Positions 1 through 64,000 of a stretch of 64,000 nt of DNA are shown piece by piece (positions within the stretch are counted from its first letter, which is position 1; every line of letters begins with the position of its first letter). Position numbers and translations under genes: made by a program. Below the pieces are notes generated by a model. That model was given only the letters and a program-made list of their open reading frames with translations, made no database searches and was not told the DNA's origin. Source of the DNA: Geosiphon pyriformis (lineage: Eukaryota; Glomeromycota; Glomeromycetes; Archaeosporales; Geosiphonaceae); assembly GCA_016748015.1 (NCBI GenBank), contig JAAOMT010000261.1, positions 237,272 through 301,271 of the forward strand, written 5' to 3'.

Positions 1-54
1 TATATACATGTTTGTAGTTCTACGAGAAAATACTTTCTTTTTGATATTTCAACC

Positions 55-146
55 TGGTGCTTGCTGCTATCACCAGTTGGTGTTGGCTGCTATTGTAAAC
101 TGGTGTTTGCCACTATCGCGAGATGGTGTTTGCTACTATGTTAATC
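55..146. repeat. 23-bp imperfect tandem repeat, about four units
   Basis: Units begin at 55, 78, 101 and 124, each starting TGGTGYTKG and carrying a CTATY core, so the period is exactly 23 bp. The units differ by several substitutions, so the array is old. It continues the left edge of the window and may be longer upstream. No coding potential was recognised in it. Confidence 0.7.
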
Positions 147-1090
147 ATTACCTTTCTAAGATTATTACTGTGCTATATTATGATTGAATAGTTTGTATTA
201 TTTTTATGATTCTTTTTGCTAAATTCTTAAACTGTAACAATGTTTAATAGTAGTTGTAAAAACCAGAATTGGCATTTATACTTGAGAATTTTTCACTAAT
301 TAAATAGACGTCACATTTTTCTATTTAATGTTGATCATTTAAATTATACGTCACTTTATGAGTCATTGCATTTTATTGATATGTTACAAAACAATGATGC
401 ATGTGACTTCAAGTTGGTTTTCATCGATATTTTATATTCTACATTCACTACCATGGATTTCGAACCATTTCCCAGTGTCCGACGCCAATCAGAACAATTC
501 ACCTTTACATTACATACTATATGGGATTGGAGTGAAAGCCTTGTTAAAGAATTTGAGGAAAAATTTAGGTTCAAGTTCACTTTTTTATTAAGTTACTCTT
601 GGTTTTATAGTAGTTTTTGTTTATCACTCTACCAAGAAATCAAAATTGTTTGGGGCTCTAGTCTATTTAAAATTTATTAACTCAAGTTAAAATGGGTCAT
701 GTTTATTATTTAGCGACATCGAAAAAAGATTCCACACAACAATCACCTTTTCAGCCGCTAAACAGGTTTATAAGCTATTTCACTATACGATACGTTTTCA
801 TCAACACTAACCATTCAAAATAATAAAATTTAATACTTTTTCCCATTATTACATTGGAAGATATTCGAATTGAAAGGAACATCTCATGATCAACTGGATG
901 AGGCGTAAGAAGAAAATTTTTTAACATGATGAAAACATCAATACCGGGGAATCTATATTAATTCGTAGATCAACATAATACAGGCGTCAGGCTGTTCAAA
1001 AGATATTGCTAGATGGAGTAATTATTTCAATAATCTGCTGCTAATTTTATGGATAAAATATATTATACTAAAAAGTTTTATTATTACTAG
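147..1090. other. Upstream region, possible unresolved 5' exons
   Basis: No complete gene could be built here. A plus-strand stretch from the ATG at 454 (beginning MDFEPFPSVRRQSEQF) looks coding, and in-frame fragments near 860-895 and 980-1020 look like short exons. They could be the N-terminal exons of the gene that becomes clear at 1091, but I could not join them with confident splice sites. The rest is AT-rich non-coding sequence. Confidence 0.3.
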
Positions 1091-4007
1091 TCAGCTAAGG
1101 CCAAACAAGTTCTCATTGTTCCATCAAGGAGAAGGAAACCCGAAAATTCTTACTCAATGGCCCCGCTTCAACCTTTAAATTTTCATGATAGTCAAGAACA
1201 GTTCAATGAAATCTTGGAAAATGAAGATGATAAAAGATTCAATGATACTTTCATATTTGATGATCGTGTCGAGAATCCAGAAGATGTATTAGGGTGGACA
1301 GACAGGAAGGCATATCTACCTGTCGATTATTGGGCAGAAATTAGTAAAGAAACTGAAGTTGAGGGTGACGTAATATTAGAAGAGAGGGCGAGTATCAAAT
1401 ATTACAATAAATGGAATTTTTTATTTTTGGACTTGCTCTTTTATAGATTTTTTATTTGCACATGATAGAAAATTGATATTACCGGAATAAACCCGCGAAA
1501 TGTTGCGGAAGCTATAAAAAGGCTACAAACGCTTGAAACGCTCTACGTGAGTTTTAGACAGATCTTATTTTTATTTTTTTGCCCTATCACAATTTTAAAG
1601 TTAAAATGTTTTAACTTTGATTTTCTATCCTGTGTCGATAGCTTCAACCACCCTTTAAGCCCAAAAAAATACCTCTTGTGCACTATCCCAACCAGAAAGT
1701 TTTTTTTAAGCTTCATTTTCATCCGCTTAAGGGACATAAATATTTTAGAAACTATTTCCAGGTGCCGGCCAAAGATCCTCACGTTTTGGTGGCGGTGACA
1801 AAGAATGAAGCAACTGGAGAGTATGATTTACCACCCGAAGTGGAACAGGTCAATCCCAAAGCTTCAGTCGCAGAGCCCTCAAGAAGCAATATAAAGGAAA
1901 AAGGAGTAAGTTACATTCGAAAACTGTCTCCGAATGATAAAAGAAAAGAATGTATCATTAATTATAATGTCAAAACAGATCGCTAAACCACAGCGTAATT
2001 TCATTGATCAACAAAGTAATTGGCCCCCTATTTCTCAAACTCGAATCGAATCATGGACAAGACCCAATATCGAAACCGCGTCGTTTAATGCTTTTCCTTC
2101 TGTAGGTGGTAATCGACCACGGCCTCAAGCCATTACTTCCAACGCATCAGCGAGAGCCAAACCCTTTTCTAGTTTTGATAAATCGATGCCATCAAGATCA
2201 GAATTTTGGAGTGTCGGTTCATTCGAAAAAAAGGATTCAAGTCGACCACCAATTGAAGTAGTGCCCGTTCAGCAAGGTGAAGCACAGAATAATGAAGCGG
2301 GAACGGATCAAATCTTGCGCCTCACCGAAGAACAACGTCTTGCCCGCAAAGATGCTAAAAAAACAAGACTTGCTGAAATGCGCCGAGCACGTGCCCAAGG
2401 AGATGGAAATACAAGTTTCGATTCTGATTTAGTATCCAGTAGCTCTGATATCTATCCCGAAACAAGGATTTTAGCAGAAACTGAGGAAGAAAAAAAATCC
2501 AAAGGAAAGAACATTAAAGTCCAAGTTAAAAATATCGTTTTGGAGAAAAACCCAAATAGTAAGGAAGTCGCTGGCCACCAATCCGAAACTTCTCTTACTC
2601 ACGGGAAACTGTAAGCCCGCTAAGTTTTTTTGGTTAATCCTAATTTGTGATTAATTCATCTTTTCTGTGTAGAGTAAGAAATTATAATTTTGAGCAAATG
2701 AAGAATGTTTTTACTGAAGGGTGATTAACTTTCTTAATAATGAAAGGTAGTATTCTTTAGTATTCTTTTCTTTAATCTATCATTGGTATATTATTAGACT
2801 CGAACATGCTCGTGCACATAAAGGAGAAATAAAGTTTTATGGACAGTAAGTGTTTCAGATTGAGCTTGATATATCTTTTTTAATCTTTTAAATATTTGAA
2901 AATACATTTTCTAGTTTGGGAAAGGTACTTTTTATACAAGTGCCACCACATGTTACCACAAAGTATTGGGAATTTACCGATCTAAAAGATGTTTTAATGG
3001 GGCAATTAGGCATATCCCCTATGTTCACAGATGTGTAAGTAGTAATATCTCAGTAAGTTACAGCCCTCCTGATGGTCTTATAATATTATATGTAAAACGC
3101 CTTTAAATATTGTTTCTTTTTTCTGACCTAGGGTCTCAGACGATGCCCGGTTGATAAAACTGCTCACTGAGATTCTAGCAACTAAGCCCTACTCGAGGTC
3201 TTCTTTCTTTGAGATCAACGCAGAAGCACGCAACTCACCTCATGGAAACTACATCCCTGTTTCTATGTATGTGAATATGGGTTTCGTTTCACTTGAAAAA
3301 GTCATGCTACGATGGCAGCGGCTTGTTGATGTCGACTGGAGTGTCTTGGACAGGTTAGAAATTATAATTTATATGATAAGATCCTTGGTAATAATTTTAT
3401 GCCGCTCAAAGTAATAAACTCATTTTTGTTATAAGAAAATTTGATTTTCAAATGAGTCTGGCAGTTAGAAAAAGTATCCGCCATGATGTTAAGCCATTCT
3501 CGACCTTCATCAAAAAGACGTCGGTCCATCCACCCAGTCGCGTGATTACTTTCGAAAATGTACACGACTATTTACATGTGAAATCAATTAATCTTAAGGA
3601 TGTTACAAGATTTAAGCTCCATTATCCATTTGTTGCCGAATTAACGCTTGTGGAACAGCTGCCGCTTGTTAAACAGTCTAATTCAAAAAAAGTTCAAGGT
3701 AGAACTGGGGATGGAAAACGCTATTATAATTTAGAGGCAAGTGTGCATGGCTGACTTTTCGTTAAAAGGCCAAACAGACTAAAGATTTTATTCCTTTTCG
3801 TAGATCCTTAATGATTTAAATCGTGATGCTTTCAAGAATAATTCTACCCTTCCTGCGGGTCAAGTCGCGGAATGGACAGTGGATGATATACTTGGGCCTG
3901 AACCTCATTTGCCAATACTTGTTGAATTTGTTAAAGCGATGCTTCTCTTGGTTGAACGTTGTAATAAAGCGGCAGATGAACGAGCTCAGGAACTGGAGAA
4001 ACAGTGA
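1091..4007 (+). CDS. Conserved-looking multi-exon protein of unknown function
   Basis: I do not recognise the family. Consistent exons are about 1091-1369, 1469-1546, 1642-1905, 1979-2610, 2673-2720, 2798-2845, 2915-3034, 3132-3353, 3436-3736 and 3804-4007; all phases agree and the frame closes at TGA 4005-4007. From the in-frame ATG at 1157 this gives 709 residues. TAG at 1088-1090 is a good acceptor and the frame is open from 1091, so at least one upstream exon is likely. The middle is hydrophilic, with a charged stretch (EEQRLARKDAKKTRLAEMRR). The C-terminal half (2673-4007) looks like a folded domain with motifs such as GEIKFYGHLGKVLF and EWTVDDILG. The last intron starts with GC (3737) rather than GT. 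SOF1 follows 180 bp downstream on the same strand. The first donor (GTAATA, 1370) is the least certain junction. Confidence 0.7.
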
Positions 4008-4187
4008 CATAATTAAAATAAAGCTGCTCATTTTAAATGTGCTATTCTATTACTATAGTCCGCTCTTAGATATTCTTCATGACGCATCATTCATCATTTT
4101 AAATCAATATCAAATATCGGATATTCATCGTCAAATTTTGTAAAAAAATTTTTGAAACAAAAGCTCCCCGAACTTTTCTACGTTAAA

Positions 4188-6215
4188 ATGGTCTAATCAA
4201 AGATGCCTACTTATTGTTAACACTATTCGTTTGACTAATATTTTTCCTTTTTATTATAGAAAGTTAAAGTTCTTTCACGTTCAACGGAAGAATATGTGCG
4301 TGATAGATCCCATGACCTCCATAAAATAAAACGAAACTTTAATCCAGTTCAACATCCTTTTGAACAAGCTCGTGAATATACTCGGGCCTTAAACGCAGTT
4401 AAGCTTGAACGTCTATTTGCGAAACCCTTCGTTGGGGCCTTGAATGGTCATGCCGACGGCGTTTATTGTCTGGGTAAACACCCTAATAAGCTATCCACCT
4501 TGATTTCGGGTAGTGGTGACGGAGGTAAATCTGATATCTCTTGTTGAAATGAAAAGAACTATATTTTAATGAGATTAATCTTTCAGAGATAAGGTTATGG
4601 GATTTGGCTCAACAAAAATGTCTTTGGAAAGCAAATGGACATAAGGGTATTGTCAAAGGTACTTGTTGCATTCCAAAGGCTGACCGTTACCTATCTTGTG
4701 GTGTAGACAAGACCGTCAAATTATGGAATCCAAATGAAATGGACGATGAAGTACTTTTTTATTTTTATAAGCACTTTTATTTATCAAATATAATGGTTAA
4801 TTTTCCTAGTTTATTATAGCCGGTTGAGACTTATCTCGGGAAATTTGCATTCAGGTACGAATTCAACGTTAAGCCTTTTCAAGACGCTAAGACTACGCTA
4901 AAGTTTCGCATTATCTATCGCTCTTAGTGCGATTGATCACCATCGGTATGATCCAATTTTTGCCACAGCAGGGTCGCAGATTGATATTTGGGACGAAGCA
5001 AGGTCCTCCGAAATGCTTTAGTTTTTGATTATCACTTGTTATCATTTTACTGAGAATCATTTTTTAAATAGATCAGAACCCGTTAAAACCCTGAAGTGGG
5101 GTGAAGATACACTCAATACCGTAAAATTCAATCAAACAGAAGTTAGTATACTGGCCAGTTGCGGAACTGATCGTTCGATCATTATGTACGATCTTAGGAC
5201 TAATTCACCCTTGACCAAGTTAATTTTACAGGTTTGTTGAGTTCAACAGGCTTGATACATATTGGTAACATTATTTTAACAAACACTGAGAAATTTTCTT
5301 CAGATGAAAACAAATGCTATCGCATGGAACCCAATGGAAGCGTTCACTATAGCGGCAGTAAGTGTATGCTTGGGACAAATTACAGGTCACCTTTCGGAGC
5401 ATCTAATGGAATTAAATTCAATGGTCTTTCAAGGCGAATGAAGATCAAAATTGCTATATCTATGATATGAGGAAAATGGACATTGCATTGAATGTTTTGA
5501 AAGACCATGTCGCTGCATTGTGAGTATACTTGATTATAAGGGGAATTAAGAATGAATTAAAACTGACTTTCAATTATTATTTTATAGGTTAGATGTAGAT
5601 TATTCTCCTACGGGTGAAGAAATAGTTACTGGTTCATATGATCGAACATTACGGATATATAAGGCTCGCGAAGGCCACAGTCGAGATGTTTACCACACAA
5701 AACGAATGCAAAGAATATTTTGTGTGAAATATAGTATGGATGCTAAGTTTTTGCTATCCGGATCTGATGATGGAAATATAAGATTATGGAAAGCTAAAGC
5801 ATCCGAAAAATTGGGCATGGTGAGTATTCTTGATTTTTCTTAGTTCTTCTGCACTCTCACCTAATGTTTATCATATTCTCCAGAAAGATTATCGAGAGCA
5901 AGCCTATTTGGCATATTCCGAAAGTCTCAAGGAACGTTATAAAACTCTCCCCGAAATTCGGCGAATTTCCAGGTTGGCAAGAATTTACTTGATTTTATCA
6001 TGTTATCACAAATCAAAATTATTATCACAATACAAAATTCATTTGAAAACAGGAATCGTAATATACCACAGGAGATCAAAAATGCACAAAAGAAAAAACA
6101 AATTATGCTCAATTCGCAGAAAACAAAAGAAGAAAATGTCCGAAAACATTCTAAGAAAGGAGCTGTTCCTTACCCTGTGGAAAGAAAAAAGAATATTGTT
6201 GGAATTGCAAAATAA
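4188..6215 (+). CDS. SOF1: SOF1/DCAF13-type WD40 protein of the small-subunit processome
   Basis: Sof1 (DCAF13 in animals) is a U3 snoRNP-associated WD40 protein needed in the nucleolus for 18S rRNA processing. Eleven exons with consistent phases give 441 residues, close to the usual 445. Family hallmarks: the N-terminus KVKVLSRSTEEYVRD, the stretch RALNAVKLERLFAKPF, seven or so WD repeats (GSGDGEIRLWDL, CGVDKTVKLWNP, ASCGTDRSIIMYDLR, NPMEAFTIAAANED, GSYDRTLRIY, GSDDGNIRLWKA), and the basic Sof1 tail with HSKKGAVPYP. The initiator ATG (4188-4190) forms a coding exon by itself: it is followed at once by GTCTAA and the next exon starts AAAGTT at 4260, giving M-KVKVLSR as in animal homologues. 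Some donors are weak (GTCTAA, GTCCTC). The stop is TAA at 6213. Confidence 0.95.
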
Positions 6216-7869
6216 TAATAATCTGTTATTGTCTAACAAATACAATCTGAAAATGATTTGGTTTCTCAAGTATACGATGGGGGTGCTTTCTTCTGGTTGA
6301 TCTCAAGAAAAATGGACAAATATACTAATTTTGGGGTTCAGATGTAGTTACGAACACAGGTCCGAATGACAAGGGTAAATGTTCATTGCTTTATTTTACT
6401 AAGTGTAGATTATACCTTTTTATTTTATATAATTTTGCAACAGATAAAATATAAATAGATAGCAACCAATAAAATTATTAAGCAAATGATTAGCATAGTA
6501 CAGATTTGTAATGTTTTTTTGTGTTTTTAATCAGCAGTTATGCAGATATATTTGCCAGTAAAAACAAATTTGAAAGAATTGATTTGGTGCAACACCAAAT
6601 TAAAACTGAAAAAGCAGAAGCCAAGAAGCAAAAAGCTTATTGAATTTTACCAGTTAACCATAAAATTATTAGACAAAAGATACAATAAATGTTAGATAAT
6701 AATTTAATTTAATTTTTTATAAGTTTATAATTATTATTAATAATTCTTATACAAAAAAAAATGAAAATTTCTGCTTTTTTTATATTATTAAAATTTAAAT
6801 AGTATTATACATAAAAATAATATTCAATTATAGTAATCAAAAACTGTTTAATGTTTTTAACAAAAAAAAAAGATTTTATATTAAACTTAAATAATAAATA
6901 TTAATAAATATTAATAATCAAAAAAAAATATTTACTATTTAAAATAAAAATTATAAGTTTAAAATAATATTATTTAATTTTTATTATTATTAAAGTTTAA
7001 TAAATGTAATCCAATTGCTATCTAATATACAGAACCAAAACTAAAAGTTCTAATTAAATGCAATTTATGCTTTTTCTATTTGTAATCAGTTACTCAGACC
7101 AAGTAAAAACACACTATGTTAATGCTTTAGAAAAAAACTTATTTAAAAAAGATATTTTTTAAACAATTTTAAATAATATAGCATTATTAAGAACCAAACT
7201 TATTAACCAATCAACTGTCTTAAAAATATTAAATTTAACATTAGCCAGTTTATATTTTTAAAGTAACAATAAATTAAAAAATATATCATTATTAATAATA
7301 AACAAATTCACATAAGGACCAGACATGTCAATGTCTATATAATTATATTTATCACTTAGAACAACTATATTTCATTTTAGTTTATTTACAGTTTTGCTAA
7401 AAGTATTTATATATACTAAAATTTTATTGACTTAAAAACTAAGAACACTGCTTGATACAAGATTATCTTTAACAAATTGTTCAAACACAATAATTAATAT
7501 ATCAATAGACTTAGTAATTAATTTGACCAAAACCAATAACTTAACCAAATTAGATTCTAAAAATTTTAACTAAAAAAAAATCAAAGAATTACCAACAATT
7601 ACAGAAAGAAAAGCAAAAGCCACCAAAAAAAAAACCCCAAGAGGATTTAGAAGAACAAAAATCTTAGCATATTACTTAATAAATATAATAATGAAAATAA
7701 AAAGATGATAAAACATGGTTTGAATACCTTGAGAGTTTTAAGGAGAGAGATAAAGAAACTTTATAGTCTATTGCCAAATAATCTATTTTTTAATACTTAA
7801 AACAATACTAACAACCAGAAGTTATCTATTAGATACAGCAGTATATCAGTCTTAAAAACTATAGTATTT
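6216..7869. other. AT-rich gene-free stretch
   Basis: After SOF1 the sequence becomes strongly AT-rich with poly(A) runs and no reading frame that resembles a protein. It is probably decayed repeat DNA. No RNA gene or clear repeat border was seen. Confidence 0.6.
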
Positions 7870-10150
7870 AAATTAATTTGAAATTCAAACATAATCAAAA
7901 CAAATTAAAAACAATAACCAAAATTAAAAAAGTAAAAAATAAAACATGTTTGATTACCAATCTGAAAAATCATATTATTGATTTTAAAAACAGTACAACC
8001 AAAAAAAAAGTTAATCAACTTGGTCTTAAACTTATTATAAAACAGAATAATTTTATTTTAATTTATTAAGAAGAAGATTTTAACACTATTTTTACTTATT
8101 AAAACTGACTAATAATTTAAAACAGACACAACAAAGCCTATTTTATTAAAGTAAACAACTATATATTATTAAACATTAACAGGCTTAGCACAATATAAAC
8201 AACTTTACCAAATACACTAAAAGCTGTCTTAATATTAACAGCAAATATACTTAAAAACATATTATATAACACAACAGCAGCAAAAAAGAAATCAGACTCA
8301 GAAACCACCAAAAACTTGACAATTTTAAGAGTGATTAAATAAACAAAGCTCATAAGCTCAATTAAAAAAGCAGTTTCTACAAACTCTTAAGAAGCAAACT
8401 CTATATAAAAAAGCTTTATATTGTTTTTTGACATTGATTTTACATCTAAAAAACCATATACTAACTAAAAAACAGTCTTAATATAAGTCAATTTGATCTT
8501 AAAAATAGCATTAGATATTAAAGTAAAGGCTATTTATTTAATAAATTTTTGATAACTAGAAATAATTTTTCAAGTACTATTAGCAACAACACCAAAAACC
8601 AGTATTACAGATGATTATTTGGGGTTTCAAAACAAATAACAAACCCATAACTTAGTACTCAATAGCTAATATGATTGGTAATATCTGAAGGTTTTGGATT
8701 GAGTTCTTTGTATAATAGACAGAGATTTATTGGCTAATGTTTGTGGTATTTCTTAAGTAGTTTTCCCAATTTCTGTTTTCAGCATGATAGCCAGTTTATT
8801 CTAACAGTTGTGCCTTTTTGGTAAGTTATCTGTTAATATATATCAAAGTTTTACTCTTATTGCTGGGTCTTTTATCAGGTTATTCTTAATATTAGTAACT
8901 CAGTACTTGATCTTTCAATCAATTAGTAAACAATAAGAAACAAAATAAAATAAATAAAATAAAGAAAATTAAGCCAAAACAAAAACAATTAGTATCCTAT
9001 TAATAGCCATGATTAAGAACTATTGTTCCAACATGATTAAGTATTAGATATTATCAATATAAAGTGTTAAATATTATTAACATAAAGTGTTAATAATGAG
9101 AAGTTGAGTCAGATTTTCAATTGAGTAATAATAACATGAATGGTAGAGTAATAAGTATGTTTTATTTAATATTTGATGATTTTCACTTCTGTTAATAGTA
9201 ACTATCCTTGAAGTAATGAAATTGAGATAGAAATAAGATTTTTTATTCTGAGTAAAATCTGTTTTTTCTTGCTTCTAATGCTATTACTATATATACATAA
9301 TTCTCTTTACATAAGAAATCTTTTTTTCTTTGCTAGATTTTCTAAAACATTCAGGATTTCCTGAAAAATTCTCAACTTTTCTGAAATATCTTGGATTTTC
9401 TGAATAATTCTGGATTTCTTGAAACATCTAGAATTTTCTGAAAAATTCTCTTTTTCTCTTTTTCTATTCTAATTGGCTAATTTATAGTCATGTATTTTTC
9501 TCTTTTTTGATTATGTATTATTTTTCTCTTTTCTAAGTGTAATACCAGTATAAGAAATAAATCAGTTTCTATTTGATTAATTCAGTTCTTAAAAACAAGT
9601 AATTTAATAAAAGATTATTGTTTTGTTTTTAAAACCAATAATAATTTGCCAAAAAAAACTACATTTAGCAATACAGTTAATGATTAATTTTGGCTTATTT
9701 TAGATAACTTATTAAATAATACAATAAAAATTTCATCTAAAATCTTATCTAAAACCACAAAAAGATTTAATGTAACAATAACAAAAGTAAATAACTGCTT
9801 CTACTATTTAAAATTCTTGGTTTTTTTGGCTATTTTCAAAAAAGTAGTATTAATAATATTAAATATAATAGCAATAATTAGAAAACCAACTTGTTAACTA
9901 GTCTGTTATTAAAAACTTTTGGACTTTTGATAAGAGTAAAGACAACACTAAAACTAATTCAAATATGTCTTTTTAAGAGAACTTTGACTGATAAAAAACC
10001 AGTTAAAAATAGAAAAAATGTTTTAACAGTCACTAAAAACAGCTTTTTACTATTATTAGCTAAAAAAAAGCTTTTAAGATATTTTGTTTAATTGCTTTTA
10101 CAACAACAAAAAACTTGTTTAGTTATAACTTTATGAAATATTAAAAAAAA
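7870..10150. repeat. Decayed repeat, copy A of a direct duplication
   Basis: Several segments reappear in the same order and orientation about 3.1-3.6 kb downstream: 7935-8030 matches 11480-11570, 8600-8850 matches 12065-12270 (both share TATAATAGACAGAGATTTAT), 9650-9780 matches 12905-13020, and 9955-10090 matches 13030-13180. No intact frame remains. The parent element type cannot be told; a transposon relic is the simplest reading. Confidence 0.65.
9340..9450. repeat. Degenerate short tandem repeat inside copy A
   Basis: About four to five imperfect units of roughly 25 bp built around TTTTCTGAAA and GGATTT follow each other. The matching place in copy B (about 12670-12820) holds a different imperfect array built on ATATGC and ATTTTT, so this part of the element seems prone to tandem repeat growth. 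Confidence 0.45.
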
Positions 10151-11469
10151 GATATTAGTTGCAGCTTTTTTACTCTTTGTTTTAATCATAATTATAAAAT
10201 TAAAAAGACAAAGAATTTCTTTATTATTTAACTTAATTAATATATAAATATAATATATATAGGAATATTATAAAAATTAATAATTATTTACTTAAATAAT
10301 ATTAATATATTTTTAATTATATTTAATAAATATTTGTATTATTTGTAATAAGTATTTAAATAACCTAAGAATACTAAATAAAAATTTAATATTAACAAAT
10401 ATTTAAAATATATTATTAAAAAAATAAAATTTAAACAAAATAATAAAGATTAAAAAATTTTTAAAATTAATTAGTTTATAAAAATTGAATATTATTAATA
10501 ATTTGTTAAAATATTTTTAAATATAATTTAATATTATATTAACTTTTTTTTTATATTTTAACAAAATATGTTCAAACATTATTTAATACAATAAACTAAA
10601 CTAAATAATTTAAATTAAATATAAATCATGTATTTTTTATATATAATTAACTATTTAAATTAATTAAAATATTAAGCTAAATCAAAAAAAATCAAAAGTA
10701 AATTTAGTTTACTAAGTTTTATAATAATATTATTCAAATTTTTAGAATTAAAAAAAAACTTACTAAAAAACAATTTAATTTTTTTAATATTACTTCTAAC
10801 TTTAAAGTTACATATTTATTACAAAGTAATTATACAGTTACATGTTTTTTTACTTAAAGAAAGTGCTTTAATAATATTAAACTTATTTTTATCTATATTA
10901 TTAAATTCAACTTTAGTTTTAAGACTAGCAAAGTTTTTAAATATATTAATTAAAAAAAAACAAAGTTTTTAAAAGCATTAAGCATAATAAGCAAATTTTT
11001 TTTAATTTTGTAATTTTTGTGTATATTTTCAAACAAAAAAAAATAACCAAAATAATCAAGAAACTAATAAGTTTAATAATAAATTTTATTAAATTAATCA
11101 GAATCTTAATTTGTAATTCCAAAAACTTTAATTTAGAATCAAATTTAAGATTAATAATAAAAACAATTAAAAAGACAACATAAAAAAAAATCAAAAAAGT
11201 AAAAACTTTAATATAAAATTTATTCACTAAAAATAACACAAAAAACTTAAAACCAATAAAAAACTTAACAAATAACTTAAAAAAAGAGGTAAAAATATTA
11301 TATAATTTTTAAATAAATATTCTAAACTTTAATATTTATAGTAGCAATAATATTTAGAAATTTCTTACCAAATATAATATTTGTACAAAGTTTTAATTTT
11401 AACTATAGTAAAATATAAAAACTTATAAAAATTAAATATTATAACAATAAAGTATTAATAATAATAAAA
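10151..11469. other. AT-rich spacer between repeat copies
   Basis: Extremely AT-rich sequence with no supported gene. Long open frames on the minus strand near 10946-11239 are low-complexity (I, L, F, K rich) and are expected by chance at this base composition. Confidence 0.6.
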
Positions 11470-13290
11470 CTTAGATAAATAAAAAATAAAACAGATATAA
11501 TTACCAATTTAAAAAATTATATTATTGATTTTAAAGACAATATAGCCAAAAAAAATTGATTAATTTGGTTATAAAAAAATATATTAGGAAAAATATTATA
11601 AAATGCAATAAAAATAAAGAAAAAAAAACCAGAAGCTACTACAGAAGTTTTTGTAATCTTAAGTGTAAAAAGAAAAAACTACTAATTAAAACTTTAATAA
11701 CTATAGCCAAAAAAAATTTGAAAGCAAAATTTACATAAAATAACTTAATATTGTTTTTTAAAACTGACTTAAGCCAACAAAATAAAACAACAAATAAAAC
11801 AAAAAATTAACAAAAGCCAATTTAATCTTAAAAATAAAACCAGACATTAAAGTAGAAACTATTTATTTAGAGAATTTTTAAAAATTAGAAATTATTTTTT
11901 AAACACTATTAAAAATAGTACCAAAAAACAAAAAAAAAGAAATTGCTTTAATTTCTATTTGATTAGTTTGATTTTTAATATTAAATAATTTAATAAATTG
12001 TTTTGCTTTTAAGATTAGCAATAATTTATCAAAAAACATCATAGTTAATAATATAATTAGTAATATTATAGATGATTATTTAAGATATTAAAACAAATAA
12101 CAAACTCATAATTTGGTATTTAATAATTAATAATACTATTGATAATTTTTTAAATTTGTGAAATTTTTTGTATAATAGACAGAGATTTATTTGGTAGTTG
12201 TTTTTTGAATTTTTTTTTAGTGTAAAGTCTGGTTTAATCTGACAGTTATACTTTTTTGATAAGCTATTTTTAAGTTTTTATCTTTATTTTATGAGTTTTT
12301 TACCAGGTTATTCTTGATATCAATATTTTAATACTTAATTTTTTAATTAATTAGTACACAATACAAAACAAAGGAAAGAAAATAAAAGAAAAATAAAAAA
12401 TAATAATTTTAATCCAATAATAAAAATGACATAAATTAAATGATAAAGCAATAATTTTATTTGATATTTAGATAATTTTTTTTTAAAATATAAAAAATTA
12501 TTTTTTAAAGAAAAAAATATGTTATGAATATTTATTGTTAACTAATTAAAAATTTGTTTAAGTGTAAATTGAATATCTTTCTCACTTTTAATATTATTAT
12601 TATATATATATAATTCTTATTATACGAAATTTTATATATTTTTATTTTTTTTCTATACTACTTTCTAGAATTATGTTTATTTCTAAGCAATATGCCATGA
12701 TTTTTTGAAAATATGCTCATTTTTTATAAATATACACATTTTTGAAAATGTGTTGTAATTTTTTGGCAATATGCTTATTTTTTGTAAATATGCACATTCT
12801 TAAAAATATGTTTATTTACTGAATATTATTTTTTTATTAGACTATTTTTATAATCTATTTTTTTTACTTTTTTTTGTATTTTTTTTTATAAGTAACAGTA
12901 GTTAATTTTGGCTTATTTTGGAAGATATATTGTTATTATTATTATCTATATCAGAAAAAAAGCTGATTGTTATTAAAAAAATTTTATTCAAAATTTTATC
13001 TAAAATCATAAAAAAATTCAATATAATAATATTAAGATTAATTCAAATATGTCTTTTGAAAAAAAACTTTGATTGAGAAAAAACCACTAGTTAAAGATAA
13101 AAAAATGGTTTAAAAATTATTAAAGACAGCTTTTTACTACTAATATTTAAAAAAAATATAGCCAAAACATTTTATTTAACTACTTTAATAATAAAAAAAC
13201 ACTTTTTAATTAAAATTTTATTAATTACTATAAAAAAAGTAATGTTTAAACTTTTTTTATTTTTTGTTTTAGTTATAGTTATAAAAATAA
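11470..13290. repeat. Decayed repeat, copy B of the direct duplication
   Basis: This is the second copy of the element seen at 7870-10150, with the same segment order but shorter and even more AT-rich. Where the copies differ, B often has A or T where A has C or G, as expected from long-term C-to-T decay of methylated DNA. No coding frame survives. Confidence 0.6.
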
Positions 13291-14406
13291 AAGAGAAAAA
13301 AGGTTTTTTTAAAATTTTTTTATATTAGTTATTGATTAAAAATTTAATATATAAATAAACAAAAAAACAATTTAATTATTTAAAATATTATTTAATAAAA
13401 GCTTTAATAAAAAATTTATAGTAATATTAATATATTTAAAATAATATTTAAAGTTATTTATTTATTTTTTATTAACGCGTTTAACGAGTGTAGTCCAAGT
13501 TATTTATTATATATTAAATTAAATAATTAAGAATATTTAATAATATATGCTAATAAAAGCTTAAATATAATTAAAAAAATCATAAAACCATTAAATTAAA
13601 TTATTTAATAATATATTAAATAGTTTTAAATTGAAAATATTATTTTTGCCAACTATTTAATTTATATATTAACTATAAAAATTAATATTATTTTAAAAAT
13701 TATTACTAAAAAAAATATTTACAATAAAATAATGTATTATAACAATTTAAATTCAAAATACATTATAAAAAAGACCAATATTAACAATTTATTAAGAATA
13801 AAACAAACATAAATCATATTTAATAAACAGAAAAATAAATAAATAATTATATTAATATTTATATTAATATTCATTAATATTTTAATTTAAAAAAAATTAT
13901 TTAAAAAAAACAAAAAAGAATTTAAATCAAGTTAAAAACTATTTTATTTAAAACAATATATTATATTAACAAATTTAATAAAATTAAAGCAATTATTAAA
14001 AATAAAAACAATTTTGTTTAATATATATTTAAATTTAATAACAGATAAATTTATTAAAAAACAATTATAAAAAAATAAAAAAACATTATTATTAGTTATT
14101 TGTGTATTAAAATATAGTTTAATATATAAAAAGTTATAATTTATACCAAAAAATTAATATTAAAACTATAAAACCATTAAAACCAACTATTGTTAATTAC
14201 TATTAAAAACAACTAATATATTATAAAAATAATGATTTATTTTACCAAATAGTTAAAAATAAAAATAAATAAAAAACAAACTCAAACTTAATAAGATTAA
14301 AAATTAATTTATTAATATAAGTGTTTAAAAAAGTTATTATTAGACCAAAAAATATATTTTATAAATAATATATTAACAAAATACGCCAAAAATTTAAAGT
14401 AAAAAG

Positions 14407-14440
<34 letters not shown>

Positions 14441-15883
14441 TATTTACAAACAAATAAATTAATAAAATATAATAATTTATTATTTAAAACATTAATCAAA
14501 TTAACAATATAAATCAAAAAAATATAATTTATTTATATTATTAGTTTTATTTATTTATTAAATAATAAGACAAAATATTATTTTAATTAATATTATTAAT
14601 AAAACCAAAAATACAAATATATTTAAATAAATTAATAACAAAAATAAAATTTGTAATTATGTTTTTAAAAAAACATATAACTTAATAAAAACATAAAAAA
14701 TAGAAGTTAATAATAATATTATAATATTACAAAAAAATACAATATTAAAAATAAGATATTATTATATTATATCAAAGTAAAAAAATAAAAAAATAAATTT
14801 TATTTTTACTAAATACTTAATAATAAAATTTACAAATTACAATTAAAAAACAAAGTTTTAAATAAAATAATATATAATAATTACTTATATTATTTAAACT
14901 AATTAATTTTAATACAAATATTACAATTATGTATTTAAGTATTATTAATCAAATAAAATAAAATTCTATAAAATATAAAACTAATTATTATTATTAAATA
15001 CAATATATATTAAAATTAATTATTTATACAAAACTAAATATATAAAAACTATTAAAACATAATAAAAACTGACAATTAATTATAATAAAGCAAAAATTAT
15101 TAATAATATTTACATAATTATACAATTATTATTTAAAATATTATAAGATAAAAAGTTAAAATTATAAATAATTATAAATAACAAAAAATTAAATATAAAA
15201 ATATTTAAATGTCTAAAAACAAAGATTTTAAAATAATTAAACCAGTTTTATCTTATAAAATAAGAAAACAACAAAACAATTATATTAAAAAATAATTAAA
15301 AAATATTAAATAAACTTATTACAATAATATAAATAAAAAAAACTTATAACAATTTAAAATAATTGAAAAAAAAATTTTTTATTAACATAATATTATTATA
15401 ATATTAAATATTTAAATATAATTTAAAACAATATTTAAAAAAAAAAACAATTTAAGTATATATTATAAAGTTGTTTATTAATTATATATTAATTTTTAAA
15501 AATACAGTAAAATACTATTATATTTAGTTATAAAAATATTAAATTAAAAAAATAACAATTTAACAATTTAAAAAATATAAAAGCAATAATTAATATAATT
15601 ATAAAACATAATTTAATAAATAATATTATAAATTTTTTTTGAATTTTAATAAAACTTAATTTTTTAAAAAAAATTATTCTAATTAAAATACAATAATTTT
15701 AAAGTTAACTAATTAGATATTAATAATATAAATAATATAATAATAATAAAAATGCCAAAAAACCCAAATATAATAATAAAAAAATAATTAGTAATATTAA
15801 AATATTTTATATTATTAAAAAAATATATATATAAATATAAATAATAATAAATAAAAAAAATAAACAAGAAAAAAATTATAAAT
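13291..15883. other. Extremely AT-rich gene-free block
   Basis: Very few G or C bases. Contains simple repeats, for example a TTA run at about 14409-14440. No gene, RNA gene or repeat family could be recognised. The LINE at 15884 has inserted at its right edge and is far richer in GC, so it is clearly younger. Confidence 0.65.
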
Positions 15884-15963
15884 AAAAAACTTCTTTTTTT
15901 CCTTCATCCAAAATTCTCAAAAAAGAGTCAAAAGTTTTTTCAAAAGAAGTTTTTTACCATTTA

Positions 15964-17799
15964 GTACAATAAATCAAAACTGTTCTTTGATTACGAAGCC
16001 ATTGTTGGCCCTGTTATTGCTGTTATAAAGAAGACTATTAAAGTTTCTGGTTCTGAGGATGGTTTCAAGGTGGTTGTATCGAGAAAGAAGAAGAAGAGAG
16101 GTGTATTGACAGAGGGTATTGATAATAAAGGAGTTGCTGCTGAAGCTCCTAGTGCTCATTCATAGAGTTCTAAGACAGGTGACACTATTGAGTCTGAGAG
16201 TATTAACATGGAGGAAAAGTGCTTGGTTGAAGAAACCAGTGTTGACTATGGTGAGAGTAGTGCTTTTATGAAAGGGGATCCTAATCAAATGCTAAAAAAT
16301 TTGCATGTAAAGACCAAAAAGATGTTAGGGAAGCCTCTGGGTGTGATTGATTATGGTAATATCAATACAAATAATGATGTATTAAACAATTTCTTTCTTC
16401 TTCCATCTTCTCTACCTATTAAATCATCTGTACAAGTGCCTATTTGTAAATCTTTTGCTTTAGATATTAATCTTGTGGCTATTGCTGGGAAGTCTTCTCA
16501 AGAAAAATTGAGTTTTATTAAGAAAATTTTTTCAAGTGTGAATGGTTTTGGGAGGGCTTCTACTCTCTCAAAATTTGGTGGAGTTATTCATGTGACTTTC
16601 ACTTCAGAAAAGGCAATGATTGTGGTGTTGTGGTAAACACTGATCTTAAGCATCTGGTAAACAATCATACAAATCAGAATATTGTGATTAAGGAGATTCC
16701 TGTTGATACATCGATTGAGACGGTGTGTGCAGTTGTTTCTGAATTTGGGGTTGTTGTGTTGATCAAAATACAGTCGGTAAGACTGTGGCAAAAAGCAATT
16801 ATCACTTTGGGAGATTTCGATCAGGCTGATTTGTTGGCATCCAAGTGGTTTATTCTTATTGAGAAAGATGCAGTCTGAGTGGCCAGAACTGATGTTGATA
16901 AACAGACTTGGAATTCTAGAGATGAGTTTAAGGCATTGTTTTACACTTTTCTTGTGGGAACCAATGCACATGATCTTTGGGATTTTATTGGTTTAGTGAG
17001 TGAAAAAACATGTGTCATCAAGTGCAATTCAGTTAACTACACTCAGACACATTGCACCACAGTGTGTTTTGAGTTTGAAAGTAATCTGAATCAGGCTCTG
17101 GCCAACACTCCGGTGATAAAAGGTGTCAGTTTCCATTGGTTGTGCCTGTTTGCTGCCTTGTGTTCTTTTTGCAATTCTCTTGGTCACACATCTAGGAATT
17201 GTAAATCAGCTGGTGTGTTTTCAAGTCCGAAAGGCAAAAGGGCTCCTCTCTTGGCTCAGGATTAGTTTAGATTGGTGAAAATTTATGAAAGAAAGTCTGC
17301 TCCTGTTTCTTGTCCTTTGGCTTTTGGTGAGAAAACTTGGGCATTAGTGGTTGGCTCTATTCTTTCAGGCACTTCTTTTGGATACAACTCTCAGCTTGGT
17401 TCCATTGAAAATAGTAAACCTTTCTTTCCAGTAGTGAATGATTTGGAAAAACATTTGGTTAGCATTGAAAGCAGTCTTGTTAGCCTCGTGGAACAAATTG
17501 GTAAGTTGGCTAAGAGGTTGAAATCATTCATGCTGACAGTTTCCCAGCTTAGCCCTGGATGTCAGCTGCCGGTAACCCTCCCATTGCAGAATCAAGGGGA
17601 GGATATAGTGATGGGAATGGGTTTGAGTGATGCCACTAGTGACAAGACTGCTGCCATTTCAGGTTCAACTGCCTTACCTGAGGTTGTGAAATTGGAAAAC
17701 ATGTTGGAAGGTCTCTCTGCTTTGGTCATGAGCCTATCAGCACACTTAGATGGTTTGGCTTTAGCAGGTGGTGCTTCTTCTTTACCTCTTTCTCAATGA
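15964..17799 (+). pseudogene. LINE ORF1 (nucleic-acid-binding, CCHC knuckle), broken
   Basis: ORF1 proteins coat the LINE RNA. The clearest mark is a zinc knuckle of form C-x2-C-x4-H-x4-C (CSFCNSLGHTSRNC) at about 17167-17208. Upstream is a basic segment (SRKKKKRG) and a moderately conserved region that is also present in the 58.6-kb copy. The frame is interrupted by TAG near 16163, a frameshift with loss of some bases near 16615-16635 (compared with the 58.6-kb copy), TGA at 16876 and TAG near 17263. The last part, 17272-17799, has heptad-like hydrophobic spacing. ORF2 begins just downstream. Confidence 0.75.
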
Positions 17800-17814
17800 G
17801 TAGTCTGGTATAGA

Positions 17815-20800
17815 AAATTGCCATGTGTAATGTTCGTGGGTTGAACAATCCTACAAAGCAAGATGATGTCATTTGTTGGCACAAGGATATGAACAATTTG
17901 GTTTCTATTTTTATGGAGTCAAAGCTTAAAGGGAAAGTTTGCCCATGGTTGACCGACAAATTTGATGGTGTTTGGGTTTTTACTTCTGGTCTGGATTCTG
18001 GTTCTATGGGTGCTGGTGTGTTAATCATCATAAATTCTTCTTTAGCAAAACATGTCTGCAAGATCTCTGAGGTGCCTGATTGGCTTCTATCTATCAAATT
18101 GCTTTTTAAAAATAAACTTTCAGTGTCTATTTTGGGGCTTTATGCTGGTGCTTCATCAGTGATTTGGTTTTCTCAGGCTGGTAAAATCAACTCTCTTATT
18201 GCTAGAGCCATTAATGAGTCTTCTTTTGTCATCCTTGGTGGTGATTTTAATGAAGATAGTTTTCGAAAGTGTGCGAGTTTCAAAAAGTGCCTTGAGTTGG
18301 GGTTGGTTAACTTTTTGATTGGAAGCCTGACCATTAAAATGCTCACTTGGGCAAATTCTAGGGGTGTTATGAAAACTATTGATTATGTGTTTGTTTCACC
18401 AAATCTGGTCAATTCTTTGGTACATTGTGGTGTTTCAGACATTGGTGAATATTTTGATACAGACCACCAGGCTGTGTCTGTATCTATGGGCATGGGTGGT
18501 TTATTAGATACATGCTTGTTTTTTCTTCACAAACAGGTGAATAAAGATTGTTAGAAATTTGATGTCAAAAATGCCAGTGAGGCTAAATGGCTTGAGTTTA
18601 AGAATACTATGGCTGCTAACACTACTATGTTATCAGGTGCATTTGGTGATGCTGTGAAGTTTTCTGATCTTGGTGCTATGTAAAACATCATTCGCAAGAT
18701 CATGGTTATCTCAGCTAGTGGTGTTTTCAAGAAAAAATGATTCAAAGGTTTTGATATGGTTCGCAATAAAGTGTCATCTAGATTTCATAAGCTGGAGCTG
18801 TTGGTTTCCAAGCTGGTAAAGGCTTCTTGTTTGAGTTCTAGTGTCAGTTTTGCTTCGCTTTTGGGTACATAGGACAACCTTGACTCTGCTAGTGCTTCGA
18901 TAGTAAGATCTATGTTTTTTTCTGGTGCTAAATTTGATGACATTTGTTCTGCTCTGGCCAAAGCAAAGAGATTATACTACTCTTCTAAATTGCTGGAGTC
19001 CAAGTGTGCTGAAGAATCTCATATTAGGCAGGCTATTACCAATAGGATAGAGAGTTTTGAGCTGGATAAGGGTTGTACAATCAGAAGTGTGTTGGAATGT
19101 CCCTTTTACAAAGTGGTTTTGGACCATCTGGTCATGAACAATAAGTTAGTTCTTGAACCTGATTTGGTTAAGTCCAAAGTGGATGCTATCATTGAAGGAT
19201 GGACCAGAAAGTGTGTAGTGGTTAATGATATTTCTAATACTTGGTCTCGTCAATACAAATTTTTGAACCATGTTTTTGATGATGTTTTTTCTGGGGTAAT
19301 AAGTGAGATTGATTTTGATGAGTTGTATTGTGTGATTACCAGTCTTCCTGATGGAAAAGCTGCTGGTCTCTTGGACATCTCTAATGAACTTTGGAAATGT
19401 TGTGATAAGTCGGTTTTGGGTTTGCTTTTGGTTTTTTTGAATTCTTGTTTGTCTTGTGAGTCAGTGCCTAGTCCTTGGAAGGAGGCTTGAGTTTTGATGA
19501 TTCCCAAATCTTATGAATGGGAGGGTGTTCTCATGAATACTCATCCTATTGTCTTGATCAAAACAGCTTGCAAGATTCTATTCAAGATTCTTTCAGATAG
19601 GATTTCACTGGCTTGCAGCTTATATGATGTTCTGCATGGTAACAATTTTTCAGTTTTAAAGGGTACAACAACTCAGTTTCTTATTTTTGCAGTTGGCTCG
19701 GTAATTAAGAATGCTTTGGAAAAAAACCAGGAACTTTGGCTTGTTCTGTAGGACATGCGGAAGGTGTATGATTTGGTTGGCTGGGAGCACCTTAAGAGGA
19801 GCTTGGTCAGAATCAAAATGTGTAATAAATTTGTTTGCTTTTTTGGTAATATTCATAGAGACCAAACCAACTGTGTCATGACAGATTTTGGTTTGACCAA
19901 TGGTTACCGAATGTTTGATGAGTTAGACCAAGGTGAAGTTTTTTCTCCTCTGCTATGGCACATATTTTATGATTCTCTTTTGTGTGAAGTCAAGCATCAA
20001 GAGAGTATATGTGGTTATAGGCTCAATTCTCATTTTGTTTCTGGGAGTGGTCACACTGAGTCTCAGGCTGGGCTTTCTACTTTTTTTGTTGCTGGTGCTT
20101 TTGTTGATAATACTATTTGGGTTGGTAGCAGTTAAACTGCTACTCAGCATATTCTCAACATTGTTAATGAATTTTTTTGAGTCAATGACATTTCAATTAA
20201 TAATGACAAAACTGTGGTCATTCCAATCAACAGCAGGGTTAGTGTTCTGTCTCTTTTTATTAGTGGTTTGCCTATTTCTGTTGTCTGTAGAGAGGAACCT
20301 CATCAGTATTTTGGTATCTTTTTGTCAACTGAGGGTCTTTCAAGGCTTAGCTTGACTAAAGCGCATTCAGACATTCATTTCTTTACTAATTTAGTTCTAA
20401 GGAAGGCAGTTTCAGATAAGCAGTTCTTGTATCTGGTGTCAGCAGTTCTCCACCTCATAATCGGCTACAGAATGCAGTTTGGCTATGTTCCTGTTGGTGT
20501 ATATAATAAATAGGATGCTATGATTTGCAAGGGCTTAAAGCTAAAAGCTGGTCTCCCAATGGACTTTCCTAGTAATACTATTTACCATCCTTTTTTTTAT
20601 GGTTTAAAATTTTTTTCACAATGTCAATCTGAGAGTAAAGTAGCTTTGCTTATTAGTTTTGTGAACTCTGGCAGGATCTTGGGGCGTCTGTTTAGTCACA
20701 GGTTGCATGACTTACAGGTTCTGTGTTGGCAGCCCATTCATTCTTTGATCTTTCCTGTTTGTATTTGTATTAGTGTTTTTAATAATTTCTTGGCTGGTAT

Positions 20801-22475
20801 GGTTCGCATTCTTCTTGATTGCAATTTGTCTTTGGGTGGCTCTTTGGCCAGTGCTTTTCAGTTTTGTAATGGAGCTCTTATGTCTGTCATTCTTGGTGAG
20901 TCTTTATTTTTCAAGTTTTTACTTTCTCTTTAGTGTTTTGGCATTGCCTTTGTGGATTAATTTTGTAATCGTCATGGCATTGTTTTTAGCTGGTGTACTT
21001 TCAAGTGGTGGAAGAGGCTGGACCTTTGTGGCCCAGTTCTTAAATGGTTCAATCTTTCTGTTGCATTTCTTACGGCTTCTCATTCATCTTTCACAGTCTC
21101 AGTTGGTATTGGTCTTTTTAACTTTTATGAGTCTGATAATTTTGTGGTTGCTCATGGTCGTCTTTCCCAGATTGACATCGATAGTTTGTCTGTATATACG
21201 GATGGTTCTTTGAAGTATTTGGGCACAGCTGATTGTAGAGCTGGGACTGCCGTTTTTTTTGAGGACATTGATTTGGGTTTGGGTGTCAGTGTTCAGGGTT
21301 TAGTGTCATCTACTTTAGCAGAATTACAGGCTATAGTGTTGGCTTTGGAGTGCATGCCTGCAGCTTGTTCTGTTAATTTGTTTTCAGATAGTCAAGTGGC
21401 TTTAGACACTTGTAGGTCTGAGTTAAACCTGATGTGCCCTAACTTTCACAATCAATATTGGGTCGAGTGTCGGCATATTCAGAATGTTATCCACAGTAAG
21501 AATTTAAGAGTTAGTTGGCACAAAGTCAAGGGCCACTCCAGCATTTCGGAGAATAACCATACTGATAGCATCACTGATGTTGCATCTCTATCTGGGTGGT
21601 ATCTTTCTCCTTGCATGGATGAACACTTTTTGTTGGCAGATGGTAGTGTTGTTTCTGGTAATTCTAGACACTTTGTTTGAGATGTTTGTCATGTGGTTTG
21701 TTGTGCATGCTGGGAGGTCAGTTTTAGTTCTGAATTTCTGGCTAGTAGTTTGTATTCAGATGTTGACTGGCTCAGTTCTTTTAGGGTTTGGCACTCTAAT
21801 TTGCATATGGCCGCTGGTTTCACTAGCAGGCTCACAGCTGATACTCGCACTTATTTTATGAAGACTTTGCACCATCAGCTTCCTGTGGCTGTCTGGAAGC
21901 ACATTTATGATAAATGTTACTCTAGTGTCCTGTGTTTATATTGTGGTAAGGTGGAGGTTTCTGATCATGTGTTTTCTTGTGTGGCTGATGATTTGGCTTG
22001 TTGTCAGGTTCTGGAATCCTGCATGTTTTCTTGGAGGTCACTTTCTGGGCTCTCTCTTTTCTCTTTGGTTGTGTTGCAGTTTATGTTGATCTGTGCTTCA
22101 GATTTGCTAGTTTCCTCAGCTTTTTACAAGAGTTTTGTTTTCAATAAATGACTTCAGAAGACTGTTACTGTCTTCCATAATTCCAAAGTTGCTGGTGTTA
22201 AAATTACTGATTTTATGTGCTCTCTATGCTCTGTTTTTAGAAATAATATTTGGTTGGTCTGTACCAAGCATCATGCTTTTATAGAAAAGAATGGCCTGAT
22301 CCCAGCAGATGGATCAATTTCCATCCCAGTTTTTGGTTCAGTTTTGAGGTTGTCACCTGGTGTGATTAAATTGCTTGGTGTTACTGAAGCCTTTGGCATC
22401 TTTTTTGGCTTTCACAAGTCTTGTTCATTTTTTTCGGGTATTGGTGACATGGTTTCTGTTAATATAGTTGCATAG
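17815..22475 (+). pseudogene. LINE ORF2 polyprotein (endonuclease, RT, RNase H), broken
   Basis: Domains in order: exonuclease/endonuclease/phosphatase fold from 17823 (CNVRGLN start, ILGGDFNED near 18230-18255, IDYVFVSP near 18380, TDHQAV near 18463); reverse transcriptase about 19250-20350 (LPDGKAAGL, FSPLLWHIFYD, and FVDNT in the place where the catalytic F/Y-x-DD box is expected, so one Asp is lost); RNase H 21144-21680 with YTDGS, AELQA, SDSQ, KVKGHS and the final Asp; then a C-terminal C-x2-C...H...C motif near 21935-21980. In-frame stops of all three kinds and frameshifts occur throughout, for example TAG 18552, TAA 18680, TGA 19488 and TAG 19749. Dead as a coding gene. Confidence 0.82.
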
Positions 22476-22787
22476 TGTTGTCTTAACTGGCTCAAGTGGC
22501 TGGTTACATGTGGTTAAGTACATAATTCACACCTAATTTAGATTATTTCATTGATGTATTGTTTTAGGTAGTGTTTGGATCTCACTTGTTAAATGTAATA
22601 AAAAAAAAATTATTTAATTATTTAATTATTAATTTGTATATTATTTTTATTTTTGTGTTAAAATTATTCTTAATAAAAATTTATAAATTTAATTAAATTC
22701 AAATTATTATAAAATTATTTATATTAATAATATAGCTCAAAAATTAAAACCAATAACTTTTAATTATAGTTATTAATAAAATCATGC

Positions 22788-23692
22788 CTGTTAAGAGGTT
22801 GGATCTGGCTCAAAGGTTATTGATAAAGACATGATTGAGAATATGGATTAGGTTTATACTGCTTTAGTTTGGTACTCTAATTCACACATGACTGCTGGCT
22901 TTACCAGTAAGTTTACAGCTGGTTTACATTCATATTTTATAAAGACTCTGTACTATCATCTGCCAGTTGCCATTTAGAAGTGAATTTATAATAGGAGATA
23001 TCCTAGTGTTTTGTGTTTTTATTATGAGAATGTAAAGAGTTCTGATTATTTTTTTGTGTGTTTATTTGATGTTGGAATTTGCAGTGACCTATTTAAGTTT
23101 TTTTCAGCTTGGTAGAGTGTTTTATTAGGTTTAGATCTGTCTTTATCTAGGGTTATACAGATGTTTTTCTTGTGTGTTTCAGATAATAGTGTTTATTTGG
23201 CTTTGTGTAAAGGTTTTTGTTCAAAGATTAGTATGCAGAGGCTCTGTCTGTTTTTGGTGATACTAAGATTGCTGGTAAAATTATTGTGAAATTTGTTCAG
23301 GACTTGGGAGCAGCTCACCATATTAATATATAATTGATTTGAACCAAGTATAGAGCATTTATAAAAAAGAAGGGCCTGATTGTATGTGATAAATTTTCAT
23401 TGCCTGAAGTTCATGGTTTGTTATCTGAGCTTTTAGTTGAAGTTTTTAGATTGCTAAAAATAACTAAGGCACTTGGTATTAGCTTTGGTTTCCATAGGCC
23501 CTGTTGTTTTTTTTTTGGTATAAGTAGTACAATATCTGTTAAGATAGATTTGTAGTGTTGCTTTGATTAATCCAAGTGGCTGGTCATATATGAAAAATAC
23601 ATGATTTGCGCCTAGTTTAGATCACTTAATCTAATATATTGTGCTAGGTAATATTTGGGTCTTACTTATTAAATATTAATAAAATAAAAAAA
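22788..23692 (+). mobile_element. 5'-truncated LINE copy, 3' end only
   Basis: This is a diverged copy of the last 0.85 kb of the LINE upstream: it aligns with about 21760-22610, including the ORF2 C-terminal part, the 3' UTR (CCAAGTGGCTGGT motif near 23571) and an A-rich tail near 23680. It carries many stops. 5' truncation is usual for LINE insertions. Confidence 0.75.
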
Positions 23693-23734
23693 TATTGATT
23701 TTTTTTTTAATTTGCTATTTATTTATGGTTATTA

Positions 23735-24642
23735 AAATTATATTTCAAGTAGATCTAAATGCTGCTGTATTTAAGACTGATATATCAAGGAAGTATTGTA
23801 TTTGATGGGAAATTCTTAAAAATTGGCACTGTTTTTGGTGTTAAGATTTGGGTTATCTGGCTTTAAATTGTAAGATGTCTCTATTTCTTTCTCCTAAAAT
23901 CTTTAAAACTTTTATTCCTTGTATTGTTAATGGCAAGTCTTATGTCAATACTACTGCTTTTGTGCCTTTTGTAATCTCTTGTCCTCTTATTGGTTTGGTT
24001 TTACCTGCTAATATATTTGCTGATAATTTTGTGGTTTCTTCTTGGTTGTTTTTTCTGGAGTCTAAGTTAACCAAGCTTTCTGATTTGGTTAATTCTATTG
24101 TTAAGTCTGTTGGTTTTATGGATAAATTATTTAAATAATTTGTTAATGGAGATTTAGTTTCAAGTAGTGCTTTTGACTTTAGAGTTAATAAAGTTTTAGT
24201 GCATATAAGTATCTTTAGCAAAGCTGTTAATAAGCTGGAATAAAAAGTGATTGCTTTGAAAACTGAGTGTGGCTATAAGAACATTGATATGTTTGGTCTT
24301 CATCTAAGTTTGTCTTCTACTAATAATAATATGTTTTCTAACTTAATGTTACTTTGAGAACATAAATCTGCTGTTGTAAAGACTGATGCCTTTAAAATAG
24401 TTAAATGGCTGGTTGGATTGGTTAATAATAGTACTATATTGTTTAAAATTGTTCAAAGAATGTCTTTTTTGGATAGGTTTTTTTTTAAGGCTTCAGCATA
24501 ATATGCCCTTAATTGGTCCAAGTGACTAGTTACATGTAGAAAGTGCATGATTAATGCCTAGTTTAGATCACTTAGTTTGATATATTGTATTAGATGGCTT
24601 TTGGACTGCACTCATTAAGCAATTAATAAAAAAAAAATTTAT
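23735..24642 (+). mobile_element. LINE-related copy with ORF1 part joined to a 3' UTR
   Basis: It begins in sequence like the end of ORF1 (a damaged knuckle with GYLALNC near 23850, then a coiled-coil-like stretch) and within about 700 bp passes into the same 3' UTR family (CCAAGTGACTAGT near 24510) with an A-rich tail near 24630. The whole endonuclease, RT and RNase H region is missing, so this is an internal deletion rather than a simple 5' truncation. Confidence 0.6.
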
Positions 24643-24994
24643 AATATTATAGATAGTTTGATAAAAAATACATATTATAAGCTAAAATTAACTCAATTAA
24701 AATTGAATAATTAACCAAAAAAATAAAAAACACCAAAATAAATCTGCCAGAAAGTGCAAAAAAATCAAATTCAGAGTATTGAAAGCCATCAGATTAAAAA
24801 TCTTTAGATCACTCAAAATCTTTAGATAAAACCAATATGTAATAGCACCAAATTATGGAATAAGATTTAGTTGATAAACGTCACTCAATTCAAATTGTTT
24901 GCCTTCTCGAGTTTTTAATTGTGTTCCTAGGCCCCTAAGGGCTGAATAACTTGACCACATACGTGCTTGACTCAAAAAAAAATCGGCTGATACC

Positions 24995-27081
24995 ATGAGG
25001 ATTGCAACGTGGAACATCAATGGGATTCGATCCCTTATCAAATATCATCCGTAATTGGAGTGTCATTTGTAATTTTTTCTTTTAAAAATTTATTCAAATC
25101 TTTGAGTTTTCATTCTTTCAAATTTTCAAAATAGTTGGTGCGAGCATAAGAATTACCAGGTAGACGATATATTTCCAATGCTCTAAACTTTTTGCCATGA
25201 TGCCCTTTCTCACATATTCATAATTAACAGAAAATATTAGAATCACTGGAAGCTGATATAATTTGTTTTCAAGAAACCAAGACCACCATTGAGAGACTTG
25301 ATTCAGATATTGCTCTAATTCCTGGTTATGATGCTTATTTCTCAATGACAAAAAACAATACTGCATATTCTGGCGTAGTAACGTACGTGAAAAATGCTAC
25401 CTTTACTCCCTCAAAGTCAGAAGAAGGTATATCAGGAATTCTCAATACAAAAAATTTCGATAAGGATGATCAAATTGGATATTACCCAACCGGATATTCA
25501 ACCAATGAGTTATTAGAAATTGATTCGGAAGGGCGCACCGTAATTTTGGACTTTGGAGCATTTGTACTATTTAATGTTTACTGTCCTCATGAGTCAAATC
25601 CCGAACGACTTCCTTTCAAAATGAAATTCTACAAAATTCTAAAAGAAAGGGTTGAGGCTCTTATAAAAGCCGGGAGGAGAGTGATTGTTGCTGGTGACAT
25701 AAATGTCACCCATCAAAAAATTGATCATTGCAACCCAGAAAAGTCCGTCAAAGAACAAAAATTGATCAGCTTTGAAGACCATCCTGCTAGAAAGTGGTTT
25801 GATAGTTTTGTCGCACCAAACGGCCTTATGGTTGATGTATGCAGAAAGGTATAGTAGACCCATTTATATACATTAAGCAAACTTGGACTAATTCAATGAA
25901 TAAATATGTTGGTTGATACATTATAGTTTCATCCAGGAAGAAAAGATATGTTTACATGTAAGTTGATTATGTATTCTTTTATATTGGAAACTTACTTAAT
26001 GATATCCCATTGATTTTTAGGCTGGAATCAAGTCATCAACGCAAGGTGTGGTATAATAATTTAGTCCAATATATTTTTCAATTATTGCTATCGATCGCAT
26101 AAAAGAACTGTTAATATGTTGTTCGTCTTTTTTAGACCCGTTAACTACGGTAAGATTGCGAATTTTTTTATAGATACTGTTTTATAATATTAAGTCCTTA
26201 CGAAAGAGATTGGCAATTAGGGACGCGTCTAGATTATATTTTGGCTAGTCAAGATCTCGTGAAATGTTTGAAGAATTGCGATATTTATCCGAATATTATG
26301 GGATCCGATCATTGTCCAGTAATTGCAGAGATAGTTGAGGAAATTCGGGAAATGCAACCGTTGGGGGGCGACCCGACAAAACCACCCCGATTATGCGCAA
26401 AATATTTACCTAAATTTTCGGGCAAGCAGCAAACACTAAAGAACTTCTTCCTTAAAACTGGAACAAAAGAACCTAAAGTGATTGTTCACAAGGAATCTTT
26501 TACCACATCTTTATCGAAAGCTAAGCCCCGAACTTTTTCGAATCCCAAAACCGCACTCCCTTCGGCACAGGCTTCTCTTGATAAATTTTTTAAGCTGTCA
26601 ACAATTGAAGAAAGCCTCACTTCACAAGAATTTGACCCTAAAGAGGGAGGGCAGGATATCTCGATAGAGGATTGTTTCTCAAGTCCAATAAAAAGAGGGG
26701 AATTTGAAGAGAGTTCTCAGAGACTCGATGTCAAAGATCAATGGAAAGCTCTTTTTACTCCCCCCCCTGTGCCAAAATGTAAAGTGCACGGAGAGCCGTG
26801 CAAATCAAATCGTGTAAATAAGACTGGGCAAAATAATGGGAGAAAATTTTATGTTTGTTCCAGGTACTTGATAACATATTGCAATAAATTTGATTTCATT
26901 AAGAAGTTATTCAAATTAATCTTTTATGGCGATACTTAGACCTATTGGGTCATCACAAAATGATCGCTGCGATTTTTTTGAATGGGCAAGTAAAACCTCA
27001 GCTTATTCAAAAAGACCCGATAATGAGGAGCAAACTGAAAAAGGAAATAGAGCAGCTAAAAAGTATAAAACTAAAAAATAA
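24995..27081 (+). CDS. APN2: AP endonuclease 2 (exonuclease III family) with GRF zinc finger
   Basis: APN2 cleaves DNA 5' to abasic sites and trims 3' blocks in base excision repair in the nucleus. Eight exons with matching phases give 517 residues, the usual size. The EEP domain shows the start MRIATWNINGIRS, the metal-ligand Glu in FQETKT, NVYCPH, the catalytic region AGDINVTHQKID, GTRLDYILAS and the final GSDHCPV. Two QxxLxxFF PCNA-interaction motifs follow (QQTLKNFF near 26427 and QASLDKFF near 26569). The C-terminus is a GRF finger (CKVHGEPC ... FYVCSR ... CDFFEW). Exon 2 is only 25 nt (25135-25159) and exon 6 only 14 nt (26136-26149); both are needed to keep frame and family sequence. 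The stop is 31 bp from the convergent FYV7 stop. Confidence 0.95.
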
Positions 27082-27112
27082 AGAAATTTGCCTAAAAATA
27101 GTCCCTTCATTA

Positions 27113-28125
27113 CTAAGTGTTTTTTATCTTGCATAAGAGATGTTCAATATGATTCTTCATTACTGGTTGGCCTTTAGATGTGCGTTTAAAAAGCTTCTTT
27201 TTTGTTTGTTTTCTTTTCACATAATATGCTAAACGCTTTTCTTTTCGGGCTTCAGATTCTTTTATTTTGGCCTAAAAACGCAAATATTAACATCTAAGGG
27301 AGGTTGTGCTTCTCAAAATATCATACAATGTAGCGAACCTCTTTTTGATTCTGTGCCTCCTGACGGAGCTGCTCTGTTGCTTCGAAAATCTTATTGAATG
27401 GATTTGGCTTCAAGGATTTTCTCGATCTAAGCGAGATAAGGGATGGTATTATCTATAGTCAAAATAGAAGTGACTTCAAAGGAACAATATATGTACTTTA
27501 TCTGTTTGGCCTTAAATTAAATGGTAGGAATGAGTTTTTATTTGTTGTGTCAGATTTTTCCAATATCCTGTCATGAAATTTTTTATTTGCTTGCCTCAGA
27601 TAATCTTTTTTCATCCAACATTTTATTTTTAAGATTTTTTTCGGCTTCCGTATCCAAATCTTCTTTCAAATCTTCGTCGATATGATTTTTTTTATTAGGA
27701 TTGGATGCATCCCCTTTAGATTTTCCCTTTTCCGGTTTCCTTTCATTGGCAGTTGTTTCCCCGTTAAGGTCTTGAACTTGTGAAACACCCTGTGTGAATA
27801 TCTACTTTCGCAAAAAGCATCAAGTAACATAAAAAGAGATGGGAATAAAATTGGTCCAAGGAAGGAGCAAAACTGACCTCTTTGTAAAATTCCGGCGTAT
27901 TAACGCTTTGTTTCTTGATTTTGGTGTAGTAATTTTTTTTGATTTTTGATTTTTTTATAATTTTTTCCTTTTTTACTTTTCTGGCTGGAATTAAAGGCTA
28001 TACTAAGTTAGAATAGGGTAAAAGTCAAGATATTTTACAAAACAAAACTTGAGACCTTTTTCGCGATAAGTGAGAAAACCTTCATTATAGGAAATTTTGA
28101 GGTTATTTTGTCTAGTAAAGGTCAT
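27113..28125 (-). CDS. FYV7: FYV7-family rRNA-processing protein
   Basis: Fyv7 (CCDC59/TAP26 in animals) is a small basic nucleolar protein acting in the small-subunit processome. The family signature is the C-terminus: KGQPVMKNHIEHLLCKIKNT before TAG at 27113. The exons read MTFTRQNNLKISYNEGF... (ATG at 28125), a lysine-rich segment ending NTPEFYKE, an acidic/lysine linker, a short IFEATEQLRQEAQNQKE exon and the final basic exon. One intron joins ...KRLSE (GAG|GCAAGC, near 27597) to IFEAT and appears to use a GC donor. The gene is convergent with APN2 and shares a promoter of about 165 bp with the divergent CSC1-type gene. The N-terminal exon is the least sure part. Confidence 0.75.
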
Positions 28126-28291
28126 TTTCGGATATTTCCAAGCACCAATTTTTTGGTATTATACTCAAGTTGCACAACAAAAAGAACCTGTATTTAACTT
28201 GAAGATTGGGAGATTGATCATCAATCATGAAAATCTCATTTCACTTTTCGTCTCGTCTAACATTCCTACAATCCCTTCGCGTGTCTAAATC

Positions 28292-31200
28292 ATGACCGCC
28301 TATTTCATCAAACGTTTACTCTTGCCCCAATCTGCTCTATTGAATCAGAGCTTACCAATGATTGACAGTTTGGCCATTAATGATACTCTCCCTGAAGTTC
28401 CTGGAGATACTCGGAGTGACGCGAGTAAGTAACATTCTGTAACCTATTTCCTTTTCAACGCTTCCTTGTACCTTTTATATTCTGAATGTATGCCTCTGAT
28501 TTGAACCTACCATTTAATTATGGCGAAAAATAGAAAAGAATGTTCTTTTAACCACTCAACTTGCCGTCGCTACCTCGATTGGCATTCTGTCATTTCTCTT
28601 ATTTTGTTTTTTGCGCCCACGTTGGAATACTTTATTTGCTCCCCGAACTAGGCTCAAGGGGCAAGTTCATTTAATCCTTTTACGAATATAAAAATTTTAT
28701 TATATTGAATTGAAATTGAAATTTTAAAGATGCGCCCCAGACTGGCTCCCGGATACATTTTTCGGATGGGTTATTCCTTTAATAAGAGTTCCCGAATCCG
28801 AAGTATTAGATCGAGTTGGATTAGATGCTGCAGTGGTATTTTTAATGAATATTAATAAATTGCTGAACTTTTAAATTGGTCATAATTTTTGATGAAATTG
28901 ATGAATAAATCTTTAGCTTCTTGGGTTCTTTAAAATGTCATATAAACTTTTTGGATTTTGCGCTCTTTTTGCCCTTTTTTTCATCACTCCCATCAACATT
29001 TACGACCGCCAAAATCGCAACAAAGCCAAAGATCTTTTTGACGATGATCCAGTTACAATGCCGAATGAACAGAGTTTGGGCATTATCTTTTCATATGTTG
29101 TCTTTACTTGGATCTTCTCTCTCGCCACTTTTTATTTTATGTATTATAATTATCGTACCTTTGTGGAAGTGCGACGAGTTTATTATTTAAAACTCAAGGA
29201 CACCTTAGTAGCCCGTACTGTAATGGTCAGTGTTATACCAAAGGAACTACAGACAGATCGTGCCCTCGCAGAATTCTATGAATCTTTGGGGGTTGGAAAC
29301 GTTGAAAGTGCTGTCGTCTGTCGTCACGTTCGTAAACTGAGACATGCTATCCAAAGGCGTGCACATTATTTGAACAAGCTAGAAAAAGCCTATGCGGAAT
29401 GGCTAGGGAATCCTTGCACACATCCTAATTATGATCAGGAGGCAGTTTTGAACGAGCTTGAAAATACCACCCCCAATGATTTTGGTGACAATGAAACGGG
29501 CCCGCTTCTTGAAAATACTCCTTCGACATCAAAGATTGGTTCAGAGCGACCCACAATGCGGGACGGATTTCTTCATATTTTTGGAAAGAAAATTGATAAA
29601 ATCGACTATTACACCAAAAGATTTAATTATTATGATAATTTGGTTGAACAAGGTAGACGTGGTAAATATACGCCTACCTCTGTTGGATTCGTCACATTCG
29701 AGAATTTTGCTAGTGCGGTATGATATTTAAAAAGAGACTAATTCTAATCTATGTGAAGTTAACATTTTCTCATCTTTCTTGTACTTTTTTTCTCAAGCAA
29801 ATCGCAGCTCAAACTCTTAATCATTCCGAGCCCTTCCACTGTCAAACTAAACTTGCCCCTGAACCACGTGATGTGTAAGTTAAAATCTTGAAACTGAAGT
29901 TGATCTTGCATATATTCTAATAGGAAACCGATTTAATGATAATATCTGATCAAATAGGTTTTGGGACAATATCAATTTTCGTGCGCGAGAACTTGTGGTT
30001 CGCGATGTAATCGTTAATGGTCTGCTTATCATTCTCGTATTTTTCTGGTCAGGACCCATCTCCTTCTTTGCATCCTTATTGAATCTTGATACCTTGGCAA
30101 AGGTGTTCCCGTGGTTGGCTGATTTAGCTGAAAAGAGTGAAATATTAAAAGCTTTGATCCAAGGCTCTTTACCCACACTAGCAGTATCAGTGTTTAATGC
30201 GTTGCTTCCTGTAATACTGGATTGTAAGTTACATTTGAAACGAACAGGAATGGGAAGATTAAGTAAATCTTGATACAATTAATTGAAGATTATGTTTCAT
30301 GATGCATTAGATTTATCAAAAGTACAAGGCCTTCAAGCTCGCAGCTTGATAGAACTCTCTACCCTATCAAAGTAAGTACACTCTAATTTGCTATTTTGAG
30401 CCTTATGATTACGAGTAGTACTAACTTTTTGCTGTTTCAAGGTTCTTCTTTTTCTTATTAGTGAATGTTCTTTTGATATTTACCATCGCTGGAACTCTTT
30501 TCAAAGCGTTAGAAGAAATAATTACTGAGCCCACGAAAATTGCCAGAATTTTGGCTTCGACTTTACCCACAGTAAATTCCATTCTTTCATTTTATATTTG
30601 CTTTATCTTACCTGACTAGTTTTTTATATAATTAACTTTAAACATATAGGTTGCTCCTTTTTTTGTAAATTTTGTGATCCTTGAAGGAATTGGCCTTTAC
30701 CCTCTTCAATTGCTCCAATTTGGCGATGTCGTTAGTACATTAGTAAAAAGACTTTTTTTTGCAAAAACACCTCGGGAATACGCTGAAGCCACGACTCCAC
30801 CTTTTTTGAATTACGGGGTTGCATATCCGAGAGCCATTTTGATTTTCATAATCATCCTTGTGTATTCAGCCATCAGCCCAAATATTCTGTTTTTTGGTGC
30901 GATTTATTTCTTCCTAGGGTATTTTACTTTTAAATACCTTCTGCTATATGGTTTGTATTTCAACAAAATTAATCATTCACGTTTGCTTTACTTTTTAACT
31001 ATAAATTAATGACATGACAATTTATTCCAGTTTACTTCCATCCATATGAATCGGCTGGGGAATCATGGCCTTTAATATTCCGTCGCGTAATTGTTGGGAT
31101 TTATATCTTCCAACTAATGATGTTTGGCTTCCTGATCCTACATCAAAATTACGTTCTCGCAAGCACTGTTTTCCCTTTGCTAATTCTTACATTTGTGTTT

Positions 31201-32058
31201 GCGGCATATGTCAGCATGGCTTTTAACCGAAGTTCAGCTTTCCTTCCTTTAAAATTAATTCGCGATGAGCAGAACAAGTTACCCACCAATACTACAGATA
31301 CAGCACCATATTCTCAAGCAACGCTTGAACCCCCTAATACTGGAATCGAAAATAAAACTAAAAATCCAGACGACAAACAAGATTGGAAACAAACGCCAAG
31401 TTCAATATATCAGAGGCATAGAGAAATATTGGATGACGATTTATATCACGCCGAACCAGATCTTTATACTGATTATACTCAACCACCAATGACTCTATAC
31501 CCAGGTGTACTGAACACTGGAATGAGACGTTATGGACCTCCGGCATTGATGGGTATACTTCCATGGGTATGGTTACCTGTGAAGAGGTCTCAAGCCGACA
31601 TAGATAGTGTTCCGGGATTTTTCCGTGGCCTTTTAGGCATGCATACAAAAGGACCGGATGCAAAACCTTATACAATTGAAGGAGACGAAACGCCCTCAAA
31701 TAATAGATCTGTAAACGGATCAAATCGTCAGGCTCCGGTTAGGCTTCACAGAGATAGTCAACATATTGCTGATGAAAGGATTCATTCACAAGATGAAACG
31801 GCTCAAGAAGATCCGACTAATCCACACAAAACATATTATCATCATCCGGAAAAGCGTCCTACCAAACCTATAGCATTCTCCGCTCCAACGGATGTTCCCA
31901 GCACTTCATCTACGAGTAACCAAGGTATTTTTGGGAGCCCAGATAACATTGCTTCCACAAATCAGCAAGATAGTCATTCGCATGGAGTTGGCGACATTTT
32001 GGAAAATTGGGCAGGACAAAATTTTGGAGATGATCCCAAAAAATCTAAGCAAGTCTAA
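28292..32058 (+). CDS. CSC1/OSCA/TMEM63-family membrane channel (DUF221)
   Basis: This family comprises osmosensitive or mechanosensitive cation channels of the plasma membrane and relatives such as yeast Rsn1 and Phm7. Ten exons with consistent phases give 1009 residues. Order: N-terminal helix (LAVATSIGILSFLLFCFLR), the conserved APDWLPDTFFGWVIPLIRVPE, helices FGFCALFALFFITPINIY and SLGIIFSYVVFTWIFSLATF, a cytosolic RRM-like loop beginning RTVMVSVIPKEL and containing a charged insert, then the channel core (FWDNINFRARELVVRDVIVN, FLNYGVAYPRAILIFIIILV, YVYFHPYESAGESWP). The final exon adds a tail of about 250 hydrophilic residues rich in Pro, Ser, Asn and His. The intron after RLKG starts with GC at 28661. 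Divergent from FYV7. Confidence 0.93.
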
Positions 32059-33767
32059 TGATTTCGATGAATTCCCATGCAAGAATACTGATGAAATTTA
32101 ATCCACTTATTTCTCTTATTTATAAATATCAAACTAAATTTTTGAAATCGATGAAGTAAACTATTTATAAACCAAGATCAAATTTTCACATTTGTAAAGT
32201 TTTTTTGCTCGAAGCCCTTTAAAAAAAAGTGAATTAATAAATAAAATTTTTTTAAAAAGGTGAATTTGGTAAAACAATCAGATCTCAAATAAGACAGAGA
32301 CAAAGAATAACAATGGATAGGAATCCTGCTGGTGTTGAATTCACATCTGAGTTTCATGACTTGGAAGATTTCCCTTCATTACTGCTAGTAACACTACTTA
32401 CACCTGTCAGTGAGGGGGATGCAGAGGAGGTGCTAAATGTGGAAGTTGTATTTGATGATGAGGAAGCACCTTTATTTAAAGTTTCTTCCAGTTTAACCCT
32501 TTCCCACCCTAATATCAGGAAGTGGTATAATTGGCATTTTAATCAACATATAAGACATGCCTTTCTTAGAAAGAAGACAACTTACACTCCAACTTCTCGG
32601 TTGGTCTAGTTCTTGCCAACTCTTGGGAGCGCCTACGTGCATTGATATCCTTCTTTGCTAAATAATATGCCGTTCCGCCGGCTAATTTCCCGGAAAAAAA
32701 TTAAAGTTGCAGTTTCTCTGGAGTGGTATTTGATGAATCCTCTCGCCCATCGACTCATGATTCTAATTTTTTATTATTTTAAATCAAATATAATTTCTGA
32801 AATATACCGGCAAGAAGAGCGATCCTTTGGGAGTAATTGAAATATTCAATATTTTTTTTGGTTAAAAATAATTGATTATAAAAACAATTTCAAAAGATAT
32901 CCTTACTACCAGCCAATAGCCATAGAACTTGGGTTATTCATTTTTTTGAGGGGTAAAAGCTTTATGTGATTCAATCCAAGTAAATATCAATCTCTAGGTG
33001 TCCTGTGATGAAAAAGTAAAAATTGGATTTATTGTAACAGAAGAATGGTAATTTACAACAGACTTTGAGTTTTTATACAGAGTCGTCTCATTTAAATTGA
33101 GATAACATGACACATAATATAATTATATATTTTTCTTAGATTTCAAATTCTAGTTTTGAAATATTTAATATTACTGACTTAATATTTTTTCCAGGGCAAT
33201 AAATGAAATTATTTTCATTTAAAAAATCCAGAGTTTAGGAAAAATCCTCATCTTTAAGCACAACACACAAAAAATCCTGCAAACTATTGTGAATTAAGTT
33301 TGTTAACTAAAATATTTTAATTTATTAAAAATAAGTCCATAATTATTTATTAGCAATTTTTAAGAAAAACATTAATTAATAAACATTTAAAATTTTAATA
33401 ATAAATTATATTTTTAATTATTTTAATTTTAATTTTTTATCAATATGATTTAGACATGTTAATTTGTCGCAACATGTAATTTTAAATCGAAGATTCTTAA
33501 AAAACCGAATTTAGTTATTGATTCATTATGAAGAAAAAGCTTAAATATTAAATTCAAAGCTCCCAAGATAAGTTGAATGGCTTAAAATATGGTGCCAAGT
33601 TTCAACGTCTTCATTTTATAGCGAATTTTACCCTCAATGAGTTAATGATATATCAATTTTCTTTCTAAATAAGCCAAGTTCTGAGTGTTTAAATCAATCG
33701 CATAACTTCCCCTATTAAATAAAAGGTTGGTATTGAGGGATGATTCAATAAATTCTTTAATCTGCTA
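32059..33767. other. Intergenic region between CSC1-type gene and DOA1
   Basis: The first part is the 3' flank of the channel gene. A 98-codon plus-strand frame at 32313-32609 (start MDRNPAGVEFTSEFHDLEDF) has non-random composition but no recognised family and no clear splice partners; it may be a gene or transposon fragment. From about 33080 to 33560 the DNA is AT-rich, with a short palindrome around 33206-33224. No complete gene is supported. Confidence 0.45.
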
Positions 33768-36700
33768 TTATAGTATCAACGCACCTTTGATGTTTGCAAT
33801 TCTTGGCTCTTTAACCTTCCCTGCCGCAACCGTTACAGCATTTTTCACGTCAAATACTGCCGCAGCCTCTTTGGCAGCTCCATTCATCGTTATCTATGTG
33901 AATGATGCACAAATAATTGTCAAACAAATGAGGTGATATTTGGTTCAAAGAGGGTTGATCTAAAAAATAAAGTAATACAGACCAATGTCCCCACGGTTAC
34001 AATTGCCCTAAACACAACTTCCGGGTCTGTTTCGGATTCAAGCAGCTTTATTATTAATACATCAAATCATACAAAAAGAATAAATATTAGTAACTCATAA
34101 GAGTATACTTGGGTAACTTTGACTTTCTAAAAAAGTGCTCAAGAAAATTACCTCTACAATATTCGCCATTAACAGCAAAATGATTTCTTCATCAGGATTT
34201 TCACGGTATAAAACGGAGTAACTATATAGGGGCCAATTTTCAATAATTTGTAAATGTATTGAATAAATGAAGGAGTAATCAATTAAAATTTTTCCAGTAA
34301 ATACTTGAGTAACACGGTTATCAGAGCGATACGGGTATTCTTGTTCGTTGATTTGCTCCAAGTCGAAGATATCAACTCTAATATCTGGAAGAAATATTTA
34401 CAAAATACCCAATTGTATAATGATTTGAAAAAGTATAAAAATTTTGAACGCTTGCTCACTGCTGAAGCCGCCTCTCTCAGAAGCCCTGAGCCTTCTCTGG
34501 TTTCGAACAAGTTTGCGAATGCCCTCAAAGCCAACATTAAGTTAGTCTCTTGCACTTTGCTAGGTAAACCATCTGTTGGCCAGTTTGTCAGTTGAGCAGC
34601 GTCAACGATAAGATTAATAATTGACCCATTTTTGCCTTTGAAAAGAGAGGCGGTGGGCGAATATAGTATTATCAATCGTAATAAATCGAGTCCTATTGAA
34701 GTGGAGGTCATGAGATTTCTTGGCGATCTGTAAAGAGAAAATCCTGTTCAAAAAAAAGCAAGAATACCTGGGAATCGGTAGCCAGCTGGCCATTTGGTGA
34801 GAATTTTATGTATCAGGGTAATTTCTTTGTGACTTGCCTCAGACACATCTGAACCAGTAGATGGCTTCTGTAATAAATTGATGAATTTTTCTAAAGCGGT
34901 TATTTCCATGTTCGTTAATGTTTCATCACTTGATTCAGTTGTTCTTAGCTCTTCGTTTAATTGAGAAATTTTTTTGAATATAGCCGGAAGGTTGGCTTGT
35001 TGGAATGTAATGTAGGTTTTCTAATAAAATAATTGATGAAAAATAGCTCAGATTATAATGAACTTGAGAAGTGAACATAAGATTGAACTCACTTGTGGTA
35101 GAATAGAGGTAGTAGGTTTAGAGGAGATAGTTGAAGATGTAGATGTGCCTGGTCGAGTCCATGGATCTACTGCCCTTACAAGATCAGACTGATAAGAGGG
35201 TTGAAAAAACATAAGCCTCAAATATTGAAAATCGAGTAATTCATGCAATGTTTCTGGATATACTCCTTCACACTCACTTGGACAGCCGAGTTATTAATAT
35301 TATTGCCAGGATTATATCTTGAAGCACCTTAAGAGCGTAAAATATTCATTAAACTTTATTTTCCTGATATGGATATAGGCTATAAACCGGGTCTCCTTAC
35401 CTGTGTATGGATCAGCATATTGTGACGAGCCGGAGTCAAGATTAATGCCTTTGGCATTTTTGTTGATAAATTCTGCTATTTGATCCAAATAACTTTGAGG
35501 CAATTCATTAGTCCATATGAATTCTTGAGCTGCCTGGTAGGGGTTATCTTTAGATTGGTGGCAAGAAAAAGAGTAGAGCTGTATAAATTTTCTTTTGATA
35601 TTTTGATATGAAATTGTCTTCAATGTTCGTCATACCGGTTGCATTATACGGTAATTTTAGTGGAGGAACACCTTCACCGATATCTACATCAAAGACATAA
35701 TCATACTCTTTTCCATTGAATAATTGCTTCCTGCTTTGACCAACAGCATCCACGACTTCTCCAACCTTAGTCCAAGCCTGATTAGCAGAACTCCACTAAA
35801 AAATCAATAATGAATGTGAATGAATAATGATGAAATTATTCAAAAACATGAGATCGCGTTTCTCGATATACCTGGTGTGCTTCGACTATATTACCAGATT
35901 TTATCATCAAAACCTGGCCTTCTTTATTTCCTATTTCAATATAAAAGAAAAGATTTAAGTTATCAAAAAAAAAACTAAAATAAAATTCTATTACGGTAAT
36001 ATATTAAAAACCTGATTGTAAAAGAGCCTCAGGCCCAGGTAATTTATCTTTTTGGACATCCCCTATTTGATTTCTGGAATTATGTCAAGATGAAACTTGT
36101 ATGAGTTAAAATGAAAATAAAAATGAAAAAAAAAACGAGGAATCCAATCTATTAAGACTCACGCTGGTATTGCGTGATTTGCCAGGTTATCTTCGAATTC
36201 CTATACACGCAAAAACGTGTTATGATAAGAAAATCGAGACTGATCCGTACTTGAGCATAACGATCAGATGGACAACCTCCTTGAAATAAATAAAATTACA
36301 AACCTTTTGAGTACTTTCGTCGGCAATTCTTTCTTGTGCTCGGCTAAATATACGAATCTGGAAGTCACTGGCGCCACTTACAATATCACCATTTGGCAGC
36401 CCGGATACACACCAAACAGATGTAGCCGGATGGAGAATGGTTTGAGTACAGATGCCATCTTTGATGCAAACGAACGACAAGAATGTGATGAAATTTTTAT
36501 TTTCAGAAAAAGCAAAAAAAGCAATTAGACGAGCATATAGACCTTTCCAAACTTTAACAGATCGATCTTCTCCTGAGGAGACGATTTCTCCAGTTGATAG
36601 TACAAAAACTGAATATACAAATGAGGTGTGACCGTTCAATTCTTGAATGCATTGTCCGGAGAGGGTCCATATCCGTACAGTACTATCGAATACGAAATGG

Positions 36701-37807
36701 AGAGTTTATATATTACAAGATGTAAATTTCGTCTTTGTAAAGAGAAAAATAATATCAACCAACCTGTCATTACCACAAGACACGAAACCTATATCAGGGA
36801 GGATTGACAAACCCCGGACACAATCAGTATGTCCATTCATAGTTTGAACGCATTTTCCACTCTTCCATTTGATAATAGACTTATCCGCTGATCCTAAAAA
36901 GTAAATAAAAAATCAAGTAAATTTTCAATGTTAATATCTTTAATCAAAAGCATTCCTCACATGAATACCTGTCAATATCACATCATCATCAATAGCCAAA
37001 ATTGCCCATACTGCGGCTGAATGACCAACCAGCGAATATGCAACTTGCCAATTTTTCCAAATCTTGGCGGTCCTTTGACATAAATTAGTTATAATTATTT
37101 AGATTTGTAATTTTCAAATGGGAAATTATGTCTTTAATAATTGTTAAGTAATAACTTCCACTTTTAAGAATCTCACTCACTTATCCCATGAACCAGAAAC
37201 TATATAGCCTGAAGGAGTAACGGCTAATGTACAGACATTATCTTTGTGATCAATGAGGGAATAGATTGGATCTTGGGGATTTTCAGGATCCCATACATTT
37301 ATAGTTTTATCACTACTTCCAGTCGCGATTAGACCTTATCAAGGAGATAGAAACAAAAAATGAATTAAATTTATTAAACAAAAATAAGAACTCTTTTTTT
37401 TTTTTTGATTTTTTGCAATTATAATATATTATTGGGGAAACTACTTGATAAAAATAATTTCAATGTTCTTTTCCTTTGAGAAATTTACTAACCACTGGGG
37501 TATTCAGTAGTAGCGTCCAGTATTGCAACACTATTTACAAAGTGGGTGTGCCCAAGAAACACTTTGGCCTCCGTGAATATATTTGTGGTGTCCAACCTTG
37601 ACCATAGCCTTACTGTTTTATCCCGAGCTGCCGAAACTATTATGGAATCAGAAAAGGCACGAACAGCACGGACCTGAAATTTTTGTCAAAATGTGCAAAC
37701 TTAATGGCATGCTTTTTAGAAGAGGGGTTTTTTTGAAGTTTCAAAAATATTAAACTTACGTCCTGATCATGGCCGGATAAGGTCGCAGAAAGTTGAAAGT
37801 GGGTCAT
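33768..37807 (-). CDS. DOA1: DOA1/UFD3/PLAA-type WD40-PFU-PUL protein
   Basis: Doa1 (PLAA) binds ubiquitin and the AAA ATPase Cdc48/p97 and controls ubiquitin levels and sorting. The start is ATG at 37807 (MTHFQLSATLSGHDQD). The first half has WD repeats in many small exons, for example AVRAFSDSIIVSAARDKTVRLWS, INGHTSFVYSVFVLSTGEIVSSGEDRSVKVW-like units near 36550-36640 and a VSGASDFQIRIFSR unit near 36340. The PFU domain lies at about 35400-35760 (VFDVDIGEGVPPLKLPYN, AAQEFIWTNELPQSYLDQI). The PUL armadillo-like domain fills the 3' exons to TAA at 33768 (LTNWPTDG, LALRAFANLFETREG, final exon ITMNGAAKEAAAVFD). The structure is usual for the family. An apparent plus-strand frame over the last exon is its antisense. 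Confidence 0.92.
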
Positions 37808-38182
37808 TATTAATAACTAGGCAAAAGTATTTTGGCAATTTGTTTGACCAAAATAGATAAAGTCTTAAAAAGTTCTCTGATTCCACCTATTATAGACATT
37901 TTAAATAATTGCAATACGTAACTGATTTGGAAACTTATTTCAAAGAACGCGTAATTATTTCGAAGCGATCAAGTTAAAAATACTCATCTAATATGAATTG
38001 TTTGTGATATCCGTTAGCCAAAAGTTTGAATAGCTCTACTAAATCATTTGTTGATTTCCTGTTTCTATTTAATAAGATTATTTTCTGCTTTCAAGTATTC
38101 GATTAGTTTTTTTTTTTTTTTTCTTCGATCTGGAAGCCAATATAGTCACCTCAACCAAGATAACAGTATTATTTCAATACTA

Positions 38183-38907
38183 CTAACTAGATGTTGATGA
38201 ATTTTGTGAGGAAGATTGATCATTTGAATTAAATGAAGGTGGTGTTTTTCCATCGATCTTTGCTTTTTCTGTTAATTCGAGACGAATTCTGTCTTTTGCA
38301 TGCTCAATTTTACATTGTAAATAAAATGAACCTCCTTTAGTTTTATCATTCATCTTATATAAATGTTCATATTGCTTTTTCAAAATTTTTTAAAAGAAAG
38401 AGAAAATTTTCGATTAATAGTAAATCAAGAAATTGATCGCAAATCTGTATTAAATTATTATTTTTTACCTTTATAACATTTGCAAAATCTTCAATAGTAT
38501 CTTTCTTTATATTTAATATTTGACATGCTTCCTCAATACTTATTCCTGTCTGTCTTGTTAATGACTCAATACCACCCCATGTACTAGTTGAGGAACCTAA
38601 CCCACCATTTCCGCCATTTGGTCCTCTTACCCTATCTTTTATAACATAAAAAATACTTGGTAAAGAAAGGAAAGGAAAGGAAAAGAAAGGAAAGGAAAGG
38701 AAAGGAAAGGAAAGGAGAATAGTTTTTTTTATAGAAAAATCATCTTACTTGCTTTTGCTTGTTTCCATGCCTCAACAGTAGCTTTACCAAATATTTGAAC
38801 ACCAGTCACTATTATTTGAGCCAAAATTCGTGCCGACTATAATTTTTCGTTGGTAAGACGAATATTTGTCGAAAAATTGAAAATTTAGTTTGTGAAATAC
38901 CCACCAT
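38183..38907 (-). CDS. PAM16: PAM16/TIM16, J-like subunit of the mitochondrial import motor
   Basis: Pam16 (Magmas) binds Pam14/18 and holds back Hsp70 stimulation at the TIM23 channel on the matrix side of the inner membrane. Readable segments: SARILAQIIVTGVQIFGKA (N-terminal helix), a Gly-rich linker (GGNGGLGSSTSTWGG), then the J-like domain (LTRQTGISIEEACQILNI, QYEHLYKMNDKTKGGSFYLQ), where the HPD motif of true J-proteins is replaced, as is normal for Pam16. The coding first exon is only ATG (38905-38907); GTGGGT follows directly and exon 2 starts TCG at 38836. One intron holds a GGAAA microsatellite. A serine-rich tail ends at TAG 38183. Confidence 0.9.
38663..38716. repeat. GGAAA microsatellite in a PAM16 intron
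   Basis: About ten units of GAAAG/GGAAA in a row with one variant unit. It lies wholly inside the PAM16 intron between the exon ending KQAKA and that starting RVRGPNGG, and is likely length-variable between strains. Confidence 0.9.
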
Positions 38908-40019
38908 AATTTTTTTTCAACAATTTATTAAGAGGTTGAGAGTTGAATATATTATTATTCAAAAGAGTTATAATTTGGTTTAAAAATTAAAAAAAACTTG
39001 AAACTGTTAAATAAAGAACAAAGTTGAGTAGTAAATATGATTCTTTAAAACTAAATTTCAGGGCTGCGAGATTGTCAAGTTCATGACTCATCTAAAAATG
39101 CATAATTACTAATAATTTTTAACCAATATTATTTTATTTATTAATGTTTATTATTAGAATAATAAATATTAGTGTGAAAAATATTTTTAAAATTTATAAT
39201 TTAAAAAATAAAATAAAATTATTAATATCAATAAAACTTAGATATTAATTAATTTTTATATATAAAATAAAAATTTTAATGTTTTATTCTCTAGTTATAT
39301 AAGTCTAATTATTATTATTAAAAATACATTATTATTAATAAAACTTATTGGTTTTTAATTTAATGTAATTTTTAAAATAAATTTGAATAACTGATTATAT
39401 GTAAAAAAAATATATATATATATATATATTTTTCAAATTCATATATTCTTAATAATTAATCCTTTTATTGTGTTATCATATTATTTAATACTTTTTTTTT
39501 AATAATAATTGATTTAAAAATAAATAAGTATATATTCATTATTTAACAAAAAAATTATTATATTATTATTAAATAATATAATAATAATACGATAATAAAT
39601 ATGGTTTAAAATTTTTTTTTATGTTTATAAATATATTTTGAAAAATTGAGTATTATAAAAACTATGCAATTGTAATTTCAAAATCTCTTTTATATCATTT
39701 GTTAAATTTAACTGCTATCAATAAATTTTTTTATTCTTTGTACTAATTTATCACGTGTATTAATAACTGTATAAATCACACTCAAACTTCGGATTAACGG
39801 TATTCACCATGAAAAAGGTTAATTCGATTGGCTATTTTTACACTATAGCTAACCATTGATAAAGCTTTCATCTCAGAATTTGAAATGATCTCAATGCCAT
39901 CACTTTATTATTTCATAAGAATTCAAAGATATTTCTAATGATGTTGTTAATGTTCAACCATCAATAAATGGCTTATAAACTTTTTACCATATCAAAAATT
40001 TTTACCCCTATTTTTACCT
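38908..40019. other. AT-rich intergenic region
   Basis: Contains the PAM16 promoter side and the 3' flank of the next gene. Mostly A/T with a TA dinucleotide run near 39409-39429. No gene recognised. Confidence 0.6.
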
Positions 40020-41896
40020 CTAATTTTTGGCCTTTCGTCCATTAACTAATTGATAATCAACATCCTCATCATCTGATTCCATAAGCCAATCATCATCAAA
40101 AACTCTTAAAATCTCAACGCTATATTGTGGTACATCTACTTCAGATCCCCATTGACCTTTTTGGGTACCATTCAATTTTTGCTTGCTACGAGGTCGTTTC
40201 GGATATTGTTGCCTTTTTTTCCGTTCTTTCGTCTTTTTTTCTTCATAAAAAATTCGAAGAAAACCGAGCGTAGTTTGAACAGCCTCGGTTATTGACAACT
40301 CAGTCGCAATATATTTAAGGAGACGTTGCAATAATGGATGGAGATCATTTGTAAGAATTAGGGTGGAAAAATGAGCATCGATTAGCAATGTCAGAAAATC
40401 AAGAACCTATTCCATAAATATAATTTGGATCAATTAACAGCCGGAGATTCATAATAAATTTCTACACATAAAATGAATGGTTATTGATTTTCTTACCATA
40501 TTAAAAGGCGGTGCATAACCTCTTGATTTGGATTCTTGCATATTATCATTATCATTTTTAATTTCTTGATCCCTTCTTAGATGTATTATTTCGCCCATCC
40601 ATTCACATAATATTTCCAATGTTTTTGATAATTCATCAACTGTTAACGTTTGTAACTGTCGCTGCATTAAAAATTCGTCTCGTCGAGCACGTATAACCAT
40701 AGAAAGAATATAATCGAAATTGGGAGGCGAGGTGGATCCGACTAAGGCTTCTTTATGAGAGTGATGAATTGTGACATTATCGAATTCATTGTTTGATAGT
40801 GTAATAAAATACTGAAGAAGGAAAACTAAATCTTTTTCTGATATATCAGGATTATATCGCAAAAGCAATACGAGGGAATCCTTGGGAAAAAAAAAAAAAA
40901 AAAAAAAAGGTGAAATGTTGCGATTTTCTATTTCAATTTATTCTTCTTTTATTCAGTAAAATTAACGCAACTTACTGACCCATTTTTCCCGTTCGATGAT
41001 AGCTCTCACGATTCCTTCTTGAAGTATATTATCGACCAGGTATTTATTTCTGATCAAATATTCTACAATTTGTGATGGATAAAATTCATGATCTGGTTTA
41101 CCATTTGCTCTTTGTGCAAAACATCTATTAATTATCTTTCCTATCAAATTAAAAGATAATGAAGGTTTTGGGGCTTTCTAAAAATATTTCAAAAAAATAT
41201 TTATAATAATTTACTATTAAATTAACCAAAAAAAATATAGGCAAGTGAATCCATGATTAAAATTTTTATTTACCTCTATAAGAAATTTTAGCTCAGGGTT
41301 CGTAATTTCTTGAAGCTTTGACTCTTTCCATTTTTCCAAATCATGAGGAATATATGTATCAGAATGTTTCTTTGAATCCAATGATGCCTCACTTTCGTCA
41401 ATTTTATCCTTGTTATCGTCATAATTTTCCAAGAGTCCAATAAATTCATTGTCTGTCAAACCGTTCGACTTGAACCAAGTTATAAGTGTCTCTTTTTCCT
41501 TTTTTTTGACAAAATTGAAGAAAACTTTTGTCAAAGTTTCTACATTTGGAGTGACTAGTTGATTATCAATTTTTTGAATTATTTCTTTCTCATCGGATAT
41601 TTCAAGTGAATCGACAATATTTTGATAAAATTCCTCAGCATTGATAGCTTGCTTCTAAAAAAAAAAATCAAAAAATCAAAAGAGGATAAGGCTTTTAACC
41701 AGTTCTAGAATTGTGAAATAAATTTTAAAGAGTCAATTACTTGAGAAGTACATACCTTAGAATTCTCCTCAGTTAAAGCATCATTTTTTTGGTTATCTTT
41801 GGTTATACCAACATTACCCAAGTAATTCTTATTTGAGTCGAGTAAAAAGGAGTTGCTTTTTAAAGAAGCAGCATTCAAAACGCTTAACAATGACAT
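40020..41896 (-). CDS. NOL11-like nucleolar protein (C-terminal domain type)
   Basis: The minus-strand exons read from ATG 41896 (MSLLSVLNAASLKSNSFLLD), through a charged segment (about 41660-41220), SLSFNLIGKIINRCFAQRAN near 41120, LLLRYNPDISEKDLVFLLQY near 40860, to LTLLIDAHFSTLILTNDLHP near 40370 and a basic tail before TAA 40020. The helical C-terminal part, with an L-I/L-DAHF stretch and a late YSVEILRVF, resembles the NOL11 C-terminal domain of the t-UTP part of the processome, but the N-terminal beta-propeller of NOL11 is absent. The assignment is by memory of the family only. Homology to Utp8 or another helical repeat protein remains possible. One intron contains a 22-base poly(A) run on the plus strand (40887-40908). 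Confidence 0.5.
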
Positions 41897-42321
41897 ATGA
41901 TTGAATTATAAGGCTAACAAAAGTAAAAAAATAAAAAAGTTGATCCCCGAGAAGTTGACTTGAAATTTTTAACAAAATCATGTGATACTATCTGTTATCT
42001 TTAATCCAAACCAAAAAGATGATTTTTAATATATATAAGAATTTTAAATGTATTATAAATACGGTAATTATAAACAATTATAATATTTTTAATATTTTAA
42101 TTATAAATTACATATTTATCTATATAAAAATTATTTAATAATTAAAATATATTAAAATATATTATATATTTGTTAATGTTTGAATTAAATTTTAAATAAT
42201 TAAATTATTTATATTTATTAATGAAATTCACAAAATATATATATACATTTATATATGTATATATATTGCTTTAATCCTACTTCATATTAATATTCAAGTG
42301 AAAAATTGTTTAAACCTTTAA
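41897..42321. other. AT-rich intergenic region
   Basis: Short gap between two minus-strand genes. It is A/T-rich, with TATATA runs near 42238-42267. Presumably holds the promoter of the NOL11-like gene and the RPB4 terminator; no specific element is visible. Confidence 0.5.
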
Positions 42322-42678
42322 TCATTGTGTTTGATACTTTTTCAAAGCTGCAATCTCATCCAACATTTGACGAATATCTTCATCTTCGTTTTTCCTTGCT
42401 AAACTATATATATATATATAGATATATAGATAAATAAATAAATAAAAATAAGTTACAAATTATTTTTATAAATTTCCAAATAATAAATAAATTTTTTCCT
42501 TTTATTTTTTTACCTAGGAATCAAGGACTTAACTTCATCAACTTCTTCAGGGCATAAGTTTGCCAATTGTGCAAGTTCATATTTGTGAATTCCATATTTC
42601 AATAATGTTCTTTTTAGGAAAAGATTGAAAATAAATTATCGTATAACTTTTTCCCAAATTAAAAATTAAAAATTAAAA

Positions 42679-42709
<31 letters not shown>

Positions 42710-43118
42710 GTTACATGTTTACTTTCGAAGTTCTGTCACTGCTTCTTGATTATGAAACTTGCTGAAGGTGCTTACGTATGTTTGCGTTTTTTGAAAAGCA
42801 CTTTTCAAAATTGGTTAATTATTTAGACCATTTAAAAATAATTAAGTCATATTAATCATAAATATAAATACCTTGTTTGAGCCTGGGAAGGAGGAGTTCT
42901 ATCCAAAAGGAGAGCTGCTTCAGAAATGAACAAGAACTCTGCACTATCAAAATCTATTATAAAAAAATTCTTTAAACGATTGAAAATCTTGAAAAAAACA
43001 ACAACAACAACAACAGGAAAAATCACTTTCACACAAACAAACCTTCGCCGAAAGCAAGTTTTGAAGCGTCTTCCTCTTCTGGTAAAGGTTTACGACCACG
43101 AGGGTTAGGATGAGACAT
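42322..43118 (-). CDS. RPB4: RNA polymerase II subunit RPB4
   Basis: Rpb4 pairs with Rpb7 to form the stalk of RNA polymerase II. Five short exons: MSHPNPRGRKPLPEEEDASK..., DFDSAEFLFISEAALLLDR, KTQTYVSTFSKFHNQEAVTE, RTLLKYGIHKYELAQLANLC-PEEVDEVKSLIP and LARKNEDEDIRQMLDEIAAL before TGA 42322. The HxxELAQLANLCPE motif and the C-terminal DDE-rich helix are diagnostic. Introns carry short AT and, on the sense strand, TTG repeats. The gene is divergent from the aminotransferase gene, with about 356 bp between the two start codons. Confidence 0.92.
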
Positions 43119-43474
43119 TTGAATGATTATAATTATATTATTATTATTATTATTATTAATCTTTAACGTTGTGGCGATGAATGCTAACTCGGAAATTAAG
43201 CTCGCATATTTCTTTGTTTGTTAACCCTAATTAAAATCTGACCTAATCAATCAAATTTATCTCCTGATGCATGATTTTCATCATAATTAAACAAAAAACA
43301 TATATAAATTTAATCTTAAAAAATCTCAACAACCACAAAACACAAAAGAAATTACTGAATGTATTGTTAGGGATTTATAATGGGAAAAAATTTCATGCAA
43401 TTTTGTGGCGTGATTTAAACAAATTTTTACTTTAGGGTCTTATTTTAGAAAAAAAAAGTCTCTAACTAGGAATA

Positions 43475-45386
43475 ATGTTTAGTGTTCAAAGTTCGTATAA
43501 AGTCGTTCCCTTAGGTCTTTTGGCTTTTTCGAAACGGCCGATAAATTTTCTAAATCCCATATCACGTTTTACTTACTCAACAATGTCTTTGTCACAAGGT
43601 TGGTTTTTTTTTTATCTAATTTAAATTTTTATAATTTAAATCAATTTTCTTTTGAACCCCACTGTTTCAAACAAAACTTGCTTAAAACTTATATTCTACT
43701 TATCTTTGTAAAAGGTAAAATTCTCACTTACGAGAAAATTAACCCTCAAATCAAACAAGTTGAATATGCGGTACGAGGTGAATTAGCCATTCGTGCGGAA
43801 CAAATTAAGACAGAAATTGAGAAATTTGGGAAAGGACGTTTCCCATTTGAAAATGTTGTCAATTGTAATATCGGTAACCCACAGCAACTTTCTCAACCAC
43901 CAATCACATTCTTTCGTCAGGTGGGCATGATCCTTTGTATATTGCAGATTTCATAACTTGAGATAAAATTTTATCTCATACAAATTTTACCATCCTAGGT
44001 CGCGTCTCTCGTCGAATACCCGGATCTCTTGTTAACGGAAAATAAGGAAAAAGTTAAAGCTTTATTCCCCGAAGATGCTATAGAACGTGCAAGGACATTA
44101 TTGAAATATGTGGGTAGTGTTGGTGCTTACTCGCATTCACAAGGAATATCATACATCCGGCAGGACGTGGCAAAATTCATTGAAGGTTAAATAATTAATT
44201 TTATCAATCAACTAAAATGAATTTAAACTTAATTTTAATTGTCAATCTAGAACGGGATGGGTTTCCCTCGGATCCCGAGGTTATATTTCTCACACAAGGT
44301 GCCTCATCTGGGGTTCAAACCATAATTCAAACAATTATTGGCCATCCAAACGTCGGTATTATGATTCCTATTCCACAGTATCCTCTATACACCGCAACAT
44401 TATCATTATACAACGCAAAACCTGTACCTTATTATTTAATTGAAGAAGAGGACTGGGGACTTGACATAAATGAACTTTCTTCTTCTATAAGAAAGGCACG
44501 TGCAGATGGAACTGATGTTCGTGCATTGGTCATTATTAATCCAGGAAACCCGACTGGTCAATGTCTTTCTGAAGAAAATATGAAAGAAATTATTGATTTT
44601 TGTCACAATGAACGCGTCATTTTACTCGCAGATGAAGTTTATCAAACAAACATTTATGAACCTTCTACCAGACCATTTCACTCCTTCAAAAAAGTTCTTT
44701 CCTCAATGGGGGAAATTTATAAAAATTTTGAACTTTTTTCTTTCCATTCCGTGTCTAAGGGTATGATTGGAGAGTGTGGGCGTCGCGGGGGATACTTTGA
44801 ATGTACAGGAATCGATCTTAAGGTGGTTTCACAGATATATAAGATTGCCTCCGTTAGTTTGTGTCCTAATGTTCAAGGACAGATTATGGTAGATTTGATG
44901 GTTCGACCACCAAGGCTTGGGGATCCCAGTTATGAATTATATAATAAAGAATATACTTCAATTTTTGAAAGTCTAAGACGAAGAAGTAGAAAATTGGCCA
45001 ACTTGTTTAATCAATTAGAAGGCGTCACGTGTAATGATGCTCAGGTATTGTTGACTTTTCTACGTCATATTCTACGTTTACACTTTCTCTCAATATTTAC
45101 AACTTTGGGTCTTTTTTAGGGGTCCTTGTATCTCTTTCCAAAAATTTCTCTACCCCAGAAACTAATTGCCGCAGCACGCGAGGGAAATAAACAACCAGAC
45201 GAATTTTATTGTCTTGCTATGTTAAATGCAACTGGTGTTTGCGTGGTACCCGGAAGTGGATTCGGTCAAAAGGATGGCATATGGCATTTTCGAAGTACCT
45301 TTTTACCTCCAGAAGAATTGTTTGATGATTTTTGTATGAGAATTCGCAAATTTCATCAAGCTATACTAGAAAAATATCGAAACTAA
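43475..45386 (+). CDS. ALT1: Alanine aminotransferase, likely dual-targeted
   Basis: Transfers the amino group between alanine and 2-oxoglutarate using PLP. Five exons (43475-43598, 43715-43920, 43999-44185, 44251-45044, 45120-45386) give 525 residues. Family marks: NIGNPQQLSQPPITFFRQV, YSHSQGISYIRQDVA, LTQGASSGVQ, INPGNPTGQCLS, LADEVYQ, SVSKG with the PLP lysine, ECGRRGGYFE and the C-terminal WHFRSTFLPPEE. The first ATG starts a 36-residue leader rich in Ser, Arg, Lys and hydrophobics without acidic residues (MFSVQSSYKVVPLGLLAFSK), typical of a mitochondrial presequence. A second in-frame ATG at 43583 (MSLSQG) would give a 489-residue cytosolic form, which is the usual enzyme length. Tandem ACTA repeats begin right after the stop. 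Confidence 0.94.
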
Positions 45387-45530
45387 CAAACTAACTAACT
45401 AACTAACTATTGATCATAAAAATAGCTTAAGAAAATATTATTAGTAAGAATTAAAATTTCTAGCCTTTACGAAACAGGCATGACCCTTTTTCCTACTCTT
45501 TGTAAAATTTAAAAGAACATAAGCATATAT

Positions 45531-45564
45531 GGGGCGTGCTGCAACAAAACCAGACAAAGTGAAC
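45531..45564. repeat. Left terminal inverted repeat
   Basis: 34-bp TIR reading GGGGCGTGCTGCAACAAAAC at its outer end; exact reverse complement of 52691-52724. Preceded by ATAT at 45527-45530. Confidence 0.95.
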
Positions 45565-45630
45565 ATTTAACGTCACTCAGGCTCGAATGATTCAATGTTG
45601 GAATGAATTCTTCAATCTTCAGTAACTTTC

Positions 45631-46275
45631 TTATTTCAATCAAGGTCACTTTCTAACCTCAATTTGAGTGCTCTGTTGAGAATTCAATTTTTCTAACCGA
45701 GTTTTTAATCAAGCAACTTCTTCCTTATAAGATTCTATTTCGTTAATCAGGTCTTGAGGAGTTTGTTTTTTTAATCTTTTTACTTCCGCCTCTAACTCTT
45801 TTATTCTATGTGACAATTCTTGCTTTTGCCTTTTATTTCACTCCTCAGACTTTTCATGAAACTTAGCAATTTCTTCTCTTTCGATTTTTAATGCTTCTTT
45901 AGTAGCAAGTAATTCTTTCTCTAATTCTTTGGTTTTATTTTCTAAACGAGAAGTGAAAGACTGAGCAATTAAAGTATTTTCAGAAAATGGTTGAGCAGGT
46001 TTATCTTTAAGCAACTCACAAAAACAACCTCTCCTATTCCTCATCAATTTACCACACTTTTCACAATAAGGAAGAATATTGTTTTCCAAACCCTCTTTAC
46101 AAGTAGCACAGATATAGGCAATATCAACACAGTCACCTTCTTTATTATTAGCCATTATTTCATGAGTACTAATATTAAGATCAAAACCAATCTCAGCCTG
46201 AAAATTTAACAAACAATAATTACAATCTTGCTTATCTCCTTCTGCTACTTCAAGAACTCTATATTCTAATTTCAT
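45631..46275 (-). CDS. Zinc-ribbon/coiled-coil protein with in-frame TGA codons
   Basis: Unrecognised family. ATG at 46275 (MKLEYRVLEVAEGDKQDCNY) lies 3 nt after the stop of the preceding gene. The N-terminal third has paired cysteines (CNYC; CATC; CEKC; later CFCE) suggesting a zinc-binding ribbon. The rest is a long Glu/Lys/Leu coiled coil. With the standard code it stops at TGA 45838; if TGA is read as Trp the coiled coil continues through TGA 45838, 45709, 45646 and 45640 to TAA 45631, giving 214 residues. There is no TGG in the gene, so every tryptophan would be TGA. The coiled-coil periodicity continues beyond the first TGA, which shows that the downstream part is real coding sequence. 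Gene context suggests a partner of the transposase; function unknown. Confidence 0.65.
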
Positions 46276-46278
46276 AAA

Positions 46279-47049
46279 TTACTTATTCTTTTGTAAAATA
46301 TAAGCATGAAACTTCTCTTGAACCTTTTCCTTAAATTCATGAGCTTTTTCTTTTGTTGTATTTACTAACTTTTTAATTTGTTGAAATTTCTTAGGTTTAG
46401 GCTCAATTAGTTTAGTTAATTCAACTAACTTCTCATCCTTGGCTATTAAAATCTTTTCTAATTCGTGTATTTTCAATCTCAAGTCTGTTATAAAACCATC
46501 CTTTAGCATTTTCATTTCAAACACCCTTCGTTTATGCCATTCTTCAGATACATCAACAAATTCCAAATGATTTTTTTGTTCTAATTCTAGATCTTTTTGT
46601 TTCACTTCTAAATCAACAATATTCTTTTCTAAAATAGCATTCTTTTTATCTAATTACTCATTCTTCTCAGTTAATTCATTCTTCTCGATTTGTAAACTCT
46701 TAACTTCTTTATTCTCTTTTGCTCATCAAGACATTGAATTGTGATGCATGTAAATAAGACGAACAAAGCTTTTTCTAAACCCTTTGTCTCCTAAGTGTTG
46801 TAATTCACGAGGGCGAAGTCAAAAATAATCTGTAACTGCTCTTATATGTGATTCATTTGGATTCCGGTTTAAACTACCAATTACTTCTCTTATTTCCTCT
46901 TCGGTTAAAATATTATTTTCATTAACACTAAATCTTTCTTTTAGTTTGCTGATTGCTTGGTCTTTATCAGCTAGTTGCTTTTTCAATGTTTCTATTTCGT
47001 TTAATAATTCTTTGTTTGCTTGCTGTAGTGTTTCTAGAATATTTACCAT
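46279..47049 (-). CDS. Coiled-coil protein with in-frame TGA codons
   Basis: Unrecognised. Begins MVNILETLQQANKELLNEIE at ATG 47049, a coiled coil, followed by a compact segment (RPRELQHLGDKGFRKSFVRL) and more coiled coil to TAA 46279. One frame runs through TGA at 46819 and two consecutive TGA at 46723-46728; read as Trp these give DYF-W-LRPREL and NSMS-WW-AKE. A single TAA at 46654 also lies in frame, inside a repetitive ELTEKNE/LDKKN stretch; it may be a true mutation or the end of a shorter protein of 131 residues. One TGG is used (SEEWHKRR). It sits 104 nt after the transposase and 3 nt before the next gene, an operon-like spacing that is unusual for this fungal genome. Confidence 0.65.
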
Positions 47050-47152
47050 GGTTTATTTTTATTAAGTATATAAATAATTTTACTTTGAAAAGCGGGGAAA
47101 GACAGCAATATTTGTGAAAAACAACCTAGACTTAACAACATCGAGTGACGAT

Positions 47153-48946
47153 TTATTCATTGTCATTATAGGTTGGTCTTGGACAAGTAGTATCCTTAAA
47201 TTCATCTCGGACAAATGGGCGAACGTGGTGATAGAGGTATTCTTGGCGTTTCAGCTCCATAGGAGGAGGTACCAGCTCCAGAAATGACAGGGCCTTGATT
47301 TTTTCTATAACTGTTGAAGCCTCCGATTTGCCTATTTTTAACAGTTTGAATTCCTGGAAAGGTCCATTAGCAAATTCTTGAGCTTTGACAACACCCAGCT
47401 TAGCACTAGTAAAAAGAAAGTGCTGAAACTTTTGCAAGCCAAGCAACTTCTTGAAGTGAATTTCCAAACTACTCAGGATATCAAAATATTGAAAGCCCTT
47501 GCTACCATTATAACACCAAGCTTTATTTAGTCCAGTAATGCTAGACTTTTTCACTACATCTACAATGTGATCAACACAATCTACTGTGGTTTTGCGATAG
47601 AGTCTTTTGATCAGACCAAAACTACCATCACATTTGAATTTAGTATGGCCTGGAACCATGAAGTTCAATTTAATACTTTCATAATAATCAGCAATTACCA
47701 GGTACAGGTAAAACCAAAGAGTGGTATTGTTTTTGTTTTGTCCGCCTGCATTATCACAAGTGATTTTTAAGTGCTTTTCACCCTTATTTAATTGCTTTAT
47801 TCCATCAAAGACTAGACTAAGGGTGCCATTAGGACCTTTTCCAAGCAGTTCATTCTCATCCAGCACATAATTAATTTGCTCTCGTACTGCTTCATCCTGG
47901 ATACCAAATAGGTGCACTTTACGAGCACTAAGATAATACACCTTACCAATTTGTTGGTCTGAATGAGGCACATGGACGTTTTGGGCTCAGTCGTAACTGT
48001 AATGGGCCACCGCGTCAATGCTGCAGTATGGTGCTTTGTCTTTCAGTACAGAATAATTTTGATCGACGAGTTTTTTTTGCTCTTCTGCCAACTTGGTATT
48101 TTTGTTATAATAATTTCTCTCTAGTTTGGCTTTGGCCAGATGCTCTTTATATTTCTTTAATAAATCTTGGGCCTCTTCCTCTTTACGAGCTTTGAACTGT
48201 AAGTCATTTCGCAAATGCTGGCAAGTATCGCATAAATCGGTCCTCGGACTCATGATTTGAATATACGGGGTTAACTGGTGCCATAATTTGCAGAATGCAT
48301 CATACTTGAGGTTATGCAATTTATTATTATCCTCCAGGCCGGCTAAAAAATCCCGGTGAACAGACCTGTAGCTCATTTCTGCCGGTAGAAAGATAATTGA
48401 TAGGGTGACTCGATTAACATTTCTTACTGGGCTAGGTAAGCCGTGAACTTCGGCATAATTTAGCAAAAAATTCTTGACGGCAGTAGCAACATCAATATTG
48501 ATAACCATCCTGGATTTTCACTGTGGCATTCTTTTTACATTACCATGGACCCGCGGTAGAAGACCATTCTTTAACAAATGATTTCGAATGTTTTCAAAAT
48601 AATTGCGGCCAATGCCAAGCATATTGAGGTAAGTTTTTTGGCAAATTGGAGTGCTACGATTTCAGCAGTAGACAGTTCTCTTATTGACGCGAGCTTTCTT
48701 TTTAAGACGACGGCTAGTATTGGTCACTCCTCCATCCATGGTCTTGAGTTGGGCCACTAAAAAGATGTCTTGTTCGGGTTTTGTTAGCGCTTGAAAATCT
48801 TCCCGCAGTTTGGCAAATTCTTCCTTGGGCAACTTGGGTGAGCAACCGCAACCACATCCTACTCCCAGGAAATAGAGAGCTTTTTCGTATTCATTCATAA
48901 TTATGTCGTCTACCATATATATATATTTTATATATATATTACGCAC
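47153..48946 (-). CDS. DDE-type transposase with three in-frame TGA codons
   Basis: Likely moves the TIR element by cut and paste. A single frame of about 598 codons without frameshift. Order: a Cys-rich N-terminus (GVGCGCGCSPKLPKEEF), a segment resembling a helix-turn-helix (NRSTPICQKTYLNMLGIGRN), PRTDLCDTCQ followed by a coiled coil, then the catalytic core: first acidic region CSIDAVAHYSYD, second ITCDNAGGQNKNN, third FMVPGHTKFKCDGSFGLIKR. The CDNAGGQNKN and PGHTKF blocks recall a widespread eukaryotic transposase-like family (DUF7869-like); this is from memory. TGA occurs at 48662, 48518 and 47987, each where Trp fits (for example YD-W-AQNVHVPH right after the first catalytic block). TGG is also used. 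The true stop is TAA 47153. The likely start is the ATG at 48898 (MNEYEKALYFLG). Confidence 0.75.
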
Positions 48947-48966
48947 AGTTTGTCCGGTTTTGTAAA
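48944..48966. repeat. Internal TIR-like sequence
   Basis: CAGTTTGTCCGGTTTTGT just upstream of the transposase gene closely resembles CACTTTGTCTGGTTTTGT of the right TIR, in the same orientation. It could be a former right end of a smaller element of about 3.4 kb (45531 to here) or a transposase binding site. The similarity fades beyond this core. Confidence 0.4.
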
Positions 48967-49026
48967 ATTTCTTCCACGTGTATTAAAGAATACATAGGAC
49001 TATCCCTATATAAATGCGTACTTTTA

Positions 49027-49338
49027 CTAATTATATTTTCGTTTTTTCCTTGATCCGTCAGATGTTTCTTGTAATTCTCGCTTCTTAGAATTTAATTCCT
49101 GACTTCGTCCAGAAATATCTTCTTCGTAAGATGGATTTATGCTTCTATTAGAACTGTCTAATTGTTGGTAGATTTCGTAGGTAATTCTCTCTTTATCCAA
49201 ATATTCTTGAATAGCTTTGATGTCAAGTAGTTTGAAAATGTATGGGGCAATTTTTTCACCCCGCTCTTTTTTCAAAATGCTTCTAATAGCACTGTAGTTT
49301 TTCGGTTCCATAGTGGATCTAATGTAAATTAGTTTCAT
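49027..49338 (-). CDS. Small basic protein of unknown function
   Basis: A 103-codon frame (a better start is the ATG at 49311, MEPKNYSAIRSILKKERGEK) ending at TAG with a basic tail KKRKYN that could act as a nuclear localisation signal. No family recognised. It lies between the TIR-like core and the intron-bearing cargo gene, on the same strand as all genes in the transposon. Might be an accessory transposon gene, or part of the cargo gene's 3' region. Confidence 0.4.
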   Translation of the reverse strand: MKLIYIRSTMEPKNYSAIRSILKKERGEKIAPYIFKLLDIKAIQEYLDKERITYEIYQQLDSSNRSINPSYEEDISGRSQELNSKKRELQETSDGSRKKRKYN

Positions 49339-49417
49339 ATAGTAGATAGTCGTATATATCTAGTTTTTATTACTTCCAACAAAGCTAAATAGGGTTGCAA
49401 ATATCTTCTGCATTTGT

Positions 49418-52401
49418 TCAATGATGCTGTTTCCGCCTCGTCAACCCACCCCCCAAGAATACATGCGTAATTTTTCCCTTGTCACTTAGAGAAAAGGATT
49501 CTTCTCTTCGTCTGCAAATAAGCTCGGCTTCGATGTGGTTTCCGTTGACAACTTGGGAAAGTGTGCAGAAGGCAATTAAGAACACTTTCGGCACATTGAA
49601 AGTTGTGTGAGACACAGAACAAAACTCACCTTCCTTGAAATCCGTTTTTTGCTTGGTGTGGCAAACTCTGGTGGGCCATTGTCCACCTGTATTCTTGCTG
49701 ATTCGAATTGTTCCCGCTCAGCCCTCGCTTTTATCGCCTTGAACCACGAAATAGTGTTACGCATGATGTTCTGTTCAAGGAAAGAATATGGGTGAGTGAT
49801 ATTCCGAACGGATGAAAAAAAGAAAGATACGAAATGTTACCAACTTTAGTTCGCAACATTGCACGCGCAACGTCGATAAAGCCCTCAAGTTGGTCGTAAG
49901 TAGTTGGTATGTTGAATTCAGCCATTTGCCGTGACGCGTAGAAGCCAGCACCAACGTAAACGACCAGAATTACGCGGATGAAAAAAAAGGAAGAAACAAA
50001 TCCAGGCATTATTAGCTTGGTGAATGCTTTAAGCACTGGTTTTGTAACCGCTCCACCGCCCGCTGTGGAAATGTCCTTTAGAAGTGCTTTGTGCATGTCT
50101 CGTAACGTTTTTTGAAGTTTCAAAGTGTCGGAATCAATCTTCGCTTTGTTATCGGGTTTGGACCCGGCACGTTCGCACATAGAAAATTCCTGTCCCCATG
50201 ATTTGTTGGAAAGATCGTGCCGCTGTCAAAAAGTAGCTGTTAGTAATCCGAACATTACCAATAATAATAATGGTATATTAAGCGAGCATACCGTAAACAT
50301 CCAGTCTACATGAAATCCTTCTGCGTTGTCGGGGGAATCCAAAGCACTCGCTTTGCGATTACGTGACGCTCGGGATACCATTTCCCCACTAATCCGGTCA
50401 ATGATATGAACAAGAAGCTAATTACGAAGATCAAGCAAACCCGCAGGAAGAAGATAGTGCTTACAAGTGTTGATCAGCGACACCCTTTAGACAAGAGAAG
50501 ATATGAGATTTGACAAACATATCTATATCCCGTTCAGAATTATGGCGTGATGCAACTGATTCCGAGATCCATTCGCACCTATTGGGTGTATAAAACTTTA
50601 AATCAAAATTACGCGTATCCATGAGTGTACAATGTACTGTAAAATGACAAACATACGTATAACGGAGAAGTTCAAAAATATATCCGACATCGTCATGTGT
50701 ACAGTCCTCCTCTTTCATATCAGCTGGAGATGGTGAAGTTGACACCTCATCTTCGAACAAAATCTGGTCCTTTTTTTTGGTCCCCACAAGTTTTTGGGCT
50801 TCACATAGAGCTCCCCGGATCCCTTCAATCTTCACGAGATTACCAATTGATTTCAGTTGATTCGAATCGAGCTAAATTCAAAATGTATTATTAGCGAAGA
50901 GTAAGAAAAAATACGGTAGGTTTTAAACATCATCGTTTTACCTTGCCAAGCATTTGCAGATAGCTCTCTGGCAAAGTTTCCACCACCATCAAATCCTCCT
51001 TCGGGTTCCCATTGTTGAGTGCGGAAGCAAACACGGCATTCAATTCTTCAAATTCCGAAGAAGAGAATTCGGAAACAATGGCTGAATCTGATACGTCAAT
51101 AATCCTCCAACACAACGCCCTATTGTAAGAATAGAAAATTACATAAGGGTTCACCAGACAAGGCACAAAAAGCAAAACAATCGGTATTTACTTTGTCGCT
51201 GCTTCTGACTGAGGGGTATTGGATCTGAGTTTGGCAGCTTTGGTCAACCAAGATGGCATCGGCAAATCAAACTCCCATTTGAGCGAGATGGTATCGTCTA
51301 CTTGAACAGACTGATTTGTGCGGACATCGGTAAATTCCAAGTGACATTGGTTTGGATTAAAATCAACTCTTGAGCCCTTACAGTTTTGGAAGTCTCTAAT
51401 TCCACTTCGTGAACATGAAAAATATCATTACAAGCCATGCCTTTACCGTCCTCAGATGAATGCAAGCCACAGCATTCTTGGCTGTCTTCAATCGTATCCA
51501 GGGAACGTTTTGTACCAGATTTCTATAAGTGGATATGATGAGAATTGTGCACAAGATTGACCTACACATTAACATCGCCATTAGAATTATTCAGACCAGT
51601 TTATTGTTGGCATCTTCCAACACTGTCGTGACCGCTGTAGTGGTCCCCCGAGCTATCGTGCGAGCTATGTTCATCTGCGACACAAGGAATTATTAGCTAC
51701 GCAGAAGTAATAATACCAGAGCACTGAATTACTACAGAGACAAGAAAAGCTGTAGACGCGATAAACCTTGTCAGATTCCAGTCCGGAACCCATGAGAGTT
51801 GATTCAATATCATCCCAAAAGAGCCGGACCTTTAGATATTGACGACGATGGTCCTCCATAGTTGTTGGTAATAAAGAGAGGTACGTAAGTATGTACACCA
51901 GAGAAGTAGTATAGGGGAATAAATTGGCATTGGGCTGGAGGCTGACAACAACGAGCACCAACGGACAGCCAGACCATAAGGTGGGCAACCGCCAGATGCC
52001 CACCGTAGTTGTGTGCACAAATCGGTTTTGAACCAGACTTGCGATATACGACGTGCAAGAGGGTCAGAGCGCAATATAACCCTCCTAGCCGGATAACCCG
52101 TATGGAGCCCCCAACCAAGTGCAACGTAGACGATAACTCAAAATCTTACCTTGAACTTCTGTCGGAGCTCAGTAGCAGCCGCCTTTATTTCTTCCGAGTC
52201 GTCATTTTGAAGTTCCTCCAGATTTTTTAAAAGTTTGCTAGCTTCCCTTTGAAACGAGGAACTGAAGTCGTCTTGTTGTCGGCGGTATGTGTAATACCCG
52301 ATAAAACTATAATCTTTTGCGGGGATAATACGGAAATACGAGATAGAACTTTTCGACATTGTATATAGTTGTGAATTTTCACGGTTCATAGGCAACGTCA
52401 C
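49418..52401 (-). CDS. Intron-bearing cargo gene of unknown function
   Basis: A multi-exon gene inside the transposon. The first exon starts at ATG 52401 or 52359 (MSKSSISYFRIIPAKDYSFI) and ends at 52150 with donor GTAAGA. Further exons include VRLFWDDIESTLMGSGLESD, SDSAIVSEFSSSEFEELNAV, a segment with NFDLKFYTPNRCEWISESVA and SERDIDMFVKSHI, a hydrophobic stretch (LIMPGFVSSFFFIRVILVVY), and the last exon ending RKQHH before TGA 49418. A clear intron (GTAACA...GAACAG) lies at about 49779-49841 and another (GTGAGT...CCCAAG) at about 49560-49633. Not all junctions could be fixed, notably near 51370-51420, so the exact protein is uncertain and it may be damaged. No domain recognised; a nuclease-like fold is possible but unproven. 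Confidence 0.5.
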
Positions 52402-52690
52402 TTAAAAACAAATCGCCAAGCCACAGGAGTAATTCCTGTTGGGCAAAGTTTCTAGTATTATATTGAACTCCTTCAACCAAACCAATATCCCAATGATATC
52501 AATGCTATTGATCAAGGTTGATGAAATGCTAAAAACTGAAACTGGAACAAACTAGGCAACAGTTTGGAGAAAGAGAGAGAAAGCAATTAAGTCGAATATC
52601 ACCAAATTGATTCCTACTGTGTTAGTAACCATGATAATAACAGCATGACAGTATTTTTTTTAAATAAAAAAATAATAGATGATATCATAA

Positions 52691-52724
52691 GTTCACTTTG
52701 TCTGGTTTTGTTGCAGCACGCCCC
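52691..52724. repeat. Right terminal inverted repeat
   Basis: 34-bp TIR, exact reverse complement of 45531-45564, followed by ATAT at 52725-52728. Confidence 0.95.
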
Positions 52725-52736
52725 ATATTACAACCG

Positions 52737-52785
52737 AATTTTGAGGGGGGTTGCTTTACAGTAAAGTCCTGAACCCCTCAAAATT
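52737..52785. repeat. 12-bp perfect inverted repeat upstream of IPK1
   Basis: AATTTTGAGGGG at 52737-52748 pairs with CCCCTCAAAATT at 52774-52785 across a 25-base loop, and the loop itself contains the palindromic CTTTACAGTAAAG. It could be a hairpin in the promoter or a relic of a small transposon. Confidence 0.6.
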
Positions 52786-52858
52786 TGGTACAAAAATTGA
52801 TGACTTGATGGGGTTACTTATTTTCGGGACTTTACGGTACGAGTGATGTGAGAATAAA

Positions 52859-52866
52859 TGACGTCA
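52859..52866. promoter_or_regulatory. CRE-type palindrome upstream of IPK1
   Basis: TGACGTCA is a perfect ATF/CREB-type bZIP binding site, located 65 bp upstream of the IPK1 start codon. The motif is known; its use here is inference. Confidence 0.4.
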
Positions 52867-52931
52867 TATACAAAAGAAAAAATCTAGATTAAAATTTAAA
52901 ATGATCAAAGAAATCTTGAGAAAGAGGAGAG

Positions 52932-54125
52932 ATGAGCAATAAGACAGTATCACTTTATTTTGATTCTATTCCGCAAGAATTTTTTGAGCCAAAATCATGG
53001 ACTTACAAGGGAGAAGGCAATGCAAACATCATTTTGGCTTATATTGGATCAAATAAGAATTTTGTAAAAAAAAAAAATTAAACTCCCAATTTAAATAAAT
53101 ATTTGAAATTATGAAAAAAAAAATGAATAAAAAGTAATGAATTTTACAATTTTATCCTAAAATATCATCTTACAATTTAAATAAACAAGTCGTCCACAGT
53201 CCTTCGATTAAGAAAATCATCAAATTTGTTAAATGATGACAAGGAAATCACGACTTTTCATTCCACATCAAAAATTATAAACCCGGATCCACAAACTTTT
53301 ACAGTATCCTACATTCAAAATATAATGGCACCGTTGATCGGCCGAGAATATATTGGTAGCTTGGTAGGAAATTTATAATAAAACTTTTTTTTGGTTTTTT
53401 TGTTTTTTTTGTTTTTTGTTTTTTGTTTTTTGTTAATCTGTTGAAATTAAAAAAAAAATGGAAATTAGATGTTAGTAAAAACTATTCCTAATTTCTTAAG
53501 AGAGATCTCCCAATCAATCAGGCCATTTCGACCAATAGGACGAATCATCAAAGATATTGATATCACACAACCTTACATGATCATAAGTATGGATCATACA
53601 AAGATGACATTATTATATGTACCTGATTCATCATCTATAAACCAGCCAACCACCACGATATCAATCGAGATCAAGGTATTTGATTTATTTTATCAAAAAA
53701 AAAAAAAAAATTCTCATATATCAAGACAGTATCATTTAAATCTATAAATTATTTTCATTTTCATTTTTATTTTCATTTTCATTTTTTAAGCCAAAATGGG
53801 CATTCCTACCAAGTTCATCTTATATCTCTGAATCAAATTCGATCAAACGAGAAACTTGTCGTTTTTGCATGCACAAACATTTGAAAAATTCAAAGAAACA
53901 AAAAAAATTAAAAAAATTAACAGATTATTGTCCATTAGATTTATTTTCATTGGAGAAAACTAGATTGATAAAATCATTGAATGAATTGATTATTACACCA
54001 GGAAATAATTTTAAGGTGTTCAAGGATGGGAGAGAACTTAATTTAGAAGAGGTATTTTTTCTTTTGCTTTTGCTTTTTATGATCGAATTTAATAGAGAAT
54101 TTTCAAAAATTAATTAAAAAACTTC

Positions 54126-54196
<71 letters not shown>

Positions 54197-54212
54197 TTTA
54201 TTTTTATTTTTA

Positions 54213-54245
<33 letters not shown>

Positions 54246-55254
54246 GAATAATTGGTTGATGGAATTACATGAATTCTTCTCTTCGAACCCTGAAAATCTT
54301 GAATTTTCAGATATAACCAATACTCAATCAAGGTATCCAATTTTTTAAAATCATTATAACCATTTCAAAAAAGCTAAACTATCACCAGCTCAGATATTCA
54401 TAATTTTGAATAGGACACGAGAAGGATTAATTAGATTACTCACTCAAACAATAATTCAAGAACAAATCTTATTCTCGAGATTGAAAAATTTGCAAAAGAC
54501 CTTGGACGAATTGGATATTGAAGGAATTATAAAACTTTTATCTTTTTCAAATTTAGGAACTATATCAGAATTTCTTCAAAAAGAACCAGAATTAGATGAT
54601 TGGAAAAATACCGTTGAAAATTATTTGAAAAGATTCAATTCTCATTTGGATGATGATATATCACATAATTCAGGGATCATTGGTAATCTTTTTTTTTATT
54701 TTTTTATTTTATTTTATTTTATTTTATTTTATTTTATTTTATTTTTTGATCATTTTAAAAATACATTGTAATCATCAAGTTCATTTTCTCTATTCTTTTT
54801 AATTTTCGATATGTCCGACATAGCCTTATCTACCCTTCCTTCGTTACAACAAAATAATGCGATCAGTGAAATCGATATTCCGCAACGTATCTACGAATTT
54901 CTTCTTTCTACAACTATAAAAGATTGTTCAATTATGTTTACTTTTCAGAAATCTCTTGGAAAAGATTCAAAATTTTTCCCCAAACTCAAAGATGACCACA
55001 AATTATTCAAAGAAAATATCAAACACGTTACAATCACCCCTTCTTCCTTAACCACTGACAGTTCAAAAACGTTTGAAGAAATGACAATCCCAGATTCCTT
55101 CCACCAAGATTTTCATTACAAAATCAATGTACTAGATTTGGATCCGAAATCCATTGCTAAAATTACTTATTATCATGAACTAGACACCCAAATTGTGCAA
55201 ACCTATTTAAATTATATCGGACAAGGCATTAATGGAAAAAAATGTTATGAATGA
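52932..55254 (+). CDS. IPK1: Inositol-pentakisphosphate 2-kinase
   Basis: Converts InsP5 to InsP6 (phytate), a nuclear signal and cofactor in mRNA export, using ATP. Start MSNKTVSLYFDSIPQEFFEP; the nucleotide-binding loop is in SWTYKGEGNANIILAYIG, then VLRLRKSS, NIMAPLIGREYIG, the conserved IEIKPKWAFLPSSSYI (split by an intron after IEIK), the zinc/IP-binding ETCRFCMHKHLK, DYCPLDLFS, and late DCSIMFTF and VLDLDPKSIAKI. At least seven exons; some internal junctions (around 54245-54405) are approximate. Introns hold TTA, TTTTA and GTTTTTT simple repeats. The stop is TGA at 55252. The promoter side is only about 200 bp from the transposon insertion. Confidence 0.9.
54129..54245. repeat. Long TTA/ATT microsatellite in an IPK1 intron
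   Basis: A run of about 117 bp made almost wholly of ATT units with a short TTTTTA interruption. On the minus strand it makes a spurious poly-Asn frame. Intronic. Confidence 0.9.
54704..54745. repeat. TTTTA microsatellite in an IPK1 intron
   Basis: About eight units of ATTTT between the exon ending HNSGII and the last exon. Confidence 0.85.
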
Positions 55255-55982
55255 AAAAAAGTTGGGAATCAATATAAATTTTATTTTGTTTAAAAAATGG
55301 CAATACGCCCAAAAACAGGAATTCATGTACCACTTTAAAACGAAACCCATAAAGTCATAATATTACTTAAGAACGCGTCTTTAATCAAAAAAAATAATAA
55401 TAATAAAACAAAAAAAAATCTAACTATTAGATTAAATTAAGTTTGCAGAAATTTTAATATATAAATTTTTATTTAGATCATTATCAAAATCTTTAATGTA
55501 ATTTATTAATTGAAATTGTATATATTTCCGAGGTAAATTTGTAATTCATTGTGTAGTCCTTCGACGAATACCGAAAAAGAAAACTTTTTTGGAGAGTCTT
55601 CCTTCATGATGCAATGATTGTGACGATTGGGAGGAAGTTGATTATAAATGCTAGAATGATCTAATTTTATTGTGTAAAAATCGAGTAACTTGGTTTCCAT
55701 TTCCATTTATTATGCTCAAGCAATAAAGAGGTCGAAATTTTGGGGAAGGTTCACCTTTTCTTTGATTGGAATTTCGAAAAGTCAATGAATTTCTACTTCT
55801 TGGAAGAGTGATGGATCCCACTGTTGACAAAATGTTCGAGTTTGTGGGGAAAGTGAGGTCTCAGCAGTGATTCTATTCACTTTGAGCTGGAAATCTTGAG
55901 GAATTTGGGAGAAACTAGAAAACTCGAATAAATAAATGACTCACTCAATTAAATTTCATATTAATATTAAAAAAAGGAATTC
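55255..55982. other. Intergenic region between IPK1 and HAP5 (convergent)
   Basis: Holds the 3' flanks of two convergent genes. A 66-codon minus-strand frame at 55506-55706 has no supporting features. Nothing else seen. Confidence 0.5.
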
Positions 55983-56908
55983 TTATAAGGGGCGGAATGA
56001 AAGAGCTACAGGATAGTAAGAAGGATCGGGAACAGGGGGATATTGAACCGTAGCGGGACTTTGATAATAAGCCAGTACATTTTGATCATAAATTTGTTCG
56101 GGTTGCTTAGGTTTCATAAAAAAAAATCAAATTTTTAGTTTTTTCATTATGTTAAAAAAACGTTAAATTATAAATGATGGAAAAGACCAATTAATTCAAA
56201 AGAAACTTACTCCGACTGCTTCCTCTTTTGGTCTTCTTACCACTTTGGAAACTTCTTCTCGAGGAACAATATCTATAAGGAAATCAAATTGATCCGATCT
56301 GCTGACAGCTGAAGCTACATCACTCCGTTGAAGTGTACGACGTTTATTTTCTTCTGCATGAATCCAAGCTCGCATTGTGATCTCTGAAATGAAAATTTCA
56401 CACGCTTTAGAAAAAAGAATAGGCGCCTCGGCACTAATCATCTAGAGAGTTGGGTACGGAGTTTGTTAATGACAAATTTTGATGGGTGAGACTCAATTTT
56501 CAAAATTATAGTGAGAAACTTTGAAATTGAAATTTTTTACCAATTTTAATTTACCTTTACGTCTTGATCACTCTTCATAACTTTTTTTATTCTAGCTAGT
56601 GGAAGCGGGTGGTTCTTGAAATCACTTTCAAATTGTTGTGCCGTCGATATCTGTTGATTCCAAAACTATTTTATAAAATAATAGATTAAGTTTCTTCGAG
56701 TAAAATGAAAAAGGCAAAGCTTTCAGTATTTTATTTGAGCTAAACGAACCTGACTCATAAATTGTTGGTTCTGAACTTGTTGCTGTTGAAGTTGTTGTGT
56801 GTGCTGAGCTGGTAATTGTGGTGATGTAGAGCCAGTGGCACTATTTGCGTTCCCAGAAACGGTTGTAGCACCTTGTTCAAGGACAGAATGTGTAGTTGGG
56901 TCTGCCAT
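55983..56908 (-). CDS. HAP5: HAP5/NF-YC subunit of the CCAAT-binding factor
   Basis: Histone-fold subunit of the trimeric CCAAT-box factor, a nuclear transcription regulator. Four exons: a Gln-rich N-terminus ([20 protein letters not shown]..., then [12 protein letters not shown]), the linker [20 protein letters not shown], and the histone fold [16 protein letters not shown] / [20 protein letters not shown] / [20 protein letters not shown] / [12 protein letters not shown], which is nearly the family consensus. The C-terminus is a short Tyr/Pro-rich tail ([20 protein letters not shown]) ending at TAA 55983. Divergent from the CINP-like gene, with about 298 bp between starts containing a CCAATCA element. 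Confidence 0.95.
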
Positions 56909-57109
56909 CGCTTTATATATATATATATAATCTAGAAAAAGGAAAATAGCTTTGAGAGGAGGTGTGGTGGTGGTTTTTTAACAAAAAAGTTGGTATGAAA
57001 GTTTTCAGGCTTAACCTCTGCAACCTTTCTTTATAATTGGTTTAAAAAGTAACACAAAATCAGCTTACCAAACGATATGCAATACTGAACTATAATTTAT
57101 TTCAGCCAC

Positions 57110-57116
57110 CCAATCA
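57110..57116. promoter_or_regulatory. CCAAT box in the HAP5 / CINP-like divergent promoter
   Basis: CCAATCA matches the preferred site of the HAP (NF-Y) complex and lies about 200 bp upstream of the HAP5 start and 90 bp upstream of the CINP-like start. Because HAP5 encodes a subunit of that factor, feedback control is possible; this is inference. Confidence 0.4.
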
Positions 57117-57206
57117 GCTTTGTGTAATTGAAATGTATGGTTTTTTAGTAAAATTTAGCAATAATGATGTCTCATAATTGAAAAAAAATTCCGACCCTCT
57201 TAAATC

Positions 57207-58095
57207 ATGGTACAGCCATCAACTGTAAAGCGTCGCCTCGCGCCGATATTAAATGATTTCAAAACTGCACATCAAATTTGGAAGGAATTGAATAATGATA
57301 GCTTAACTATTGCAAATTCTTTGGTTAACACGAGACTCCAAGAGCGGTAAAAAAAAAAATACCTTAAGAAATTATTAAATTACTCCAATTAAGATTGTCT
57401 ACTTAATTTCTTGATAACTGTATAGTTATGTTGACCATCCTGAACTTTGGCCTCTGGAATTATCACAATTTTCGAATTTGAAAAAATGTTTTGAAAAAAA
57501 ATTAAATACTCAAGTCGCAGAATTATCACAATTACTCGTGAAAATCTTTCAGAAAATGGTAAAAAAAATTTTACTTTTCTCTGTAAAATTAGTCACACTA
57601 AAATTCTTTGTGAAATTAAATTTTTTATGAATGCTAATAATTTTTAGGAAATGCAATCTTTAAAAATAAATCAACAAAAGAAACAACTAGAAATTCTTCA
57701 CCAAGAAACCATAAGAACTTTAGGTATCAATTTTTTCAATTATACCCCACTTTTTCTAACCTGTCCATTGAAAATTTTTGGTAAGAAGATTTTGAATTTT
57801 TGAATTTTTTTTTCTAAAAACTTTTTTCTTCTATTTATAAATATTCTCACATTACAAAATTACAGTTAACCAAATTGAAGAAATTCAAACTATGTTTAAT
57901 GAAGAAATGATTTTGAAAAAAAAAATTGTTGATTCATTGGTTCAAATAAATACCAAAGAAGAAGGAATGGTACTTTTATCTTCTTGGTTAAATTTACCAT
58001 TTTTAAATGTTGAAAGAATAAAAAAAATTGAAGAGATTTGGGAAGTTGAAATGAAAGGAAATCTTTTTGAAGAAAATAAAAATTTGGTTATTTAA
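57207..58095 (+). CDS. CINP-like (CDK2-interacting protein-like)
   Basis: Animal CINP binds CDK2/Cdc7 and ATRIP and supports replication and ribosome assembly. Exons here: MVQPSTVKRRLAPILNDFKT with IWKELNNDSLTIANSLVN, then YVDHPELWPLELSQFSNLKK with a coiled coil, EMQSLKINQQKKQLEILHQE, and the last exon with EEMILKKKIVDSLVQI and GMVLLSSWLNLPFLN ending at TAA 58093. The pattern of an early W..LND...TANSL, a central coiled coil and a late E-LLK...L...LSSWL.QPY-like segment matches my memory of CINP. Similarity is modest, so treat as family-level only. The stop is followed by AT-rich DNA. Confidence 0.55.
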
Positions 58096-58545
58096 TAATA
58101 ATGTAATTATTTGTTAATATATAGTTTTTAATAAAATATAATTTAAATTATTTAATATATTTATTTTAATTAAAAATAATAATTAATTATAAATTAATTA
58201 ATATTAAATAAAATATTATGCAAATATTGTAATTATTATTATTTTTTTTATGTTTTAACAAATTATAATTTAACTATTATCTTAAATTATATAATAAATA
58301 ATCATTATACAAAAAACATAATTTATATTCTTATTATATATAAACCAAATCTTTGTAATTTGTAATAATATTAAAAAATTTGTATAACAAATATGTTAAA
58401 AAGTAAACACAACTTCAAATTACTGCTAATTATTTTAATTTATATGTTGTATAGTTTTGTTTTGTTGTATTAAAACTTTTATTATTATTTTTTAATAAAT
58501 TTGGTTTATTTTATTCTTTTTAATTATATGTTTTTAAAAAAAAAA
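58096..58545. other. AT-rich intergenic DNA
   Basis: A/T-rich with no gene. Separates the CINP-like gene from the LINE fragment. Confidence 0.6.
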
Positions 58546-58822
58546 ATAACTTCTTTCTCTCCTTTATCTCAAATTCCTAAAAAGAGTCTTAAGTTTTTTG
58601 AAAGAAGTTTTTACAATTCAGTATGATAAATCTAAACTCTCAAAATTTGCTGGGATCATCAGAGTGACATTCACTTCTGAATTAAGTTTGGCGCAGGCTT
58701 TAAAAAAGGCTAAAAAAACAAAGATCTTGATAAACACTGATCTTAAAAGATCATCTGGACATTCAAATTGGACTGTGATGTTGAAGGAAATTCCAATTGG
58801 GACATTAACAGAGACTGTACGC
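58546..58822 (+). mobile_element. Internally deleted LINE copy, cut by an LTR element
   Basis: Its 5' end matches the leader of the LINE at 15884, including the inverted repeat AACTTCTTTC (58548) / GAAAGAAGTT (58600). After about 80 bp it jumps to sequence matching 16568-16720 of the LINE, so about 0.6 kb is missing, with a short shared CTCTCAAAATTT-like stretch at the join. The match stops abruptly at 58822, where TGTTAT begins an LTR. Confidence 0.75.
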
Positions 58823-59931
58823 TGTTATCCGAGTAGAAAAACCAATCCAAAGTTATAAAGAAACGTGACCAAAACATGACATAACACAGAATAATGCGCA
58901 ATAATGTTGGATAATGCATTATAATGTTGGATAACGTGTTATAACGCAGGATAACACAGAATAGCGCGCAATAATGTAGGATAATGTGTTATAATACAGG
59001 ATAACACAGAATAACATGTAATAATGTCAGATAATGTGTTATAACATAGGATAACTAGCAATAACATAGAAAAACGAAGCAATAACAGAAACAACAAAGC
59101 AATAGCTAGTGATAGCGAGACAATTAAAAGCAATCCTGTAAAACCAAAAGAATGTATAAAAGCAAGTAGTTGTAAAAGTGAGAAAAGACAAAGAAGAAAA
59201 AATAGATACAAATCTCTAGACCAGAAATTAAAATATCCATACTCCTTTATCTTTTATTATCTTCCCTATTTCATCTCTTAAAATAAATCAATTATTAAAA
59301 AAAATCAGAATCACAAATTCATGTTCTCGAACTTCATGAAATTTACATGAATTAACCCTTGTCTCGTACCTCCATTTTAGAACAGATGCTCTTAGCATAA
59401 CCACCTCAAATTTATTAACAATTTGGACCAATTGCTCTTGATCATGGCGATTGACGATACTAATTTATCTTTTCTCTTTTTTCTTTTCTTTTCTTTTCTT
59501 TTCTTTTCTTTTTCTTTTTCTTTTTTTTTCTGTCTTATTTTTTGTGGAGCAGCAACATAGTAAAATTGACTATCTGGGAATAGACTTCATGATAACCTGG
59601 TAAAAGAGGGAAGCTCCCCCTAAGTTTTGGATATTAACATTATCTTGTTAGCTTATCAGAAGGGCAAAAAGACAATACCAGACTCTAACAACTGCACTCA
59701 TTAGCTTGGAGAAAAAAGCTCACATTTACAAAAAAATGTTGCAATCGATAAAAGACAAACTCTGTGCCTTATAACCAAAGAACTCAACAGGTAAAATTCA
59801 CATCCAAGAATAGATCTTCAGAAACTGATAATCAAGACTAAGCCAACAGAATTACACGGAAGATGCATCATCAATAATTGAGAGCACCAAACGTTACTAT
59901 TTCCCATACCTACCAAGTTTACCCATAACAT
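58823..59931 (+). repeat. 5' LTR
   Basis: Begins TGTTAT at the point where the LINE match breaks and ends ATAACA, a 6-bp inverted pair of the TG...CA type. A TATAAAAG box lies at 59155-59162 and AATAAA at 59282-59287, suggesting U3, R and U5 in that order. The 3' limit is set by ATAACA followed by a TGG-starting primer-binding site; it cannot be proved without the second LTR. Confidence 0.55.
58870..59070. repeat. About 50-bp tandem repeats in the LTR
   Basis: Units starting ATAACACAGAATA and containing CAATAATGT, GGATAATGTGTTATAA and AGG follow each other about three to four times with length changes. Each unit is itself built of 10-11 bp ATAATG-type subunits. They lie in the putative U3 and may be repeated enhancer-like elements or simple slippage products. 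Confidence 0.7.
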
Positions 59932-59933
59932 TT

Positions 59934-59950
59934 GGTGCTCTCTGTGAGGT
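59934..59950 (+). other. Putative tRNA primer-binding site
   Basis: TGGTGCTCTCTGTGAGG starts two bases after the LTR end with TGG, complementary to a tRNA 3' CCA. The tRNA species was not determined. Confidence 0.45.
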
Positions 59951-59992
59951 TATAAATCCACAGAGACAGAGCACCCCCAAAAATATATAAAA

Positions 59993-61806
59993 GTGGCGAC
60001 TATTGGAACAATAGGAAAGGACCACTCCTTGTACGGAAAAGCACTATTTCAATACTTTCGAAAAGATCTAGAAATATCAGCAAGAACCACTTATGCAGAA
60101 AGTGATTTTTGTAACTATATCAACGCAAAAATTGACTGCTTGTTAGGCTGCACAACTGATACAGAAAGACTTGGAGAACAAATCTATCAAAGTTTACTAG
60201 GGTACTCAACAGCCACGACTACCCGAGCAATTGCTGAAACTCTGTACATAATTGATACAGACATTAAATATTATGTGGCACAACAATTCCCTCAAGTACA
60301 ACAACCAGTGGAATCCGATCCTAAAGAATACAAAAACGAATCCAACAATCCCGTAACTGTCCAAGCCAAGTCCACGGTAAACAAGAAACCAAGAGTCCTC
60401 TCCCCAACAACTCTATCATACCATCAGACACCCCAAAGTAGAATTGTATTCAACCCACCCCTGGAAACCCAGTCAGAAACACCATGAACTCCTGGAAATT
60501 CACACCCTTGAAATCAACACAGTTGGACCAAATCACTAAGAAAATATGGATCGCTGTTTGGAAATCTTATCCCAGCAGCCAGTCAAACAGAAAGAAACCC
60601 GTCAACTTGAGAACAGCCACCAGCACAAAACCTAGCAGAATCAGCATCTCCCCTGATGGAAGAAACAGCTATTTTACAACCTATTGGTTCAAACGACAAA
60701 AGAAAGCAACCAGCATTAGCACCTGGAGAACACTCGAATACGCAGACACCAATCCCTTTAAACATAACCAGTAACACCCCACCCATTAACCAGATCATGA
60801 CTTACTGGGATATTATTAAATTGGAAAAATTCTCAGTAAAAAAGATAACGCATATTCTTAGATCGTAGATGCCAAGAAAGCAATTACTGCTAATGGTTGG
60901 AACGATGACCATACAGTTCAGGCACTGCCATTCTTTCTGACCGAAACTGCCGATTTGTGGTACCAGAGCTTGGCAGAGAAGCCTATCTCTTTTACTGAGT
61001 TTAAACTCGCATTTTTGCAATACTTCTGTGACCCCAATACGTTAATCCGATTGCAGAATCAATTCAGCATAATTAAACAAAAAGATCACAAAGCAGTAAC
61101 TACTTATCTTGGACAATTCAATCAAATCCTGCGTCAAATATTAGCTATCGAAAAGGACTACTATACCGTGGTGCAAGTTCTTAATCAATTCATTAAAGGA
61201 TTGTGAAGTAGTATTCTAAGATCCATAAGACTCTGCCATCCGACCAGTTTACAAGATGCCATCACTCTCGTTTGCAATTTTGAATCTGCAGAACAAGAAG
61301 CAAACCATACCCAAGCTGTTAATTTAGCCATTAATGGAACCTCTGACATCGATGCAAAGATAACCCAATTGAGTGAAAAACTAACTCAAAAAATTGAGGG
61401 ATTCTTAGCTGGAACTACAGAAACTTACCAACCACCCCAATGGAGAGAAAATAACAACAACAGCAAATACCCACAGCAACAGAACTATCAGCAACAGCAA
61501 CAACCTTGGAGATCTGATCCCTACAACTGTTACTACTGCCAGAAATCTGGACACATTGCCCGTAACTGCAGAAGGAAGATCATGAACCAAAATCAAGGAA
61601 ACCCAATACCAGCAACCCAGATATCAGCAAAACATGGTACCCCAATATTTCATACCTCAGAATCAACCACCTCTATATGCACAACAAGTCCCGTACACTC
61701 AACCACCACCCCAGAATTATTATCAACCACCACCAATGACACAAGCAATCCCTTACTATTAAACTTCCCCTTACAGCCCATCCAGATCTTGAGCTATAGA
61801 CTATAA
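59993..61806 (+). pseudogene. LTR element gag (capsid-nucleocapsid), broken
   Basis: The N-terminal part reads from a GTG at 59993 (ATIGTIGKDHSLYGKALFQY), where an ATG would be expected, so the start codon seems mutated. Frames change around 60480-60870. The capsid-like retrotransposon gag domain is clear at about 60870-61206 (LPFFLTETADLWYQSLAEKP), stopped by TGA at 61204, followed by a Gln/Asn-rich segment and a CCHC knuckle CYYCQKSGHIARNC near 61530-61571. It would form the particle that packages element RNA. Not intact. Confidence 0.75.
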
Positions 61807-62099
61807 TCAGGGATGGAGGAATCTCAACAACAATCAGGTGCAAACCAACAGTGGACCATCTCGACCAATCCCTTGCAGTCCTGCCTAATCTCGACCAACA
61901 CCAACTGAATACCTGAATCAAGCTTCCTATCTTGGTCTTATGGAAGACCAGAGTTTTGATAAATCTACACTTGTGGAAGGGGGAGATATAGAACAAATCT
62001 CCCAACCTTCCAAGCAAACAAAAAGCAATATTCCACCAGCCACTATTACCGAAGACACCACCCTAGTCATCATATTTCCTTTTGACATTGATAATTTGA

Positions 62100-64000
62100 A
62101 CACACATAGCCTTTTTAGTGGAGCAGCCATCAATTAGGATAAACCAATAACAGCCCTATACACCGATGCCAGAGTTGAAGAAATAGACATTAAATTAATC
62201 CTGGATAGTGGATTAACTGGTAGCATAATCACGAAGCAGCTTATAGACTAACTAGGTTGCCAAGTAGACCATGCCGCTACCGCCCGGATCATTACAGTGG
62301 ATGGGAACACAAAAACCCCGATAGGAGAAATTGACAACTTCCCCTTCGAGATTAATAGAATTCAAATTCCTACCAAAGTACTCATTATGGAAGCTATTCA
62401 ATATCAAGCTCTAATAGGAAATGACTGGTTGTTAAAAGCCAATACTACTCTCAACTGGAACACCTAAAAACTTCAACTCATGTTCAACGGACAGCATGCC
62501 CGAGTTCCAGCTATGTGCGGACACTTTAAAAACCAACGTACCAAGGAACCCCTTATTGAATTTGAAGACACATTAATGCCACCAACTATTGAGACCTATC
62601 AGGTTTTATGGGCGGATGATTATCAAACTGAACTACCCCCACCACCAACCTGGAAAGAAAAAGGAAAAGGCAGAGCTGAAGAAGAACCCCAATTGTTATC
62701 ACTAGGATATGTAACTTCGGACCAAAGAAACTTATTTTACCAACCCCCAAGACTAATATGTGTCGATTGTGGAAAAAAACTATCCACTATGGGCGCATGT
62801 ATCAGGGACAATGAAAAATAACCCACCGCCACCAAATACTATTGCAGGCCTTGTTTACTGGAAAGATTTGGACGACCAAAACAACAAGGCAAGTGGAACC
62901 ACACGCTGTGCCTTGCATATGGTGAAATCCTGCCAGATAAAAGACTCTGGAATGATGTGCTTGGCAGAGGAGGAACATACGATGAGACTTGTCAATACAT
63001 TATATTAATCAATGATTGGGTATGAAAGGGAACTCCCATCGAGAACGCTTGGAAACAAGCACTTAACAGGCTAGATGGTTATCCACATGATGACCACAAA
63101 ATCTGGAGAATGGCAAGCACCAAGGCCAAAGGTGCCATGTCCAAAGAAATACGAGAAATTAAGGACAACTCTTGGATGCCTGAATATACTGAACCCAACT
63201 ACCCTGAGAATAATTTCTTTACAGATAACCCAGACGCATTTCAGAACTAATATCAGGAATTGGCCCCAACTCGCGAGAAACAGGAGCAAAGGTTGGCCGA
63301 TTTGAATACCAAACTATGTGATTACTATTTGATCCCCTGTCACTTCCAGTACTGCGATGAATGTGATCTTATGTTCAATCCACCTCCAAGAATACTGTTT
63401 CTAATCACCAAACTACCTGAGCCCAAAGAAGAGGTATTGATCACCAAGGACATGTCATTTTAAGATCCAACTAAGGATACTGAAACAGAACAGTATCTTA
63501 CATATCCTGACCTATCTAAAGAACTAAAGCTAAAATGGTACAGTGACAACGAGGAAGGAATCTGCCCCAAAAGAGCACATGACACCAATGCCGATTTCGA
63601 CCTATGATATCCTGGACAATCACTCATCATTATAGCCCCACATTCCCTCGTAAAAATAGATCTTAAGATAGCATTAGAAATTCCTGTTAGTACAATGGTA
63701 CAAGTTGCCTTTTGATCTAGTCTAACCAAGAAAAAAATTGACATAAAAGGAGGAATCATCGATGCTGGTTACACAGGAAACATCATTGTGATGCTACAGA
63801 ACAATTTGAACAGACCCTACAAAATAGAATCACAAGAAAAGATTGCCCAAACTATCTTCCTACCTCTAGTTAAAATACCCCAATTAACCCCAGTAACAAC
63901 CCGAAAAGAGTTAGGCCTCACTGCCTAAGGAATCAATGGATTTGAATCAAGTAGAAGAGGAAACGTACTGGTTAATTTCATGGAAGAAGACAGTGACCAG
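62100..64000 (+). pseudogene. LTR element protease and dUTPase-like polyprotein, broken
   Basis: One frame with about ten stops. An aspartic protease is seen at about 62155-62460: catalytic LILDSGLTGS followed later by YQALIGNDWLL. A region with two Cys pairs follows (CVDCGKK near 62761; YYCRPC near 62842). From about 63655 there is a dUTPase-like domain: KIALEIPVSTMVQVAF, then stop TGA where an Arg is expected, SSLTKKK, GGIIDAGYTGNI, KIAQTIF and a glycine-rich end GINGFESS. dUTPase keeps uracil out of DNA. Stops are TAA, TAG and TGA. The frame is open at the window edge. Confidence 0.7.

Follow-up and report, generated by a model that had tools for sequence, protein, structure and literature searches.

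A terminal-inverted-repeat transposon family in the nuclear genome of Geosiphon pyriformis that uses UGA as a tryptophan codon and probably has its home in endobacteria

Mycoplasma-type bacteria spell tryptophan with TGA. DNA of an endosymbiont in the nucleus of its host is known from insertions of the Wolbachia type, and pieces of host genes inside a mobile element are known from Pack-MULE-like capture; the element described here resembles the former as a whole and the latter in its cargo. It differs from both in that the inserted unit has terminal inverted repeats (TIRs) and target duplications and in that a standard-code gene lies beside genes written in another code. Transfer from the fungus to Mollicutes-related endobacteria was reportedly found by Naito in 2015 and by Torres-Cortes in 2015. 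Among DDE/D transposases and integrases (IstA, the Mos1 mariner, retroviral integrase), mariner targets TA, whereas the target of the family found here is AT-rich and 4 bp long; a search of the PDB by sequence gave no match at E 0.01. The domain of gene 1, DUF7869 (PF25273), is shared with proteins of eukaryotes, from which the clade of the Geosiphon sequences is set apart by reading UGA as tryptophan and by travelling with further genes. PMC10507103 describes gene transfer from the fungus to Mollicutes-related endobacteria, which are annotated there with table 4, and section 6 of PMC13315312, citing Sorwar 2024, reports an endobacterium of this kind of ~721 kb in G. pyriformis. In contrast to such transfers, we deal here with nuclear DNA in the bacterial code, on a transposon and in many copies. 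Words beginning with "transpos" are absent from the main text of both PMC10507103 and PMC11423566. In the open-licence literature searched, DUF7869 is unmentioned, and a nuclear transposon in a UGA=Trp code was not found described.

The window (the whole stretch of 64,000 nucleotides that was analysed) lies on a contig of 568,603 bases in the 124.7-Mb assembly of G. pyriformis. An earlier note on its sequence had claimed three TGA-bearing transposon frames on the minus strand with a single internal TAA (46654) and no TAG. All of this was confirmed, including the ten in-frame TGAs (48662, 48518 and 47987 in gene 1; 46819, 46726 and 46723 in gene 2; 45838, 45709, 45646 and 45640 in gene 3). The frames have 598, 257 and 215 codons for genes 1, 2 and 3 with the stop counted, and all end in TAA. 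The longest run free of TAA and TAG is 597 codons, whereas none exceeded 221 in 500 sequences generated by a first-order Markov model of the region, and from base composition the chance of 10 TGA among 11 internal stops is P ~1e-5.

The three frames are located inside a 7.2-kb transposon (45531-52724) with matching TIRs and ATAT duplications (Table 1). Both TIRs together with 4-bp target duplications are present in six loci (the window, L022, L023, L030, L065 and L066); the duplication is ATAT in five of them and the non-palindromic ATTT/ATTT in L023. In its terminal inverted repeats and its target duplication of fixed length, the element agrees with a Class II TIR DNA transposon. The end of the flanking aminotransferase gene, which matches PF00155 with E 9.6e-28 over 44217-45116, is ~145 bases away from the left end of the element; this gene, which apparently has an intron, shows the nuclear context. 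The earlier note was silent on the TIRs, the extent of 7.2 kb and gene F.

Table 1 Features of the transposon in the window and of its left flank.
Feature	Coordinates	Strand	Remarks
Flanking host gene, class I/II aminotransferase	44217..45386	+	ORFs 44217-45119 and 45126-45386; apparent intron
Left target-site duplication ATAT	45527..45530	.	abuts left TIR; ATAT again at 52725
Left TIR GGGGCGTGCTGCAACAAAACCAGACAAAGTGAAC	45531..45564	+	inverted repeat with 49-nt arms, 90% complementary; same ends in other copies
Gene 3	45631..46275	-	Cys-rich N-terminus and coiled coil; 4 TGA, 0 TGG; C-terminus K[TGA]P[TGA]LK
Gene 2	46279..47049	-	coiled-coil protein; 3 TGA, one internal TAA at 46654
Gene 1, DUF7869 transposase (putative)	47153..48946	-	first ATG 48916; TGA at Trp columns 95, 143 and 320
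TIR-like motif TTTTACAAAACCGGACAAACTG	48945..48966	-	directly upstream of gene 1
Gene 0	49027..49338	-	103-aa ORF, basic tail, without Trp
Gene F, cargo within TIRs	49418..52401	-	exon-like pieces; GC ~42%; Trp is TGG in relatives
Right TIR	52691..52724	-	partner of left TIR
Right target-site duplication ATAT	52725..52728	.	abuts right TIR

Gene 1 matches DUF7869 with E 6.8e-17 (62.1 bits; curated cut-off 26). Its predicted fold is integrase/mariner-like (RNase H/DDE), and three conserved aspartates (D319, D398 and D440) are candidates for the catalytic acids; a cut-and-paste transposase with a DDE/D core is predicted, an assignment that we regard as putative. In the assembly, DUF7869 is found at 35 places on 29 contigs, the TIR region gave 40 scored matches among 83 candidates, gene 3 has ten matches (TGA is the sole stop in six) and the beginning of gene 2 was matched twice, the window copy being included each time. 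Neither gene 1 nor gene 3 matched anything among phage records or plasmid records, and NCBIfam gave nothing beyond a match below the cut-off to the HIT cargo protein of a related element.

Whether the TGA columns are tryptophan in homologues was checked by aligning 38 nuclear copies of gene 1, the window's among them, to the protein of the window (L035 was omitted because it repeats the L031 locus). Five conserved Trp columns were scored (95, 143, 222, 320 and 411; column 477, which is Trp in some copies only, was excluded), and they hold 86 TGA, 48 TGG, 11 TAA, no TAG and 2 other codons, the remainder being gaps or uncovered. At least one TGA is present in each of the 35 copies that have any Trp codon at these columns; the other three copies have none there. 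In the 15 best-kept copies (at least 450 codons covered, at most one TAA or TAG) the five columns contain 46 TGA and 26 TGG, and the 8,325 other codons only 3 TGA, 2 TAA and 2 TAG. Since this choice of copies itself disfavours TAA and TAG at the Trp columns, the figures for all 38 are the fairer test. TGA is thus found at conserved Trp columns of diverged copies and is rare elsewhere in well-kept ones, as is typical of table 4. In a tree of 30 copies, computed from DNA with the Trp columns removed and with 12 of its 27 inner forks weakly supported, at least 20 switches between TGA and TGG are required (at least 2, 4, 7, 4 and 3 over the five columns). This recurrence of TGA at the same Trp columns across many diverged copies is stronger evidence than the window itself, and it bears out the proposal of the earlier note that the block had been written for, or moulded by, a system with UGA=Trp and now sits in a nuclear-type locus.

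A standard-code nuclear transposon that simply decays, with TGG turning into TGA either at random or through mutation of the C-to-T type, could account for the eight clearly decayed copies, which off the Trp columns have 52 TAA, 16 TAG and 15 TGA, and for the frameshifts and large gaps that are common in the family; an unbroken alignment was obtained for no more than 4 of the 15 best-kept copies. The earlier note had named TAG and frameshifts in sister copies as signs of ordinary decay: TAG is absent from the five Trp columns, as its proposal demands, but frameshifts and gaps are indeed common, which is what decay of copies in the nucleus would produce. TGG mutates to TAG as easily as to TGA and by a change of the same type, so the lack of TAG at these columns against 86 TGA in all 38 copies points to a selection that accepted TGA. 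The 11 TAA are each one step from TGA, and ten of them belong to the eight decayed copies (10 TAA, 14 TGA and 10 TGG on the Trp columns). Furthermore, copies as far apart as dS ~1 still have TGA at identical columns. As a control from the same genome, 150 of 240 candidates for DDE_3 were scored, and TGA was the only stop in 13 of 68 interrupted DDE_3 matches versus 15 of 29 for DUF7869 (Fisher P 0.003). Plain decay was rejected, being largely contradicted by the lack of TAG at Trp columns and by the mixed stops of the DDE_3 control, and is hardly credible.

The same codon usage is seen in the accompanying genes. In 12 stretches of genes 2 and 3 and cargo, which were picked as ORFs open under table 4, there are 57 TGA versus 10 TGG; the L023 stretch takes in sequence outside the conserved frame with one TAA and one TAG, and homology of the L031 stretch to gene 2 was not demonstrated. 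The C-terminus K[TGA]P[TGA]LK of gene 3, or the same with R in place of the first K, is found in L021, L022, L023 and the window. Gene 3 has 91 homologous proteins, of which the four with an organism name are all fungal (two Ambispora, Geosiphon, Entrophospora), and 13 of 18 aligned relatives end in W[PS]W, the records not stating how their TGAs are translated. In L030, an element of 5.2 kb bounded by both TIRs, there is a HIT-domain gene that has 15 TGA and lacks TGG.

If the fungus itself read UGA as tryptophan, by read-through or a suppressor tRNA, the element would be a normal nuclear transposon of unusual codon usage. It would then reside and be selected in a single genome, and the adjoining gene F does bear the mark of standard-code selection: its pieces gave dN 0.23 and dS 1.08 between window and L079 and dN 0.28 and dS 1.34 between window and L077. 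Nevertheless, read-through would have to cope with 15 UGAs in the single L030 gene and with the preference of 57:10 for TGA over TGG; ARAGORN found no tRNA in the window or in 15 loci; and at the Trp positions of the window's gene F, its relatives have, in 21 cells, 18 TGG, no TGA, 1 TAG and 2 other codons. We consider it very unlikely. Actin, taken as a codon control for the host, was uninformative because its introns add stops.

Gene F makes up the right half of the element and is apparently split by introns and spliced, as judged from its exon-like pieces. It had no family in Pfam; one piece had a match below its cut-off. Relatives are present on 17 contigs, and of six places inspected, gene F is linked to TIRs in the window, L022, L077 and L079, while no TIR was found within the stretch fetched at L078 and L080. 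In L077 it again adjoins gene 1 and is collinear with the window at ~67-71% nucleotide identity, in L022 it lies within the element with 35-54% protein identity to the window, and in L079 it is near one partial TIR. A TAA in one or more pieces of L077, L078 and L079 counts against a working gene. The history of gene F differs from that of the transposase, since L022 and the window are closely related in gene 1 and only distantly in gene F. This gene has the look of a nuclear family that was captured more than once. Its presence inside the TIRs hints at a life of the element in both genomes.

How, then, did the copies diverge? Under table 4, the 105 pairs of the 15 best-kept copies have a median dN of 0.125 and a median dN/dS of 0.119, with saturated dS left out of the ratio, so gene 1 was under purifying selection when read in this code. 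For gene 1 of the window and L022, dN is 0.075 and dS 0.94. In a second subfamily, five pairs listed with at least 479 codons have dS of 0.17-0.31 and dN/dS of 0.10-0.19. Such selection between copies means that they evolved mostly where UGA is tryptophan, and fits a divergence under UGA=Trp with decay in the nucleus only during the last stretch. Some short pairs involving L042 have dN/dS of 0.47-0.92, for which we have no explanation at hand.

A single ancient transfer out of a UGA=Trp genome, or a few of them, followed by spread in the nucleus with a transposase supplied in trans and without continuing traffic, would agree with the MITEs that have the ends of the family (11 non-self matches of at least 200 bases, 79-89% identical) and with near-identical partial transposase copies (99.1% over 680 nt); both suggest some movement or duplication within the nucleus. 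Several of the closest pairs are also near-neutral (dS <0.06; seven with a defined ratio, mostly partial copies; dN/dS 0.19-0.94 on few changes). Against this stand the low dN/dS of the five longer pairs and the interleaving of nuclear copies with copies of other origin, from which it follows that most divergence arose under selection with UGA as tryptophan. A purely ancient origin therefore appears improbable. The interleaving is seen in a protein tree, in which bootstrap values are not settled and decayed copies sit on long branches: the 30 Geosiphon copies do not form one clade but nest with metagenomic, Ambispora, Diversispora and Gigaspora sequences, and 11 changes are needed, at least six of them forced by supported branches. 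Established for the family are its TIRs with their target duplications, genes coded with UGA=Trp and kept by selection, a large number of copies in the nucleus, and the polyphyly of these copies.

Among the best 7,996 candidates scored, 40 proteins are relatives of gene 1, including 22 fungal models, one Candidatus Moeniiplasma protein and distant eukaryotic ones such as a protein of the insect Anthonomus grandis (22% identical). The DUF7869 protein listed under the name Ca. Moeniiplasma glomeromycotorum, for which the longest contig has 124,773 bases, shows Trp at columns 320 and 411; it is 54% identical over 56% of gene 1, has a short N-terminus and is known as a protein only, its codons not having been read. 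In the protein tree it is placed outside the group formed by the nuclear copies and the sequences among which they nest, on a long branch. No bacterial DNA copy of the element was found in scans of collections of genome contigs and viral contigs; in the first scan of each, TGA could have escaped one of the two patterns, which included a Trp, and later patterns were without Trp.

Contamination of such fungal assemblies has been reported (PMC10507103, PMC11423566), as have chimeric endobacterium-fungus assemblies in Mucoromycota (PMC11423566); here, too, endobacterial contigs might have been joined to fungal ones. This objection, raised already in the earlier note, is weakened by the six loci with TIRs and target duplications, one of them the non-palindromic ATTT, by the spread of the 35 DUF7869 places over 29 contigs, by the decayed copies in the family and by the lack of a bacterial DnaA match in the assembly, as compared to 13 of 14 control genomes in which DnaA was found. 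Simple contamination was rejected on these grounds, and an artefact of assembly is extremely unlikely.

Taken together, we favour, with a probability of roughly three in four, a TIR transposon family at home in endobacteria that read UGA as tryptophan, most likely of the Moeniiplasma kind, which repeatedly entered the nucleus of the host. Since mycoplasma-type bacteria have been reported inside Geosiphon, the element probably came from them. That a bacterium is its home, in which direction and by which route it moved, and that it is active are what we infer, no bacterial DNA copy being readable. According to this model, a cut-and-paste element with TIRs starting with GGGGCGTGCTGCAAC, a 4-bp target duplication and a DUF7869 transposase of predicted RNase H/DDE fold would have its transposase made in an endobacterium that reads UGA as tryptophan and shares the cytoplasm with the fungus. 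The DNA of the element, perhaps bound by transposase, would pass through the shared cytoplasm to the nucleus and integrate there at ATAT-like sites. There would have been many entries, and copies in the nucleus, unable to encode a full transposase, would decay. Counting against a bacterial home are the failure to find a bacterial DNA copy in the contig collections scanned, the distance of the Moeniiplasma protein, the mixture of TGA and TGG in gene 1, and the GC3 of that gene (0.38), which is above that of most gene 2 and 3 stretches (0.17-0.33).

A purely bacterial life also leaves unexplained the apparently intron-broken, TGG-using gene F inside the TIRs. It is tempting to speculate that the transposon resides in both genomes, with UGA=Trp genes that would function solely in the endobacterium and an intron-broken standard-code gene that would function solely in the nucleus, both selected; the element would cycle between the genomes, and the bacterial transposase might act on nuclear copies and MITEs. 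We regard this idea as tentative and rather doubtful.

Should the family indeed have its home in the endobacteria, the genetic code would serve to trace how transposons pass from an intracellular bacterium into the nucleus of its host, a traffic that is recurrent and not a relic, and direction, timing and number of transfers could be tested codon by codon. How one transposase lineage serves both bacterium and nucleus would become the question. Recorded fungal gene models in which Trp codons are left out would be accounted for as well. Of the 32 cells that fall on Trp columns in seven aligned fungal models, 17 are skipped, as compared to 5.2 expected by shifting; their contigs may be nuclear or bacterial, except for the Geosiphon model P0015, which best matches locus L042 (~348 of 350 residues). 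This pair calibrates the skipping: L042 has TGA where P0015 is gapped or ends early and TGG where P0015 reads Trp.

Two further features recur in the family. Gene 0 is present in nine further loci, with inverted orientation in L022. The TIR-like motif upstream of gene 1 was found in all five copies inspected and is weaker in L021; it is possibly an operator of the transposase.

The UGA codons of the DUF7869 transposase family seem to be covered by false introns in the annotations of fungal genomes (public gene models P0008, P0010, P0011 and P0015-P0018), and the recorded proteins therefore miss pieces around the conserved tryptophan columns.

The HIT-domain cargo gene of locus L030 is enclosed in an element of 5.2 kb with a TIR at each end, in which no DUF7869 match was seen. 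Four protein relatives of this cargo were found, in records from jgi or ena. The ends of the family are also shared by MITEs. Since the non-self matches to the MITE at L065 are 79-89% identical to it (11 matches of at least 200 bases; 40 of the 66 candidates scored), no recent MITE burst shows.

Features at the family's loci and beside the transposon
Feature	Location	Strand	Remarks
HIT-domain cargo gene	L030:4244-5551	minus	15 TGA, 0 TGG
MITEs	L065, L066 and further places in the genome		about 420-540 bp; the family's TIRs and ATAT duplications
Long ORF	L031:108-1748		standard code
Long ORF	L032:5434-7059		standard code
Inverted repeats I14 and I15	window 52733-52839		interleaved

The two long ORFs, 44% identical across 431 residues, look like another repeat family adjoining the DUF7869-family elements. 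I14 and I15 directly adjoin the right end of the transposon and resemble another small hairpin element. Elsewhere in the window, the GC content of positions 9001-16000 is about 9-17%, far lower than in the remainder.
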